Assembly: GCF_026013905.1 (NCBI RefSeq)
Contig: NZ_CP110257.1
Coordinates: 1,612,001 to 1,676,000 of the forward strand
DNA: 64,000 nt
From: Schlegelella aquatica
GTDB taxonomy: Bacteria > Pseudomonadota > Gammaproteobacteria > Burkholderiales > Burkholderiaceae_C
Direction: 5' to 3'
In this document: piece by piece, positions 1 to 64,000 of the stretch
How positions within the stretch are numbered: the first letter of the stretch is position 1
Layout: the number at the start of each line of letters is the position of its first letter
The notes under the pieces: model-generated
Database searches by the model: none
Told to the model about the DNA's origin: nothing
The model's input: only the letters and a program-made list of their open reading frames with translations
Made by a program: the position numbers and the translations under genes

Positions 1-114
1 GGCGCTTGCCGCCGCGTGGGGTGGGGGAGCCTCGCTGCAACACTCCCTTACCTCGTGCCGGGAAACCTTCCGAGGGCAACGGAAACCCAGTGGCCGTTGG
101 CGCAGGAGATCGAG

Positions 115-555
115 ATGAGCCATGGAGTGCGGATCTGGCTGACCGGGTGCCTGGCGGTCGTGATGGCGGCCGTCAGTGCGGAGTTCGCGCGCGCCCATGT
201 GGAGCGGCCATCCTCGGCACGTCACAGCCCTTACGGACCGGGCGAGACCTTGCGCAAGCTCGAAGCCGCCGCTCGGGGCTGCGGCTACTCGGTGCTCGCC
301 AAGGTGTCCGCTCCGGCCGGTGTCGCGTCGGAAGGCGCTGCGCTCGTGCTCGGGCTGCCGGAAGGCGTGACTCCCGTCCTCGTGGACGAGCAGGCCCGGC
401 GCATCGACGCGCCGCTGGCGCTCGTGGTCGTCGCACTGCCCGATGGCAGGGCGGAGGTCCGCTTCCGGGAGCCCCCTGCGGCCGAGGCTGCCGAGGCGCT
501 GGGGCCCGAGGCCGCCGACAGGTTGGCCGCCGTCATCGACACCGCCTTGGCCTGA
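115..555 (+). CDS. Small exported protein of unknown function
   Basis: This gene encodes 146 residues. I do not recognise the family. The start is the ATG at 115, preceded by an AGGAG-type ribosome binding site; longer versions would add sequence with no protein character. Residues 1-28 read as a signal peptide: a basic start, a hydrophobic run rich in Leu, Ala and Val, and an ARA-type cleavage site. The mature part is Ala/Glu/Arg-rich and contains LRKLEAAARGCGYSVLAKV, which loosely recalls DUF302-like proteins, but this is too weak to assign. It converges with the chromate transporter genes, so it has no operon partner in the window. A periplasmic location is inferred. Confidence 0.6.
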   Translation: MSHGVRIWLTGCLAVVMAAVSAEFARAHVERPSSARHSPYGPGETLRKLEAAARGCGYSVLAKVSAPAGVASEGAALVLGLPEGVTPVLVDEQARRIDAPLALVVVALPDGRAEVRFREPPAAEAAEALGPEAADRLAAVIDTALA

Positions 556-577
556 GCGCCCCTGCTCGGAGGCGACG

Positions 578-1114
578 TCACACCCAGCCCAGTGCTCCGC
601 TGACCGCACCCGCGGCGATGAGCCACATCGGGCTCACGGGGGTGCGTAACAGGAGGGCGGCCGAGCCGACCACCAGCACGAGGGCCACCGCAGAGGTGCG
701 CGTGGGCTCGGTCAGCACCCAACCGGTCGAGAACAGCAGCCCCACCGTGAGGGGCGCCATGCCCGCCGTGAAGGCCCGCACCGCCAGCGTGTCGCGCCGG
801 GCACGGCCCCAGCGCGCGGCCGCCAATGCGAGTGTGGTCGAGGGCAGCATGATGCCGAGCATGGTGACGAGCGCCCCCCAGGGCCCGGCCGCCGTCCACC
901 CCAAGACCGCGACGAACAGGATGTTGGGCCCCGGTGCAGCCTGGGCGAGCGCGATCGAGCCGGTGAACTGCGCATCCGACATCCAGCCGCGTTCGAGCAC
1001 CAGGTAGCGGTGCATCTCGGGTGCGGTGGTGATCGCCCCGCCGATGGCGATGATCGAAAGGACCATGAAGTGGCCGATCAGCTCGACGTACTCGCCGAGG
1101 GAGAGGACGTTCAT
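578..1114 (-). CDS. chrA: Chromate transporter, second short CHR-domain subunit
   Basis: This 178-residue membrane protein is the second half of a two-gene (short-chain) CHR system, which exports chromate or related anions across the inner membrane. It carries the family signature GGAITTAPEMHRYLVLERGW followed by ALAQAAPGPN, then several hydrophobic helices. The start is the ATG at 1114, which overlaps the stop of the upstream partner by ATGA, so translation is coupled. An upstream extension in the same frame is rejected because it runs into the partner gene. In two-gene systems the halves are inverted homologues acting as a heterodimer. Substrate preference cannot be read from sequence, and many ChrA homologues do not confer chromate resistance. 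Confidence 0.85.
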   Translation of the reverse strand: MNVLSLGEYVELIGHFMVLSIIAIGGAITTAPEMHRYLVLERGWMSDAQFTGSIALAQAAPGPNILFVAVLGWTAAGPWGALVTMLGIMLPSTTLALAAARWGRARRDTLAVRAFTAGMAPLTVGLLFSTGWVLTEPTRTSAVALVLVVGSAALLLRTPVSPMWLIAAGAVSGALGWV

Positions 1115-1698
1115 CGCCGAAGCCTCCGAGCCGCCAGCGTCAGCGCGAGAGGCCCGAGCGCTGCCAGCACCCACACGAGCGGCCAGCGCCATACCGCCAC
1201 CAGGGCGGTGGTGGCGACGGCCAGCGCCGAGGCGAGGCCGACGCCCAGGGGCGAGCGCCGCAAGGTGGCGGCGAGCTTGATCGCCGTGGCCAGGACGAGC
1301 CCCGCCGCGACGGCTCCCATGCCGCGCAGCGCGCCGGCGACCGCCGGTTGCTCGGCGAAGTGGCCGTACAAGGCTGCAAGGGTCAACACGATGACGGTGG
1401 GTGCGGCGAGCATTCCCGCCAGCGCGACGAAGGCCCCGCGCAGACCGAAGAAGCGGTCGCCGATCATCAGCGCGACGTTGACCACGTTGGGGCCGGGCAG
1501 CATTTGCCCGATCGAGAGCAGTTCGAGGAAGTCCTCGCGCGTCAGCCAGCGCACGCGCTCCACGAGTTCGCGCTGCGCCACCGGCAGAACGCCGCCGAAG
1601 CCCTGGAGCGCCAGGCGGTTGAAGACCCAGAAGAGTTCACCGAGCCCCTGCGGCCGCCCCAGGGGCGCAGCGAGCGAATCATCCGATGAAATGGCCAT
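1111..1698 (-). CDS. chrA: Chromate transporter, first short CHR-domain subunit
   Basis: This 195-residue membrane protein is the first gene of the short-chain CHR pair. It shows the CHR-domain signature: GGVLPVAQRELVERVRWLT, then LLSIGQMLPGPNVVNVA, with hydrophobic helices filling the rest. It overlaps its partner by four bases. The two proteins share the domain order but diverge in sequence, as expected for inverted-topology halves. No ChrB regulator lies nearby. A TACACT hexamer sits just before the ATG on the same strand; if it is a -10 box, the transcript would be nearly leaderless. The role is inferred as anion/proton exchange at the inner membrane. Confidence 0.85.
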   Translation of the reverse strand: MAISSDDSLAAPLGRPQGLGELFWVFNRLALQGFGGVLPVAQRELVERVRWLTREDFLELLSIGQMLPGPNVVNVALMIGDRFFGLRGAFVALAGMLAAPTVIVLTLAALYGHFAEQPAVAGALRGMGAVAAGLVLATAIKLAATLRRSPLGVGLASALAVATTALVAVWRWPLVWVLAALGPLALTLAARRLRR

Positions 1699-1720
1699 CC
1701 GCGCAGTGTAGCGGGGCGCT

Positions 1721-2731
1721 TCAGCGTCGCAGGACCTTCAGGGCGTCCGGGTTGACGATGTTGGTGGGGTTGCCCTGGATGAAGTTGACGACGTTGTCGA
1801 ACGCGGCGCTGAAGTAGAGTTCGTAGCTGTCCAGCTCGACGTAGCCGATGTGCGGGGTGCACACGGCGTTCTCGAGCCGCAGCAGCGGGTGACCTTGCAG
1901 GATCGGTTCGCTTTCGAAGACGTCGACCGCCGCCATGCCGGGCCGGCCGCGGTTGAGGGCGGTGACCAGGGCGTTTTCCTCGAGCAGTTCGGCGCGCGAG
2001 GTGTTGACGAACAGGGCCGTGGGCTTCATGCGCAGCAGGTCGTCGAGCCGCACGATGCCCCGCGTCGCATCGACGAGGCGCAGGTGCAGGCTGAGCACGT
2101 CGCTGGCCTCGAAGAACTCTTCGCGCGAGGCGGCGGCCTCGTAGCCGTCGGCCACCGCCTTCTCGCGCGACGACGGGCTGCCCCAGATGAGGACGCGCAT
2201 GCCGAAGGCGCGCCCGTACCCCGCCACGAGCTGGCCGATCTTGCCGTAGCCCCAGATGCCGAGGGTCTTGCCGCGCAGCACCATGCCGATGCCGAAGTTG
2301 GGTGGCATCGAGGCGGCCTTCAAGCCCGATTGCTGCCATGCACCGTGCTTGAGATTGCCGATGTACTGCGGCAGCCGGCGCATCGACGTCATGATGAGGG
2401 CCCAGGTGAGCTCGGCCGGCGCCACCGGGGAGCCGACGCCTTCGGCCACTGCGATGCCCATGCGGGTGCAGGTGTCGAGGTCGATGTGCGGGCCCACGCG
2501 ACCCGTCTGGGAGATGAGCTTGAGTTGGGGAAGCTTTTCGAGCAGCTGCCGGGGAAGCTGCGTGCGCTCGCGGATCAGCACCAGGACGTCGGCATCACGC
2601 AACCGCACCGAGAGCTGCCCGATGCCCTTGACGGTGTTGGTGAAAACCTTGGCGTTGTACGGTTCCAGCTTGGCGGCGCACTTGAGCTTGCGCACCGCGT
2701 CCTGGTAGTCGTCCAGAATGATGATGTTCAT
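1721..2731 (-). CDS. D-isomer-specific 2-hydroxyacid dehydrogenase
   Basis: This 336-residue NAD(P)-dependent dehydrogenase belongs to the D-lactate/phosphoglycerate dehydrogenase family, which interconverts a 2-oxoacid and a 2-hydroxyacid. The Rossmann motif is visible in GKTLGIWGYGKIGQLVAGYG. The catalytic Arg lies in NTSRAELL, the Glu in FESEPI and the His in CTPHIGY. The chosen start, MNIIILDDYQD, gives the usual compact N-terminus; an in-frame ATG at 2785 would add 18 residues of no family character. Neither start has a clear Shine-Dalgarno. Length and spacing fit hydroxypyruvate/glyoxylate reductase relatives better than SerA, since there is no C-terminal ACT domain. The substrate is unknown. 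Confidence 0.85.
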   Translation of the reverse strand: MNIIILDDYQDAVRKLKCAAKLEPYNAKVFTNTVKGIGQLSVRLRDADVLVLIRERTQLPRQLLEKLPQLKLISQTGRVGPHIDLDTCTRMGIAVAEGVGSPVAPAELTWALIMTSMRRLPQYIGNLKHGAWQQSGLKAASMPPNFGIGMVLRGKTLGIWGYGKIGQLVAGYGRAFGMRVLIWGSPSSREKAVADGYEAAASREEFFEASDVLSLHLRLVDATRGIVRLDDLLRMKPTALFVNTSRAELLEENALVTALNRGRPGMAAVDVFESEPILQGHPLLRLENAVCTPHIGYVELDSYELYFSAAFDNVVNFIQGNPTNIVNPDALKVLRR

Positions 2732-2832
2732 GGGTTCGCGCGACAGCAGCAGCGCCGGCAAGCGACGCGTCTCGTCATTCTGCATGTTTCTGCGCGACCA
2801 GCTAGGATGCACCGGCAACAAGGAGAACGACC

Positions 2833-2961
2833 ATGAGCGCCCGTCTGCATTGCACCGCAGTCGCGTCGTCCGAACGCAGGCTCGCTGGCTCGTGCACCGC
2901 GCGGGCCCGCCACCACCTGCGGACAGCCGCGCAGGGCGTGCTCGGCCTCGGGAGGGTGTGA
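2833..2961 (+). CDS. Possible 42-residue leader ORF before the LysE-type exporter
   Basis: This short frame begins at an ATG with a strong AAGGAG ribosome binding site five bases upstream. It stops one base before the ATG of the LysE-type exporter. The peptide is basic and Cys/His/Arg-rich (it begins MSARLHCTAVASSERRL) and has no recognisable domain. The tight spacing suggests translational coupling or a leader-peptide role, but a chance frame in GC-rich DNA is equally possible. Only the position and the ribosome binding site support it. Confidence 0.3.
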   Translation: MSARLHCTAVASSERRLAGSCTARARHHLRTAAQGVLGLGRV

Positions 2962-2962
2962 C

Positions 2963-3589
2963 ATGGACGCGGTCCACGACCTGCCGTTGTTCCTGGCCGC
3001 GGGGCTGCTCCTCAATTTCACGCCGGGGCCCGACATGCTCTACGTCATCGGCACGAGCACGTCGCGCGGCGTGAGGGCCGGCTGGCTTGCCGCGCTCGGC
3101 ATCGGAGCGGGGTGCTTGGTGCACGTGGGGCTGGCCGCGGTCGGCATCTCGGCGGTCATCGCCTCCTCGCCCTGGGCCTTCGAGCTGGTGAAGTACCTGG
3201 GCGCGGCTTACCTGGTGTACGCGGGCCTTGCCTTGCTGTGGCGGCGCGGCCCGGCGGCCGACGGTGGGGCCCCCCGGGCCACGGACGGGGTGTTCGTGCA
3301 GGGCATGCTGGTCAATGTGCTCAACCCGAAGGTGGCGCTCTTCTTCCTTGCCTTTCTGCCGCAGTTCATCGACGCCTCGAGCCCGGGCAAGGCCTGGGCA
3401 TTCACGATACTGGGTCTCTTGTTCACGGCCACCGGCACGGCGGTGAATCTCGCGGCCGCGGCGGCTGCGGGCACCCTGCAGGCGAGGCTGCGGGCTCGGG
3501 GCGGCGGGCCCGGGCGCTGGATCGACAAGGTGGTGGGCGGGGTGTTCGTGGCGTTGGGGGTGCGCCTCGCGCTGAGCGCAAGGACCTGA
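2963..3589 (+). CDS. LysE/RhtB-family amino-acid exporter
   Basis: This 208-residue inner-membrane protein belongs to the LysE/RhtB translocator family, which exports amino acids or related metabolites. It has the family hallmark near the N-terminus (LNFTPGPDMLYVIGTSTSRG), the QGMLVNVLNPKVALFFLAFLPQF motif in the middle, and about six hydrophobic segments. A GGAGG ribosome binding site precedes the ATG. It stands alone on this strand after the small leader ORF and before the penicillin-acylase gene. Substrates in this family vary widely (threonine, homoserine, leucine, lysine), so no specific one is proposed. Confidence 0.9.
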   Translation: MDAVHDLPLFLAAGLLLNFTPGPDMLYVIGTSTSRGVRAGWLAALGIGAGCLVHVGLAAVGISAVIASSPWAFELVKYLGAAYLVYAGLALLWRRGPAADGGAPRATDGVFVQGMLVNVLNPKVALFFLAFLPQFIDASSPGKAWAFTILGLLFTATGTAVNLAAAAAAGTLQARLRARGGGPGRWIDKVVGGVFVALGVRLALSART

Positions 3590-3698
3590 CGGGTCTCGGG
3601 CGACGGACAGGGTGAGGCTGACGACGACGCCCGGGACATCGTCGGTCGGGTGAGTGAGTGCCCGGGTGCGGTGCCGCGGGCGAGGAGCTGGAGGGGCT

Positions 3699-6128
3699 GT
3701 GTCGAAATGGATGAAGCGGGCGGCGGTGGCGCTGCTGGTGGTCGTCGTGACCACGGTCGTGGGCTTGGGGCTCTACGCATGGCGGGCCGTCCCTGAGACG
3801 CAGGGGCGGCTCGAGGTCCAGGGGCCCCTGGCGGCGATCTCGATCGAACGTGATGCCCACGGCATTCCGACCATCCGTGCGCAGAACCTGCGGGACCTGG
3901 CCTTCGGGCTGGGATTCGTCCACGCGCAGGACCGGCTCTGGCAGCTCGAGACGCACCAGCGTATCGGGGCGGGCCGGCTGGCCGAGGCGTTCGGCGAACC
4001 GGCGCTGAAGAACGACCAGTTCCTGCGCGCGTTGAGCGTGCGCGAGACGGCGCGGCGGCAATGGGAGCAGGTGCGCGGGCAGACGAGGGAGCTTCTGCAG
4101 GCCTATGCCGACGGCATCAACGCCCACGTACGGCAGCACATGACGGCCCGCCCGCCCGAGTTCGTGATCCTGGGCCTGGAGCCGACCCCGTGGGAGCCGG
4201 CCGACAGCCTCGCCTGGGCGATCATGATGGCGTGGGACCTCGGCGCGAACTGGAACAACGAACTGCTGCGCATGCGGCTCGGGCTGCGCCTGCCGCTGAA
4301 CCGGATCAACGAGCTCCTGCCCCCGTATCCCGGTGATGCGCCGCTGGCGACGGCCGACTACGTCCAGCTCTTCCGCGAACTGAAGGTGGACCCCGATCTC
4401 GGCAGGCAGGCCGAGCTGGCGGCCCCCGAGTCCGGCGTGGAAGGGGTGGGCTCCAACAACTGGGTACTGGCCGGCACTCGCACGACGACAGGCGCGCCGT
4501 TGCTCGGCAACGACCCCCACCTGAAGCTCAGCGCGCCGGCGCTGTGGTACGTCGCGAGGCTGGAGGCGCCGGGCCTGCGCGTGGCGGGTGCCACCATGCC
4601 CGGGCTGCCGATGGTGGTGCTGGGACAGAACGAGCACATTGCCTGGGGGTTCACCAACACGGCCCCGGACGTCCAGGACCTCTACCTCGAAGAACTGCAC
4701 CCGCAGGACGCGACGCGCTACCGCACGCCCGACGGCTGGCAGCCCTTCGAGACGCGCGAGGAGGTCATCCGCGTCAAGGGCCGCCCCGACGTGCGCATGA
4801 CGGTCCGCGCGAGCCGGCACGGCCCCGTGATCTCCGACGCGCCGGGGGTCGCCGAGGGCTTGACGGGGCCGGCCCAGAGCTCGCGCTACGTGCTCGCGAT
4901 GCGCTGGACGGCTCTGGACGTGCCCAACACCACCGTCGAGGCGGGCCTCGCGCTCAACCGAGCGCGTTCGGTGGACGAGTTCATCCGAGCGAGCGCCCTG
5001 CATGTGGCGCCGATGCAGAACATGGTCGTGGCCGACCGTGCGGGGCACATCGCGATGGTCGCGGCCGGCCGGGTGCCGCTGCGGCGGGCCGATCACGACC
5101 TCAAGGGGCTGGTGCCGGCGCCGGGGTGGGAAGCCCGGTACGACTGGCAAGGCTACCTGGACCCCTCGCTCACCCCGCGGGAGCGGGACCCTGCGCGGGG
5201 GTGGATCGCCACCGCGAACCAACGCATCCATGCGGCCGACTACCCCCACTTCATCACGAGCGAGTGGACGCTGCCCTACCGTCAGCAGCGCATCGAGGAA
5301 CTGCTGGAGGCGCGGCCGCGGCACGACATGAACAGCTTGGCTGCGATCCATGCGGACATCACGTCCTTGGCGGCCCGCAAGCTCTTGCCTCATCTGCGGT
5401 CGGCGCGCTCGGCGCACCCCCTGGCCGCGGCTGCGTTGGCGCAGCTGGAGGGATTCGACGGGCGCATGGAGGCCGACCGCGCGGCGCCGTTGATCCTCTG
5501 GGCGTGGACGCGCCACCTGCAGGCGCTGCTGTTCGGCGATGAGCTGGGCGACGGCCTGTGGAGCCGGCTGAACGGTCGGAACTTCTACGACGCGATGGAG
5601 CGGGTGCTGGAGCGCCAGGACGCCTGGTGGTGCGACGACAAACGCACCCCGGCCGCGGAGCACTGCGCCGAGATGAGCAATCGGGCTCTGGGGCTGGCGC
5701 TCGACGAACTCCAGCAACTGCAGGGGCCCGACCCGGCCCGGTGGCGTTGGGGCGCCGCACACCAAGCGCGCAGCGAGCACCGGCCGTTCAGCAAGGTCCC
5801 GGCGTTGGCCCGGTTCTTCGAGCTGCGTGTGCCGGTGGGCGGCGACACCTACACCGTCAACGCCGCGCGGGTGAACCTGAGCGCCGATACGGTCACCGGC
5901 GAGCGCTACCTGAACGAGCACGGGCCGAGCTTTCGGGCCTTGTACGACCTGCAGGACCCTTCGCGCTCGCGCGTGATCCATTCGACCGGACAGCCGGGGC
6001 TGCCGCTCGTGCGGGCCTACCGGGACTTCGTGCACCGATGGGCGCACGTGGAGTACGTCCCGCTATGGGATGCGCCAGCGAAAGAAGTCTTGCGGCTGGA
6101 ACCCGCCGCGGCGGACAGGGTGCGTTGA
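3699..6128 (+). CDS. Penicillin acylase family (Ntn-hydrolase) protein
   Basis: This protein of about 809 residues belongs to the penicillin amidase family, made as a precursor that self-cleaves into alpha and beta chains. The nucleophile is the Ser of VGSNNWVLAG near residue 252, the usual first residue of the beta chain. Downstream landmarks include GNDPHL and GQNEHIAWGFTN. The N-terminus has one hydrophobic segment (AAVALLVVVVTTVVGLGLYAW), so it is probably exported or anchored in the periplasm. I chose the GTG at 3699, which follows a GGAG-type site; a GTG at 3654 and an ATG at 3711 are alternatives. Relatives hydrolyse penicillins, glutaryl-cephalosporins or acyl-homoserine lactones, so the substrate is undetermined. 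Confidence 0.9.
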   Translation: MSKWMKRAAVALLVVVVTTVVGLGLYAWRAVPETQGRLEVQGPLAAISIERDAHGIPTIRAQNLRDLAFGLGFVHAQDRLWQLETHQRIGAGRLAEAFGEPALKNDQFLRALSVRETARRQWEQVRGQTRELLQAYADGINAHVRQHMTARPPEFVILGLEPTPWEPADSLAWAIMMAWDLGANWNNELLRMRLGLRLPLNRINELLPPYPGDAPLATADYVQLFRELKVDPDLGRQAELAAPESGVEGVGSNNWVLAGTRTTTGAPLLGNDPHLKLSAPALWYVARLEAPGLRVAGATMPGLPMVVLGQNEHIAWGFTNTAPDVQDLYLEELHPQDATRYRTPDGWQPFETREEVIRVKGRPDVRMTVRASRHGPVISDAPGVAEGLTGPAQSSRYVLAMRWTALDVPNTTVEAGLALNRARSVDEFIRASALHVAPMQNMVVADRAGHIAMVAAGRVPLRRADHDLKGLVPAPGWEARYDWQGYLDPSLTPRERDPARGWIATANQRIHAADYPHFITSEWTLPYRQQRIEELLEARPRHDMNSLAAIHADITSLAARKLLPHLRSARSAHPLAAAALAQLEGFDGRMEADRAAPLILWAWTRHLQALLFGDELGDGLWSRLNGRNFYDAMERVLERQDAWWCDDKRTPAAEHCAEMSNRALGLALDELQQLQGPDPARWRWGAAHQARSEHRPFSKVPALARFFELRVPVGGDTYTVNAARVNLSADTVTGERYLNEHGPSFRALYDLQDPSRSRVIHSTGQPGLPLVRAYRDFVHRWAHVEYVPLWDAPAKEVLRLEPAAADRVR

Positions 6129-6129
6129 A

Positions 6130-6804
6130 TCAGCCGCGCAGCCAGGCGTGCATCGTCCCCAGCATGCCGGCGAGCAGCGCGAGGCCGCCCGCGGCGAGCC
6201 AGGGCGACACCCCGGCGCGGCGGGCCGCCCAGGCGCCCAACAGGAAGAGCCAGACGGCCGCGGTGCCATGCACCAGCCGCAAGGCGAGGGCGGTGTCGGC
6301 CACCATCACGAACGGCCACCACAGGGGCAGCGGGGCCAGCATCGCAGCCAGCGCCGCCATGAGCACCTGGAGGTGATCGGCTCGCTCGGCGTGGCGGCCC
6401 TGCTGCGCCGCGAGCGCCTGCAGGCGCGCCACATCCTCGGCCTCGACGGCCTCGGCGACCGAAGCGGGCAGGGCTTGTGCGAGCGCGCGGCGCATCTCCT
6501 GGCCGGAGTCAGCCTGCGCGAGCCGTGCGATCCAACGGCGTCGCCACAGGCCGAGCAGCGACAACCCCCGCCGGCACAGCACCGCGCACACACCGCCCCA
6601 GGCTGCGCTGGCACTCAGGGCCGCGACGAGGAGGGCGCCCCGGCCGGCGCCGGTGAGTGCGATCAGGCCGACGAAGACCATGCTCAGCAAGACGCCGACG
6701 ACCGCCTCCGTGGCCCGGTCGGCCGCCGTGCGGGGCCGCCCAGGCGCAGCGCCGGGTGCTGCGGCGCTGGGCGAGACAGGCATGGACAGAGGCGGTTCGG
6801 ACAT
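6130..6804 (-). CDS. VIT1/CCC1-like integral membrane protein
   Basis: This membrane protein has about 224 residues. Its N-terminal part (RATEAVVGVLLSMVFVGLIA, then ALSASAAWGGVCAVL) and the middle helix (RRALAQALPASVAEAV) match the pattern of short bacterial proteins annotated as VIT1/CCC1 transporter family. Those carry SEILFGLIMVLTFTGSLSV and an AALGCNLAWG helix, but this is recall of a pattern, not a search. C-terminal helices follow. Whether it moves iron or manganese is unknown, and the motif residues used by plant VIT1 are not evident. It converges with the penicillin-acylase gene, with one base between their stops. The start is uncertain: an ATG at 6783 is an alternative and neither has a good ribosome binding site. 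Confidence 0.5.
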   Translation of the reverse strand: MSEPPLSMPVSPSAAAPGAAPGRPRTAADRATEAVVGVLLSMVFVGLIALTGAGRGALLVAALSASAAWGGVCAVLCRRGLSLLGLWRRRWIARLAQADSGQEMRRALAQALPASVAEAVEAEDVARLQALAAQQGRHAERADHLQVLMAALAAMLAPLPLWWPFVMVADTALALRLVHGTAAVWLFLLGAWAARRAGVSPWLAAGGLALLAGMLGTMHAWLRG

Positions 6805-7103
6805 GCGGGAGGGGAGTTTGCCACCGCGGGCGGCGTAGCACGGGCTTCCACTGGCGCTGGGCGAGCCCAGGCGTGGAATACATCGTGAAGTATTTCGCGG
6901 CCGACTGGGATCGCCAAGGGTAGACCCCTATCCCCTTGCAAGCGGCGGTCCCGCCGGCGGGGCCGCGGTGCAGGGGGCCGAGCCCCACCGCCCAGGAAGG
7001 CGGGCAGCGCGGAAGAAGGCGCCAAAGAAAAGCGAGGCCCTGGGCCCCGCGAACGCGGCAAGAAAGGGGAAGGGCCGCGGGCCGAGGGGCTCAGCCCGCG
7101 GAC
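6805..7103. other. Intergenic region with no recognised gene
   Basis: These 299 bases separate the VIT-like gene from the end of opgH. I see short GC-rich inverted repeats but no convincing reading frame, RNA gene or T-tract terminator. The region must hold the promoter of the VIT-like gene and the 3' end of the opgH transcript. Confidence 0.4.
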
Positions 7104-9329
7104 TCAGGCGCTGGCGGGCTTGGCTCCCTGAGCCGCGGCGGCTTGAAGCGCAGAGGGTGACCGCGAAGCAGCCGCCCGCGGTGTCCAGCCCCACGTGTCG
7201 CGGTGTTCGCGCAGCATCGAAAGCCAGGCCGGCTCGGCCAGCGCGCGCAACTTGTCGTCGCGCGACAGCCCGGCGCCGGGGGTCTTGAGCAGCGCTTGCA
7301 AGTGACGACGGCGGGCCTCGGCGCGCAGGCCGGTATGTGCCAGGCGGCGGCCGGGTGCACGTCGGGCGATCTCGAACAGGCGGGCGTCGAGCAGCACGTC
7401 CGACCAGCGCACTTCGCGCGTCCACCGTTTGGCGTAGGCCCACGCGTGCCGCAACACCGCTGGGGTCCACGCCTCCTCGGGGATGAGCAGCAGGTTGCGC
7501 GCGCGGATCGACTCGCCCAGCCCCTCCTGGCTCGTCAGGACGATCATCGGCACCGCGAGCACGAGCGGGACGGCCACGGGCATCAGCCACAGCATGGCCG
7601 TCGGGTTCAGCAGCGCGGCGACCGAGAGCACCGCCAGTGCAGCCAGCCCGATGGGCGCGAAGCGTCGCGCGGCTTCGGCCCATCCGATGGACTCGGCCTC
7701 GCGGGGCGGCGATTTCCAATCGATGCGCACGCCCGTCAGGGGGCCCAGCACGAACAAGGTGTGAGCCACCATGCGCACCGGCGCCTGCAACATCGACAGG
7801 CCCGCTTCGAGCAGCGCGCTTTGCACCAGGCGCAAGGTGCCGCCATGGAAGCGCTGCTCCTGACGCAAGACGATGGCGACGATGCCCAGAACCCGCGGCA
7901 GCACCAACATCGTGAGCGTGGCCACCCACAGGGCCGTCACGACGCGTGGCAGGTCCTGCGCGACGGGCCCGGCATCGGCGCCCGCAAACCACAAGGCGCC
8001 GCCCAGCAGCATGAAGGCCAGCCATAGCGGGGCCGAGAGGTAGGCCATGACGCCGGTGAAGAGCATCGCGCGGTGCACCCCGTGCAACCCCGGCTCGGCC
8101 ATCAGCCCGGCGTTCTGCAGATTGCCCTGGCACCAGCGGCGGTCGCGGTGCAACTCCTCGATGAGATTGGGGGGCTGCTGCTCGTAGCTGCCTTGCAGGT
8201 CGCCCACGAGCCACACCTCGTAGCCCGCCCGGCGCATCAGAGCGGCCTCGACGAAGTCGTGCGACATGATCTCGCGGCCTTTGAGCGGGGCGAGGCCGCA
8301 ATGCTTCATGAAGGGCTCGACGCGGATGATCGCGTTGTGACCCCAGTAATGCGATTCGCCGAGCTGCCAGTACTGCATGCCGAGCGTGAAGAGCCGGCCC
8401 ACGACGCGGCTCGCGAACTGCTGGGCGCGGGCATGCAACGTCGCGTGGCCGACGGCCTGGGGCGCGGTTTGGATGATGCCGGCCATGGGGTGCGCTTCCA
8501 TCAGGCGCACGAGGGTGGTGAGGCAGTCGCCGCTCATCACGCTGTCGGCATCGAGCACCACCATGTAGCGGTAGTCCCGGCCCCAGCGGCGGCAGAAGTC
8601 CGCCACGTTGCCCGCCTTGCGCTTGGTGCGGCGCTGGCGCCAGCGGTAGTAGATGCGGATTCGCCCCCCGAGCCGGTCGCGCAGGTCCGCCCAGGCGGCC
8701 AGCTCGGCGGCACGCACGTCGGGATCGCTGCTGTCCGAGAGGACGAACACGTCGAACAGGCGCTGGGCCCCGGTGCTGGCGAGCGACTCGCAGGTCGCCC
8801 TCAGACCGGCGAACACCGTCGGCACGTGCTCGTTGCAGATGGGCATCACGATGGCGGTGCGGGCGTCGTCCGACAAGGGTTGTCCTTCGGCGTCGCGGCG
8901 GGACAGGGAATGCGGATCGCCGCCCAGGTGCACCATGAAGCCCATGAGCGCAGTGACGAAGCCGGCCGAGACCCAGGCGAACAGCAGCGCAAACAGGGCC
9001 AGTTGCCCGTACTTGAGCCAGGGGTCGCCGTCGGCGGGCTGGACGTGCGCCATGAGCGCCGTGGCCACCGCACTGCAGCCGAGGATCAGCGCGATGAAGA
9101 TCCGGCGACGGGCGACCGCGGCTCGCTCCCAGGCCGCGTCGGCCGGGGGGCGGGGCAGCGAGCGGCCCGTCAGTGCCCGCAACGCGGCTTCGGCGAGGCC
9201 GCGGCCCAGGCCACGCCACGGCCGGGCAGGCATGGAGCCGCGGTGGATCGGCGGCGCGCTCGCACCGTTCCCCCGAGGGGGAGCCGGTTCACGCCGATGC
9301 GGGGGACGGAAAAACTCGGTGTGCTCCAT
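7104..9329 (-). CDS. opgH: Glucans biosynthesis glucosyltransferase H (OpgH/MdoH)
   Basis: This 741-residue inner-membrane GT2-family glucosyltransferase makes the backbone of osmoregulated periplasmic glucans from UDP-glucose. GT2 landmarks are visible: VMPICNEHVPTVFAGLRAT, VVLDADSVMSGDCL (DxD), SHDFVEAALMRRAG and the product-binding DRRWCQGNLQN. One or two membrane helices precede the catalytic domain (IFIALILGCSAVATALMA) and several follow it. The start at 9329 (MEHTEFFRP) is preferred because upstream in-frame sequence is Arg/Pro-rich and lacks protein character. E. coli OpgH is longer (847 residues). The usual partner opgG is absent from this window. A sigma-54 promoter about 350 bases upstream points at this gene. 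Confidence 0.93.
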   Translation of the reverse strand: MEHTEFFRPPHRREPAPPRGNGASAPPIHRGSMPARPWRGLGRGLAEAALRALTGRSLPRPPADAAWERAAVARRRIFIALILGCSAVATALMAHVQPADGDPWLKYGQLALFALLFAWVSAGFVTALMGFMVHLGGDPHSLSRRDAEGQPLSDDARTAIVMPICNEHVPTVFAGLRATCESLASTGAQRLFDVFVLSDSSDPDVRAAELAAWADLRDRLGGRIRIYYRWRQRRTKRKAGNVADFCRRWGRDYRYMVVLDADSVMSGDCLTTLVRLMEAHPMAGIIQTAPQAVGHATLHARAQQFASRVVGRLFTLGMQYWQLGESHYWGHNAIIRVEPFMKHCGLAPLKGREIMSHDFVEAALMRRAGYEVWLVGDLQGSYEQQPPNLIEELHRDRRWCQGNLQNAGLMAEPGLHGVHRAMLFTGVMAYLSAPLWLAFMLLGGALWFAGADAGPVAQDLPRVVTALWVATLTMLVLPRVLGIVAIVLRQEQRFHGGTLRLVQSALLEAGLSMLQAPVRMVAHTLFVLGPLTGVRIDWKSPPREAESIGWAEAARRFAPIGLAALAVLSVAALLNPTAMLWLMPVAVPLVLAVPMIVLTSQEGLGESIRARNLLLIPEEAWTPAVLRHAWAYAKRWTREVRWSDVLLDARLFEIARRAPGRRLAHTGLRAEARRRHLQALLKTPGAGLSRDDKLRALAEPAWLSMLREHRDTWGWTPRAAASRSPSALQAAAAQGAKPASA

Positions 9330-9672
9330 GGGTGGGCTGCTCAATGTTCCTGTAGACCGAAGGGCGTGCTGCCGCTGCGTGCCGCAGCGGCAGGGCGGGC
9401 GGACACCGGTGACAGGAAGAGAAGGCGGCCCCAGGGGCCGAGCCGCGGGCGCGGATGGTGGGGAGAGGTGCCGGCCGCGGTGCCCCGCGGTCCAGGCCCA
9501 TCCGGCCGCGGACTCGACAAACCCTGCCGTGCATGCCCCGCAGCGCACGAAACGAGCCGCCGGGCGCCTGCAAGGCCTCTCCCGAGGAGAGGGCCCGGCG
9601 AGCCGGCGGTCGGTGTGCCTCTGGCATTCGGCTGTACTCCCTGTCATGGTCCCGCTCGCTCACGGCGGGTTC
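9330..9672 (-). other. Long opgH leader or unannotated small RNA
   Basis: About 343 bases lie between the predicted sigma-54 transcription start (near 9672) and the opgH ATG. No convincing protein is encoded. The region contains a perfect hairpin close to opgH and several GC-rich inverted repeats. In enterobacteria GlrR-dependent sigma-54 promoters drive the small RNAs GlmY and GlmZ, so a small RNA here is possible. A long structured 5' leader of opgH is the simpler reading. Confidence 0.4.
9369..9393 (-). promoter_or_regulatory. Perfect 11-bp hairpin in the opgH leader
   Basis: CTGCCGCTGCG and its exact reverse complement are separated by three bases, about 40 bases before the opgH start. 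On the opgH strand no T-tract follows, so it is not a classic intrinsic terminator. It could be a translational control element or a transcript-stabilising structure. Confidence 0.5.
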
Positions 9673-9682
9673 GCCTCTCGCT

Positions 9683-9698
9683 CGCAAGGGGTGTGCCA
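9683..9698 (-). promoter_or_regulatory. Sigma-54 (RpoN) promoter directed at opgH
   Basis: Read on the minus strand this is TGGCAC-ACCCC-TTGC. It matches the sigma-54 consensus TGGCAC-N5-TTGC exactly, with the -24 GG and -12 GC dinucleotides correctly spaced. The predicted start is near 9672. The only gene downstream on this strand is opgH. Two GlrR-type sites lie about 100 and 160 bases upstream, the normal place for enhancer sites of a sigma-54 activator. Confidence 0.8.
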
Positions 9699-9784
9699 GA
9701 CTCCGTTTTCCTATGCGAGACAGGGAGTTAGGCAGGAAGTCTTAGAAATAACTTGAAGATGGTGCCGGTGGGCCAGGAGGCAAG

Positions 9785-9802
9785 CGTCGCCAAGCAGCGA
9801 CA
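9785..9802 (-). promoter_or_regulatory. GlrR-type activator site (one mismatch)
   Basis: The sequence CGTC-N10-GACA differs in one base from TGTC-N10-GACA, the motif reported for GlrR upstream of E. coli glmY. Its centre is 66 bp (about six helical turns) from the perfect copy at 9851-9868, and its inner bases GCCAAGCAGC closely resemble that copy. Confidence 0.6.
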
Positions 9803-9850
9803 TTCTTCACGCGAAGTCTCGCAACTCCTTGTCAGGCAACGAATTTCTAT

Positions 9851-9868
9851 TGTCGCCAAACGGCGACA
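9851..9868 (-). promoter_or_regulatory. GlrR-type activator site (perfect)
   Basis: TGTCGCCAAACGGCGACA is a perfect TGTC-N10-GACA palindrome, extended by one base pair on each side. It sits ten bases beyond the glrR stop codon, so a terminator hairpin was considered. The opgH-strand sequence that follows, TAGAAATT, is a poor U-tract, and the second spaced copy favours protein binding. Confidence 0.65.
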
Positions 9869-9877
9869 AGGATTCTG

Positions 9878-11239
9878 TTACTCGGTGGGGCTGCTGCCCT
9901 CGGTGCGGAACAGCCCCGGGGTGAGGCCGTGCTTTTGCAGCAGGCGATAGAACTCGGTGCGGTTGCGTTGTGCCAGGCGCGCAGCATCGGCCACGCTGCC
10001 GTCGGTCAGCTTGAGCAGCCCGACGAGATACTCGCGCTCGAAGCGCTGCTTGGCCTCGGCGTAGCTCAGCACCTCGACCGAGGGGACGCGCAGGGCCCGC
10101 TGCACCAGCGCGAGCGGGATGAGGGGCGTGGTGGCCAGGGCGCACACCTGCTCGACCACGTTGTAGAGCTGGCGCACGTTGCCGGGCCAGGGGGCGGTGG
10201 CGAGCGCCTTGAGGGCCTCGGGGGCGAAGCCGTTGACCTGCTTGCCGTACTTGACCGCCAGCCGGGACAGGAAGTGGTTGGCCAGCAGCGGGATGTCCTC
10301 GCGGCGCTCGGCCAGCGTGGGCAGCGTCAGGGACACCACGTTGAGCCGGTAGTACAGGTCCTCACGGAACTGCCCCTCGGCCATGGCGGCCTCCAGGTTG
10401 CGATGGGTGGCGGAGATGATGCGCACATCCACCGGCACCGAGTGGCTGGCGCCGACCGGGCGCACGCAGCGCTCCTGCAAGACCCTGAGCAGCTTGACCT
10501 GCAAGGCGAGCGGCATGTCGCCGATTTCATCCAGAAACAAAGTGCCGCCGTCGGCCGCCTGGAAAAGACCCCGGTGGTTGGCGACCGCGCCGGTGAACGC
10601 CCCTTTCACGTGTCCGAAGAGCTCCGACTCGAGCAACGCCTCGGGAATGGCGCCGCAATTGACCGCGACGAAGGGCCGTTGTGCGCGGGGGCTGGCCTTG
10701 TGGATGGCCTGGGCCAGCAGTTCCTTGCCGGTGCCGCTCTCGCCATGGATGAGCACGCTCGCATCCGACTGGGCGATGAGCCGGGCCTCGGCGAGGAGTT
10801 CCTCCATGCGCGCCGAGCGGCTCACGATGTCCGCGCGCCAGCTGCCGTCTCCGGAGGCCGGGCGGGCGGCCGGCGCGGTGAGCGACAGAGCTTGGGCGAT
10901 CTTGTCGAGCAGGAGCTTGCCGTCGAACGGCTTGGTGAGGTAGGTGAAGACGCCCCGCGACGTGGCCTCGACCGCGTCGGGGATGGTGCCGTGGGCCGTC
11001 AGCAGGATCACGGGCAGCGCCGGATGGTGGGCGCGGATCTCGTCGAACAGGGCCATGCCGTCCTTGCCCGGCAACTGCACGTCGCTCAGCACGAGGTTGG
11101 GCCGCTCGACGGCGAGCTGCGCCAGTGCGGCCTCGGCGGATTCGACCGCCGTCACCCGGTATCCCGCGGCCTGCAGCCGCATCGACAGCAGGCGCAGCAT
11201 GTCGGGATCGTCGTCGACGACCAGGACGTGGGCACTCAT
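9878..11239 (-). CDS. glrR: Sigma-54-dependent response regulator GlrR (QseF)
   Basis: This 453-residue NtrC-type response regulator has three parts. The receiver is at residues 1-120, with Asp in LVLSDVQLPGKDG and Lys in TYLTKPF. The central AAA+ ATPase carries GESGTGKE (Walker A), GAFTGA (sigma-54 contact) and DGGTLFLDEIGD (Walker B). A C-terminal helix-turn-helix reads VADAARLAQRNRTEFYRLLQKHG. It is the last gene of glrK-qseG-glrR, the order known from enterobacteria, and overlaps qseG by ATGA. It should be phosphorylated by GlrK and activate sigma-54 promoters. The best target in the window is the promoter just downstream that faces opgH. Confidence 0.93.
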   Translation of the reverse strand: MSAHVLVVDDDPDMLRLLSMRLQAAGYRVTAVESAEAALAQLAVERPNLVLSDVQLPGKDGMALFDEIRAHHPALPVILLTAHGTIPDAVEATSRGVFTYLTKPFDGKLLLDKIAQALSLTAPAARPASGDGSWRADIVSRSARMEELLAEARLIAQSDASVLIHGESGTGKELLAQAIHKASPRAQRPFVAVNCGAIPEALLESELFGHVKGAFTGAVANHRGLFQAADGGTLFLDEIGDMPLALQVKLLRVLQERCVRPVGASHSVPVDVRIISATHRNLEAAMAEGQFREDLYYRLNVVSLTLPTLAERREDIPLLANHFLSRLAVKYGKQVNGFAPEALKALATAPWPGNVRQLYNVVEQVCALATTPLIPLALVQRALRVPSVEVLSYAEAKQRFEREYLVGLLKLTDGSVADAARLAQRNRTEFYRLLQKHGLTPGLFRTEGSSPTE

Positions 11240-11883
11240 CGTGATGCGTCTCCGTTGGGTCGCGGGGTCGGCGCCGGTCCGCCCGGCGCGGCGGGGCCCG
11301 GGGGCGGTGCCGGACTGCGCGGCGCGAGACTGCGCTCGATCGCCTTCAAGGCCTCCAGTTTCTCGTTGAGCTGGTCCAGCCGGCGTTGGGCTTCGAGCAG
11401 GCGCTGGTTCTGGCGATCCAGCAGGTCCTCGACCCGCCGCTGCTCCTGATAGCGCGCTTGCAACAACCGGGCCAGCGGGTGCCAGGGGGTGACGTCCGGC
11501 GCAGTGGACTTGAGCAGTGCGTCCAGGAGCACCAGGGCACGCTGGATGTCGTTCGGCCCGCGCGTGAAACCGAGCACGATGGCCTGCTCCATCACCGCAG
11601 CCGGGGTGGTGGGCGTCTCCGCGAGGCGGGCCAACTCCTTCTGCAACTCCGCAGGCGGCATCACGCGCACGCGCTCGAAGTACGCCAGCACATGGCGCGC
11701 GGCCGCGTCGGTCGGCTCGAACACCTGGACCTGCATCTCGACGGGCACGCGCACCGGCACCTTCACCTGGCGCACCTCGGTCACCTCGGGCAGCGGGGCG
11801 CAGGCCGCTGCGGCCAGCGCGAGGAGCCACACGACCGCACGCAGCGGCACGGTCAGGGCGGGGGAGTGCAGGCAATCAGGCAT
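11236..11883 (-). CDS. qseG: QseG-like outer-membrane lipoprotein
   Basis: This 215-residue protein has a lipoprotein signal peptide ending in the lipobox LAAAAC, at about residue 30. The mature part contains a valine-rich stretch (VRQVKVPVRVPVEMQVQVFEP), an alpha-helical body and a coiled coil (LLEAQRRLDQLNEKLEAL). It ends in a Pro/Ala-rich tail. In enterobacteria QseG is an outer-membrane lipoprotein that controls the kinase GlrK through its periplasmic domain; position between kinase and regulator supports the same role here. The ATG at 11883 overlaps the end of glrK by eight bases. Sequence similarity alone would be too low to name it, so the name rests on gene order. Confidence 0.75.
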   Translation of the reverse strand: MPDCLHSPALTVPLRAVVWLLALAAAACAPLPEVTEVRQVKVPVRVPVEMQVQVFEPTDAAARHVLAYFERVRVMPPAELQKELARLAETPTTPAAVMEQAIVLGFTRGPNDIQRALVLLDALLKSTAPDVTPWHPLARLLQARYQEQRRVEDLLDRQNQRLLEAQRRLDQLNEKLEALKAIERSLAPRSPAPPPGPAAPGGPAPTPRPNGDASR

Positions 11884-13291
11884 GGGGCAACTCGATACGG
11901 AAGTGGGCACCCGGGCCCTCGGGCAGCAGTTGCACGCGCCCACCGTGGGCCGCCACGTACTCCTGCACGATGGACAAGCCGACGCCGGTGCCGCGGGCCG
12001 CACCTTCGGGCTGGCGCTCGCCGCGATAGAACGGCTCGAACACACGCTCGCGGTCGGCGGGTGCCACGCCGGGGCCCTCGTCGGTGATGTCGATGATGAG
12101 CCGGTCGCCCAGATGACTCAGCCGCCATTCGACGGTGCCGCCGGCAGGGCTGAAGCGGATCGCGTTGGACAGCAGGTTGCCCAGCGCAATGCCGAGCTTG
12201 TCCGGGTCCACGTCGGCCCAGGCCGGGTCGCCTTCGACACGCACTTGCAGCTGCTTGGCTTGCCATTGCAGCTTCTGCTCGTCGAGCAGACGCTGGATGA
12301 GCGCCGTCAGGTCCACGCGCCGGCGCTGCAAGCGGCGCGCCTCGAACGCCGCGGCGTTGAAGCGCAGGAGGTCTTCGATCTGCCCCTGCAGACGTGCGGT
12401 GTTCTCCCGCAGGATCCGCACCACCTCCTTCTGATTGGCGGTGAGCGGCCCGGCCACCTCGTCTTCCAGCAGCGCCACGCCTTCGCGCATGGCGGCCAGG
12501 GGCGTCTTGAGCTCATGCGACACGTGCCGAAGGAAGCGCGCCTTGTCGGCGTCGAGCTCGGCCAGGCGCAGGCGCAGCCACTCGAGGCGGCGTCCCAGCT
12601 GCCGTACGTCCGTCGGCCCGCGGATGTCGATCGGCTGGTCCAGCCGGTTCTCGCCCAGGCCGACGATCGCGCGCTCCAGCCGCTTGAAGGGTCGAGCCAG
12701 CCACAAGCCGAAGGCCAACGCCAGCACGACGGCCGCAGCAATGGCGATGAGGACCTGCCGGCCGAAGGCCAGTCGGCTGGCCTCGAGTTCGTCCTGAAGG
12801 CGGCGCGTTCGCTCCTCGGTGGAGCGGCGGATCTGCAGCGCGATGGTGGCGTTGTGGTCGGCTAGCTCGCGAAAGGCGGCGATGAGGGCCTGTTCCCGCA
12901 CGCGCGCCGTCGCGCGGGGCCCCTGCATCTGCCTGCCGATCTGCTCCACGCGCTGCCGCCAGTTCTGCACCTGCTCGGGCGGCAAATCGGGCGCGAGCCG
13001 CGCCAGCACCTGCTCGGCCTCGCGGGCCGCGTCTTCGTAGCGCTGCCAGAGCGCGCGGTCTTCCAGCACCACGTATTGGCGGGCGGCGCGCTCCATCGTC
13101 ACGCTGTGGTCCATCAGGGTCTGAGCCTCGGCGGCCAGGCGCATCGACGTCTCGGACGACTGCCGGGCCTGGGCCATCAGCCGTTCGAGCGTGACGAGGC
13201 CGCGCAGCGACACCGCGGCCAGCAGCGCGGCGATGAGCAGGAAAGCCACCAGCAGCAGCTGGCGGAACGAAATGCGATGCAAGGAGACCAT
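11876..13291 (-). CDS. glrK: Sensor histidine kinase GlrK (QseE)
   Basis: This 471-residue membrane histidine kinase has TM1 at about residues 10-30, a periplasmic helical sensor of about 145 residues and TM2 in VLIAIAAAVVLALAFGLWL. A HAMP-like segment follows, then HisKA with the phospho-acceptor His in RHVSHELKTPLAAM. The HATPase domain carries NLLSNAIRFSP, DEGPGV and GTGVGLSIV. It heads the operon with qseG and glrR, so it is expected to sense an envelope signal and phosphorylate GlrR. The ATG at 13291 has no Shine-Dalgarno, and a TATATT box lies only about 15 bases upstream, so the message may be nearly leaderless. Confidence 0.9.
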   Translation of the reverse strand: MVSLHRISFRQLLLVAFLLIAALLAAVSLRGLVTLERLMAQARQSSETSMRLAAEAQTLMDHSVTMERAARQYVVLEDRALWQRYEDAAREAEQVLARLAPDLPPEQVQNWRQRVEQIGRQMQGPRATARVREQALIAAFRELADHNATIALQIRRSTEERTRRLQDELEASRLAFGRQVLIAIAAAVVLALAFGLWLARPFKRLERAIVGLGENRLDQPIDIRGPTDVRQLGRRLEWLRLRLAELDADKARFLRHVSHELKTPLAAMREGVALLEDEVAGPLTANQKEVVRILRENTARLQGQIEDLLRFNAAAFEARRLQRRRVDLTALIQRLLDEQKLQWQAKQLQVRVEGDPAWADVDPDKLGIALGNLLSNAIRFSPAGGTVEWRLSHLGDRLIIDITDEGPGVAPADRERVFEPFYRGERQPEGAARGTGVGLSIVQEYVAAHGGRVQLLPEGPGAHFRIELPHA

Positions 13292-13408
13292 GGCGAGAGG
13301 CGGCAAATATAGCCTCGCGCCTACGGGGAAGTGGTATCCATTCCCACCGGCTCGCGCAGCGGGTGCCGGGGAGGGCAGCCCCTGGGCCGGCGTGCGCTGG
13401 CGCGCGTG

Positions 13409-13438
13409 TTGACGGGCGGGCGGGCCGCCTCCTACACT
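13409..13438 (+). promoter_or_regulatory. Sigma-70-type promoter of the thiamine operon
   Basis: TTGACG at 13409-13414 and TACACT at 13433-13438 are separated by 18 bases, a good housekeeping promoter. Transcription would start a few bases before the TPP riboswitch, as expected for riboswitch-controlled operons. Confidence 0.65.
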
Positions 13439-13448
13439 GCGCTTCGCG

Positions 13449-15511
<2,063 letters not shown>

Positions 15512-15519
15512 GGGCGGCC

Positions 15520-16695
15520 ATGCGCATCGGCATTGCAGGAGCGGGCCTCTTGGGGCGCCTGCTCGCGTTCGAGCTTTCCGCGCTGGGGCACGAGGTGCAC
15601 GTGCACGATCCAGCCCCCGGGCCGCGGCCCCCGTGCGGCGCCAGCCCGCGGGCGGCGGCTTGGTCCGCGGCCGGGATGCTGAGCCCCTTCGCCGAGATCG
15701 AGACCGGGGACGAGCGCCTCGCGCGCTGGGGCCTGCGCTCGATGGAGCGGTGGCAGGCGCTGGTGCCGCGCCTGCCGCACGTGTTGCCCGTGGGACTGGG
15801 GCCCCACGCCGGCGAGCAGGGCGGCTGCCACGGCGCACCGCCGGGCGGCGGGGCTCGTGCGGTCGACTTCCGCCGAGAGGGAAGTCTGTTGCTCGCCCAT
15901 CGCGAGGACCTGGGCAGCGCCCGGCGCTTGCTGAGCGTGATGGCCGCGCGCCTGCCCGGCACGCACAGGCCGGCACAGCCCCTCGACCGCGAGGCCCTTG
16001 CGCGGCTGGAACCCGCGGTGCACGGGCCCGCCCATGCGTGGCTGCTGCCGGGTGAAGGGCAGATCCATCCCGTCGAGGCCTTGGAGGCGCTGTACCGCGG
16101 GGGCTGCGCGCAAGGGGTGCGCTGGCACTGGGCCTCGCCGGTGCGGCGGGTGGACCCGGGCGCGTTGTGGCTCGACGCCGCGGGCGAGTGCCGGCGTCAC
16201 GACCTCGTCTTCGACGTGCGCGGGCTGGGTGCGCGGCCGCAATGCCCCGTGAGGGGAGTGCGTGGCGAGGTCTTCTGGCTGCATGCGCCGGGGGTGGCGC
16301 TGCGCCGGCCGCTGCGCCTGCTGCACCCGCGCTGGCGGGTGTACCTCGTGCCGCGCCCCGGTGACGGCGTGGTCGTGGGGGCCACCGAGATCGAGTCGGA
16401 GGACCTCTCGCCCGTGTCGGTGCGCAGCGCGCTCGGTTTGCTGAGCGCGGCGTACAGCGCGGTGCCGGCGCTGGCCGAGGCCCGCATCGTGCACAGCGAG
16501 ACCAACCTGCGCCCCGCGCTGCCCGACAACCTGCCTGCGCTGCACGTGGAGTCCGGGCTGGTGCGCATCAATGGGCTGTTCCGTCATGGTTGGCTGCTGG
16601 CGCCCGCCCTGGTCGAGGAGGCGTTGCAGTGCTGCGAACTGCTGTCGTGTGCAGAGCAGTCGAGCTCCGATGTTCCCGACAAGGAGGTGGCATGA
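15520..16695 (+). CDS. thiO: Glycine oxidase ThiO (FAD-dependent)
   Basis: This 391-residue FAD-dependent amino-acid oxidase supplies dehydroglycine (iminoglycine) for thiazole synthesis. The dinucleotide-binding motif is at the extreme N-terminus (IGIAGAGLLGRLLAFELSA). Later landmarks are AAWSAAGMLSPF, YLVPRPGDGVVVGATE and NGLFRHGWLLAPALVE, all typical of the DAO/ThiO family. It starts eight bases after thiC and overlaps thiS by ATGA. Its place in the thi operon separates it from other members of the D-amino-acid oxidase family. Confidence 0.92.
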   Translation: MRIGIAGAGLLGRLLAFELSALGHEVHVHDPAPGPRPPCGASPRAAAWSAAGMLSPFAEIETGDERLARWGLRSMERWQALVPRLPHVLPVGLGPHAGEQGGCHGAPPGGGARAVDFRREGSLLLAHREDLGSARRLLSVMAARLPGTHRPAQPLDREALARLEPAVHGPAHAWLLPGEGQIHPVEALEALYRGGCAQGVRWHWASPVRRVDPGALWLDAAGECRRHDLVFDVRGLGARPQCPVRGVRGEVFWLHAPGVALRRPLRLLHPRWRVYLVPRPGDGVVVGATEIESEDLSPVSVRSALGLLSAAYSAVPALAEARIVHSETNLRPALPDNLPALHVESGLVRINGLFRHGWLLAPALVEEALQCCELLSCAEQSSSDVPDKEVA

Positions 16696-16952
16696 CACCG
16701 CTTGGCACCCTGCCCACGCAAGCCTACGTGGACGCGCACGCGCATGGGGCGATCGCCGTCACCGTCAATGGCGCGCCGCGGCACGTGCCGCCCGGCACGA
16801 CGCTCGCGCAACTCGTGGAGCGCCTGGGACGCACGCCGGCCTCGGTGGCGACCTCGATCAACGGCCGCTTCGTGGCGCGAGAGTCGCGCAGCGCCGTCAC
16901 GCTGCAAGCAGGCGACGAGGTGGCCTGCTTCGAGCCCATCGTGGGAGGTTGA
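16692..16952 (+). CDS. thiS: Sulfur carrier protein ThiS
   Basis: This 86-residue ubiquitin-like sulfur carrier ends in the diagnostic C-terminal Gly-Gly (FEPIVGG), which is thiocarboxylated and donates sulfur to ThiG. The core VTVNGAPRHVPPGTTLAQLVE is standard. Typical ThiS proteins are about 65-70 residues; here about 20 extra N-terminal residues (from MTPLGTLPTQAYVDAHAHG) precede the fold. The only in-frame start with a good ribosome binding site (AAGGAGG) is the one used, and it overlaps thiO by ATGA, so the extension looks real. Confidence 0.93.
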   Translation: MTPLGTLPTQAYVDAHAHGAIAVTVNGAPRHVPPGTTLAQLVERLGRTPASVATSINGRFVARESRSAVTLQAGDEVACFEPIVGG

Positions 16953-16953
16953 A

Positions 16954-17760
16954 ATGGAGAGGCAAGACGACGTGTTCCTGCTGGCCGATGTGCCCTTGGC
17001 GAGCCGCTTCCTGCTCGGCTCGGCGGGCTACCCGTCGCCGCAGGTGCTGCGCGAGGCGATCGCGGCGGCGGGGACCGAGGTGGTGACGCTGGGCCTCAAG
17101 CGCCAGCTGTCCGATGCGGGGCAGTTGGCAAGCGGCGCCGGCAGCTTCGTGCAGATCGTGCGCGACAGCGGGGCGCGGCTCCTGCCCAACACGGCCGGCT
17201 GCCGCACCGCGCGCGAGGCGGTCACGCTCGCTCACATGGCGCGTGAGCTCTATGGCACCCACTGGATCAAGCTCGAGGTGGTGGGCGACGAGCACACGCT
17301 GCAGCCCGACCCCTGGGAGCTGGTCGAGGCCGCGTGCGAGCTGGTGCGCGAGGGCTTCGAGGTCTTTCCTTACTGCACCGACGACCTCGTCACCTGCCAA
17401 CGCCTGCTCGATGCGGGCTGCCGCGTCCTGATGCCGTGGGGCGCGCCGATCGGCTCCGGCCAAGGGCTGCTCAACCCCTGGGCCTTGCGGACGCTGCGCG
17501 AGCGCCTGCCAGACGCGACGCTCATCGTGGACGCGGGCATCGGCCGGCCTTCGCACGCGGCGCAAGCCATGGAGCTGGGCTACGACGCCGTGCTGCTCAA
17601 CTCGGCGGTCGCCCAGGCGGCCGACCCGGTGGGCATGGCCGCGGCGTTCCGCCATGCCATCGAGGCGGGGCGGCTGGGGTGGCGGTCGGGCCTGCTCGCC
17701 CCGCAGCCCATGGCGGTGCCTTCCACACCGGTGTGGGACCGTCCGCTCGAGCTTCCATGA
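16954..17760 (+). CDS. thiG: Thiazole synthase ThiG
   Basis: This 268-residue TIM-barrel enzyme forms the thiazole phosphate from deoxyxylulose phosphate, dehydroglycine and ThiS thiocarboxylate. Family motifs are present: LGSAGYPSPQVLREAI, LLPNTAGCRTAREAV, THWIKLEVVGD, VLMPWGAPIGSGQGL, VDAGIGRPSHAAQAMELGYDAVLLN. It starts two bases after thiS and overlaps thiDE by ATGA, so translation of the pathway genes is coupled. The enzyme is cytoplasmic. Confidence 0.97.
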   Translation: MERQDDVFLLADVPLASRFLLGSAGYPSPQVLREAIAAAGTEVVTLGLKRQLSDAGQLASGAGSFVQIVRDSGARLLPNTAGCRTAREAVTLAHMARELYGTHWIKLEVVGDEHTLQPDPWELVEAACELVREGFEVFPYCTDDLVTCQRLLDAGCRVLMPWGAPIGSGQGLLNPWALRTLRERLPDATLIVDAGIGRPSHAAQAMELGYDAVLLNSAVAQAADPVGMAAAFRHAIEAGRLGWRSGLLAPQPMAVPSTPVWDRPLELP

Positions 17761-19391
17761 GCGCCCCCGCATCGTCGATGCCGCCGCCGGTCGTCTGGAG
17801 CATCGCGGGCTCGGACAGCGGCGGCGGGGCCGGACTGCAGGCAGACCTCAAGGCTTTCGAGGCGTTCGGGGTTCACGGCTGCACGGCGGTGGCGGCGATC
17901 ACCGCGCAGCATTCCCTCCGGGTGTGTCGCAGCGAGCCCGTGGCCCCCGACTTGCTCGAGGCGCAACTCGCGGCGCTGGCCGAGGACTTGCCGCCCGTGG
18001 CGATCAAGCTCGGCATGTTGGGCAGCGTGGACAACGTGCACTGCGTGGCGCGCTGGGTGGACCGGCTGCGGCGGGAAAGGCCGCTCGCCCTGGTGATCGA
18101 CCCGGTCTGGCGGGCGACCACGGGCGCGGCCTTGGCGGCTTCGGCGTTGCGCGAGGCCTGCCTCGACGAATTGCTGCCGCGCGCCACGATCGTCACGCCC
18201 AACCGCGCCGAGGCGGCCTGGCTGCTCGGGATGGAGCGCCTGGAAGCGCACGAGGTGCCTGAGGCCGCGCGTGAGCTGCGTGCCGCCGGAGCCCGCGCCG
18301 TGGCGATCACGGGCGGCGACGCACGCGAGCCGGGCGGCGATGGACTGGCGGCCGACTGGATCGACACCCCTCAGGCGCAGGGCTGGCTGACCCTGCCGCG
18401 GGTGGACACGCCTCACCATCACGGCACCGGCTGCGTGTTCGCGTCGTCGGCGGCCGCGGCGCTTGCCCTCGGCCATTGCGAGGCGGATGCGCTGGTGCTC
18501 GCAAAGCTCGCCACCACCCAGGCACTGCGTCGTGGGTACGCCGCGGGGCGCGGGGCCGGTCCCGTGCGACCGGGGGCCGACTTCGCGCTGGTGCGGGGCG
18601 GGCTGCCCACGCTGCATCCCGATCGCCCGACCTGGGCGCCCGCAGGCTTTGCGCCTCTGCAGCCCGTCTGCATGGGGCTCTACGCCATCGTCGAGCGTGC
18701 CGAGCAGGTCGAGAGCGTCATCCGGGCCGGCGCTCGTGCAGTGCAACTGCGGATCAAGGCGCCGGGCGGCGAGGGCCTTCGTGCGGAAGTGCGCCGCGCG
18801 GTGGCGGCCGCGCGGGCGGCGGATGCGCAGATCTTCATCAACGATCACTGGCGCATGGCGCTGGAGGAAAGGGCCTGGGGCGTGCACCTCGGGCAGGAAG
18901 ACCTGAGCGCTGTGGCCCCGCAGGACTTGGAGCGCTTGCGCAGAGCGGGCCTGCGGCTCGGCATCAGCACGCACAGCTACTGGGAGGTGTGCCGCGCCCG
19001 CGCCGAGGGCCCGAGCTACATCGCCTGCGGGCCCATCCACGCCACGGTCACCAAGAAGATGCCGTGGAGGCCGCAGGGTGAGGACAACCTGGCGTACTGG
19101 TGCCACGTGCTCGAAGAGTCCGTCGTCGCGATCGCCGGGATGGACGAGGAACGCAGCCGGCAAGCGATGCGCTGCGGCGCGGCCGGTGTGGCCGTGTTGA
19201 GAGGGCTGGTGCAGGCCGAGCGGGTGGGCGAGACCGTGGCGCGATTGCAGGCGGCCATCAACCAGGGCGTATGGCTGCCGAGGCGCGCCCCGCCCGCGAG
19301 GGCGCGTCCGACGCTCGCAGGGCCTTGTGCGGCCAGGGGGGACTCCTGGACAGAGCCCCTGGGTACAAGCCCGAGGAGCGTCGAGCGATGA
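17757..19391 (+). CDS. thiDE: Bifunctional HMP-P kinase / thiamine-phosphate synthase (ThiD-ThiE fusion)
   Basis: This 544-residue fusion protein has two enzymes. The N-terminal part (about 1-275) is the ribokinase-fold ThiD, with [20 protein letters not shown] at the start and [16 protein letters not shown] as the anion hole. It phosphorylates hydroxymethylpyrimidine phosphate. The C-terminal part (about 300-520) is ThiE, with [44 protein letters not shown] and the PIHATVTKK loop, and joins pyrimidine and thiazole. The pyrophosphate-loop sequence departs from the common GPIFPTxTK form. About 20 residues of Arg/Pro-rich tail follow the ThiE fold. It completes the operon, so only thiamine-phosphate kinase (ThiL) is missing from the window. 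Confidence 0.95.
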
Positions 19392-19438
19392 CGATACACT
19401 GCCGCGTCCACACCATTCGTACACGCACTTGCCCATGA
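19388..19438 (+). CDS. Possible 16-residue coupling ORF between thiDE and bioB
   Basis: A 16-codon frame ([16 protein letters not shown]) overlaps the thiDE stop by ATGA at its start and the bioB start by ATGA at its end. It fills the whole gap between the two genes. This layout would let ribosomes pass from the thiamine operon into bioB. No independent evidence of translation is visible, and the frame also contains a TACACT hexamer that could be a -10 box for bioB. Confidence 0.3.
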
Positions 19439-20436
19439 CCCAGGCCACTGTCGTTCAACCCGTCCACGTCGTTCGCCGCGATGCGGCCGGGGCCGCGCCT
19501 TCCGCGGCCCGCTGGCCGATCGACGCGGTGGAGGCGCTGTTCGAGCTGCCGTTCAACGACCTGCTGTTTCGTGCGCAAGAGGTGCATCGCGAGCACTTCC
19601 CGGCCAATCAGGTGCAGCTGTCGACGCTGCTGTCGATCAAGACCGGCGGCTGCCCGGAGGACTGCGCCTACTGCCCGCAATCGGTCCACTACGACACCGG
19701 GGTGGAAGCGGGCAAGCTGCTCGATGTGGAGGCAGTGAAGGCGGCCGCGCAGGCCGCCAAGGAGCAGGGGGCGACGCGCTTCTGCATGGGCGCGGCATGG
19801 CGCGCGCCCAAGGACCGCGACATCGAGAAGGTGGCCGAGCTCGTGCGCAGCGTGAAGGACCTCGGCCTCGAAGCCTGCTGCACGCTCGGCATGCTGACCG
19901 AGGAACAGGCCCGCAGGTTGAAAGACGCGGGGCTCGATTACTACAACCACAACCTCGACACCGCGCCCGAGGCGTACGGCCGCATCATCACCACGCGCGA
20001 CTATCAGGACCGCCTCGACACCCTGGAGCACGTGCGCGCGGCCGGCATGCACGTGTGCAGCGGCGGCATCGTGGGGATGGGCGAGTCGCGGCGCGAGCGT
20101 GCGGGCTTGATCGCCCAGCTCGCCAACATGGACCCGTACCCCGAATCGGTGCCGATCAATCACCTGGTGCAGGTGGAAGGCACGCCGCTGCATGGGCTGG
20201 AGCCGCTCGATCCGCTCGAATTCGTGCGCACCATCGCCGTCGCCCGCATCACCATGCCCAAGGCCCGCGTGCGTCTGTCGGCCGGTCGGCAGCAGATGAG
20301 CGAGGCCGTGCAGGCGTTGTGCTTCCTGGCCGGGGCCAACTCCATCTTCTATGGCGACAAGCTCCTGACGACGGGCAACCCCGACTGGGAGCGGGACCAG
20401 CAGCTGTTCGCCAAGCTCGGTCTCTCGGCGGCCTAA
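19435..20436 (+). CDS. bioB: Biotin synthase BioB
   Basis: This 333-residue radical-SAM enzyme inserts sulfur into dethiobiotin. The SAM-cluster motif [10 protein letters not shown] (CxxxCxxC) is present, along with the YYNHNLDT and RLSAGRQ motifs of the auxiliary-cluster region. The start follows the thiDE stop by only 43 bases, with no terminator between them. bioB is therefore probably co-transcribed at least in part with the thi operon. Other biotin genes (bioA, bioF, bioD) are not in the window. Confidence 0.97.
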
Positions 20437-20437
20437 G

Positions 20438-20673
20438 GCCCGGCGCTCGGCCGCCCGGAGCCGGGCCGCACCCCCGTGGGGGGTGGGGCGCAAGCCCCGG
20501 GGGCAAAGATACAAAGCCCGGCGCTCGGCCGCCCGGAGCCGGGCCGACACCCCCGTGGGGGGTGGGGCGCAAGCCCCGGGGGCAAAGACATAAGGCCCGG
20601 CGCTCGGCCGCCCGAAGCCGGGCCGACACCCCCGTGGGGGGTCGGGCGCAAGCCCCGGGGGCAAAGATCCAAG
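20438..20673. repeat. Three tandem 78-79 bp GC-rich repeats
   Basis: Three nearly identical units begin at about 20438, 20516 and 20595, with a period of 78-79 bases. Each contains short palindromes (CCCGGAGCCGGG, CCCCCGTGGGGGG, GCCCCGGGGGC) and ends in GGCAAAGA. They differ at only a few positions, so the amplification is recent. They start right at the bioB stop. Possible roles are transcript-end stabilisation, termination, or a REP/BIME-like palindromic element. No protein is encoded. Confidence 0.85.
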
Positions 20674-20687
20674 GCCGCCGGCCTTTC
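20671..20687 (+). terminator. Weak hairpin after bioB and the repeats
   Basis: AAGGCC-GCC-GGCCTT forms a short perfect stem followed by TTCCC rather than a T-tract. It could help end the bioB transcript. The U-tract is too poor to call a strong intrinsic terminator. Confidence 0.3.
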
Positions 20688-20772
20688 CCGCTCCGGCGCG
20701 GCTTGCGCCCGGTGGCGGGGCACGGCGCTTGCAGCGGCTTGCGACGTTCCAGCTCGTTGTAAGGAGACTGCG

Positions 20773-21636
20773 ATGTCGCAAGACTCATCGAAGACGCTGC
20801 CGCCGCAGCAACAGGACGTGCAGCCCGGCCGCGAGGGCGAGATGCGGCCGGCGCCCAAGGCGGATGCCGAGGACTATGTCGGCTCCGGCAAACTCAAGGG
20901 CCAGGTGGCCATCATCACCGGGGGTGACAGCGGCATCGGCCGCTCGGTGGCCATCTGCTTCGCGAAAGAAGGCGCGAACGTCGTCATCAGCTACCTGAAC
21001 GAGTACGAGGACGCCCGGCACACGCTGCGCAAGGTCGAGGAGCAGGGGGTGCAGTGTCTGGCTCTGGCCGGCGACATCGCCGACGAGGGCTTTCTTCAGA
21101 TCCTCGTCAACTCCACGCTGGAGCGGTTCGGCCGCATCGACATCCTCGTCAACAACGCGGCCGAGCAGCATCCGAAGGAGAAGATCGAGGACGTCACCTC
21201 GGCGCAGCTGGAACAGACCTTCCGGACCAACTTCTTCTCGATGTTCAACCTCACGCGCATGGTGGTGCCGCACATGAAGCCGGGCAGCACCATCATCAAC
21301 ACGACGTCGGTGACCGCCTACCGGGGCAATCCGCAGCTCCTCGATTACTCGGCCACGAAAGGAGCCATCGTCGCCTTCACGCGCTCGCTGTCGAAGCAGC
21401 TCGTCAAGCGAGGCATCCGCGTCAACGCGGTGGCACCCGGGCCGGTGTGGACGCCGCTCATTCCGTCCACTTTCGACGCGCAACACGTCGAGACATTCGG
21501 CAGCAACGTGCCGATGGGGCGCCCCGGTCAGCCCGACGAGATCTCGCCGAGCTACGTGTTCCTGGCGAGCAAGGACTCGAGCTACATCAGCGGCCAGGTC
21601 CTGCACCCGAACGGCGGGGACGTGGTCAACGGGTGA
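20773..21636 (+). CDS. SDR-family oxidoreductase, YghA-like
   Basis: This 287-residue short-chain dehydrogenase has the NAD(P) motif TGGDSGIGRSVA, NNAAEQHP and the catalytic YSATKGA (YxxxK). The N-terminal extension with KADAEDYVGSGKLKGQVAIITGG and the C-terminal SSYISGQVLHPNGGDVVNG are typical of the YghA/general-stress dehydrogenase group. An AAGGAG ribosome binding site precedes the ATG. The substrate is unknown; members are often induced by osmotic or general stress. It converges with egtB. Confidence 0.9.
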   Translation: MSQDSSKTLPPQQQDVQPGREGEMRPAPKADAEDYVGSGKLKGQVAIITGGDSGIGRSVAICFAKEGANVVISYLNEYEDARHTLRKVEEQGVQCLALAGDIADEGFLQILVNSTLERFGRIDILVNNAAEQHPKEKIEDVTSAQLEQTFRTNFFSMFNLTRMVVPHMKPGSTIINTTSVTAYRGNPQLLDYSATKGAIVAFTRSLSKQLVKRGIRVNAVAPGPVWTPLIPSTFDAQHVETFGSNVPMGRPGQPDEISPSYVFLASKDSSYISGQVLHPNGGDVVNG

Positions 21637-21654
21637 GGCGAAGGCGGTGTCCGG

Positions 21655-22926
21655 TCAGGCGGACCACGCGAGCCGGATGCCGCTGAACTGCCACCGCGCG
21701 TGGGCAGGAAAGAAGTTGCGGTAGCTGGGCCGGATGTGGTCCGACGGCGTGGCACAGGAGCCGCCGCGCAGGACCATCTGGTTGATCATGAACTTCCCGT
21801 TGTATTCGCCCACCGCGCCAGACGCCGGACGAAAGCCGGGGTAGGGCAGGTAGGCGCTGGCGGTCCACTCCCAACAGTCTCCGTAGAGCTGCGCGAGCCC
21901 GCTGCCCGTCGCTGGGCGCGGGTGGCAGGCCGCGGCATCGCCGAGCAGCGCACCCGGCTCAGCGGCTTGGCCCCGAGCGGCCACCTCCCACTCGGCCTCT
22001 GTGGGCAGGCGCGCTCCGACCCAACGCGCATAGGCATCGGCTTCGTAGTAGCTCACGTGGCACACGGGCTCGTCTTCGAACCTCGGCCTGCGGCCGTGCA
22101 GCGTGTAGTGGGTGCCGTCGTCCTGCCAGTAAAGCGGCGCACGCCAGCCGTCGCGCCGGCAGACGTCCCACCCCTCCGACAGCCACAGTTGCGGCCGTTC
22201 GTAGCCGTCATCGTCGATGAAGCGCTGGTACTCGCCCTGCGTCACGAGCCGGGTGTCCAGTTCGTAGGCGTCCAACCAGACGCGATGGCGGGGCTGTTCG
22301 TTGTCGAAGGCGAAGCCCGGGCCTGCATGACCGATCTCGTGCAGCCCCGCTTCGATGCGCACGCGCCCCGGGGCTTGGCGGCAAGCAAGAGGCCGGGCTG
22401 CCGGCGGCGGGCGCCAGGCGGGCTGGAGCGGATTGCAGGCGAAGTGATGCTTGAGGTCGGTGAGGATCAACTCCTGGTGCTGCTGCTCGTGCTGCAAGCC
22501 GAGTTCCACCAGGTCGAGCCACGGCTGCGGCGAGGGGCCGAGTAGCAGCTCACCCATGCGTCGGTCCACGGCCTGGCGATAGGCGAGGACCTCCTGCAAG
22601 GACGGCCTCGACAACACCCCGCGCTGCGGCCGCGGGTGACGCTCCCCGACACCCACGTAGTAGGAATTGAACAGCACCCGGTACGCAGGATCGTGGGGCC
22701 GGTAGTCCCTCAGTGCCGCCTCGAGGATGAAGGTCTCGAAGAACCAGGTGGTGTGAGCCAGGTGCCACTTCACCGGGCTCGCGTCGGGCATGGACTGCAC
22801 CTGGCAGTCCTCCGCGCTCAGGCCTTCGATCAGGGCCTCGGTGTGCTGGCGGATGCGCGCGTAGCGGGCAGCGGCAGTCTGCACCGCCGCGGGGCCGCTG
22901 TTCGAGCAGGCGGGGGCGACGCTCAT
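21655..22926 (-). CDS. egtB: Ergothioneine biosynthesis sulfoxide synthase EgtB
   Basis: This 423-residue non-haem iron enzyme couples hercynine with a thiol donor. The N-terminal DinB-like domain gives the iron ligands: WHLAHTTWFFETF (about residue 58) and HEQQHQE (HxxxHxE, about residue 145). The C-terminal formylglycine-generating-enzyme-like domain shows RLPTEAEWEVAARG, GDCWEWTASAY and LRGGSCATP. It overlaps egtD by ATGA. The donor (gamma-glutamylcysteine or cysteine) cannot be read directly. No EgtC-like amidohydrolase is in the window, which favours a cysteine-using EgtB. The EgtE lyase is also missing from the window. Confidence 0.95.
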   Translation of the reverse strand: MSVAPACSNSGPAAVQTAAARYARIRQHTEALIEGLSAEDCQVQSMPDASPVKWHLAHTTWFFETFILEAALRDYRPHDPAYRVLFNSYYVGVGERHPRPQRGVLSRPSLQEVLAYRQAVDRRMGELLLGPSPQPWLDLVELGLQHEQQHQELILTDLKHHFACNPLQPAWRPPPAARPLACRQAPGRVRIEAGLHEIGHAGPGFAFDNEQPRHRVWLDAYELDTRLVTQGEYQRFIDDDGYERPQLWLSEGWDVCRRDGWRAPLYWQDDGTHYTLHGRRPRFEDEPVCHVSYYEADAYARWVGARLPTEAEWEVAARGQAAEPGALLGDAAACHPRPATGSGLAQLYGDCWEWTASAYLPYPGFRPASGAVGEYNGKFMINQMVLRGGSCATPSDHIRPSYRNFFPAHARWQFSGIRLAWSA

Positions 22927-23999
22927 GACGCGCGGGCCAGGAAGACGGCGAACCAGCCGTGGGGGTCCGTCCAATGCCGCACCTGCCCGTAGCCCGCCGC
23001 GCGCAGCATCGCTTCGAAACCCTCTGCCGTGTACTTGTGCGAATACTCGGTGAGGATGCTCTCGCCCGCCTCGAAGTGGCGGATCTCCTCGCCCAACCGC
23101 ACCGCCTGCGGCCGGCGGCTGACGAGCCGCATCTCGATGCGCTGGTGAACGGCGTCGTAGCGTGCGACATGGTCGAAGGCGCGCGGCTCGAAATCCGCAT
23201 CGAGTTCGCGGTTCACCACGCGCAGCACATTGCGGTTGAACGCGGCGGTGACACCCAGCGCGTCGTCGTAGGCCGCCTCGAGCAGCGCGCGGTCCTTGAC
23301 CAGGTCCGCGCCGATGAGCAGTGCCCCCTCGCCGCCGGTGTGTCGGGCGAAGCTGGCGAGCAGCTCGGCGGCGGCTTGCGGCTCGAAGTTGCCGATGGAC
23401 GAGCCGGGATAGAACAGCACGGGCGGGGCGTGGGGCCGCTCGCTCAGCACGGGATGCAAGTCGAGCGGCTCCTCGAAGTCGGTCACCACGCCCACGCACT
23501 CGATGCCGGAACGCGCGGCCTCGACCGCCTGAGCCGCCCGCACGAGCCAGGTGGGCGAGACATCGACCCCCACGTAGCGGCGTGCCTGGATCGCGGCCAG
23601 CCACGGCAGGGACTTGCTGCCGTCACCGCAGCCGAGGTCCACCCACTGCGCTGCGCGAGGAAGATGCCGGGCGATGGCGGCCCGATGGCGCTCGAGGAGC
23701 GCGCGCTCGGTGCGCGTGGGGTAGTACTCCTGCAGTTCGCAGATCGCTCCGTACAGCGCGCACCCTTGAGCGTCGTAGAAGAACTTCGGTGCGATGCGCG
23801 CGGGCCGCGCGAGCAGGCCCGCCAGCAACGAGGCTCGCCGCGCCGCTTGCGAAGGCACCCGGCCGGTGACGAGTCGCAAAGCCGAGGCGCCGGCGTCGGG
23901 CGTCGTGGCGCGCACGGCCCTGCCATGCGGCTCGGGCGACGCCGCCGGGGATGACGCCAGGGGTGACGCCGGATGTGGCGCGCAGGGGGGATCGAACAT
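22923..23999 (-). CDS. egtD: L-histidine N(alpha)-methyltransferase EgtD
   Basis: This 358-residue SAM-dependent methyltransferase trimethylates histidine to hercynine, the first step to ergothioneine. Landmarks are PKFFYDAQGCALYGAICELQEYYPTRTE, the SAM site WVDLGCGDGSKSLPWL, and FYPGSSIGNFEP. The C-terminal SHKYTAEGFEAMLRAAGY is also typical. The first 35 residues are Pro/Ala-rich and outside the family fold, so an internal start is possible; an ATG start at 23999 is the only clear one. It forms a two-gene operon with egtB. The product is a cytoplasmic antioxidant. Confidence 0.95.
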   Translation of the reverse strand: MFDPPCAPHPASPLASSPAASPEPHGRAVRATTPDAGASALRLVTGRVPSQAARRASLLAGLLARPARIAPKFFYDAQGCALYGAICELQEYYPTRTERALLERHRAAIARHLPRAAQWVDLGCGDGSKSLPWLAAIQARRYVGVDVSPTWLVRAAQAVEAARSGIECVGVVTDFEEPLDLHPVLSERPHAPPVLFYPGSSIGNFEPQAAAELLASFARHTGGEGALLIGADLVKDRALLEAAYDDALGVTAAFNRNVLRVVNRELDADFEPRAFDHVARYDAVHQRIEMRLVSRRPQAVRLGEEIRHFEAGESILTEYSHKYTAEGFEAMLRAAGYGQVRHWTDPHGWFAVFLARAS

Positions 24000-24134
24000 C
24001 GGTGCCTTTCGCTGCGTTCGCGGCTTGCTTCGTGTTCCGCCGTGTGCGGGCTTGGCTGCCCGCGGGCCCCGGCTCTCCGGCCGTCGCTTCGATCCTCGTG
24101 CGATTGCAGGGGGCCGTCAACCGGGCGCTTGGTG

Positions 24135-24593
24135 TCAATGTGTGCTCTGCGGTGCGGGCCGGTCGGGCTCGCAAGGGCTGGAGATCTCCGCGAGCACGGG
24201 GGCGATGTCGCAATCCGGCTGACGCGCCAGGTCGGCCAGCGTGACGATGCCCACCAGGCGCTCGCGGCGGTCGAGCACCGGCAGGCGGCGGATGCGCACC
24301 TGGCTCATGCGCTGGGCCACATCCTCCACGGGCTCGTCCTGCAGGCACCAACGCACCTGTTCCGTCATCACCTGCGCGACCGTCGTCGTCGCCGCTTCCA
24401 GGCCACAGGCCGCAGCCCTCACGGTGATGTCCCGGTCGGTGATGATCCCGACGAGGCGGCGGCCGACCTCGCACACCGGCAAGGCACCCACGTCGTGCCG
24501 CTCCATCGCCGCGGCGGCCTCCTGAAGACTGTCGGCGGGCAAGACCGTATGCACCTCTCGGGTCATGAGCTTCGAGACGGGGACGGGGGACAT
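24135..24593 (-). CDS. CBS-domain-pair protein
   Basis: This 152-residue soluble protein is made of two CBS domains: SKLMTREVHTVLPADSLQEA with GALPVCEVGRRLVGIITDRD, and VAQVMTEQVRWCLQDEPVED with RRLPVLDRRERLVGIVTLAD. Pairs of this kind bind adenosine nucleotides and are often linked to stress or energy sensing. The ATG at 24593 has a GAGGAG-type ribosome binding site; a longer frame upstream is rejected. It is divergent from the subtilase gene. The partner is unknown. Confidence 0.85.
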   Translation of the reverse strand: MSPVPVSKLMTREVHTVLPADSLQEAAAAMERHDVGALPVCEVGRRLVGIITDRDITVRAAACGLEAATTTVAQVMTEQVRWCLQDEPVEDVAQRMSQVRIRRLPVLDRRERLVGIVTLADLARQPDCDIAPVLAEISSPCEPDRPAPQSTH

Positions 24594-24646
24594 CGAAAAG
24601 GCTCCTCGCGTCGGCATTCCGGAATCGTCGCTGCATCGCAATCGGG

Positions 24647-26185
24647 ATGCCTGCCGAAGCGACAATCCCCCGTTCCATGACGACATCGGGGGGAACCGCC
24701 TTGCAGCGCCATCGCTTTCTCGTCCTGCCGCCCGTGGGCTTCGCCGCGGGGGCCTACGCCTTGCCCCAGTCCACGAAACTCCTGCGGCAACTGGTGCCGG
24801 CCGTGGGGCCCGTGGAGACGCTTTCGGGCGTGCCGGTGAGGGTCGTCGCCTCGGCAGCGAGCGACGGAACCAAGGTGGTGGAACTCACCGCGGACGAGGT
24901 GGCGCTCTTGCAGGCCCAGGCGCCAGGGCTGCGCATCGTGCCCGAGCGACGCTACATGCCGGCGCGCGCGCCGCGGCTGCGCGTGCGTCATCGCATCTCC
25001 GCGCGCCAGCCCGCACCCCTTGCGACGGTGACGCTGCGGGTGACGACCGGAGAGGGAGCCGCGGCCGCGCCTTTGCCCGACTGCGTGCTGGTGGTGCTGA
25101 CCGACACCGAGGCAGGGGTCGGCGTCGAGGGGGTGACCAACTCCCGCGGGGAACTGAAGGTGCGCTTGCCTCAGGATCTGGCGGCCTTGCCGCTCGTGGC
25201 CGCGTATCCCTTGCATGGCGCCTGGCCTCGCGAATGGAAGGCGCTGCGGCTCGGCGGGCCTCGCCTGGACCTCGCGCTGCCCGCGCTCGACGTGCGCTTC
25301 GCCGACAGCCGCAGACGGTTGTACCCGGACTCGGGGCCATCGCACGGCCAGGGTGTGCGGGTGGCCGTGATCGACACGGGGGTCGGGCCTCACAGCGCAC
25401 TGCCGGTGGCACTCGGGCGCAACACGACGCTGGTCGAACCCGTGGACCGCTGGGAAGACGAGGACGGGCACGGCACCCATGTGGCCGGACTGATCGCGGG
25501 CCGACCGGCCGCGGACGGCGGGACCGGGGCGGGGGCCTTCTGGGGCGAGGCCGCGCAGGTGCGCTTGCACGCCTATCGGGTTTTCGAGCATGGCCAGGCC
25601 GGCGCCTCGAACGCTGCCATCCGCGAAGCGATCCGTCAGGCCGTGCTCGATGGCTGCGACATCCTCAACCTCAGCCTCGGCGGGGGCGACAGCGACCCGG
25701 CGATCTCGGAGGCCATCCAGTTCGCCCGTCTGAGTGGGGCGGTGTGCCTCGTCGCCGCAGGCAACGACGGCGGCCCCGTGAGCTTTCCGGCGAGCGATCC
25801 CCTCGCGGTCGCGGTGGCCGCCGTCGGCGTGCGGCACGCATGGCCTTCGCATGCGGCCACCGCGCGCCACCAAGGGCCGCCCTACGGCAAGCACCAGAGC
25901 TTCTTCGCGCGCTTTTCCAACCGGGGGCCGCAAGTGCGGCTCTGTGCGCCGGGCGTCGGGATCATTTCCACCATCCCCGGCGATCGCTACGGCGTGATGG
26001 ACGGCACCTCGATGGCCTGCCCGGTGGCCGCGGGCGTGCTGGCGAGGGTGCTGGCGCTGTCCTCGCAGGTGCTGCACGCCCCGCGCGATGCCCGGCGCTC
26101 GGAAGCCATCCTCACGCTCGCGGCCCGGTGTGCCGAAGACCTGGGGATGCCTGCGGCTATGCAGGGCAAGGGCTTGGCGAGATAA
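24647..26185 (+). CDS. S8-family serine peptidase without a signal peptide
   Basis: This subtilase of about 512 residues has an intact catalytic triad: Asp243 in VAVIDTGVG, His275 in DGHGTHVAG and Ser455 in DGTSMACPVAAG. Asn373 in AAGNDGG serves the oxyanion hole. The first 230 residues are not a classic signal plus I9 propeptide. They look like one or two beta-rich domains, including a segment with VLVVLTDTEAGVGVEGVTNSRGELKVRL. No export signal is evident, so a cytoplasmic role or an unusual secretion route is inferred. A 77-residue gene follows eight bases later. The start could also be the ATG at 24677; neither has a clear ribosome binding site. Confidence 0.88.
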   Translation: MPAEATIPRSMTTSGGTALQRHRFLVLPPVGFAAGAYALPQSTKLLRQLVPAVGPVETLSGVPVRVVASAASDGTKVVELTADEVALLQAQAPGLRIVPERRYMPARAPRLRVRHRISARQPAPLATVTLRVTTGEGAAAAPLPDCVLVVLTDTEAGVGVEGVTNSRGELKVRLPQDLAALPLVAAYPLHGAWPREWKALRLGGPRLDLALPALDVRFADSRRRLYPDSGPSHGQGVRVAVIDTGVGPHSALPVALGRNTTLVEPVDRWEDEDGHGTHVAGLIAGRPAADGGTGAGAFWGEAAQVRLHAYRVFEHGQAGASNAAIREAIRQAVLDGCDILNLSLGGGDSDPAISEAIQFARLSGAVCLVAAGNDGGPVSFPASDPLAVAVAAVGVRHAWPSHAATARHQGPPYGKHQSFFARFSNRGPQVRLCAPGVGIISTIPGDRYGVMDGTSMACPVAAGVLARVLALSSQVLHAPRDARRSEAILTLAARCAEDLGMPAAMQGKGLAR

Positions 26186-26193
26186 TCCGCTGC

Positions 26194-26427
26194 ATGAGCC
26201 GGTTCGTGCTGTATTGCGGTGGAGAAGGGGCCGTCCGACCCGAGGAGGCGGCCCAGACATCCCGTGACGCGGGCGCGAAGGTCATCGCCACCGGCACGGG
26301 CACCGTGGTGGTCGAGGCCCGCCCGGCTCAGATCAAACTGATCTCCAGCCGCTTGCCAGGGTGGTCCTACACCTTGGAGCGGCGTGAGGTGCGCAAGCCC
26401 ACACCCCCGCGGCGCAAGGCCGCCTGA
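26194..26427 (+). CDS. Small companion protein of the subtilase, possible inhibitor
   Basis: This 77-residue basic protein starts eight bases after the subtilase stop, so the two are almost certainly co-expressed. I do not recognise the family. Its size and strand/helix pattern (RFVLYCGGEG, KVIATGTGTVVVEA, IKLISSRLPGWSYTLERREV) resemble a stand-alone subtilisin propeptide/I9-type inhibitor, which would hold the protease inactive in the cell. This is inference from size, pattern and position. The tail is Pro/Arg/Lys-rich. Confidence 0.7.
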   Translation: MSRFVLYCGGEGAVRPEEAAQTSRDAGAKVIATGTGTVVVEARPAQIKLISSRLPGWSYTLERREVRKPTPPRRKAA

Positions 26428-26469
26428 GGCGAGAGAGGCCCGTCGCCCGGGCACGCGACGCGGGGGCCC

Positions 26470-26892
26470 TCAACCCATGATGCCCTGGCGGGGTGGCCCA
26501 CCCTGGACGCCGGTGGTGGGCAGCTGGTCGATCGTAAACGTCCCCGGCAGTTCGAACCCGGCCACCTCGCGACAGCTCTGTGCGCAGGCGCGGCACGCCG
26601 CCTCGCACGCCTCCATGCCTTCCAGTTGGGCGCAACTCTGCGCGCACGCCCCGCACACCTTGGCGCACAGCGCGCACAGTTCGGTGTGCAGCGTGGAGGC
26701 ACTCAACATGAAGCGCGCCGTCGTCTCGCACAGTTGGGCGCAGTTGAGCATCAGGCTCAGGTGGCCGGGCTCCGCGTGCGCGCCGCCGCGTTGCAGGTTG
26801 TCGCTGAAGGCCATGGACCAGCAGGTCCGGTAGCAGTGCAGACAGTCCTCGATGCACCGCTGCACGGTGCGGTCTTGCAGTATTCCGGTCAT
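26470..26892 (-). CDS. Cysteine-rich four-helix-bundle protein, Csp-like
   Basis: This 140-residue protein has about 15 cysteines spaced along predicted helices (CIEDCLHCYRTC, CAQLCETTARF, CALCAKVCGACAQSC, CEAACRACAQSC). This is the pattern of the DUF326/copper storage protein family, in which Cys line the inside of a four-helix bundle and bind many Cu(I) ions. No signal peptide is seen, so it would be a cytoplasmic form (Csp3-like). It is divergent from a small membrane-protein gene, with no copper regulator or exporter nearby. Copper binding is a family inference. Confidence 0.85.
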   Translation of the reverse strand: MTGILQDRTVQRCIEDCLHCYRTCWSMAFSDNLQRGGAHAEPGHLSLMLNCAQLCETTARFMLSASTLHTELCALCAKVCGACAQSCAQLEGMEACEAACRACAQSCREVAGFELPGTFTIDQLPTTGVQGGPPRQGIMG

Positions 26893-27007
26893 GGTCGAGG
26901 TCCTTCGCAGTCGTTGCAGGAGTCGGGCAACGTTCGTGCCTCGCGGCGGCGCTCGCCGCCCCGGGTATGCGCGTTGCTCCCCCAGGCCGTGTTCACGGGA
27001 GTCCACC

Positions 27008-27502
27008 ATGCCGTTCGTGCCTGCTTCGGTTGCCGTCGGTTCGCTCCGCGACGCTTCTCTCGCCCGACGGGCCTTGCGCTCCGGAGGAGCCGCTGCTTTG
27101 AGTTCCGCGCTCGCCCTCATGTGGCGCGGCCGGCACGATGCAGGCAGCGCGACAGCCCCGCTCAATGCCGTGAGCCACATCGCTTACGGTGACGAGGCGT
27201 TCGAGGTGGACCGCCCGACGCTGCGCCACACCCTGCCGGGGGTGCTGCTGCATGCGGCTTCCGGTGTCTTCTGGGCGCTGCTCTTCGAAGGACTGAGAGG
27301 CCGCCACGCCCGCCGCGGCCTGGGAGCCACCGCTGCCGATGCCGTGGCCGCGACGGCGGTGGCCGCCGTGGTGGACCTTGCCATCGTGCCGCGACGGCTC
27401 ACGCCCGGCTTCGAACGGCGCCTCTCGGCCCGCAGCTTGGCGCTGGTCTATGGAGCGCTGGCGGCGGGTCTCCTGCTCGGGGCGCGGCGGCTCGACCGCT
27501 GA
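27008..27502 (+). CDS. Conserved hypothetical membrane protein
   Basis: This 164-residue protein has four or so hydrophobic segments, including LSSALALMWRGR, GVLLHAASGVFWALLFEGL, VAATAVAAVVDLAIVP and ALVYGALAAGLLLGARRL. Between them sits TAPLNAVSHIAYGDEAF, a motif I associate with uncharacterised proteobacterial membrane proteins. No function is known to me. It is transcribed toward the flhDC terminator and divergent from the Csp-like gene. Confidence 0.7.
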   Translation: MPFVPASVAVGSLRDASLARRALRSGGAAALSSALALMWRGRHDAGSATAPLNAVSHIAYGDEAFEVDRPTLRHTLPGVLLHAASGVFWALLFEGLRGRHARRGLGATAADAVAATAVAAVVDLAIVPRRLTPGFERRLSARSLALVYGALAAGLLLGARRLDR

Positions 27503-27528
27503 GAACGCAGGCCGGCGAACGGCCGACG

Positions 27529-27553
27529 AAAAAAAACGGGCCCGAGGGCCCGT
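27529..27553 (-). terminator. Intrinsic terminator of flhDC
   Basis: On the minus strand ACGGGCCC-TC-GGGCCCGT forms a strong stem followed directly by seven to eight T residues. It lies about 60 bases after the flhC stop, so it ends the flhDC transcript. A second short palindrome (AGCACATC/GATGTGCT) lies between it and flhC. Confidence 0.85.
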
Positions 27554-27610
27554 GGGGAAAGCACATCTGGATGTGCTCAGGAGGAGACGACCAATGACCT
27601 GAAACGAGGG

Positions 27611-28147
27611 TCAGTGGATGTGCAGACCGCCGGCGTTCTTGCCCTTGCCGGCGCGTGCGGGCGGGTTGCACAGTCCGCAGACGAAATGCTTGGCGATCTC
27701 GTGCGGATGGGTGACGAAATGGCCCCCGCACTTGGAGCAGCGCGTCATCGTCAACATCCCGTTGTCGATGAACTTCACCAGACGCCAGGCGCGCGTGATC
27801 GACAGCAGCGGCTCCAGGCCCTGCGCCTGGATCTGCTCCAGGTACAGGCGGTAGGCCTTGATGACGATGTCGATGTCTTCCAGCTCCGCGGCCTTGTTGA
27901 GGTACTCGTGGATGTTCAGGAAGAGGCTGGCATGGATGTTGGGCTGCCAGGTCATGAACCAGTCGGTCGAGAACGGCAGCTGACCTTTGGAGGGCGACTT
28001 GCCGGAGACTTCCTTGTACAGACGCAGGAGGCGCTCGTAGGAGAGATCGGTCTCCGACTCCAGCACCTGCAGGCGTGCGCCGAGTTGGATCAGCGTGACG
28101 GCGGTCTCGATCTGGCGGGCTTCGGTCAGGATGCTCTTGGTGCGCAT
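27611..28147 (-). CDS. flhC: Flagellar transcriptional activator FlhC
   Basis: This 178-residue subunit of the FlhD4C2 master regulator of flagellar genes has the FlhC N-terminal helices (EARQIETAVTLIQLGARLQVLESET). Its C-terminal zinc site uses two CxxC motifs, CSKCGGHF and CGLCNPP. The start is the ATG at 28147, 37 bases after flhD. In betaproteobacteria flhDC is often followed by motAB and che genes; here it is followed by a strong terminator, so those genes lie elsewhere. Confidence 0.96.
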   Translation of the reverse strand: MRTKSILTEARQIETAVTLIQLGARLQVLESETDLSYERLLRLYKEVSGKSPSKGQLPFSTDWFMTWQPNIHASLFLNIHEYLNKAAELEDIDIVIKAYRLYLEQIQAQGLEPLLSITRAWRLVKFIDNGMLTMTRCSKCGGHFVTHPHEIAKHFVCGLCNPPARAGKGKNAGGLHIH

Positions 28148-28184
28148 GGCAGCCTCCGGCGGGTCCGGCAATAGAAGAAAGGCT

Positions 28185-28514
28185 TCAGGCGGCTTCCTGG
28201 TGACGGCTGGCCAGCAGGATGCTTGCGTGCAGGCGAGAGGTCGCGTCGTTCGCTGCGGTCTTGCCATGGTTGGTGAGCAGCCCCCACACGATGTCGTCGT
28301 CGAAGCGGAAGCGGCACAGCAGCGTGTTGCCGGAGGCGATCTTCAGCATCTGCGCCGGGCTGAGCGCCGCGATGAGGTCGGCGGTGTCCTCCGAGACGCC
28401 GAGACGGTACAGCGCCTGGGCCCGATCGGCACGGATGAGGTTCTGCGCGAGCATCAGGTAGGACAGGTTGGCTTCGCGGATCTCGGCGAGCAGTTGATCG
28501 GTCTGGACGGTCAT
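28185..28514 (-). CDS. flhD: Flagellar transcriptional activator FlhD
   Basis: This 109-residue partner of FlhC shows the FlhD fold sequence EIREANLSYLMLAQNLIRAD and LGVSEDTADLIAALSPAQMLKIA. A GAGGAG ribosome binding site precedes the ATG at 28514. It is the first gene of flhDC. The upstream 190 bases, with a palindrome at 28656-28674, should contain its control region. Confidence 0.95.
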   Translation of the reverse strand: MTVQTDQLLAEIREANLSYLMLAQNLIRADRAQALYRLGVSEDTADLIAALSPAQMLKIASGNTLLCRFRFDDDIVWGLLTNHGKTAANDATSRLHASILLASRHQEAA

Positions 28515-28655
28515 CTGGAACTCCTCGGCGGTTCTGAACTGGGGTCGTTTGCCGGACTACTTTCGCAAGCAGCGTGGAAACAATTCTGTTCAAGGCCGCC
28601 GGCCGGCCATATCGGGCCGGTTCTGTTAGCCGCGTCGCCGTCTTCCGAGGGGGGC

Positions 28656-28674
28656 TGTAAGACAAATTCTTACA
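28656..28674 (-). promoter_or_regulatory. Palindrome upstream of flhDC, GacA-box-like
   Basis: TGTAAGACAAATTCTTACA is a perfect 7-bp inverted repeat with a 5-base spacer, in an AT-rich island about 150 bases upstream of flhD. It resembles the GacA/UvrY box TGTAAG-N6-CTTACA but has seven bases between the half-sites. It is likely a regulator-binding site; the protein is unknown. Confidence 0.5.
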
Positions 28675-28708
28675 ATCTGCCCTCGGCTTCGGGTTTACCC
28701 GGTGCGTT

Positions 28709-28891
28709 TCACAGGTCCAGCACGGGCACCAGCCCCTGCACGATGCACTCGGGCAGGTGCTCGGCCGCCCAGGCCCGTGCCTGGCGGATCGCCTCGTCTT
28801 TCTCAGGCGTGAGGATCTCGATCCATTTCGGCGGCGTGTCGCCCGCCGGATAGTTGAGGGCCACGAGCCAGCCCTGGGTGTCGCCCCACAT
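28709..28891 (-). CDS. Small hypothetical protein (60 residues)
   Basis: This is a 60-residue soluble protein with a good AAGGAG ribosome binding site and balanced composition (MWGDTQGWLVALNYPAGD, then PPKWIEILTPEKDEAIRQAR). It has no recognised domain. It lies between the DksA-like gene and flhDC on the same strand. The composition and ribosome binding site suggest a real gene. Confidence 0.6.
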   Translation of the reverse strand: MWGDTQGWLVALNYPAGDTPPKWIEILTPEKDEAIRQARAWAAEHLPECIVQGLVPVLDL

Positions 28892-29034
28892 CGTTCGCTC
28901 CTTCGCCGCAACCGCACGGCTCGCGGGGATCGTAGCCAGCGCGGCGCACTCGCGGCGCGAGGCCGGCGCGGGCGTGCGAAGTCCTACCGTGAGGTAATGC
29001 AGCGAAAGGGTCTGGGCGTCCCGGGCGCAGGGGC

Positions 29035-29436
29035 TTACCGGTCGAGCGGGTCGCGCAGAGGTTGCGGCCCGCGCTTCTCCCGGGCTTCCTGGCAGGCGAT
29101 GCAGCGCAACGACGAGGGCTGGACGCGCAACCGCTCGAGCGCGATGTCGCGCCCGCAGTCGATGCACTCGCCGTACGTGCCCTCGGCCATGCGACGTCGG
29201 GCCTCGTCGATGTCGGCGAGCTCTTGCAGGTCGCGCTCGCGTTCCAGGTGCGCGATGCCGGCCTGGAGATGCTGGTTGGCCTCGTCGCCCCGGTCGGCCA
29301 CGACGCCAATGTTGGCGGTGCGACCCTCTTCGCGCGCGGCCCGGGCCTCCTCGATCTCCCGACGCAGCATGCGCTCCCGCTCGGCGAGGCGGCGCTTGAG
29401 TTCGTCGAGGACCGTCGCAGTGAGGGTGGCGCTCAT
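29035..29436 (-). CDS. DksA/TraR-family zinc-finger protein
   Basis: This 133-residue protein has an N-terminal coiled coil (LDELKRRLAERERMLRREIEEARAA) and a C-terminal four-Cys zinc finger, CIDCGRDI to RCIACQ (CxxC-x17-CxxC). It belongs to the DksA/TraR family that enters the RNA polymerase secondary channel. The coiled-coil tip carries GDEANQHLQ rather than the canonical DxxDxA motif, so it is a paralogue, not housekeeping DksA. It follows the kinase gene on the same strand after about 70 bases. Confidence 0.88.
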   Translation of the reverse strand: MSATLTATVLDELKRRLAERERMLRREIEEARAAREEGRTANIGVVADRGDEANQHLQAGIAHLERERDLQELADIDEARRRMAEGTYGECIDCGRDIALERLRVQPSSLRCIACQEAREKRGPQPLRDPLDR

Positions 29437-29509
29437 GACCGTCGTTCCGTCAGTAGGTCTCACTGCCGCGCAGCAAGCACGGTTCCCGGGGCCGGTCGGG
29501 AGGAGTCGG

Positions 29510-31723
29510 TCAGCCCACTTCGTCCGTCGCGCGCAAGCGCTGGCACTGCGGGTGGTTGTAGAACACCCCGCGTTCGCATTGCCGTTGCATGCAGTAGTAC
29601 AGCGCGAACTGCGTGCGGCCCCCACATGCTTCCCTCGGGCTGGTGGGCAGGCGAGGCTCTTCGCGCGATGTGGCCACAGGCGGCGGGGACGGCCCGGCCT
29701 GCGCGGACTGCGCCTGCGGCGTCGGCCCTTGGGGAGACTGAGGCGCGGCCCCCGCGGGGGGCGCCTGGGCGGCAGGGGCAGGGCCCGTGGCCTGCGCCGC
29801 GGGGCCCTGCTGGAGCTGCGGTGCAGGCGCCTCCCGCGCGGGCGTGGCCACGCCATGGGGCGCCGGGGCGGCAGCAGGGGCAGGGCCTGGCGCTTGCACG
29901 CCCGGCCCCTGGTGGGCCTGCGGGACCGACTGCGGGACGGGCGCTTGCGGCAAGGGCGACTGCGGCAAGGGCGCCTGGGCCACGGGCGCCTGGGGGCCGG
30001 GTGGCGGGGGCACCGGGGCAGCCGCCCCGGCGGCCTGGGGGCCTGCGCCGGGGGCGGCCCCTCCAGCGGGTGCGACGGCGGCAGGCGGTGCGGCCGGGAC
30101 GGCGGCCGCAGACGAGCCAGCGGGCGGCACCGGCGGGACAGGCCCCACGCCCGCGCGCGGGAGGGCGGCGGTGGTCTGCGGCGCGCGCGGGTCGGCTCCC
30201 CCTGCGCCCGGGGCGCCGGTGCCAGGGGCCCCGGGGCGAGCCAAGGCTCGCAAGACTTGTTCGGTCTGGAAGTGGTCGCGCCAGACCCACACCGCGGCGC
30301 CGGCCAGGAGCACGATGGAGGCGGCCACCGCCCAGCGCCACGCCCCTGCGCGTCGGCGTCTGGCGGGCGGCTCCGCCCTCGCGGCCTCGGCTTCGTCGCG
30401 GCGCACCGCCGTCGTATCGGCGGGAATGTCGCGCAACGCAGCCTGGATCGCGGCCATCACGGCCGCGTTGTCTTCTGCGGGCTCCTGGGCCGCGGCGCCG
30501 GGGGGGCCGAAGTGCCACACCGGTGCCGACGCCGCGGCGGCGGCGGCGTGGCCGGGCGGAAGCGAGCCGTCCCCGCGCGAGGTGTCGAGCGGCGGCTCGG
30601 GACGGGCCTGCGTGCGGGCCTCGTCGGCACCGCCCACGGCACGCAATGCCGGCGGCACGGGCCGCTCGGGCGAGACGCCGCGGTCGGGCGACGATGCTGA
30701 GCGGTCCTCGGCGGCGGCCGGCGCGGGGCGCCAGGTGCGAGGGGTCGGACACTCGGCGTCGAGGGCGCGCAGGAAGTCGGCGACCGTCTGCGGGCGCTCG
30801 TACGGTCTGACGGCAAGCGCCCATTCGATCGCGCGCAGGAACCCCTCGCTGTAGTGGAGCTGCGGATGCCGCTCACGCAGCTGGGCCACCACCTCGGACA
30901 AGGGGCGCAGCTGATCGTCGACCGCGCGCACCGTCGAAGGCGTGGGCGAGCGGCCGGTGATGCAGTAGTAGACGACGGCGGCGAGCGCGTAGATGTCGGT
31001 CCAGGGCCCCTGCTGGAGGTGCCCGACCTCGGCGTACTGCTCGATCGGGGCGTAGGCGGGTTTCAGGATCGCCGTCAGCGTCTGCGTGCGATCGCCGATC
31101 ACGCGCCGGGCCGCGCCGAAATCGAGCAGCACGGCGCGCCCGTCGCCGAGCATCAGGATGTTGTCGGGGGCGATGTCGCGGTGGTAGCACGAGCTCGCGT
31201 GCAACTCGGCCAGCGCTCCGCACAGGTCGTTCAGCAGGCGGCGCAGCCAGGCTTCGTCGGGCGGCGCGGCCATGCTTTCGCGCGTGGCGGCCAGGGTGCG
31301 GCCCTCGTAGTAGGGCATCACCATGTAGGCGGTGTGATTGGCCTCCCAGAAGCGGTAGACACGAACGAGGCTGGGGTGGTCGAAACGCGCCAGCAACCGC
31401 GCTTCGTTGACGAAGGACCGCAGCCCGAGCGCGAAGGTCTCGGCATGCGCTTCTGAGCGCAGCGTCACCATCGTGCCCTTGCCGCGGGAGGCCAGCGCCG
31501 CGGGCAGGTACTCTTTGATCGCGACGTGCCGCTCCAGCCCGTGGTCGGTGGCGAGGTACACGATCCCGAACCCGCCCTCGCCGAGCACACGCTCGATCTC
31601 GTACTCGCCCAGGCGCGTGCCGGGGGGAAGGGCATCATGGCTCGGCACGGTCTGGACCTGGATCTGGGTCGGCTCGAAGCCGCGGGGGTGATGGGCGTCG
31701 TGGGACGAGGCAGTGGAGGTCAT
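29510..31723 (-). CDS. Serine/threonine protein kinase with Pro/Ala-rich periplasmic tail
   Basis: This 737-residue Hanks-type kinase has the Gly-rich loop in VLGEGGFGIVYLA, Lys in VAIKEYLP, the catalytic loop YHRDIAPDN and the DFG motif in LLDFGAARR. The kinase domain covers about residues 40-310. A single membrane helix (WAVAASIVLLAGAAVWVW) lies near residue 475. It is followed by about 200 residues that are very rich in Pro, Ala and Gln, and a C-terminal Cys-containing segment (FALYYCMQRQCERGVF). The start at 31723 removes an upstream extension. No phosphatase or FHA gene is adjacent. The extracytoplasmic tail could sense cell-wall or envelope state. Confidence 0.9.
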   Translation of the reverse strand: MTSTASSHDAHHPRGFEPTQIQVQTVPSHDALPPGTRLGEYEIERVLGEGGFGIVYLATDHGLERHVAIKEYLPAALASRGKGTMVTLRSEAHAETFALGLRSFVNEARLLARFDHPSLVRVYRFWEANHTAYMVMPYYEGRTLAATRESMAAPPDEAWLRRLLNDLCGALAELHASSCYHRDIAPDNILMLGDGRAVLLDFGAARRVIGDRTQTLTAILKPAYAPIEQYAEVGHLQQGPWTDIYALAAVVYYCITGRSPTPSTVRAVDDQLRPLSEVVAQLRERHPQLHYSEGFLRAIEWALAVRPYERPQTVADFLRALDAECPTPRTWRPAPAAAEDRSASSPDRGVSPERPVPPALRAVGGADEARTQARPEPPLDTSRGDGSLPPGHAAAAAASAPVWHFGPPGAAAQEPAEDNAAVMAAIQAALRDIPADTTAVRRDEAEAARAEPPARRRRAGAWRWAVAASIVLLAGAAVWVWRDHFQTEQVLRALARPGAPGTGAPGAGGADPRAPQTTAALPRAGVGPVPPVPPAGSSAAAVPAAPPAAVAPAGGAAPGAGPQAAGAAAPVPPPPGPQAPVAQAPLPQSPLPQAPVPQSVPQAHQGPGVQAPGPAPAAAPAPHGVATPAREAPAPQLQQGPAAQATGPAPAAQAPPAGAAPQSPQGPTPQAQSAQAGPSPPPVATSREEPRLPTSPREACGGRTQFALYYCMQRQCERGVFYNHPQCQRLRATDEVG

Positions 31724-31864
31724 CGGCTCGAAAGTGTTGGGCCGCGCGCGGACGAGCGGACACAGGCGCGGCGCGCCCACGCAGTGGCAAGCGGGGGGCC
31801 TGCGGCGACGGGCGATGCGAATCGAGCCGTTATAGACGAGGGCGGGGGGTCAAACGTTGCCAGG

Positions 31865-31880
31865 CGTGACGAACGTCACA
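31865..31880 (-). promoter_or_regulatory. CRP/Vfr-like palindrome between the kinase and the receiver gene
   Basis: The minus strand reads TGTGACGTTCGTCACG, matching TGTGA-N6-TCACA in nine of ten positions. It lies about 145 bases upstream of the kinase start, between the two minus-strand genes. A TATAAC box lies between it and the kinase ATG. A CRP-family site is plausible but unproven. Confidence 0.4.
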
Positions 31881-31916
31881 AACGGCGCGCCGGTGCGACC
31901 GGGCGGGGGCCCGAGG

Positions 31917-32381
31917 TCAGCTGAGCGAAGGCAGCGCGTCGGGCAGCGTGGTTTCGTCGAGATCGGCACCGGGCAGGCGCTGGAGTTCCGCACGGCAGCG
32001 CAGGCGGGCGAGCTCGATCGCCGCCCATTGCGGCAGCTCGCTCCACGCGACGAGGCGCACGTCCTCGTGCGGAGCGCACTGGGCCTCTCCCACCAGGAGG
32101 ACGGCGGCCTGCGCGCGCGCCCGGCGCGCGGCGAGCACGAAGCCGTCCACCTGCGGGGGCAGGGCTTCGACATCCACCAGCATCAGGTCGCACGCCGCTG
32201 CGGCGAGCCGCTCGAGGGCGCAGCCGGCGTCGGACTCGACCATCCAGCGGGTGTACGGCTCCATCGGCAGGCACACGCGCGCCAGTCGAGCGAGCACCTG
32301 CGGGTTCTCGGAGACGGCGAGCACCGCGGGCCGCCAGGGGCGCGTGAAGAGGGGGCTGCGGTCGGAGCGGTGGAAGGTCAT
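31917..32381 (-). CDS. Degenerate receiver-like protein
   Basis: This 154-residue protein has the outline of a response-regulator receiver: a beta strand RPAVLAVSENP, then CDLMLVDVEALPPQVDGFVL where the phospho-Asp would lie, and later strands LLVGEA and LVAWSEL. The acidic pair at the first strand and the conserved Lys near the end are not evident, so it is probably not phosphorylated normally. No output domain follows. It may be an atypical (pseudo-)receiver. It lies upstream of the Ser/Thr kinase gene. Confidence 0.5.
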   Translation of the reverse strand: MTFHRSDRSPLFTRPWRPAVLAVSENPQVLARLARVCLPMEPYTRWMVESDAGCALERLAAAACDLMLVDVEALPPQVDGFVLAARRARAQAAVLLVGEAQCAPHEDVRLVAWSELPQWAAIELARLRCRAELQRLPGADLDETTLPDALPSLS

Positions 32382-32480
32382 GAGCCGGAATCCGGCGAGG
32401 GCGGGAATGCCCGCACTCTAACAGTGGGAAAGGCCGCCTCCCTGCGCGCCGCGCGGGGAAAGAAGCGGGCCGTGAAGGAA

Positions 32481-32873
32481 TTACCCCCTCTTCCAGGGGA
32501 GGTGCATCAGGTGGCGCTGCCGCACGCGGGCCAGCCAGGACCATCGCAAGAGCTCGGAGCGCGGGTCGGCGGGCGCCGGCTCGACAGGCAGCAGCACGAG
32601 CTGGCACGGCTCGGCACGCTGGGCCCGTGCCGGCGCGCGCCTCGTGTGCCAGTCCCATCCCCACTGGGCCAGCATCAGGGTGGCCGTGGCGCCCATCAGC
32701 GCATAGAGGAGGGTTTCGTCCGGGTTCCCGCTGACCGCCTCCGGCACGATCAGGCACACGCCGAACGAGCCCCAGGACAGGGCGCGGTGGCGCGTCCATT
32801 GGACCGCACCGATGACCGTGAGGGACACCAGCATCGCCAGGACGACGAGAACTTCCCAGGTTTCCGGTTCCAT
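32481..32873 (-). CDS. Hypothetical membrane protein
   Basis: This 130-residue protein has two or three hydrophobic segments in its first 70 residues (VLVVLAMLVSLTVIGAVQW, FGVCLIVPEAV, LLYALMGATATLMLAQWGW), then an Arg/Pro-rich cytoplasmic tail. I do not recognise the family. An AGGGGGAGC-type ribosome binding site precedes the ATG. Confidence 0.55.
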   Translation of the reverse strand: MEPETWEVLVVLAMLVSLTVIGAVQWTRHRALSWGSFGVCLIVPEAVSGNPDETLLYALMGATATLMLAQWGWDWHTRRAPARAQRAEPCQLVLLPVEPAPADPRSELLRWSWLARVRQRHLMHLPWKRG

Positions 32874-33172
32874 GTCGCTCCCCCTTCATACATGGGTTTG
32901 CCGCGGCGCTCTCCCGCCGCGGCCGTCGCGGACGGCAGGCAAAGCAAGTTCAGGTCCAGAAAGACGGCAAGAACGGCGGCATCGACGCAGAACCCCGCGA
33001 GCGCGGGGGACGTCGCGGCGCGGAAGGGCGGGCCGGCAACGGATTGGCAACGAAAGGGCGGGCCTCGGGCCCGGGTGCGGCCGATGGGGCAAGACCAGCC
33101 GAAGGGGCCCGGCCGGCGCAGCGCGCGGTGGGCGGGTAAAACCGTCCACCCGGCAGGGTAAAAAGTTGCAGC
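32874..33172. other. Intergenic region without a recognised gene
   Basis: These 299 bases hold the promoter of the small membrane-protein gene and the 3' end of the YqjK-like transcript. I see a CCCCGCG/CGCGGGG hairpin near 33000 and GGGTAAAA-type repeats near 33150, but no convincing coding frame or T-tract terminator. Confidence 0.4.
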
Positions 33173-33436
33173 TCAGCGGCGGCGGGCGCGCCACCAGGGC
33201 CAGGCCGTCAGGATGGCGGCGGCGAGGGCCTGGGCCGAGGGTGAGCGCCCCCAGCGCCACGCCAGCCGGGCCCAGGGCCCGACGCGCCGCAGCCCGCGCC
33301 ACAGCGCCGCCGTGCGCTGTGCGGGCCGGGAGTGGGCCAGGACGAGCACCTCGGTGGCCAGACGCAGCCGCAGCAACGAGGATTGCGCTTGCAGCCGGCG
33401 CAGCCTTTCGCGCCGCGAGGGCGGGGGCGGGTTCAC
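33173..33436 (-). CDS. YqjK-like small basic protein
   Basis: This 87-residue Arg-rich protein is the third gene of a DUF883/YqjE/YqjK-type operon. It starts at a GTG overlapping the YqjE-like stop (GTGA). It has a basic amphipathic N-terminus (RRERLRRLQAQSSLLRLRL) and a moderately hydrophobic C-terminus. The assignment rests on gene order and composition; sequence conservation in this family is low. Confidence 0.6.
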   Translation of the reverse strand: MNPPPPSRRERLRRLQAQSSLLRLRLATEVLVLAHSRPAQRTAALWRGLRRVGPWARLAWRWGRSPSAQALAAAILTAWPWWRARRR

Positions 33437-33846
33437 GCCCCGGCCCCGCGATCGTCGAGCCACTGCGCGTCGGTCTGGAGTTCGCCTCGCGTCACCGCAA
33501 AGGGCGCAGGCGCGTTCCGCCAAGCCTGCACGGCCCACACGCCGAGCGCGACCGCAGCGCCGACGAAGACCGCCGCGGCGATGCCGAAGGCGAGCACGCG
33601 GTGCGTGTCCCACCACGCGACCACGGCGGTCAGCGCGAGGAACAGCAGCCCGAAACACATCAACTGGACAGCGGCCCATCCGGCCAGGAACAGCGCTGCC
33701 CAGCGCTGCGCCTGCTCCTGCGCTTCGAGACCGAAGATCTCCAGCCGGATGCGCAGCAGGGACGTGAAGTCGGCCGCCAGGCGCCGCAGCACGGTCGTCG
33801 GGCGCTCGCTCTGGGCGGCGTCCGGTGAAGGGGGCGTGCCGGCCAC
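33433..33846 (-). CDS. YqjE-like phage-holin-family membrane protein
   Basis: This 137-residue protein has an amphipathic N-terminal helix (LRRLAADFTSLLRIRLEIFGLEAQEQAQ) and two strong membrane helices (AALFLAGWAAVQLMCFGLLFLALTAVVAWW and VLAFGIAAAVFVGAAVALGVWA). This is the pattern of the PF07332/YqjE family. The likely start is a GTG at 33846, five bases after the DUF883 stop, and depends on translational coupling. An alternative start at 33948 would overlap the DUF883 gene. The role is probably at the membrane in stress or stationary phase. Confidence 0.8.
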   Translation of the reverse strand: MAGTPPSPDAAQSERPTTVLRRLAADFTSLLRIRLEIFGLEAQEQAQRWAALFLAGWAAVQLMCFGLLFLALTAVVAWWDTHRVLAFGIAAAVFVGAAVALGVWAVQAWRNAPAPFAVTRGELQTDAQWLDDRGAGA

Positions 33847-33850
33847 GGTG

Positions 33851-34153
33851 TCAGCGGCGGGCGAGCAGCGCGCCGATGACCATTCCCACGCAGGCCGCCA
33901 CACCGACCGAAGTCCAGGGGTGTTCGCGCACGTACTCGTTGGTGACACGCGCGGCCGCGCGGGCCTGTTCGACGACGTCCTGTTCGAGTTCCTCGACCTG
34001 GCGGCGGACGTCCTTCAGACGAGCACCGAGGTGTTCCTGCAGTTCGCCCCCGGCTTGGGAGCCGACGGAGCGCATGAGTTCATCCACGTCGGCCATGACC
34101 TTTTTCAAGTCGGCGACGAGCTTGTCCTTGGGCGCGGCGTGGAACAGGGCCAT
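33851..34153 (-). CDS. DUF883 (YqjD/ElaB-like) membrane-anchored protein
   Basis: This 100-residue protein has a long helical N-terminal part (KLVADLKKVMADVDELMRSV, then LKDVRRQVEELEQDVVEQAR) and a C-terminal membrane anchor, VREHPWTSVGVAACVGMVIGALLARR. The REHPWxSVGxAAxxGxxxG signature is diagnostic. E. coli relatives YqjD and ElaB are RpoS-induced, inner-membrane-anchored ribosome-associated proteins. It heads the operon with the YqjE- and YqjK-like genes, and an FNR/ANR-type box lies about 60 bases upstream. Confidence 0.9.
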   Translation of the reverse strand: MALFHAAPKDKLVADLKKVMADVDELMRSVGSQAGGELQEHLGARLKDVRRQVEELEQDVVEQARAAARVTNEYVREHPWTSVGVAACVGMVIGALLARR

Positions 34154-34206
34154 GGCTACTCTCCGTTTGACGAGCGCCTATCCTGTCACGAATGCACACA
34201 CTTGTC

Positions 34207-34220
34207 TTGATCGAGCGCAA
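34207..34220 (-). promoter_or_regulatory. FNR/ANR-type box upstream of the DUF883 operon
   Basis: On the minus strand this is TTGCGCTCGATCAA, which keeps TTG and ATCAA of the TTGAT-N4-ATCAA consensus. Its centre is about 60 bases before the DUF883 start. It is one of four similar boxes in the right half of the window. Confidence 0.5.
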
Positions 34221-34240
34221 TACGCCCGGGCAGCGCCGGC

Positions 34241-34693
34241 TCAGTGCTTGCGCTCGGAGAGGATTCGAATGACCAACCGGCACAGGCTCGCGCTGTCGAC
34301 CGGCTTGGCCAGGTGGTGTTCGAAGCCGGCTTCGCGGGCGGCCCGGCGGTCTTCCTCGCTGCTCAAGGCGGTGAGCGCGACCAGCACGGGGGTCTCGCCC
34401 TCCAGCTCGTCACGCAGCTTGCGCGCGAGCTCGTAGCCGCTCATGCGCGGCATCGAGATGTCGAGGATGGCGATGTCGGGCTTGAACGACGCAGCCACTT
34501 CCATCCCGCTCTGACCGTCGTAGGCCACACGCGGCTCGTACGACAGCAGACCCAGCAGCATCGCGAGGCTGTCGGCAGCGTCTCGGTTGTCGTCGACGAT
34601 CAGCACGCGCGGGCGGCGGGGCTCGCCGGCGATCCACGGTTCGGCGCCGGTGGGGGCACGGGGCGAGAGGGGGGCTTGCCGGCGAGGGTTCAT
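34241..34693 (-). CDS. Single-domain response regulator
   Basis: This 150-residue protein is one receiver domain: acidic pair in VLIVDDNRDAADSL, phospho-Asp in IAILDISMPRMSGYELA, and Lys in HHLAKPVD. There is no output domain, so it would act in a phosphorelay or by protein contact. It follows the hybrid kinase on the same strand after about 57 bases, so it is probably its partner. About 28 residues precede the receiver fold. Confidence 0.9.
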   Translation of the reverse strand: MNPRRQAPLSPRAPTGAEPWIAGEPRRPRVLIVDDNRDAADSLAMLLGLLSYEPRVAYDGQSGMEVAASFKPDIAILDISMPRMSGYELARKLRDELEGETPVLVALTALSSEEDRRAAREAGFEHHLAKPVDSASLCRLVIRILSERKH

Positions 34694-34750
34694 GCCCTCG
34701 AAAAAGCAAGCCCGATGCCTGTTCCTGCACCGGCCCCTCAGCTGAGTGAC

Positions 34751-36988
34751 TCAGGCGCGGGAGGCGGCCACGCGAGGGGGGGAGTCCTCGCGTGGGCTGG
34801 CAGCCGCCAAGGGGCTCAGCACGGCGGCCAGACGTTCGAGTCTGACGGGCTTTTCGAGCACGATGAGCCCTGTGCGCCGCGCCTGGGACACACGCGGATC
34901 GCCGGGGTCGCCCGTGAGCAGCGCGAGCAGGGCGCCTGGGTGCTGCTGTTGGACGTCGAGCAGGACGTCCAGCCCGGGGCGTCCGGGAAGGCGATGATCG
35001 GCGAGCACGGCGTCCCACACCCAAGACGAGCTGGCGAAGAGCTGGGACGCGTCCTCGGCGGTGTGGACCACATCCACCGTGAGTCCCCAGGTGCGCAGCA
35101 CGTCGGCCGTGCTTTGGGCCACCACCTCGTCGTCCTCGACGAGCAGGGCGCGTCCTGCGAGGAGTGGGGCCCGGCCCTCGGTGGCGTGCGAGGCCGCCGC
35201 CAAGGCCAAGGGCACGCTCACGGTGACCGTCGTGCCCTGACCCGGGATGGAGTGCAGCCGCACCGGGTGGTCGAGCAGGGTGCTCATGCGTTTGACGATG
35301 GACAGGCCCAGCCCCAGCCCGAGCGCAGGGTTGCGCTGCGGATTGCCCAGTTGACGGAACTCCTCGAACACCTCCTGCTGGCGCTCGGGCGGGATGCCTT
35401 CGCCCGTGTCGCGCACGATGATCTCCACACGGCCGCCCGTGCGCGCGAAGCTCAGGCGGACCTCGCCCGAGGAGGGCGTGTACTTGATCGCATTGCTCAC
35501 GAGGTTGCGCAACATCCGGCCGAGGAGCACCGGGTCGGTGTGGACGGTCGCGTCGGTCTTGTCGGCCTCGAGCTTCACGCCTTTTTGCGCCGCCGTGGCC
35601 GAGAACTCCTCCACCACCGTGCGCACCAGCCCGTCGAGCTCCACGGCCGCCAGGTGCGGCCGGATCAGCCCGGCGTCGAGTTGGGAGACGTCGAGCAGGG
35701 CATTGAGCAGCTCGCCGAGATTGGCCACCGAGCGTTTGAGCCGCTCGACCAGGGCGACCTCCGGGCTGTCGCCCAGACGCGAGGACAGCAGGGCGATGTT
35801 GAGGTTCATCGCGTGCAGGGGCTGCCGCAGGTCGTGGCTGGCGGCGGCGAGGAACTGCGTCTTGGAGTGGTTGGCGCGGATGGCCTCGTCGCGGGAGCGG
35901 CGCATCTCCTCGTGGGCGGCGGCCAGTTCCTCCTGCCGCCGTGCCAGATGCTCGGCCATGCCGTCGAGGGCCTTGCCGAGTTCGCGCAGCTCGTTGTCGG
36001 CGTCGGTCTCCAGGCCGGTGCGCGCCGCGAGGTCGCCCTTGCGCCAGCGGGCTGCGGTCTCGTTCAGACGGGCGAGCGGGTGGTACACCTTGCGACGCGC
36101 GACCGCGAAGGCGAGCACCAGGCCGATGCCGACGGCCGCGATCGCGAATGCCGCCTCCCAGGCCAGTCGACGCCACACCGGAGTCAGCACGGCCTCGCGC
36201 GGCCGGGTGAGCACCACCGCGAAGCCCCGCGGCTCGCTCGCTTCGGGCACGTACCCGGCGATGAGGGTGTTGCCGTCGGCGATCTTGACGGAGGCGTTGC
36301 CCGGTTGCGTCGCGTAGACGAGCCGCCGCAACTCCTTGGGCAATGCGCGTCCGATGCTGCCCTCGTCGGGCAGTTCGACGAGCAAGGAGCCCCGGCGGTC
36401 GGTCACGTAGAGACGCGCGTCCTCGGGCAAGGGCCTGTCCACCAGCTGGCGGGCCAGCCAAGGCAGATTGATGGACGCGAAGACGACGCCCAGGGCCTTG
36501 CCGTCGGCGTCCAGAATCGGGTAGCCGAAATGCAGCACCGCGGTGCCGGGCACCTTGGCGTAGGCGAGCTCGCCGACCACGAAGTCGCGCGTGCGCAAAG
36601 CCTCGCGGAAGTAGGGTCGGTCGGCGTTGTTGATGGGGCTGTTCTGCCCGAAGGGCAGGCCCATGCAGTACACGTTGCCGTCCAGGTCGGAAGCGCCGAT
36701 CGTGAAGCCGTCCCGGAACTGTTTCTGGAGGGATGCGAGATAGGCGGCGCAGGCCGGCGCGTTGCGCGAGCGCACGATGGGCGTCGTCGCCACGCTGAGC
36801 AGGAGGTCGCGGTAGCGCGCGCTGACCTGCTCCAGTTGGCCGGCCACCAGCTGCGCCTGCCGCTGCACGTCGAGGAGGGCCTGCGCCTCCCGTTCGCGGG
36901 CGGTCTCCACGTGCTCGACGGCTTGCAGAGCGATCATCGGAATGAGGCCGGCGATCACGACGAGCGCCAGGCGGGCGTGCAGCTTCAT
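34751..36988 (-). CDS. Cache-type hybrid sensor histidine kinase with C-terminal receiver
   Basis: This 745-residue membrane kinase has TM1 at about residues 5-25, then a periplasmic Cache-type sensor (about 30-275; GNVYCMGLPFGQNSPINNADRPYF is typical of a dCache ligand domain). TM2 in FAIAAVGIGLVLAFAVA and a HAMP region follow. HisKA has its His near residue 385 in ASHDLRQPLHAM. The HATPase carries NLVSNAIKYTP and GLGLGLSIV, and a receiver (ALLVEDDEVVAQ, VLADHRLPGRPG) ends the protein. The SHDLRQPL form is common among kinases paired with single-domain or LuxR regulators. The signal is unknown; the neighbouring GRDP-like gene upstream may be co-transcribed. Confidence 0.93.
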   Translation of the reverse strand: MKLHARLALVVIAGLIPMIALQAVEHVETAREREAQALLDVQRQAQLVAGQLEQVSARYRDLLLSVATTPIVRSRNAPACAAYLASLQKQFRDGFTIGASDLDGNVYCMGLPFGQNSPINNADRPYFREALRTRDFVVGELAYAKVPGTAVLHFGYPILDADGKALGVVFASINLPWLARQLVDRPLPEDARLYVTDRRGSLLVELPDEGSIGRALPKELRRLVYATQPGNASVKIADGNTLIAGYVPEASEPRGFAVVLTRPREAVLTPVWRRLAWEAAFAIAAVGIGLVLAFAVARRKVYHPLARLNETAARWRKGDLAARTGLETDADNELRELGKALDGMAEHLARRQEELAAAHEEMRRSRDEAIRANHSKTQFLAAASHDLRQPLHAMNLNIALLSSRLGDSPEVALVERLKRSVANLGELLNALLDVSQLDAGLIRPHLAAVELDGLVRTVVEEFSATAAQKGVKLEADKTDATVHTDPVLLGRMLRNLVSNAIKYTPSSGEVRLSFARTGGRVEIIVRDTGEGIPPERQQEVFEEFRQLGNPQRNPALGLGLGLSIVKRMSTLLDHPVRLHSIPGQGTTVTVSVPLALAAASHATEGRAPLLAGRALLVEDDEVVAQSTADVLRTWGLTVDVVHTAEDASQLFASSSWVWDAVLADHRLPGRPGLDVLLDVQQQHPGALLALLTGDPGDPRVSQARRTGLIVLEKPVRLERLAAVLSPLAAASPREDSPPRVAASRA

Positions 36989-37072
36989 GAACTCCTCTTT
37001 GCTCTAGGCATGAGGATAAGGCACGCCGGCCGCGGCGCTCTGGGGAGTCTTCCCGGGGAAGCGCCGGGGGCC

Positions 37073-37786
37073 TCAAGAGGCGCGGGGTGCCACCGGGTGG
37101 CCCGTCGCCCCAGCGCCGTCACCCGGGAGGGCGGTCTCGGCGGCGGGCTGGCGGGCGCAGAAGACCGCCTCGTCCTGGGCGCTGCGGGCGCAGAAGGATG
37201 CGTCCACCCGCGGGCGGCGCGCGCAGAAGGCGGCTTCGTCTTGCGGCTGGCGGGCGCAGAAGGCCGCCGTCGGCTCCGGACGCCGGGCGCAGAACGCGTG
37301 CTGCGGCGCGGCTTGCCTGGCGCAGAAGGCATCTTCCGGTGTGCGGGCGCAGAACGCGGGCTGCGAGCGGGCGCAGAAGGAGCTTTCGGTCGCGGCGCGG
37401 ACCGGTTCGCCGAACTCCCGCTCGTAAAGGGCGTGCAAGGCGTCGGCTGCCTGCTGCTGAGCCGCACGGTCGGTTTCGTCTCCCAGCCCCAGGTAGGGAT
37501 AGTGATGGATGAACTCCCCGAAGGCCTGCGCGCAGTCGGCCGCGTACTTGCGCGTGTCGAGGATGTGCGTGTGCCAGAACTCGTCGATGTCCGGGGTGGG
37601 CGCGAGGGTCTCGTCGGGGTACTTGGCCAGAAGCTTGAGGTAGCGGCGGTAGTCGCGCTCGGCGGCGACTGCCCGGGCTTCGGACCATCCCTTGCCGGCG
37701 TGCTCGTGCGTGAGCCGGCGGCGGATCGGCTCGAGGTCGAGGCGGTCGATGGCCGCCAGCACGTCTTCAATCGGTTTGCAGGTCAT
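37073..37786 (-). CDS. GRDP-like domain protein with eight FCAR repeats
   Basis: This 237-residue protein has two parts. Residues 1-130 resemble the GRDP-like (PF07173-type) domain, with DEFWHTHILDTRKYAADC at 68-85 and IHHYPYLGL after it. Residues 137-212 contain the tetrapeptide Phe-Cys-Ala-Arg eight times, at 137, 145, 154, 165, 176, 187, 198 and 209. The last five intervals are exactly 11 residues and are mostly Pro/Gln/Asp/Glu-rich linkers. The only cysteines in the repeat region are those in FCAR. The start at 37786 has an AAGGAG site. The next gene on the strand is the Cache kinase, 84 bases away. The function is unknown; a metal-binding, disulfide or peptide-precursor role is possible. 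Confidence 0.85.
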   Translation of the reverse strand: MTCKPIEDVLAAIDRLDLEPIRRRLTHEHAGKGWSEARAVAAERDYRRYLKLLAKYPDETLAPTPDIDEFWHTHILDTRKYAADCAQAFGEFIHHYPYLGLGDETDRAAQQQAADALHALYEREFGEPVRAATESSFCARSQPAFCARTPEDAFCARQAAPQHAFCARRPEPTAAFCARQPQDEAAFCARRPRVDASFCARSAQDEAVFCARQPAAETALPGDGAGATGHPVAPRAS

Positions 37787-37807
37787 GACGTTGAGCTCCT
37801 TGGTGGA

Positions 37808-37833
37808 GGAGCCGCCCACCGTCGGGCGGCTCC
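37808..37833 (-). promoter_or_regulatory. Strong hairpin just upstream of the FCAR gene's ribosome binding site
   Basis: GGAGCCGCCC and GGGCGGCTCC form a perfect 10-bp stem with a 6-base loop. It lies about six bases before the AAGGAG site of the FCAR-repeat gene. It may act as a translational control structure, or as a terminator remnant; no T-tract follows. Confidence 0.45.
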
Positions 37834-37935
37834 GCCTGGCACTCTCGGCGATGGGGCCGCACGTACCGGTAACAACCGGTGTCCGCTGGGCTCACTCGGC
37901 ACTGGGCTTGCTCATACTGGCGATCGAGCCCTGTC

Positions 37936-39087
37936 ATGAAGATCGCGCAGGTCGCCCCGCTGTACGAGAGGGTACCGCCCCAGGCCTATGGAGGCACCGA
38001 GCGGGTCGTTTCCTATCTCACCGAGGCACTCGTCGACCTGGGCCACGACGTCACGCTGTATGCGAGTGCGGACTCGGTCACGAGCGCCGATCTCGTCGGG
38101 GTGGTGGAGCAGGGACTGCGGCTCGACCCGCGCCGGCCCGACCCGTTGGTCTGGCACACGCTGTTGCTCGAGCGGGTGATGCAGGACGCGCACGAGTTCG
38201 ACGTCATCCACTTCCATACCGAGGTGCTTCAGTACCCGTTCGCGGTGCGCTGCCCCACGCCCTCCCTGACGACCTTGCATGGCCGCCTGGACCGGCCCGG
38301 GCTGGCGGAGTTGCACGAGCGTTTTCGCCGGCACCCGCTCGTGGCGATCTCGGAGCATCAGCGCGGCTGCATGCCGGGCGCCCGATGGATCGGCACGGTG
38401 CCGCACGGCATCCCGCAAGGCTTGTACGACTTTCACGCGGGGCCGGGCGACTACTTCGCGTTCCTCGGCCGGCTGTCGCCGGAGAAGCGCCCGGACCGCG
38501 CCATCGAGATCGCCCGCGCGTGCGGCGTGCCGCTCAAGATCGCGGCGAAGGTGGACGACGCCGATCGCGCGTACGTCACGCATCACCTGCGCCCCCACCT
38601 GGAAGACCCGGTGGTGGAGTTCGTCGGCGAGATCGGCGAGGATCGAAAGAGCGACTTTCTCGGGCGGGCGCGGGCCTTGCTGTTTCCGATCGACTGGCCG
38701 GAGCCTTTCGGGCTGGTGATGATCGAGTCGCTGGCCTGCGGCACACCGGTCGTCGCGTACCGGTGCGGCTCCGTGCCGGAGGTGATCGAGGACGGCGTCA
38801 CGGGGTATGTGGTGGAGGACCAGGTGGCCGCGATCGAAGCGGCAGCCCGCGTGCACCGGCTGGATCGCCGGGCGTGCCGCGCGGCCTTCGAGCGACGCTT
38901 CGGGGCCGACCGCATGGCCATGGACTACGTACGGATCTACGAGGCGTTGCAGGCCGCCCGCAGCGGTGCAAGGGGTTCCTCGGCGCAAGAGCTCGCGGGC
39001 GGGACGGCAGCGGCAGGCGAGGTGCGCGAAGACCCGGGCTCGGCGCGTGCGGGGGCCTTGCCCGCCGATGCAGGCCCGATGACCTGA
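37936..39087 (+). CDS. Glycosyltransferase family 4 protein
   Basis: This 383-residue GT-B glycosyltransferase has the N-terminal glycine-rich motif in PPQAYGGTERVVSYLTEAL. Its C-terminal nucleotide-sugar site is LLFPIDWPEPFGLVMIESLACGTPVVA, with the E-x7-E motif. It has no membrane helix. About 45 residues after the fold are Ala/Gly-rich. It is followed 54 bases later by an amylo-alpha-1,6-glucosidase, a pairing seen in many proteobacteria. The two may work in one glucan pathway, but donor and acceptor are unknown. Confidence 0.9.
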   Translation: MKIAQVAPLYERVPPQAYGGTERVVSYLTEALVDLGHDVTLYASADSVTSADLVGVVEQGLRLDPRRPDPLVWHTLLLERVMQDAHEFDVIHFHTEVLQYPFAVRCPTPSLTTLHGRLDRPGLAELHERFRRHPLVAISEHQRGCMPGARWIGTVPHGIPQGLYDFHAGPGDYFAFLGRLSPEKRPDRAIEIARACGVPLKIAAKVDDADRAYVTHHLRPHLEDPVVEFVGEIGEDRKSDFLGRARALLFPIDWPEPFGLVMIESLACGTPVVAYRCGSVPEVIEDGVTGYVVEDQVAAIEAAARVHRLDRRACRAAFERRFGADRMAMDYVRIYEALQAARSGARGSSAQELAGGTAAAGEVREDPGSARAGALPADAGPMT

Positions 39088-39141
39088 ACTGCCGGCAGCC
39101 GGGCACCGCCGGGATCCGCGTCGCGACAGAGGGAGTGAAGC

Positions 39142-41316
39142 GTGAACGAACGCATCGGGGATCAGTGGTACGTGGCCGCGACCGCGGCACGCGCGGAAGA
39201 AAGCCCGCACGTGCTCAAGCACGAGGACACCTTCGCCTTGTTCGACCGCTACGGCGACGCCCATGCCTGGGGGGCGGGGGAGCAGGGGCTCTACCACGAG
39301 GACACGCGCTACCTCTCCCGCATGGAGCTGCGGATCGCCGGCGTGCGACCGCTCTTCCTCGGCTCCACCGTGAAGGAGGGCAACAACCTGCTCATCGTCG
39401 AACTAATGAACCCGGACATCATGCGTGAAGGCGCGGTGGCGCTGGGCAAGGGGGAGGTCCACGTCTTTCGCGCGAAGCTCTTGTGGGACGGGGCCTGCCA
39501 CGAGCACGTGCGCCTGGTGCACCATGGGCTCGCGCCCGCGCGGCTGCCGCTGACGTGGGCCTTCGGCGCCGATTTCCGGGACCTGTTCGAAGTGCGCGGC
39601 GTGGCACGCACCGAGCGGGGCGAGCTTCACCCGCCGCAGCACACGCACGACGGCCTTGCCTTCACCTATGACGGCCGGGACGGGCGCCGGCGGCGCATGC
39701 GCATCCGTTTGAACCCCGCGCCCCGGCACTGGGACGGGCTGCATGCCCACTACGAGGTGGACCTCGCCCCCGGAGAAGAGGTGCATCTGTATTGCACCTG
39801 CGTGTGCGAGACCGGCAACACGGGCGAAGACCTCGTGCCCCGCACCGTGCCGGGCTACGACGAAGCCTACTGCGCCAACGCCGAAGCGCGCAACAAGGGC
39901 CTCGTGCGGCAGTGCCGTCTCGAGACGTCCAACCCTTTGATGGACCTGTGGCTCGACCGCTCGGCCTCGGACTTGAGCATGCTGACGACGCGCTTGCCCA
40001 CAGGCCCTTATCCGTATGCGGGCGTGCCCTGGTACTCGACCACGTTCGGGCGCGACGGGATACTCACGGCCCGCGAGTGTCTGTGGGTGGACCCGCGGCT
40101 CGCGCGCGGGGTGCTGGCTTGCCTGGCGGCTCATCAGGCGCGCCAGGAGGAGCCGGCCCGGGACGCCGAGCCGGGCAAGATCCTCCACGAAGCGCGCAAG
40201 TGCGAGATGGCCCGCACGGGAGAAGTGCCCTTCGAACGCTATTACGGGACGGTGGACGCCACGCCGCTGTTCGTCGGGCTGGCCGCCGCCTACTTCGAGC
40301 GTACGGGCGATCTGAACTTCATTCGCGGCCTGTGGCCGCACGTGCTCGCCGCGCTGGAGTGGATCGACCGCTACGGGGATCTGGATGGCGACGGCTTCGT
40401 CGAGTACGCGCGGCGCAGCGATCGGGGGCTCGTGCAGCAGGGCTGGAAGGACTCGCATGATTCCGTGTTCCACGCCGACGGCGAGATGGCCGAGATGCCC
40501 ATCGCCTTGTGCGAGGTGCAGGCCTACGTGTACGAGGCGAAGTGCGGGGCGGCCCGGCTGGCCCGAGTGCTCGGCGACGAGGCCAGGGCCGAGCGGCTGG
40601 CGGCCGAGGCAGCTGAGCTGAGACGACGCTTCCACCAGGCGTTCTGGTGCGAGGACCTGGGCACCTACGCCATCGCACTCGACGGCCGCAAGCGGCCCTG
40701 CCGGGTGGCCACGTCCAACGGCGGGCATTGCCTGTGGAGCGGCATTGCGGCCCCCGAGCACGCGCGGCGCATGGCGGAGCGGTTCATGCAGCCGGACTTC
40801 TTCAGCGGCTGGGGCGTGCGCACGGTGGCCGCCGGGCAGCCGCGCTACAACCCGATGTCCTACCACAACGGCTCGATCTGGCCGCACGACAACGCGTTGC
40901 TGGCCGTGGGCCTTGCGCGCTATGGTCACACCGAGGCGGCGCTGCGCCTGCTGACGGGCATGTTCGAGGCGAGCTTGTACTTCAGCCAGCACCGGTTGCC
41001 CGAGCTCTTCTGCGGCTTTCCTCGCCGTGCGGGCGAAGGGCCCACGCTCTATCCCGTGGCCTGCTCGCCGCAGGCCTGGGCCGCCGCCGCGGTGTTCGCC
41101 CTCCTGCAAGGCTGCCTGGGAATCGAGATCGACGCCACCCACGGCCAGCTCGGCTTTCGCTTGCCGCGGCTGCCGGAATTCATCGACTGGATGGAAGTGC
41201 GGGACTTGCAGATCTGCGACGCGAAGGTGGACTTGCTGCTGCAGCGCTACCACCACAACGTGGGGGTGGAGGTGATCCGCAAGGAAGGGAACATCGAGGT
41301 CCGAGTCGCAGTCTGA
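39142..41316 (+). CDS. Amylo-alpha-1,6-glucosidase (glycogen debranching) family protein
   Basis: This 724-residue protein has an N-terminal glycogen-debranching-N domain (FDRYGDAHAWGAGEQGLYHEDTRYLSRMEL) and a GH-type (alpha/alpha)6 catalytic domain. The latter shows YPYAGVPWYSTTFGRDGIL, QQGWKDSHDSVFHADG and YNPMSYHNGSIWPHDNALL. It should hydrolyse alpha-1,6-linked glucose in glycogen- or amylose-like polymers. The start is a GTG at 39142 after GGGAG. It is probably in one operon with the glycosyltransferase and the small gene that follows. Confidence 0.93.
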   Translation: MNERIGDQWYVAATAARAEESPHVLKHEDTFALFDRYGDAHAWGAGEQGLYHEDTRYLSRMELRIAGVRPLFLGSTVKEGNNLLIVELMNPDIMREGAVALGKGEVHVFRAKLLWDGACHEHVRLVHHGLAPARLPLTWAFGADFRDLFEVRGVARTERGELHPPQHTHDGLAFTYDGRDGRRRRMRIRLNPAPRHWDGLHAHYEVDLAPGEEVHLYCTCVCETGNTGEDLVPRTVPGYDEAYCANAEARNKGLVRQCRLETSNPLMDLWLDRSASDLSMLTTRLPTGPYPYAGVPWYSTTFGRDGILTARECLWVDPRLARGVLACLAAHQARQEEPARDAEPGKILHEARKCEMARTGEVPFERYYGTVDATPLFVGLAAAYFERTGDLNFIRGLWPHVLAALEWIDRYGDLDGDGFVEYARRSDRGLVQQGWKDSHDSVFHADGEMAEMPIALCEVQAYVYEAKCGAARLARVLGDEARAERLAAEAAELRRRFHQAFWCEDLGTYAIALDGRKRPCRVATSNGGHCLWSGIAAPEHARRMAERFMQPDFFSGWGVRTVAAGQPRYNPMSYHNGSIWPHDNALLAVGLARYGHTEAALRLLTGMFEASLYFSQHRLPELFCGFPRRAGEGPTLYPVACSPQAWAAAAVFALLQGCLGIEIDATHGQLGFRLPRLPEFIDWMEVRDLQICDAKVDLLLQRYHHNVGVEVIRKEGNIEVRVAV

Positions 41317-41373
41317 CCCACGCATCGCGGGCCGGGGCCTGGCGCCCGCGAGCCGACTTCAAGGAGGATGTGC

Positions 41374-41610
41374 ATGGAACGCAAGCTTCACCTGCTCGAA
41401 TCGTTCACCGCCCGCGGCTCCGATGGCCGGACGTACAAGGTGTGCGGGTACGAGCATCTCGTGCGCGACATCAGCCTGCCCGACGCCTGCGACCGCTGGG
41501 AGCCGACGGGCCTGGCGGAATACCGGCTCGACGACGGCCGCCTCGTGGAGCCGGCCGGCGACGGCGCGTTGCGCATCGTGCGCACGGGCGTGGAACTGCG
41601 GCCCTGCTGA
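41374..41610 (+). CDS. Small conserved-looking hypothetical protein
   Basis: This 78-residue protein has a perfect AAGGAGG ribosome binding site six bases before the ATG at 41374; the ATG at 41368 touches the site and is not used. The sequence (RKLHLLESFTARGSDGRTYKVCGYEHLVRD, then LAEYRLDDGRLVEP) has a beta-rich, ordered look. I do not recognise the family. It lies 57 bases after the debranching enzyme. Confidence 0.65.
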   Translation: MERKLHLLESFTARGSDGRTYKVCGYEHLVRDISLPDACDRWEPTGLAEYRLDDGRLVEPAGDGALRIVRTGVELRPC

Positions 41611-41672
41611 TCGCGCGATGCGCCTGGAGCCTGCCCCCCGGGGCTGACAGGGCGGCGGGGTGGCGGCCGCCG

Positions 41673-42686
41673 TCACCTGCGCGGCCGGCGCATCATCCAG
41701 AGGCAGGCGGCCAGGGTCGCCCCCAGGGCGAGCAGGCCGCGGTGCCGGTCCAGCAGGGATTGCCAGCTCACCGGCCGGGCCCGGGCATCGAAGCGCCCGT
41801 GTGCGCCGTGGTCGCCCGGCACGGGCTCGTACAGGTTGTCCCGGCGCCAGGGCGGCAAGGGTTCGTCGGTGAACTGTCCCTCGTAGGCGCGCCGGGCGAG
41901 CAGGCGGTCCAGCCACCCCGGGACGATCCGGGTGCCGAGGATCGCCTGGACGGCGGGCCAGCCGACCCACCATTCGCGTCGCGGGTGGAAGGCCGCATGC
42001 ACGATGGCACGGGCAGCCACTTCCGGCTGGAAGATCGGCGGCACCGGCTGGGGCTGCCGTCCCAGGGTCGTGCGTCCCCAGTCGAACTGAGGCGTGTTGA
42101 ACGCGGCGAGCTGCACCATCGTCAGCCTGACCTTGCTGCGGTCGTGCAGCAGCTCGCTGCGCAGGGAGTCGGTGAAACCGCGCAGCGCCGCCTTCGCGCC
42201 GCAATAGGCCGATTGCAGCGGGATGGAACGGTAGGCCAGCGCCGAGCCCACCTGCACGATCACACCCCGGTCGCGCCGCTTCATCCGCCGCAAGGCGGCG
42301 AGCGTTCCCCACACGGCCCCCAGGTAGGTCACGTCGGTCGCGCGGCGGAAGTCCGCGGGTGCGATGTCCTCGGTGGGAGCGAACACCGTCGCCATCGCGT
42401 TGTTGATCCAGATGTCGATGCCGCCCCAGCGCTCCTCGACGGCCGCGGCGGCCGCCTCGACCTGGGCCGTGTCCGACACGTCCACGGCCAGCACCATGGC
42501 CTCGCCGCCGGCGGCCTCCACCTCCCGAGCGGCCGCTTCGAGGCCCTCGCGTCCGCGCGCCAGCAGGGCCACCCGCGCGCCCCGGCGTGCGAACTCGCGG
42601 GCCGTGGCACGGCCGATCCCGGCAGAAGCGCCGGTGATGACGACGACGGGCGCCGAGGTCGAGGACTGAAGGCTTTGCTGATCCAT
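41673..42686 (-). CDS. SDR-family oxidoreductase with C-terminal membrane anchor
   Basis: This short-chain dehydrogenase of about 337 residues has the NAD(P) motif ITGASAGIGRATA, NNAMATVFAP and the catalytic SAYCGAKAALRGF (YxxxK). After the SDR domain (about 1-265) comes an extension ending in a hydrophobic segment, LLALGATLAACLWMM, followed by Arg residues, suggesting a tail anchor. An in-frame ATG at 42737 has a better ribosome binding site (GGAAGG/AGGT) and would add 17 residues. The substrate is unknown. Confidence 0.87.
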   Translation of the reverse strand: MDQQSLQSSTSAPVVVITGASAGIGRATAREFARRGARVALLARGREGLEAAAREVEAAGGEAMVLAVDVSDTAQVEAAAAAVEERWGGIDIWINNAMATVFAPTEDIAPADFRRATDVTYLGAVWGTLAALRRMKRRDRGVIVQVGSALAYRSIPLQSAYCGAKAALRGFTDSLRSELLHDRSKVRLTMVQLAAFNTPQFDWGRTTLGRQPQPVPPIFQPEVAARAIVHAAFHPRREWWVGWPAVQAILGTRIVPGWLDRLLARRAYEGQFTDEPLPPWRRDNLYEPVPGDHGAHGRFDARARPVSWQSLLDRHRGLLALGATLAACLWMMRRPRR

Positions 42687-42947
42687 GGCCTGGCCGTGGC
42701 AAAGGCCATACCCGGCGCTCCAGCGCTTGTCGGGCATGAGACCTGCCTTCCGTAGCGGGGTCACCCCGTAGCAGGCGGCCGGTGGGCCCCCGGGACGGCG
42801 CCTCACCCACGGCGGGGCAAGCCGTGCAGGGCAGCAGCGGGCGAGGGCCGGGTCGCTCGGCTGGGGCGGCACGCGCGCATTTGTTACAAACGCCTCTCGC
42901 GCCGATCGCAAGAATGGCGGCCTTCATCCGATGTTTGCGCACCCACC
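42687..42947. other. Divergent control region between the SDR gene and the triple-receiver kinase
   Basis: These 261 bases hold the start regions of two divergent genes. A TTTGTTACAAACG stretch near 42885 is the only AT-rich island and contains a short palindrome. No FNR-type box and no coding frame are seen. Confidence 0.35.
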
Positions 42948-46061
<3,114 letters not shown>

Positions 46062-46070
46062 GACGAGACG

Positions 46071-46898
46071 ATGAGGGACGACGCCGATCCTTCGTTCGAC
46101 GCCGAGGTCCGCGAGTTGCTGGACGCGGTGTACCGCGTCTACCAACACGACTTCCGCCACTACGCCGTGGCCTCGATGCGGCGCCGGGTGCGGCAGGCGA
46201 TGAGCCGCTTCGGCTGCCGCAGCGTGGACGAGCTGCGCCGCTTGCTGCTGGCCGACGCCGGAGTCTTCGCCGAGATGCTGCAGTTCCTCACCGTGCAGTT
46301 GAGCGAGCTGTTCCGGGACCCGGCTTACTTCCGGGCGGTGCGTGACGAGGTGGTCCCGCTGCTCGGCACCTATCCGTCGATCAAGGTGTGGGTGGCCGGC
46401 TGCAGCACGGGGGAGGAGCTGTGGTCGCTGGCGATCGTGTTCGAGGAGGAGGGGTTGCTCGATCGCACCTTGTTCTACGCCACGGACATCAATCCCAAGG
46501 CGCTGGCCGCGGCCGAGGCGGGCGTCTATCCGCTCGAGCGCATGGCGCAGTTCAGCGCGAACTACCGCCGCGCGGGCGGCAAGCGCTCGTTGGCGGATTA
46601 CTACTCGACCGGCTACAACGCCGCGGTCTTCGATCGGCGGCTGCGCCGGCGCGTGCTCTTCGCCGACCACAGTCTGGCGACGGACCAGGTGTTCTCGGAG
46701 GTGCATCTCGTGTCCTGCCGAAACGTGCTCATCTACTTCGACCGCGAGCTGCAGGACCGCGCCGTGGGGCTGTTTCGTGACGCGCTGGTCCACCGTGGCT
46801 TCTTGGGCCTGGGCACCAAGGAGACCTTGCGGTTCTCGGCGCATGTCTCGTCCTTCGAGGAATGGCTGCCCGCGCAGCGCATCTACAGGCGCCGTTGA
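46071..46898 (+). CDS. cheR: CheR-type protein-glutamate methyltransferase
   Basis: This 275-residue SAM-dependent methyltransferase has an N-terminal helical CheR domain (FRHYAVASMRRRVRQAMSRFG) and the SAM site VWVAGCSTGEELWSLAI. ATDINPKALAAAEAGVYPLERM and VSCRNVLIYFDRELQDR complete the family signature. The kinase ends nine bases upstream. No chemoreceptor gene is nearby, so its target may be a non-chemotactic protein. Its N-terminus lacks a receptor-binding tail. Confidence 0.93.
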   Translation: MRDDADPSFDAEVRELLDAVYRVYQHDFRHYAVASMRRRVRQAMSRFGCRSVDELRRLLLADAGVFAEMLQFLTVQLSELFRDPAYFRAVRDEVVPLLGTYPSIKVWVAGCSTGEELWSLAIVFEEEGLLDRTLFYATDINPKALAAAEAGVYPLERMAQFSANYRRAGGKRSLADYYSTGYNAAVFDRRLRRRVLFADHSLATDQVFSEVHLVSCRNVLIYFDRELQDRAVGLFRDALVHRGFLGLGTKETLRFSAHVSSFEEWLPAQRIYRRR

Positions 46899-46908
46899 GG
46901 GCCACGCG

Positions 46909-47577
46909 ATGAGTGCCGATGTGAGCTCCACCGCCCCTGCAGCCCCCGCCGGGCCGGCCGATGTCGCGGCGGTGGCGATCGGCGCGTCGGCCGGTGGCAT
47001 CGACGCCGTGGAAAGGCTGCTTGCGGCCTTGCCCGCACGCACGCCCTTTTGCGTGCTCGTCGTCTTGCACCTGCCGTCGCGTCGACCGAGTCGGCTGGTG
47101 GAGATCTTTGCGCCGCAATGCGCCTTGCCCGTGGAGGAGCCGATGGACAAGCAGCCCGCTCAGCCCGGCCGGGTGTATGTGGCTCCCCCCGACTACCACC
47201 TGCTGGTCGAGCCGCAGGGCACGCTCGCGCTGTCGGTGGACGAGCCCGTGCTGTACTCGCGACCGGCGATCGATCCGCTGTTCGAGTCGGCCGCCGTGGC
47301 CTACGGCCCCCGCCTGCTGGCGCTGGTGCTCACAGGGGCCAGCGCGGACGGGGCGGCCGGACTCGCAGCGGTGCGGCGTGCCGGCGGCACCGCCTGGGTG
47401 CAACGCCCCGACACGGCGCTCGCGCGCACCATGCCGCAGGCCGCCCTCGATGCCGCGGGCGCCGATGCGGTGCTGGGCCTCGACGAAATGGCCGAACGCC
47501 TGCGCCAACTGGCGCAGGGGGTGCGCCCCGCGTACCCGGACTCGCCTGGCGCTTGCGCGCCCAAGCAACGAGAGTGA
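46909..47577 (+). CDS. cheB: CheB-type methylesterase without receiver domain
   Basis: This 222-residue protein covers only the CheB catalytic domain. The Ser lies in AIGASAGGIDAV, the His in VLVVLHLPSRRPSRL, and the Asp in LVLTGASADGAAGLAAV. The N-terminal receiver found in classical CheB is absent, so activity must be controlled by another receiver, perhaps one on the neighbouring kinases. It follows cheR by ten bases and precedes the receiver-kinase by four. Confidence 0.92.
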   Translation: MSADVSSTAPAAPAGPADVAAVAIGASAGGIDAVERLLAALPARTPFCVLVVLHLPSRRPSRLVEIFAPQCALPVEEPMDKQPAQPGRVYVAPPDYHLLVEPQGTLALSVDEPVLYSRPAIDPLFESAAVAYGPRLLALVLTGASADGAAGLAAVRRAGGTAWVQRPDTALARTMPQAALDAAGADAVLGLDEMAERLRQLAQGVRPAYPDSPGACAPKQRE

Positions 47578-47581
47578 AACC

Positions 47582-48697
47582 ATGGAACAAGACACCCACG
47601 TCCTCGTCGTCGACGACCTGGAGCAGAACCTCGTCGCCATGGAGGCGCTGTTGCGCCGGCCCGGAGTGAAGGTGCTCAAGGCGCAGTCGGGCCGCGAGGC
47701 GCTCGAACTGCTTCTGGCCCACGACGTGGCCGTGGCGCTCTTCGACGTGCAGATGCCGGAGATGGACGGCTTCGAGCTCTCGGAGCTGGTGCGCGGCTCG
47801 CCACGCACCCGGCATGTGCCCATCATCTTCCTGACCGCCGCAGCGGTGGACGTGCAGCGCTCCTTCCGCGGGTACGACGCGGGGGCCGTGGACTTTCTCT
47901 ACAAACCGATCGACCCGCACGTGCTCACCAGCAAGGTGGGCGTGTTCGTGGAACTGCACCGGCAGCGCGCGGAGCTTGCGCGGCGCATGGAGGAACTGCA
48001 GCGGGCCTTGCAGCTCAACGAGATGTTCACCGCCGTGCTGGGGCACGACCTGCGCACGCCCTTGTCGGTGGTGAAAGTCAGCGCCGAGCTGCTGCTGATG
48101 CAGCACCGCGACGAGGCCACGCGCAGCATCGCGCAGCGGCTCAAGTCCAGCGCGTCGCGTATGTCGCGCATGGTCGAGCAGCTGCTCGACGTGTACGGCT
48201 TGAAGTCGGGGGGTATTCCGCTCAAGCCCGTGGCATGCGACCTGGGCGAACTGGTCGAACAGATCTGCGCGGAGCTGAGCGTCGGCGGGTGCGAGGAGCG
48301 GCTGCAGGTGGTGCGTCGCGGGCCGTTGGACGCCGTGCTCGACCGCGACCGCGTCATGCAGGTGGTGGCCAACCTGATCGGCAACGCCCTGGAGCACGGA
48401 GACCCGAGCCGGCCCGTCACGGTGGAGCTGGACGGCGGGCAGCCGCAGCAGCTCATCCTGCGCGTGCGCAATGGCGGCACCGTCCCGGCCGAGCGCCTGG
48501 AATCGCTGTTCGCGCCCTACCAGCGGGCCGGCAAACCGCAGCGAGCCGGCCTCGGGCTGGGGCTGTACATCGTCGATCAGTTCGTGCGCGCGCACGGGGG
48601 CCGCGTGGCACTGCGCAACGAGGGCTCCGATACGCTCGCCGAAGTGGTGCTGCCGCGCGACGCCCGGGCGAGCGGCCAGACGGTCGTGCCCCTGTGA
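47582..48697 (+). CDS. Receiver-histidine kinase (response regulator with kinase domain)
   Basis: This 371-residue soluble protein has an N-terminal receiver (HVLVVDDLEQNLVAME, VALFDVQMPEMDGFEL, FLYKPIDP), a short helix, HisKA with His in AVLGHDLRTPLSVVK, and HATPase (NLIGNALEHGD, GLGLGLYIV). It has no sensor or membrane part, so it probably receives phosphate from the triple-receiver kinase or another partner. It is the last gene of the four-gene module. Confidence 0.92.
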   Translation: MEQDTHVLVVDDLEQNLVAMEALLRRPGVKVLKAQSGREALELLLAHDVAVALFDVQMPEMDGFELSELVRGSPRTRHVPIIFLTAAAVDVQRSFRGYDAGAVDFLYKPIDPHVLTSKVGVFVELHRQRAELARRMEELQRALQLNEMFTAVLGHDLRTPLSVVKVSAELLLMQHRDEATRSIAQRLKSSASRMSRMVEQLLDVYGLKSGGIPLKPVACDLGELVEQICAELSVGGCEERLQVVRRGPLDAVLDRDRVMQVVANLIGNALEHGDPSRPVTVELDGGQPQQLILRVRNGGTVPAERLESLFAPYQRAGKPQRAGLGLGLYIVDQFVRAHGGRVALRNEGSDTLAEVVLPRDARASGQTVVPL

Positions 48698-48724
48698 CGT
48701 CCGCGGGCTGACCGGCAGCGCGGA

Positions 48725-49681
48725 TCAGGGCGCGAGGACGGCTTCTTCCAGTGCGTGGCGCACGCCGTCGGCCAGGCCGGGCTCGACGTCGATGACCTCC
48801 ACGTCGGGGAGGGCGGGCGGTACCGTGTTGCACACGGCGAGGCGCGCCGCCCCTGCCGCGCGCAGCGTGTGCAACGCGCCGGGCGCGAAGAGCCCGTGGA
48901 CCCCGACGCACACCGGCGCCCAAAAGCCGCGGCCGGTGAGCAGGCGCACCACGTCGGCCATCGTCGCGGCGCTGGAGATGATGTCGTCCACCACCACGGG
49001 CGTGAACTCCCCGCCGGCAGGCAGGGCCGAGGGGTCGATGCGGACATCGCGGTCGCCGCGGCGGTGCTTGCGCAGCACCACGTGGCCGCAGCCCACCGAC
49101 TGCGCGACCCGCCTGACCCATTGCTCGCTTTCTTCGTCCGGGCCCACCACGACCGGCCGCTCCACGTGGGCCGCGATCCACCGCGCGATGGCCGGCGCGC
49201 TGGGCACGACGTGCGCGCGCAGGCGATAGATCTCCTCCAGGCTGGCGTGCCGGTGCAGATGGGGGTCGACCGTGACGAGCCAATCGAACGCGGCGGACAG
49301 CACGCGCGCATAGGAGGCGGAAGTGATCGCCTCGCCGGGCTGGAAGCGCGCGTCCTGCCGCATGTAGGGCAGGTACGGCGCGACGATGCCGACGCCCGCC
49401 GCTCCGAGGTCGCGCAGCGCATCGGCCAGGAACACCGCGGCGAGCGTCTTGGCGTCGGGCTCGTGCAAGTGCGCGGCAACGATGACGTGACGCCCCTCGA
49501 CCGGGCCGTGGACGCGCAGGTAGAGCTCGGTGTCCGGGAATCGTCGGTGCTCGAGCGTGAGCCGCTCGGCCGACAGCCGGGCGGCCAGCCCCTCGGCCTG
49601 CGCCTCGGCGCCCGGCAGCGCGATGACCGCGGCGCTCGACGCCCGGGCGCAGAGGTGCCGCGTGGGGGACGCCTCGTTCAT
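48725..49681 (-). CDS. Divergent ribose-phosphate pyrophosphokinase (PRPP synthetase-like)
   Basis: This 318-residue protein is a phosphoribosyltransferase-fold relative of PRPP synthetase. FPDTELYLRVHG, APYLPYMRQDARFQPGEAIT and VTVDPHLHRHASLEEIY correspond to the Prs motifs around the substrate site. VVVDDIISSAATM is the ribose-5-phosphate loop. The sequence departs from canonical Prs at several positions (RFQPGE instead of RKxxPRE). It overlaps the AMP phosphorylase gene by ATGA, so a linked reaction in nucleotide/pentose phosphate metabolism is inferred. Confidence 0.88.
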   Translation of the reverse strand: MNEASPTRHLCARASSAAVIALPGAEAQAEGLAARLSAERLTLEHRRFPDTELYLRVHGPVEGRHVIVAAHLHEPDAKTLAAVFLADALRDLGAAGVGIVAPYLPYMRQDARFQPGEAITSASYARVLSAAFDWLVTVDPHLHRHASLEEIYRLRAHVVPSAPAIARWIAAHVERPVVVGPDEESEQWVRRVAQSVGCGHVVLRKHRRGDRDVRIDPSALPAGGEFTPVVVDDIISSAATMADVVRLLTGRGFWAPVCVGVHGLFAPGALHTLRAAGAARLAVCNTVPPALPDVEVIDVEPGLADGVRHALEEAVLAP

Positions 49682-51234
49682 GTGTGCTCCTTCACCGCCA
49701 CGATGGAGGGCTGCTGGTGCACGTAGTCCAGCGCGTAGCGCAGCTCGCCCGGCGTGTCGGCATGCAAGGTGAACAAGGGCTGCCCGCGCTCGACCGGATC
49801 GCCGAGCCTCACATGCAAAGTGGCCCCGGCGGCCGGGTCGCGCGGGGCACCGGCCAGCTTGGCCGCCCGCGCGATGCGGCGGTTGTCGATCTGAGTCACG
49901 ACGCCGGGCCTGGCGGCCGTGACCGGCGCGAAGTAGGGGGCCACGGGCGGCACCCGCATGCCGCCCTGGGCGTCGCACAGCGAGACGAACTTCGCCAGGG
50001 CGCGCCCTTCGTCCAGGGTGCGCTGCGCCAGCAGGAATCCCTCGCCCGGGGCGGCTTTGCCCGCCATCTCGAGGACGGCGCCGGCGAGCAGCAACGCCCG
50101 TTCGCGCAGGTCCTGAGGGGCGTCGTGGCGGCGTTCGAGCACGGCGAGGACGTCCATGGCTTCCAGCGCGGGGCCGATTCCTCTGCCCACGGGTTGGGAG
50201 CCGTCGGTGAGCAGCGGCTCGACTTCCAACCCGATGGCGGCCCCGACGGTGACCAGCGCGTGCGCCAGGGACTGTGCGGCCTCGGCACTGCGGACCTTGG
50301 CCGTCGGCCCCACCGGCACGTCCACCAACACCTTCTGCGAACCGACAGCCGCCTTCTTGGACAGCACCGAAGCGACGAGCTGGGCGTCGCTGTCCAGGTC
50401 GAGCGGGCGCTCCACGCGGATCAGCACGTCGTCGGCGGGGCTCAGTTGGACGGCGCCGCCCCAAACGATGCAGGCTCCTTCGCGCTCCACGACGCGGCGC
50501 ATCGCGGTCACATCGAGGGTCACGGGCGCCAGGGTCTCCATGGTGTCGGCCGTGCCGGCAGGCGAGGTGATGGCGCGCGAGGAGGTCTTGGGCATCAGCA
50601 CCCCGCACGCGGCCACGATGGGCACCACCAGCAAGGTCGTGCGGTTGCCCGGAAGGCCGCCGACGCAGTGCTTGTCCATCACCGGCGCCGTGGGCCACTG
50701 CAAGCGCTCGCCGACGTCGATCATCGCGCGGGTCAGCGCGATCGTCTCGTCCATGTCCAAGCGCCCGCCGGCGCAGGCGGTGACGAAGGCGGCCAGGTGC
50801 AGGTCGGTCAGGCGTTGGGCGGCGATGTCCTGCATCAAGGCATGAAAAGCGCCGTAGTCGAGACGCGCGCCGTAGACCTTGGCGCGCAGGTGGCGCAGCG
50901 ACTCGAGCATCTGCGGATGCCGCACCCGCAGCGGCACGCCCTCGTGCACTTTGAGCACCTTCCACGCCGCATCGGACAGCGCGATCTCGTCGTGGTGCAG
51001 CCAGTCGCTGTCGACCCGGTGCAAGATCGCCAGCACCCGGTGCTGGCCGTTGATCACCTCCACCTGCGCCTGGGCCTCGAAGCCCTCGGCACGGCAGACG
51101 TCGCAGTCGCTGCGCATGTAGACGACCGCCTGCTGGTAGGTGTCGATGTGCGCGCGCCGGGCGCGCAGAAAGTCGTGCCGAGGTGTCTCGGCGGGGCCGG
51201 CCTGGGAGGAGCCGGCAAGATCGGTAGTGGCCAA
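49678..51234 (-). CDS. AMP phosphorylase-like enzyme (putative thymidine phosphorylase)
   Basis: This 518-residue protein belongs to the nucleoside phosphorylase II family but is of the long archaeal AMP-phosphorylase type. It has an extra N-terminal domain of about 85 residues, and its core reads DKHCVGGLPGNRTTLLVVP, then KTSSRAITSPAGTADTMETL. Both match AMP phosphorylase better than DeoA. AMP phosphorylase turns nucleoside monophosphates and phosphate into base and ribose-1,5-bisphosphate. The start is a TTG at 51234 with AGGTGA upstream; no suitable ATG lies before the conserved region. It overlaps the PRPP-synthetase-like gene. No RuBisCO or ribose-1,5-bisphosphate isomerase gene is in the window. 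Confidence 0.85.
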   Translation of the reverse strand: MATTDLAGSSQAGPAETPRHDFLRARRAHIDTYQQAVVYMRSDCDVCRAEGFEAQAQVEVINGQHRVLAILHRVDSDWLHHDEIALSDAAWKVLKVHEGVPLRVRHPQMLESLRHLRAKVYGARLDYGAFHALMQDIAAQRLTDLHLAAFVTACAGGRLDMDETIALTRAMIDVGERLQWPTAPVMDKHCVGGLPGNRTTLLVVPIVAACGVLMPKTSSRAITSPAGTADTMETLAPVTLDVTAMRRVVEREGACIVWGGAVQLSPADDVLIRVERPLDLDSDAQLVASVLSKKAAVGSQKVLVDVPVGPTAKVRSAEAAQSLAHALVTVGAAIGLEVEPLLTDGSQPVGRGIGPALEAMDVLAVLERRHDAPQDLRERALLLAGAVLEMAGKAAPGEGFLLAQRTLDEGRALAKFVSLCDAQGGMRVPPVAPYFAPVTAARPGVVTQIDNRRIARAAKLAGAPRDPAAGATLHVRLGDPVERGQPLFTLHADTPGELRYALDYVHQQPSIVAVKEHT

Positions 51235-51299
51235 ACCGTCACCTGCTGTGTGAAGGGGCCGGGCCGCTCACGGCGTCCCGGGTCGTCGCTGCTCGCCCG

Positions 51300-51611
51300 T
51301 CAGGGGCGCAGACTGCGCAATTGGGCCCGCAAGCGCGCGATCTCGTCCATCAGGTCCAGCGCCAGGGCCACGCCGGCGGCATTGACGTGCAGCTCGCGCA
51401 TCAGGCGCACGGCGCGACGCGCCCGGGCGAGGGCCGCGGCGTCGAAACGCCAGTCCTGCGGGCGGTTTCCCGCCACGTCGAGCACCCCCTCGTGCACCAG
51501 CACCTCGATGGTCTGCTCGTCCGTGCCGCAAGCCAGGCACAGACGTTCGATGGTGACTTGGTAGTGAGCTTCCGCCCGGTAGGCGTGCGGCTCGTCGATG
51601 GACTGGTTCAT
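51300..51611 (-). CDS. cbpM: Chaperone modulator CbpM
   Basis: This 103-residue MerR-like helical protein inhibits and modulates CbpA. It has the family features: an N-terminal strand/helix (YQVTIERLCLACG), HEGVLDV, and the helical C-terminus (ARRAVRLMRELHVNAAGVALALDLMDEIARLRAQL). It starts four bases after the cbpA stop, as in E. coli. The AMP phosphorylase gene follows after 65 bases on the same strand, possibly in one transcript. Confidence 0.92.
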   Translation of the reverse strand: MNQSIDEPHAYRAEAHYQVTIERLCLACGTDEQTIEVLVHEGVLDVAGNRPQDWRFDAAALARARRAVRLMRELHVNAAGVALALDLMDEIARLRAQLRSLRP

Positions 51612-51614
51612 CCG

Positions 51615-52571
51615 TCAGATCCCCCTCAGCGCTGCGCGCGGATCGAACCCCGGGAAAGCGGCCTCCAGCGCCCGGTACGCCTGCCGCGCCTGCTCGTTGA
51701 GGGGCTGCGGCTGCACGATCGAGACGACGGCATACAGGTCGCCTGCGGGCTCCCCGGGCAGCCCCTTGCCTTTGAGACGCAGCTTGCGCCCGCCGTGACT
51801 GCCGGCCGGGACGCTGAGCTTGACCGGGCCCTCGGGCGTCGGCACGTCCACTTGGGCACCGAGCGCGGCCTCCCACGGGGCGAGCGGCAGGTCGAAGTAG
51901 ACGTCGCGCCCGTCCACGCGGAAGACCGGATGCGGACGGAACGCCACCTCGAGGTAGAGGTCGCCGGCTGGGCCTCCGTCGTAGCCCGGGCCGCCTTGGC
52001 CGGCCAGCCGCAGGTGCTGGCCCTCGCGTACGCCGCGGGGCAGCGCCACCTCCAGCCGCCGCTCGCGCATCTGGACGCCGCCGTGCTCGTCGAGCACGGG
52101 CATGCGCAAGGTGATCGTGTGCACGCCGCCCCGGTAGGCGTCTTCGAGGTCGATGAGCACGCGCGCGTGGTGGTCCTCGCCGCGCACACCGCCGCCCGAG
52201 CGGCGGAAATGGGCGCCCCGGCGGCGGGTGGCGCGGCCGAAGATCGCCTCGAAGAACTCGCTCGGGTCGAAGTCCTCGCCGAGATCGACGCCTTCGCCGC
52301 GAAATTCGTAGCCTCCGTCGGTGCCCGGCGGCACGTGGAACGACTCCCCGCGCTCCCACCGACGGAAGACCTCGTCGTAGGCCGCGCGCTTTTGAGGATC
52401 CTTCAGCACCTCGTAGGCCTCGGCGACCTCCTTGAAGCGCGCTTCGGCGTCCGCCTCCTTGCTCACGTCGGGGTGGTACTTCCGGGCGAGCTTGCGGTAG
52501 GCGCGCTTGATGTCTTCTTCGTCGGCCCCGCGATCGACGCCGAGGATGCGGTAGTAGTCCTTGAAGTCCAT
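51615..52571 (-). CDS. cbpA: Curved-DNA-binding DnaJ-family chaperone CbpA
   Basis: This 318-residue class-II DnaJ has a J domain at residues 1-70 ([25 protein letters not shown], with HPD in YHPDVS). A Gly/Phe-containing linker and the two-part DnaJ C-terminal domain follow ([38 protein letters not shown]). There is no zinc finger. It cooperates with DnaK and is kept in check by CbpM. The start at 52571 gives the usual J-domain N-terminus. An FNR/ANR-type box lies about 90 bases upstream with a plausible -10. Confidence 0.94.
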
Positions 52572-52655
52572 GGCCCTCCCGAGTATGGGGTCGGGGGCGC
52601 ACACGCTCAAGGGCGCCACCCGTGGCTACGGTAGGGCCGTTGCGAGCCACGCGCC

Positions 52656-52669
52656 TTGACACAGCTCAA
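52656..52669 (-). promoter_or_regulatory. FNR/ANR-type box upstream of cbpA
   Basis: TTGAGCTGTGTCAA (minus strand) fits the relaxed TTGA-N6-TCAA core. A TACCGT hexamer on the same strand (52628-52633) is centred 32 bp downstream, the spacing of a class II FNR/CRP promoter with the box at -41.5. Confidence 0.55.
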
Positions 52670-52741
52670 GACGCAGAGGCGGGCGCCCGGGTGGACGCCG
52701 GGTGGTGGACGCCGGGTGGTGACAGGGCCCCGCGGGGCGGG

Positions 52742-54124
52742 TCAGGACTTGGGCGCGGCGGCCAGACGGGCGTTGGCCTGCGCCAGCGCCCCTTCGTCGA
52801 GGCGGCCGGTCGCGGCATGAAGCTGCAGCCAGCGCAGCCACAGCTGCGTGCGCGCCTGGAGCAGGGCCAACTCGGCGGCCGCCGCGTCGTTCTCGGCATT
52901 GAGGAGGTCCAACGTGGTGCGGTCGCCCGCTTTGAGCCCCACCCGGGTGGCGTCCAGGCGGGCGCGGCCGGCTTGCAGGCCCGCCTCGAGCGCGGCCAGC
53001 CGGCTTTGCCCCAGGGTGACATCCAGCCACGCCCCGCGGGCCTGGAGCGCGGCCTCCTGCCGGGCGCGCTCCAGTTCGGCGCGCGCGCGTTCGACGAGGG
53101 CCTGCGACTCGGTGTGTCGGGCGCTGCGCCAGCCGCCGGTGTAGAGCGGAATGCGCACCTGCACGCCAATGGCGCGGTCCACCGCGGTGTGGCTCGCGTC
53201 GCCGAAATCGCCGCTGCCCGAGAGGCGGTCGCGCTTGGCCTGGGCCACCAGGTCCACCGTCGGCGAGAGCGCGGCCGAGGTCTTGCGCGCCTCCTCCTCG
53301 GCCACCTGCAGCTGGGCGATCGCCAGGCGCACCTGCGGATGCTCGGTGGCTGCGCGGCTCACCCACTCGTCCACCGTGCCCAGGCCGCTCATGTCGGCGG
53401 CCGCAGGCAACGCCCATTCGTCGAGCGCCGGGCGCAGGCCGGTCAGGTCCGCGAAGGCGGCCCGGGCCACCTCCAGCTGGGCCTCGGCGGCCGCGCGCTC
53501 GGCGCGCAAGGCGGCGGCGCGCGCCGTCGCCTCGTGCACGTCGGTGACGGGCCGGTCGCCGATGCGGAAACGGTCCTCGGCTTCCTGCCGCGCGCTCTCG
53601 ACGGCTTCTTCCTGCCGGGCGAGGAGGCGCACGCGGGCCGCGGCCAATGCCACGTCGAAGTAGCGCTCGGCGGTGCGAATGAGCAGCGCATCACGGGCGG
53701 CCTGCCATTCCACCTCGGCAGCCTGGGCCGAGAGCCCGAGCTGGCGCGCCTGTGCCGAGCGCTCCCGGTCGTACAGAGGCTGGCGCAGCATCAGCGCGTA
53801 ACGCGTGGCCGTGCCCCCGGTGACCGAGGTGTCGAAGCCCACGTCGGTGGACGAGCCGAAAGCCGGCGTGGCGAAGCGCGCGCCGCGGGTGGCGCTCTCG
53901 TTCGTCGCCGCACCGGCGCCGCCTTCGAGCACCACCTGAGGCCGCCACAGCGCCTTGGCCTGCTGCGCGCGCGCAGCGCCGGCGTCGCGCGCCGCTCGCG
54001 CGGCCGCGGTCTGGGCGTCGTGGGCAGACGCTGCCCGCCACGACTCCATCAGATCCAGCCCCCACGAGGGCCCGGCCGCCAAGGCGGCCCAGGCCATCAC
54101 CGTCAATGCGCGCTTGCTCGGCAT
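52742..54124 (-). CDS. TolC-family outer-membrane efflux protein
   Basis: This 460-residue protein starts with a signal peptide (MPSKRALTVMAWAALAAGPSWG), followed by two repeats of the OEP fold rich in Ala/Arg/Glu helices (AALRAERAAAEAQLEVARAAF, ALVERARAELERARQEAALQ). It forms the outer-membrane channel of the RND pump encoded just upstream. It is the last gene of the operon adaptor-pump-DUF2892-channel, starting 25 bases after the DUF2892 gene. Confidence 0.93.
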   Translation of the reverse strand: MPSKRALTVMAWAALAAGPSWGLDLMESWRAASAHDAQTAAARAARDAGAARAQQAKALWRPQVVLEGGAGAATNESATRGARFATPAFGSSTDVGFDTSVTGGTATRYALMLRQPLYDRERSAQARQLGLSAQAAEVEWQAARDALLIRTAERYFDVALAAARVRLLARQEEAVESARQEAEDRFRIGDRPVTDVHEATARAAALRAERAAAEAQLEVARAAFADLTGLRPALDEWALPAAADMSGLGTVDEWVSRAATEHPQVRLAIAQLQVAEEEARKTSAALSPTVDLVAQAKRDRLSGSGDFGDASHTAVDRAIGVQVRIPLYTGGWRSARHTESQALVERARAELERARQEAALQARGAWLDVTLGQSRLAALEAGLQAGRARLDATRVGLKAGDRTTLDLLNAENDAAAAELALLQARTQLWLRWLQLHAATGRLDEGALAQANARLAAAPKS

Positions 54125-54149
54125 GGAGCCTCCCGATGCGTGCGGTGGT

Positions 54150-54359
54150 TCAGCAGCCGGGCTTCACACCCAGCTTGCGCAGGATGGTTTCGAGCAGGCA
54201 CCAGCGGGTGAACGCGCTTTGCAGCAGGTTGGCGCCCACGAAGGCCGTGAAGGCCAGCCACCACGGGCTCACGAAGAGCGGGCTGCCCGGGATGCCGAGC
54301 GCCAGCGACAGCAGGATGAACACACCGGCGAACATGCGCACGAGTTGCCAAGAGGTCAT
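54150..54359 (-). CDS. DUF2892 small membrane protein
   Basis: This 69-residue protein has two membrane helices (VRMFAGVFILLSLALGIPG and WLAFTAFVGANLLQSAFTRWCLLETILRKLG). The FVGANLLQSAFTRWCxLExIL motif with its Cys is typical of the DUF2892 (YgaP transmembrane-domain) family. It sits inside the RND operon between pump and channel. In YgaP-type proteins this domain is attached to a rhodanese; here it stands alone. Confidence 0.93.
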   Translation of the reverse strand: MTSWQLVRMFAGVFILLSLALGIPGSPLFVSPWWLAFTAFVGANLLQSAFTRWCLLETILRKLGVKPGC

Positions 54360-54371
54360 GACGAAGCTCCT

Positions 54372-57620
<3,249 letters not shown>

Positions 57621-57635
57621 CGGTGACCTCCGTCC

Positions 57636-58745
57636 TCAGCGCACGCGCGAGGCGGCCTGGGCGTCGAGCACCACGCGCTCGCCTGCGGAGACGCCGCTGA
57701 GCACTTCGACCTGATCGCCGATGCGTCGGCCCAGGCGCACCTGACGCAGCAGCGGCCGGCCTTCCGGCGACAGCACGTACACGCCGGTCAGCTCAGCCCG
57801 GCGCACCACGGCTTGGGCCGGCACCAACAGGGCCGCGGCGCTCCGGTCGCCCTGCGCACCGAGCGGCAGCCACACGCGAGCGAACGAGCCGGGCCGCACC
57901 GCCAGGCCGGCCGGCAGGGTGAGGCGCAGCTCCTGTGTGTGGGTGGACGGATCGACGGCCGGCAGGAGCTCCGCGGCGACGGGCGCCACGCGCTCGGCCG
58001 GCAAGCCGGGGATCTCGATGGAGGCGGTGGTGTCCGCACTCCAGCGCGACGCCACCCCTTGCGGCAGCGGCACGCTCACCCGCATGCGGGCTGGGTCGTA
58101 CAAGGTCACCAGCGGGCGCCCGGGCATCGCCATGTCGCCCAGCACCACCGGCACCTCGGCGATCACACCCGCGTAGGGAGCCTTGACCACGTAGTAGCCG
58201 GACTGCGTGGTGGCCGCCTGCGCGCTCGCCATCATGGCCGCGGCCTGGGCTTGGGCCGCCTTGTACTGGGCCTCGGCGCGCTCGAGGGCGGCTTGGCTGA
58301 TGTAGCGCTTCTCGAACAGTTGCTTCTGCCGCTCGTACTCGCGCGTGGCCGCCTCCTGCGCGGCGCGCGCGGCCTGCACCTGGGCCGCACTGGCGGCGGC
58401 CGCCTGCTGCGCTTCACGGGCGTCGAGCCGCACCAACACCTGACCCGCCTCGACCGCGTCGCCGGGCTTGACGCGCAGGTCGACGACCGCGCCGGGGACC
58501 TGGGCGGCGAGCACCGTCTGGCGCACGGCCTGGACCGTCCCTTCATAGGCGGCTCGGGTGCCGTCGCGCGCGGCGGCGACGACGGCCGTGGCCAGCGCGC
58601 TCGAGGGCCGCGCCTCGCCGGCGGCGCCGTCGCGGGCCGCAGAGGTGGACGAGGGGGGCTGCGCCGCCGCAACGCCGGCGGTGGCCATCGCGACGAGCAC
58701 CGGGCTGAAGAACCGGAAGGCGACCGAGGACATTCTGGCTCCCAT
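57636..58745 (-). CDS. RND efflux periplasmic adaptor protein
   Basis: This 369-residue membrane-fusion protein has an N-terminal signal peptide ending near AAAQPP, then a lipoyl/barrel-sandwich half (VPGAVVDLRVKPGDAVEAGQVLVRLD). A coiled coil follows (AAQEAATREYERQKQLFEKRYIS), then the second lipoyl half (YVVKAPYAGVIAEVPVVLGD) and a beta-barrel. It is the first gene of the efflux operon; the pump starts 15 bases later. It is divergent from arsR across only 53 bases. Confidence 0.93.
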   Translation of the reverse strand: MGARMSSVAFRFFSPVLVAMATAGVAAAQPPSSTSAARDGAAGEARPSSALATAVVAAARDGTRAAYEGTVQAVRQTVLAAQVPGAVVDLRVKPGDAVEAGQVLVRLDAREAQQAAAASAAQVQAARAAQEAATREYERQKQLFEKRYISQAALERAEAQYKAAQAQAAAMMASAQAATTQSGYYVVKAPYAGVIAEVPVVLGDMAMPGRPLVTLYDPARMRVSVPLPQGVASRWSADTTASIEIPGLPAERVAPVAAELLPAVDPSTHTQELRLTLPAGLAVRPGSFARVWLPLGAQGDRSAAALLVPAQAVVRRAELTGVYVLSPEGRPLLRQVRLGRRIGDQVEVLSGVSAGERVVLDAQAASRVR

Positions 58746-58755
58746 GACGATCGAG

Positions 58756-58796
58756 AATTCGGGTGTATTATTTGAGCACTTAGCTAAATAGTCAAG
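58756..58796. promoter_or_regulatory. AT-rich operator/promoter between the efflux operon and arsR
   Basis: This short divergent region is strikingly AT-rich for the window and contains the interrupted inverted repeat TATTTGAGC / GCTAAATA, with TTAGCTAA as its core. It lies exactly where both divergent promoters must be. An ArsR-family dimer binding here would control both units. The exact boundaries are approximate. Confidence 0.6.
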
Positions 58797-58798
58797 TG

Positions 58799-59284
58799 AT
58801 GACCACTCGCGCGCCTCGACGTGCCGATCTGAGGCAATATGCGGGCCTGATCTCGCGTCTCACCATGCAAGACCTACCCCCCGAGGCCCTCGAACAGGTT
58901 GCCGCCTACTTCCAGGCGCTGGCGGAGCCCACGCGGCTGCAGATCCTCAATCTGCTGCGCCAAGGCGAGTACAACGTGGGTGAACTGGCGCAGGCGTGCG
59001 AATGCACTTCGGCCAACGTGTCGCGCCACCTGGCCTTGTTGATGCAACACGGGCTCGTGCGCCGCGAGAGCCGGGGCACCGCGGTCTACTACCGGGTGGC
59101 GGACGAATCCGTCTATGCGTTGTGCGACCTCGTGTGCGGCAGCATCGCCCGCCGGCTGGATGACGTGGTGCACGGGCGCACGCTGTTCGGCGCCGCGGCG
59201 GCGTCCGTGGCGCAGGCCAGCGCGCCCGCCCCGGCCGAGGCCAGCGCTCGCCGCCCTCGCGGACGGCGGGTGAAGTCCGTCTGA
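58799..59284 (+). CDS. ArsR-family transcriptional repressor
   Basis: This 161-residue winged-helix regulator shows QALAEPTRLQILNLLRQGEYNVGELAQ, then CECTSANVSRHLALLMQHGLV and the wing RRESRGTAVYYRV. Cys67 and Cys69 lie at the recognition-helix region, and Cys109 and Cys113 in the C-terminal helix. Such pairs are used for metal, arsenite or persulfide sensing in the family. A 30-residue basic Ala-rich tail follows. It is divergent from the RND operon and probably represses it. The ATG at 58799 lacks a Shine-Dalgarno, and an internal ATG at 58865 is an alternative. Confidence 0.9.
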   Translation: MTTRAPRRADLRQYAGLISRLTMQDLPPEALEQVAAYFQALAEPTRLQILNLLRQGEYNVGELAQACECTSANVSRHLALLMQHGLVRRESRGTAVYYRVADESVYALCDLVCGSIARRLDDVVHGRTLFGAAAASVAQASAPAPAEASARRPRGRRVKSV

Positions 59285-59328
59285 GGCTCGGGCCCCGACG
59301 GAGGGCTGCGGCCCGGCGTCGCTCGGGT

Positions 59329-59991
59329 TCAGTGAGGCTGCGGACCAGCCCGGCCGCCGTCCAAGGGGCGGGAGTACGGCGCGTTGAACAAGTCGTCCAT
59401 CGGGCGGAAGCCGCTGTGCATGCAGCTTTGCATCGCAAGGAAAGCTGCGAGGAGCGGGTCGCCTCCATTGCGGTCGGCCGCCGAGGCCACGCGATTGAGC
59501 ATGTCCTGCCCGGCGTGGACCCATGCGTCGAGCGTCTCCTGCCAGCATCGGAGCGAACCCGCAGCGTCGAAGCGCAGCAACTCGGCCTGCGCCGCCCACA
59601 TCTGCGTCACATCTTCGGCGGCAGCCAGCCGCGCCAGCACCGCCTCATGGTGCTGCCGCAGCATGTGCGCGTAGTTGAGTTCGATGGTCCCCATCGCCTC
59701 GGCGCCGTGCAACATCGCGAGCATGACCTGCAGGGGCCACTCCATCTGTCGCCGAGTGATGTCGGCCCACGGATCGGGGCTCGTGTGCGGGGTGGCCTCC
59801 GGGGGGGTGGCCGTGGTGGCCGTGGTGGCCGTGGTGGCCGTGGTGGCCGTGGTGGCTGTTGTGGCCGTGGTGGCTGTTGTGGCCGTGGTGGTGTGAGGGT
59901 GGGTGGAAGGGCCGTCGGGCGACACCTGCGGCTGCGCCGAGGCGAGGGATTCGGAGGAGGTACTGCCAATGATTGCCGGGCGAGAGGCCAT
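59329..59991 (-). CDS. Phasin-like protein with Thr-Thr-Ala repeat tract
   Basis: This 220-residue protein has a low-complexity N-terminus with about nine Thr-Thr-Ala units (residues 34-59). A helical domain of about 130 residues follows (WADITRRQMEWPLQVMLAMLHGAEAMGTIEL, then LRCWQETLDAWVHAGQDML). The helical pattern, with LARLAAAEDVTQMWAAQAELLRFDAAGS, resembles phasin-family proteins that coat polyhydroxyalkanoate granules. No PHA synthase gene is in the window, so this is a pattern-level call. It lies 85 bases downstream of hsp20 on the same strand. Confidence 0.65.
   Translation of the reverse strand: MASRPAIIGSTSSESLASAQPQVSPDGPSTHPHTTTATTATTATTATTATTATTATTATTATPPEATPHTSPDPWADITRRQMEWPLQVMLAMLHGAEAMGTIELNYAHMLRQHHEAVLARLAAAEDVTQMWAAQAELLRFDAAGSLRCWQETLDAWVHAGQDMLNRVASAADRNGGDPLLAAFLAMQSCMHSGFRPMDDLFNAPYSRPLDGGRAGPQPH
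59808..59892. repeat. 9-bp minisatellite (about nine copies) inside the phasin-like gene
   Basis: The unit GTGGCCGTG (plus strand) is repeated about nine times with two GTGGCTGTT variants, encoding Thr-Thr-Ala. The unit is a multiple of three, so copy-number change alters protein length without a frameshift. Near-perfect copies imply recent slippage. Confidence 0.85.
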
Positions 59992-60076
59992 GCGGGTCTC
60001 CTGGCCTTGCGGGTGCAAGGCATGAGATAGGACACAGAAAGGACATGCGGCCTCACGGGAGGCCGCGGCGCGGTGG

Positions 60077-60502
60077 TCACTCGATGGTGACCTTGTGGGC
60101 GGCGCCCGATTGCTGCTTGGGCAGCCGCAGTTCGAGAACACCGTCTTGGTAGCGCGCAGTCGCCTTGTCGCGATCGATCTCGCAGCCCAGCGTGAAGCTG
60201 CGGCTGACGAAGCCTTCATAACGCTCGGCGCGCAGCACCCGGGTGCCTTCCTTCTTCTCGTCGGACTTCTTCACTTCGGCGCTGATCGACACCTGCGCGC
60301 CCTCGATGCGCACGTCGATGTCTTCCTTCTTCACCCCGGGCATCTCTGCCTTCACGGTGTAGGCGGCGTCGTCCTCGTGGACGTCCAGCTTGATCTGCGG
60401 CACGCCCTGAGGGCCATCCCACCGCAGGGGCCGCAACAAGCTGCGCCACAGCTCCTCGGTGTTCTCCAAAGACAGCACATCGGGCAGACGGATCTGGTTC
60501 AT
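60077..60502 (-). CDS. Hsp20/alpha-crystallin small heat-shock protein
   Basis: This 141-residue small heat-shock protein has the alpha-crystallin domain. It contains KLDVHEDDAAYTVKAEMPGVKKEDIDVRIEG, the SFTLGCEIDRDKATARYQDGVLELRLPK block and C-terminal KVTIE. The GVLELxLPK motif is diagnostic. It would hold unfolding proteins for DnaK/ClpB. An AGGGGA ribosome binding site precedes the ATG. An FNR/ANR-type box lies about 125 bases upstream. Confidence 0.95.
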   Translation of the reverse strand: MNQIRLPDVLSLENTEELWRSLLRPLRWDGPQGVPQIKLDVHEDDAAYTVKAEMPGVKKEDIDVRIEGAQVSISAEVKKSDEKKEGTRVLRAERYEGFVSRSFTLGCEIDRDKATARYQDGVLELRLPKQQSGAAHKVTIE

Positions 60503-60621
60503 GACGAATTCCCCTGTCGAAAAGGTCTGAAGAGTCGCGAAGAGGCCGCTCCGACGTTCGTTACTTCTTCCTGAGAAGGGGCGACCATGGGTCGAGTCTG
60601 GCCCACTGAGGCGGGCTCTGC

Positions 60622-60635
60622 TTGAGTCTCGTCAA
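60622..60635 (-). promoter_or_regulatory. FNR/ANR-type box between hsp20 and the lipoyl-ligase gene
   Basis: TTGAGTCTCGTCAA is a symmetric TTGA-N6-TCAA box in the divergent region. It lies about 125 bases from the hsp20 ATG and about 100 from the lipoyl-ligase ATG. Distance alone does not say which gene it serves; hsp20 is preferred because similar boxes lie before other chaperone/stress genes here. Confidence 0.5.
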
Positions 60636-60730
60636 ACTCCGGGCTGGCTCGAGCAGGAGGTGATTCCCTCGGTCGAGCGCATCGTGCAGCAATGCCGGCT
60701 GCTGATGCAGCCGCGGCTGGCGGTGGCGGC

Positions 60731-61483
60731 ATGAAGGACGTGATCCTCGATCCCGAGCTGTGGGAGTCGCTGGAGGCCGGCACTGCTGCTTTGCTCGATC
60801 AGTGGTTCGTGGCCGAGGGCGACCACGTGCACCGCGGACAGGCGCTCGCTCGGGCCGTGCTGGTCAAGAGTTCCTTGGAGGTGATCGCGCCCGCCCTGGC
60901 CCGCGAAGGCCCTGCGGGGTGGGGCGGGCAGGTGCTGCTGCGCGCGACGGGAGGCACGGCCGTGCTGGTGGGCCCGTGGATGCTCACTGCGAGTGTGGCC
61001 TTGCCGGCCCGGCATCGCCTGCTCGGCATCGGACTCCTCGAACCCCACCGCCGGCTCGGCCTCGCCCTCGTGCGGTGGCTGCGCCGGCATCGCGTCGAGG
61101 CCCGGGTGCACCCGGTGGGCCGTGCGGCCCCGCAGGGCGTCGAGTGGGCCTGCTTTGCCGGGGTTGCGCCGTGGGAGGTCTGCGTGCGGGGACGCAAGAT
61201 CGCCGCCTTGGCGCAGGCGCGGGGAGCGCACGCCGCCGTCTCGAGCGCAGGCGTGCTCCTGCAGCCGGTGCCTTGGGCCCTGCTGTGCGAGGCGCTGCGC
61301 CAGCCCGAAGCGCGGGCCCGTGCCCTGGACGAGGGCGTCGCGAGCTGCGCCGAGGCCGGCGCGGCCGACCTCGATGCCGATCGATGGGCCAGAGAACTGC
61401 ACGCCGTCTTGCAGGGCTGGGTCCAGGCCTCGAGCCACGGGGGCGGCACCGACCGCGGCCCGGGCGAGCGCCGCCCTCTGTGA
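60731..61483 (+). CDS. Lipoyl-carrier domain fused to a lipoate-protein-ligase-like domain
   Basis: This protein has about 250 residues. The first 55 resemble a lipoyl/biotinyl carrier domain: WFVAEGDHVHRGQALARAVLVKSSLEVIAPA keeps the GDxVxxGQ turn and a Lys placed like the modified lysine. The rest resembles LplA: LRATGGTAVLVG for the RRxGGGxV loop, then CFAGVAPWEVCVRGRKIAALAQ with the catalytic-type Lys in GRKI, and AGVLLQ. The fusion is unusual; normally carrier and ligase are separate. The start at 60731 is chosen because earlier in-frame residues are only Ala/Gly. No 2-oxoacid dehydrogenase genes are adjacent, so the target is unknown. Confidence 0.75.
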   Translation: MKDVILDPELWESLEAGTAALLDQWFVAEGDHVHRGQALARAVLVKSSLEVIAPALAREGPAGWGGQVLLRATGGTAVLVGPWMLTASVALPARHRLLGIGLLEPHRRLGLALVRWLRRHRVEARVHPVGRAAPQGVEWACFAGVAPWEVCVRGRKIAALAQARGAHAAVSSAGVLLQPVPWALLCEALRQPEARARALDEGVASCAEAGAADLDADRWARELHAVLQGWVQASSHGGGTDRGPGERRPL

Positions 61484-61493
61484 TCCAGATCAA
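61480..61493 (+). promoter_or_regulatory. FNR/ANR box upstream of the NarX-like kinase
   Basis: GTGATCCAGATCAA matches TTGAT-N4-ATCAA in nine of ten positions, the best such box in the window. It overlaps the stop of the lipoyl-ligase gene. A GATAGT hexamer (61515-61520) is centred 31 bp downstream, close to class II spacing. The kinase ATG follows about 100 bases later. Confidence 0.65.
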
Positions 61494-61621
61494 GGGTCGG
61501 CCCCCCAGCGGGCGGATAGTGGGTATAAGGTCCTCATGGCTGCCGCTGCCGTGCAATGCGCGGCAGCCGGGGCGATGCATTGGCATGCATCAACAGAGGG
61601 TGGGCTTGGCCGGGGGCAGTC

Positions 61622-63811
61622 ATGAGAAGGCCGATCGCTTTGCACTGGCAGGTGGCAGCCATCCCGGCGGCGCTGGCGGTCCTGTTGGTCCTCAGTGTGC
61701 TCGGGTTGAGCCAATGGCTGCTCAACGGGTACCTGGAGGATCGGGCGGCCACCCGCATGCGGCAAGCCGGCGCAGCCTTTGCCTTCCGCCTCGCCAAGGC
61801 CATCGAACAGCGCGAAGACCATCTGCGCATGATCGCCCGCGTGGAAGGGCAGGGCGCCCTGGACCCGGCCCTGCTGACGCCCGTGCTGCAATGGGCCCAA
61901 CAGCATCTCGAAGGTTCGCGTCAACTCGCAGTGGTCGATCTGGACGGACGCGTGATCGCCTCCACCGAGGCGGCGCAGGTGGGCTCGGTCCATGAACAAG
62001 CGCAGCGCCTGCCCGGTGAAGCGGCGCAGTCCCGCGTCGGGCGGCCACGCGCGATCGAGACGGGGGGTGGGCCCGTGCCGGTCGACGAGAAGCGCATGGT
62101 CGTCGAGATGGCGGTGCCCCTCCCGGGGCCGCAGGGTCGCCTGGAGGCCGTGCTCGTTTCGAGCATCGATTGGTGGTGGTTCGTCTCGCTGCGCGAGCCG
62201 ATCCTCGGGCTCGAGCTCGACTCTCGCGGCGAAGGACTGGACTTGGGTATCTACTCCACCGAGCAGCGCCGGCTGCTCACGCGCATGGAGAGCCTGGGGG
62301 AACTCGACCCCGTCCTGATGCGCGCCGACACCGGCGGGCCGAGGCCGGCCAGGTACTGGAAGACGAGCACGAATGGCGGCCGGGAGCTCCTCATGGCGTC
62401 GATACCGGTCGGCGGCCCGGCCGGTCTTGGTTGGCAGGTGGTCGCGGTGCAGGACCTCGGAGTGGCACTTCGGCCCTCTCAAACCCTGCAGCGCAGCGTG
62501 GCCGCCGTGGGCGTGCTCGCCGCCCTGGTGTTCGGCGCGCTCGGCTACAAGCTGTCGCGTCGCCTCATGCAGCCGTACGAGCGGCTGCTTGCCGCGATGA
62601 CGCGGCGCGTGCGCGAGGCCAGCACGCCGGGGCGCGCAGGGCTCGCCGGTTACCTCGATGTGCTCACGGCCCACGCGAGGGACCTCCCGATGCCGCGCGA
62701 GGCGCCCGCCGGCGGCCCCGAGGGGCCCCTCGAGCAACGACCGCTCACGGCTCGCGAAGTTCTGGCGCTGCTGGCTCAAGACGCCACCCGCTTGCAGCTG
62801 GTGCTGGACGCACTGCCGTCGGGCGTCCTGCTGTGCGACTGCGGCTTGCGCGTGCTGTACTGGAACGAGGCCTGCCGCCGGATGTTCGCCGGCTGGTCGG
62901 ACCGCGAGGTGTTGGGCCGGACTCCGCAAAGCAGCTTCGCCGGAGGTGTCGCGGCCGAGACGATGCAGCGCCTGCACGAGCAACTGCAGCAAGGGCACGA
63001 AGTCAACGGCAGCGGCCCGATGCAGCGCAGGGACGGCGAGGCGCTGCACTGCGAGTGGCATGCGACGCAGGCACGCGATGCGACCGGCAACTTCGTCGGC
63101 TATCTGCTCGTGGCCAACGACACGACCGCCCAGCATCAGGCCCAGTCGCACGCCGCAGCGTTGACGCAGCGTCTGATGAGCCAGGAAAAGGAGATGACGC
63201 AGCGCATCGCCCAATCGCTGCACGACCGGCTGGGCCAGACGCTGCTCGCGATCCGTCTGTCGTGCGAGGTGGCGCGCTCGCTGCACGGGGAGGGGGAGGA
63301 CGGCCGAATGCGGCAGCTCGACGAGCGGATCGCCTCGTTGATCGCACAGGCGTTCCTCGAAGTGCGTCGGGTGCTCATCGAACTGCGCCCGCCCTTGCTC
63401 GAAGAGGAGGGATTGGAGATCGCCCTGGACAACGAGCTGCGCAGTCGCGCGGCGGCGTCGCCCCGCGTGCGGCTCGTCTTCGACGGCCCGCTGGACGAGC
63501 GCGCGGCGCGCTGGCCTGCCGACGTGGAGTACGCGGCCTTCATGGTGGCCCGGGAGGCGATCGCGAACGCCTTGATGCACGGACAGCCTTCGACCGTACG
63601 GGTGGTGCTGTCGGGCACGCAGGGCGGTCTGCGGCTTCGCGTCGAGGACGACGGTGTGGGTCTGCCCGCCGGTGGTGTCAGCGTGGAGCCGGGCCACCTG
63701 GGGGTGGTGGGGATGCGAGAACGGGCCACGGCCATCGGTGCGGCATTCTCGATCGGGGCCGGCGCGGGCGGAGGCACGGTGGTCGAGCTTCACTGGACGG
63801 CGTGCCCATGA
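61622..63811 (+). CDS. NarX-like sensor histidine kinase (HisKA_3 type)
   Basis: This 729-residue membrane kinase has TM1 at about 10-30 and a periplasmic sensor of about 250 residues (RQLAVVDLDGRVIASTEAAQVGS, Cache-like). TM2 in VAAVGVLAALVFGALGY and a PAS domain (VLDALPSGVLLCDCGLRVLYWNE) follow. HisKA_3 has His534 in IAQSLHDRLGQTLLAIRL, and the HATPase carries AREAIANALMHG, VEDDGVGLP and GVVGMRERA. It overlaps the LuxR-type regulator by ATGA. Kinases of this class sense respiratory or redox signals, and an FNR-type box precedes it; the ligand is unknown. Confidence 0.93.
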   Translation: MRRPIALHWQVAAIPAALAVLLVLSVLGLSQWLLNGYLEDRAATRMRQAGAAFAFRLAKAIEQREDHLRMIARVEGQGALDPALLTPVLQWAQQHLEGSRQLAVVDLDGRVIASTEAAQVGSVHEQAQRLPGEAAQSRVGRPRAIETGGGPVPVDEKRMVVEMAVPLPGPQGRLEAVLVSSIDWWWFVSLREPILGLELDSRGEGLDLGIYSTEQRRLLTRMESLGELDPVLMRADTGGPRPARYWKTSTNGGRELLMASIPVGGPAGLGWQVVAVQDLGVALRPSQTLQRSVAAVGVLAALVFGALGYKLSRRLMQPYERLLAAMTRRVREASTPGRAGLAGYLDVLTAHARDLPMPREAPAGGPEGPLEQRPLTAREVLALLAQDATRLQLVLDALPSGVLLCDCGLRVLYWNEACRRMFAGWSDREVLGRTPQSSFAGGVAAETMQRLHEQLQQGHEVNGSGPMQRRDGEALHCEWHATQARDATGNFVGYLLVANDTTAQHQAQSHAAALTQRLMSQEKEMTQRIAQSLHDRLGQTLLAIRLSCEVARSLHGEGEDGRMRQLDERIASLIAQAFLEVRRVLIELRPPLLEEEGLEIALDNELRSRAAASPRVRLVFDGPLDERAARWPADVEYAAFMVAREAIANALMHGQPSTVRVVLSGTQGGLRLRVEDDGVGLPAGGVSVEPGHLGVVGMRERATAIGAAFSIGAGAGGGTVVELHWTACP

Positions 63812-64000
63812 GCACCTTGTATCTTGTCGAGGACCACGCACTCGTGCGTGACGGGCTGCGTCTGCTGCTGCAGGGAGCCGGACACGAGGTGATCGGCGAG
63901 GCCGACCAGCCGGTCCAGGCCATCGCGGAGATCGTGCGAGCGGGCCCCGACATGGTCTTGCTCGACGTGAACCTCGGCGGCCGCTCGGGGTTCGAGGTGC
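63808..64000 (+). CDS. LuxR/NarL-type response regulator (partial, runs off the window)
   Basis: The first 64 codons are visible and encode the start of a receiver: acidic pair in LYLVEDHALVRDGL and phospho-Asp in MVLLDVNLGGRSGFEV. The start overlaps the kinase stop by ATGA. A C-terminal LuxR-type helix-turn-helix is expected because the partner is a HisKA_3 kinase, but it lies beyond the window edge. Confidence 0.88.
   Translation, partial: MSTLYLVEDHALVRDGLRLLLQGAGHEVIGEADQPVQAIAEIVRAGPDMVLLDVNLGGRSGFEV

Follow-up and report, generated by a model that had tools for sequence, protein, structure and literature searches.

The window, that is the whole stretch of 64,000 nucleotides of Schlegelella aquatica DNA analysed here, contains a gene coding for a GRDP-like domain followed by tandem short repeats, and the genes of a hybrid sensor kinase and a response regulator lie behind it (Table 1). 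At E ≤ 0.001, this GRDP-repeat gene was the sole match in its 3.35-Mb genome. Within the 237-residue protein, FCAR begins at residues 137, 145, 154, 165, 176, 187, 198 and 209 (spacings of 8, 9, 11, 11, 11, 11 and 11), which recovers exactly the eight copies and the last five spacings of 11 given in the original prediction. The residue preceding F is A, S or V, and the codons for F and C are invariant across the repeats. Ala (29), Arg (12) and Pro (11) abound in the 107-residue tail, which also carries eight Cys. When the tail was shuffled 100,000 times, FCAR appeared at most twice, and twice in 10 shuffles.

Table 1 Features of the repeat gene and its neighbours in the window
Feature	Position	Strand	Basis
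GRDP-repeat gene, 237 aa	37073..37786	minus	open reading frame translation
GRDP-like N-terminal domain, residues 1-130	37397..37786	minus	PF07173, alignment, AlphaFold2 model
Eight tandem FCAR core units, residues 137-212	37151..37378	minus	positions, spacings, codons
AAGGAG, Shine-Dalgarno-like site of the GRDP-repeat gene, before ATG	37796..37801	minus	sequence
Hybrid sensor kinase (dCache_1, HAMP, HisKA, HATPase_c, REC)	34751..36988	minus	Pfam
GAGGAG, Shine-Dalgarno-like site of the hybrid kinase, within the 84-bp gap	36992..36997	minus	sequence
REC-only single-domain response regulator, downstream of the kinase	34241..34693	minus	Pfam

The hybrid kinase starts 84 bp past the stop codon of the repeat gene on the same strand, and from this gap the two genes are probably co-transcribed. 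By its position, the response regulator is a possible partner of the kinase. Pfam domains agree with the Cache hybrid kinase and response regulator named in the original prediction, where the kinase was taken as background; here it is the main clue. A perfect short inverted repeat without a T run (GCCGCCC-gacggt-GGGCGGC, window 37811-37830) closely precedes the ribosome-binding site of the repeat gene. An open frame of 1,231 residues on the plus strand (34244-37939), antisense to both kinase and repeat gene, is probably a by-product of high G+C.

The homologue search gave 323 proteins at E ≤ 0.001, of which 120 listed ones were used, and with 98 proteins from 77 GTDB loci the family set consisted of 219 sequences (216 unique). 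The 77 distinct loci derive from the best 80 of 454 confirmed stretches, a sample that leans to close relatives. The motif was tallied in 215 tails of at least 15 residues (L036 proteins were left out except one). At least three [FYW][CS] pairs were found in 197 of these tails, with 3-19 copies of A-[F/Y/W]-[C/S]-x per tail. The commonest pair per protein was WC (83), FC (44), YC (34), YS (21), FS (11) or WS (4), and typical units elsewhere in the family are AWCGAE, AFCTRPPQ, AYCMLRPG, AWCAVEPT and AYSGRAVQ. An aromatic residue precedes 1,224 tail Cys of at least 1,270 counted. Ser mainly takes the place of Cys in the repeats of 36 of 198 proteins, mainly of Janthinobacterium and Pseudoduganella. 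Among the 18 tails with fewer than three pairs are short ones, a copy that seems to be frame-shifted (P0051) and tails with ARC-type units (P0063, P0093 and P0106).

Copies inside one protein are near-identical (identity at the aromatic, C/S and +1 positions 0.96, 0.99 and 0.96, respectively), whereas mainly Ala-aromatic-Cys/Ser is common between proteins (0.35, 0.69 and 0.29). Among 95 family genes with at least four repeats, pN/pS was 0.050 in the core and 0.507 in the linkers at similar pS (0.54 and 0.57), which points to selection on the protein and not to recent DNA copying; the repeats are, on these ratios, kept by selection on the peptide. The statement in the original prediction that F-C-A-R was kept while linkers drift therefore holds for selection on the repeats (0.05 vs 0.51) but not for FCAR itself. 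The tetrapeptide had also been proposed as the functional unit, which did not stand: homologues conserve A-[F/Y/W]-[C/S] plus lineage-specific residues. Judged from these tails, FCAR is only the version of A-[F/Y/W]-[C/S]-x used by the window lineage. Homologues without the repeats or with random substitution of Phe, Cys and Arg had been named as counter-evidence. The 18 tails above do lack the repeats and the three residues do vary, but not randomly (Phe to Trp or Tyr, Cys to Ser). The conserved core units under selection in a ribosomal precursor are what is asked of a RiPP precursor, and a multi-core peptide precursor, one of the options originally offered, is supported. This bacterial family is large and apparently undescribed.

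The N-terminal domain had been described as GRDP-like, and residues 41-84 indeed match Pfam PF07173 (31.9 bits against a curated cut-off of 22.7; profile positions 96-143 of 143). In a 75-row alignment, W34, D68, H72, T78, K80, Y81, D84, C85, H94, H95, P97 and G100 are invariant, and the His, Asp and Cys among them could form a metal site. The AlphaFold2 model of the domain is all-helical (pLDDT 86-98 in the first nine 10-residue blocks), the repeat tail was modelled with low confidence, and comparison of the domain model with solved folds gave no clear match. This N-terminal domain is the one known from plant AtGRDP1/2 and bacterial relatives. Plant members of PF07173 carry a glycine-rich C-terminal region, unlike the window protein with its Ala/Arg/Pro-rich tail. 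Gly/Cys tails are present in several PF07173 members from phage contigs and other bacteria, and among GRDP proteins of viral contigs (L079-L085) several tails are rich in Gly, Cys, Ser and His. In the literature searched, mostly outside subscription journals, published GRDP work concerns plant development and stress, and no account of bacterial members and their function, of peptide repeats or of receptor linkage was found there.

When open frames of loci L001-L078 were compared all against all, the most widely common neighbour of the repeat gene occurred at 74 of 78 loci, at a median of 230 bp and usually upstream on the same strand. Other widely common neighbour clusters (not all annotated) were, by position, mostly antisense frames or within-family synteny. 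Nine of the common neighbours were analyzed with Pfam and shared an extracytoplasmic CHASE domain with different outputs: HisKA_3/HATPase in Telluria, Janthinobacterium, Noviherbaspirillum and three others, and GGDEF-EAL in Caldimonas and a Cupriavidus plasmid. With a CHASE profile built in this analysis, CHASE was found within 3 kb of the GRDP-repeat gene at 74 of 77 loci, the exceptions being L034 (contig cut), L059 (TonB receptor instead) and L071. The orientation of the CHASE gene varies from upstream on the same strand to divergent (L008, L018, L021, L070 and L074) or downstream (L014 and L078). At some loci (e.g. L022, L032, L042 and L046), two GRDP genes with different motifs are served by one receptor. 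A Thiomargarita GRDP protein (L059:5071-7800) has ATCTDKIYVDT repeats without an aromatic-Cys pair and adjoins a TonB-dependent receptor plug-domain protein.

In a family-wide draw, 15 of 399 genomes matched, the window's own included. Among 13 further genomes fetched from it (at least four already among the 77), ten had A-aromatic-C repeats. CHASE was adjacent in six of these and absent in two of one genus (L143 and L147), and two short contigs were not judgeable; the three genomes without such repeats had no CHASE nearby. Eighteen genome entries that carry repeat genes yielded only 1-8 CHASE matches each (those of G003 and G792 are identical), so chance adjacency was estimated at below about 1 per cent. 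Some genomes were entered twice (L002/L112 in G003, L003/L088 in G002, L010/L144, L017/L140, L043/L141 and L076/L145). Repeat and receptor genes are genetically linked, as is the case for pheromone/receptor pairs.

The window genome has one CHASE gene, which lies elsewhere and not beside the repeat gene. In four other species of the genus, the repeat gene adjoins a CHASE receptor (L003 in G002, L002 in G003, L106 in G007 and L107 in G004). These species have a second GRDP gene with the motif once, at the extreme C-terminus (AAWCG, AAFCG, AYCM and TGYCY), and it is this single-motif gene that adjoins the orthologue of the window kinase, co-directional at L108 as in the window and convergent at L109, L110 and L111. 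An orthologue of the kinase sensor (E < 1e-60) was found in exactly five of nine genus genomes, those with the GRDP-motif gene; the remaining four had no GRDP match and weak sensor matches (E 2.4e-7 or worse) or none. This agreement in nine of nine genomes has a chance of 1 in 126 (hand calculation). Identity among the five sets was 0.40-0.55 for the sensor, 0.58-0.71 for the kinase core and 0.45-0.57 for the GRDP domain, and as the GRDP domains differ too, the set says little on co-variation. In the tree, the FCAR proteins form their own clade, nearer to the CHASE-linked repeat group than to the single-motif group (93/90, moderate support). At least three CHASE matches are clustered near the repeat gene in genus mates (G003:C3 40090-47663, G004:C2 4625437-4651790 and G002:C43 3346-34254). 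We propose the window hybrid kinase as the cognate receptor of the repeat peptide.

Several Massilia genomes contain two or three tandem receptor-GRDP cassettes with different motifs. In six paralogous cassette pairs (L006, L033, L036 and L038), the kinases share 0.92-0.96 and the GRDP domains 0.84-0.99 identity, the CHASE domains share 0.49-0.58, and the motifs differ. Where the kinases were less than 0.05 apart, pairs with the same motif (n=47) had a CHASE identity of 0.88, and pairs with different motifs (n=10) one of 0.57. Across genomes in the tandem-cassette set, at similar kinase identity, the median CHASE identity was 0.82 for the same motif (0.54-0.93, n=21) and 0.55 for different motifs (0.47-0.73, n=39). 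The low same-motif values stem from L055, where the YCAGPR motif groups with YCASPR and not with YCAGPW. By hand count, the nearest neighbour had the same five-letter motif in 8 of 12 rows for CHASE, 6 of 12 for GRDP and 3 of 12 for the kinase.

A partial Mantel correlation of 0.394 (p 0.001) was obtained between motif and CHASE distances given kinase and GRDP distances in 68 CHASE-kinase pairs (56 receptors), vs −0.153 between motif and kinase. The motif-CHASE value was 0.311 and 0.32 with 62 and 72 pairs, 0.362 with one row per receptor (n=60) and fell to 0.183 with Cys-type motifs only (n=39, p 0.002). The motif also correlated with GRDP-domain distance when CHASE and kinase were allowed for (0.237, p 0.001), which is expected as both are parts of one gene. 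The 68-pair set left out 31 GRDP rows with no receptor, too few repeats or an unmatched kinase pattern (this last cause removed the GGDEF-EAL receptors along with the second cassettes of L005, L012 and L055) and kept the kinase piece of L073 (0.58-0.64), which was probably cut wrongly.

The independent long receptors of GGDEF-EAL type gave a motif-CHASE value of 0.367 (p 0.0045) and −0.183 for the EAL end in 14 rows, and 0.341 in 15 rows with one genome doubled (L141, a duplicate of L043, was removed from the 14-row set, and the L003 and L146 rows found no receptor). These receptors were chosen by a length above 900 residues and the CHASE profile, L002 and L114 being the ones checked with Pfam. 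In two receptor sets, motif differences as measured by these distances follow the CHASE sensor rather than the output domain. A matched ligand and sensor that co-diversify beyond the output domain would give such a pattern; the Mantel approach does not remove shared descent, and motif and CHASE could simply be two fast-evolving parts of one co-inherited cassette.

The repeat gene is best read as coding for a multi-copy precursor of a peptide ligand for the adjoining receptor, a reading to which we give an even chance. The GRDP-like domain would be a peptide-handling or peptide-modifying partner fused to eight [A/S/V]-F-C-A-R cores (A-[aromatic]-[Cys/Ser]-x in the wider family), and the tail would be a store of near-identical peptide cores handled by it. 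The cores would be released, perhaps modified, and would act outside the inner membrane as ligand of the next-door receptor, which would be the dCache hybrid histidine kinase here and a CHASE receptor with kinase or GGDEF-EAL output in most relatives. Each lineage and each duplicated cassette would have its own core matched to its own sensor, like pheromone/receptor pairs. Cleavage, export and chemical modification of the cores, receptor binding and the role of GRDP are what we infer. Counted against the proposal are the window's dCache in place of CHASE, the single-motif state of the corresponding genes in the genus mates, the loci with no CHASE nearby (three of 77, and L143 and L147), the receptors that serve two GRDP genes with different motifs, and the limits of the correlations given above. 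The main gap is peptide delivery: CHASE and dCache sensors are extracytoplasmic, yet a signal peptide was not seen on visual inspection of the fused proteins, nor did a protease site or an exporter, dedicated or widely shared, come to notice.

Standalone GRDP genes were also analyzed. On a cyanobacterial plasmid, a tail-less GRDP gene precedes a distinct 43-residue gene that has two FCF units and a RPSIKLQLSDLTKSVRL end; both features are kept in three further database proteins. This Stanieria pair (L113:2491-15586) lies among CHAT, NB-ARC and dynamin genes, with a methyltransferase gene after the peptide. On Pseudomonas savastanoi and Halomonas plasmids, a small gene ending in GGGGHCQGGGGW or GGGHCQGGGSW is followed by GRDP and then by a transporter-like gene, which gave a MatE match below cut-off in Halomonas and none to Pfam in Pseudomonas; four database proteins resemble the GGGGHCQGGGGW-ending peptide. 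On the Halomonas plasmid (L117:6002-9721), an annotated LuxR regulator and acyl-homoserine-lactone synthase adjoin the GGGHCQGGGSW gene, GRDP and the MatE-like protein. No such small peptide gene was found near the plasmid GRDP genes of Maritalea and Azospirillum. GRDP proteins of L150, L151, L164, L167 and L168 end in a CPNCGRR segment and then an RPRL/RPSF-like tail.

Of 369 genomes in a class-wide draw, 18 matched the GRDP search (the window's own included). In nine of 15 fetched stretches (L182-L189 and L196), a small gene with leader and CxGxC-type core lies, by eye, directly upstream of GRDP or slightly overlaps it. Pfam confirmed a TonB-dependent receptor at L183, L186, L187, L189 and L196. 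It also showed a TonB protein at L186 and ABC-2 exporters at L183 and, directly upstream of GRDP, at L150; there was no CHASE match in L182-L196. Some distant bacteria thus pair a standalone GRDP protein with a small Cys peptide, and the repeat proteins have the appearance of a fused, amplified form of the two. The original prediction that no known RiPP maturase is adjacent stands so far as tested, but standalone GRDP adjoins small peptide genes in other bacteria. GRDP itself might be a RiPP maturation enzyme.

These clusters of a leader-plus-Cys-core gene, GRDP and TonB-dependent receptor in other gammaproteobacteria, with the ABC-2 exporter of L183, and the resemblance of their layout to methanobactin operons, as far as the available part of the sources describes them, would also suit cores that mature into a mainly non-signalling RiPP natural product (e.g. 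metal-binding or antimicrobial), whose product or cargo the receptor senses to control supply. However, the cores of those peptides are of CxGxC type and not A-aromatic-C, and neither TonB receptors nor exporters came to notice among the most widely common neighbours of the fused genes. The 36 of 198 proteins with Ser in place of Cys do not suit it either, and a common chemistry does not predict motif-sensor co-variation. We regard such a product as unlikely, but as a serious contender.

Short conserved repeated motifs with variable linkers, the low-confidence tail model and the lack of a noticed export signal would fit multivalent docking motifs of a cytoplasmic adaptor, acting downstream of the receptor or assembling other proteins. 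It is, however, the extracytoplasmic sensor that the linked receptors have in common, while their cytoplasmic outputs differ (HisKA_3, hybrid HisKA-REC and GGDEF-EAL), and the motif, too, goes with the sensor rather than with the kinase or EAL domain. We find an adaptor improbable.

A multivalent thiol, metal or structural scaffold under receptor control, of which the metal or thiol form was among the original options, would agree with the eight Cys of the window tail and the regular spacing of 11 in its last five repeats. The proteins with mainly Ser for Cys do not fit it, within-protein uniformity is almost as high for the aromatic residue as for Cys, and the spacing ranges from 6 to 25 across the family, with a single constant value in only 18 of 94 genes; such a scaffold is very unlikely. 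Slightly less probable still is a signal of kin lysis, in which a cytosolic protein freed by dying kin would be trimmed by ordinary peptidases and its lineage-specific fragments sensed by the survivors' receptor, a conjecture that would explain the lack of an evident export route and keep the motif-sensor matching. Overall, the original interpretation is partly supported.

Returning to the peptide ligand, every receptor has a genetic candidate ligand beside it, encoded many times over, and the paralogous cassettes are natural swap experiments, in which the kinases are near-identical and the sensors and motifs differ. If true, this would be a Gram-negative peptide-signalling system whose specificity code is easy to read, and bacterial GRDP-like proteins would have a testable role. 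To our knowledge, the ligands of bacterial CHASE domains are mostly unknown. For the Xanthomonas cytokinin sensor PcrK, a further periplasmic molecule, as yet unidentified, is thought to act, according to the part of the report available (PMC7072313). In a broader view, which we hold tentatively and at somewhat less than an even chance, GRDP-like proteins would be central partners of widespread, undescribed ribosomal peptides. The Burkholderiales peptide, fused in many copies behind GRDP, would have come to serve adjoining CHASE and dCache receptors as their cognate ligand; this would be polymorphic Gram-negative peptide signalling, and the peptides would be a first class of natural ligands of this kind for CHASE domains of bacteria. 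No account of such a bacterial GRDP/CHASE-peptide system was found in the literature searched, mostly outside subscription journals, and we regard the repeat-gene/receptor system as categorically new in kind, the ligand claim itself being evenly balanced.

Several known systems share parts of this arrangement. Methanobactin operons combine a precursor, an exporter and a TonB receptor, and on the part of the sources available they resemble the standalone GRDP genes, which have a small Cys peptide with a transporter or TonB receptor beside them; however, the peptides differ, and the fused GRDP form was not seen with transporter or TonB neighbours. Borosins are similar in that a possible maturation domain is fused to its own core peptides. 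Their fused domain is a SAM-dependent methyltransferase, whereas the cores here are A-aromatic-C/S and no methyltransferase match was obtained for the window protein with Pfam and NCBIfam. The agr and ComQXP systems share adjacent peptide and receptor genes, a variable sensor with a conserved kinase, and matched specificities. These are Gram-positive, in contrast to the Gram-negative system here, which has many copies per precursor and in which processing genes of agr or ComQXP type were not noticed. Yeast alpha-factor and other multi-copy pheromone precursors consist of tandem copies of one short peptide and are paired with a receptor, as proposed here. The yeast receptor is a GPCR, whereas the system described here is bacterial, with no secretion signal noticed, and combines a GRDP-fused precursor with a CHASE or dCache receptor.
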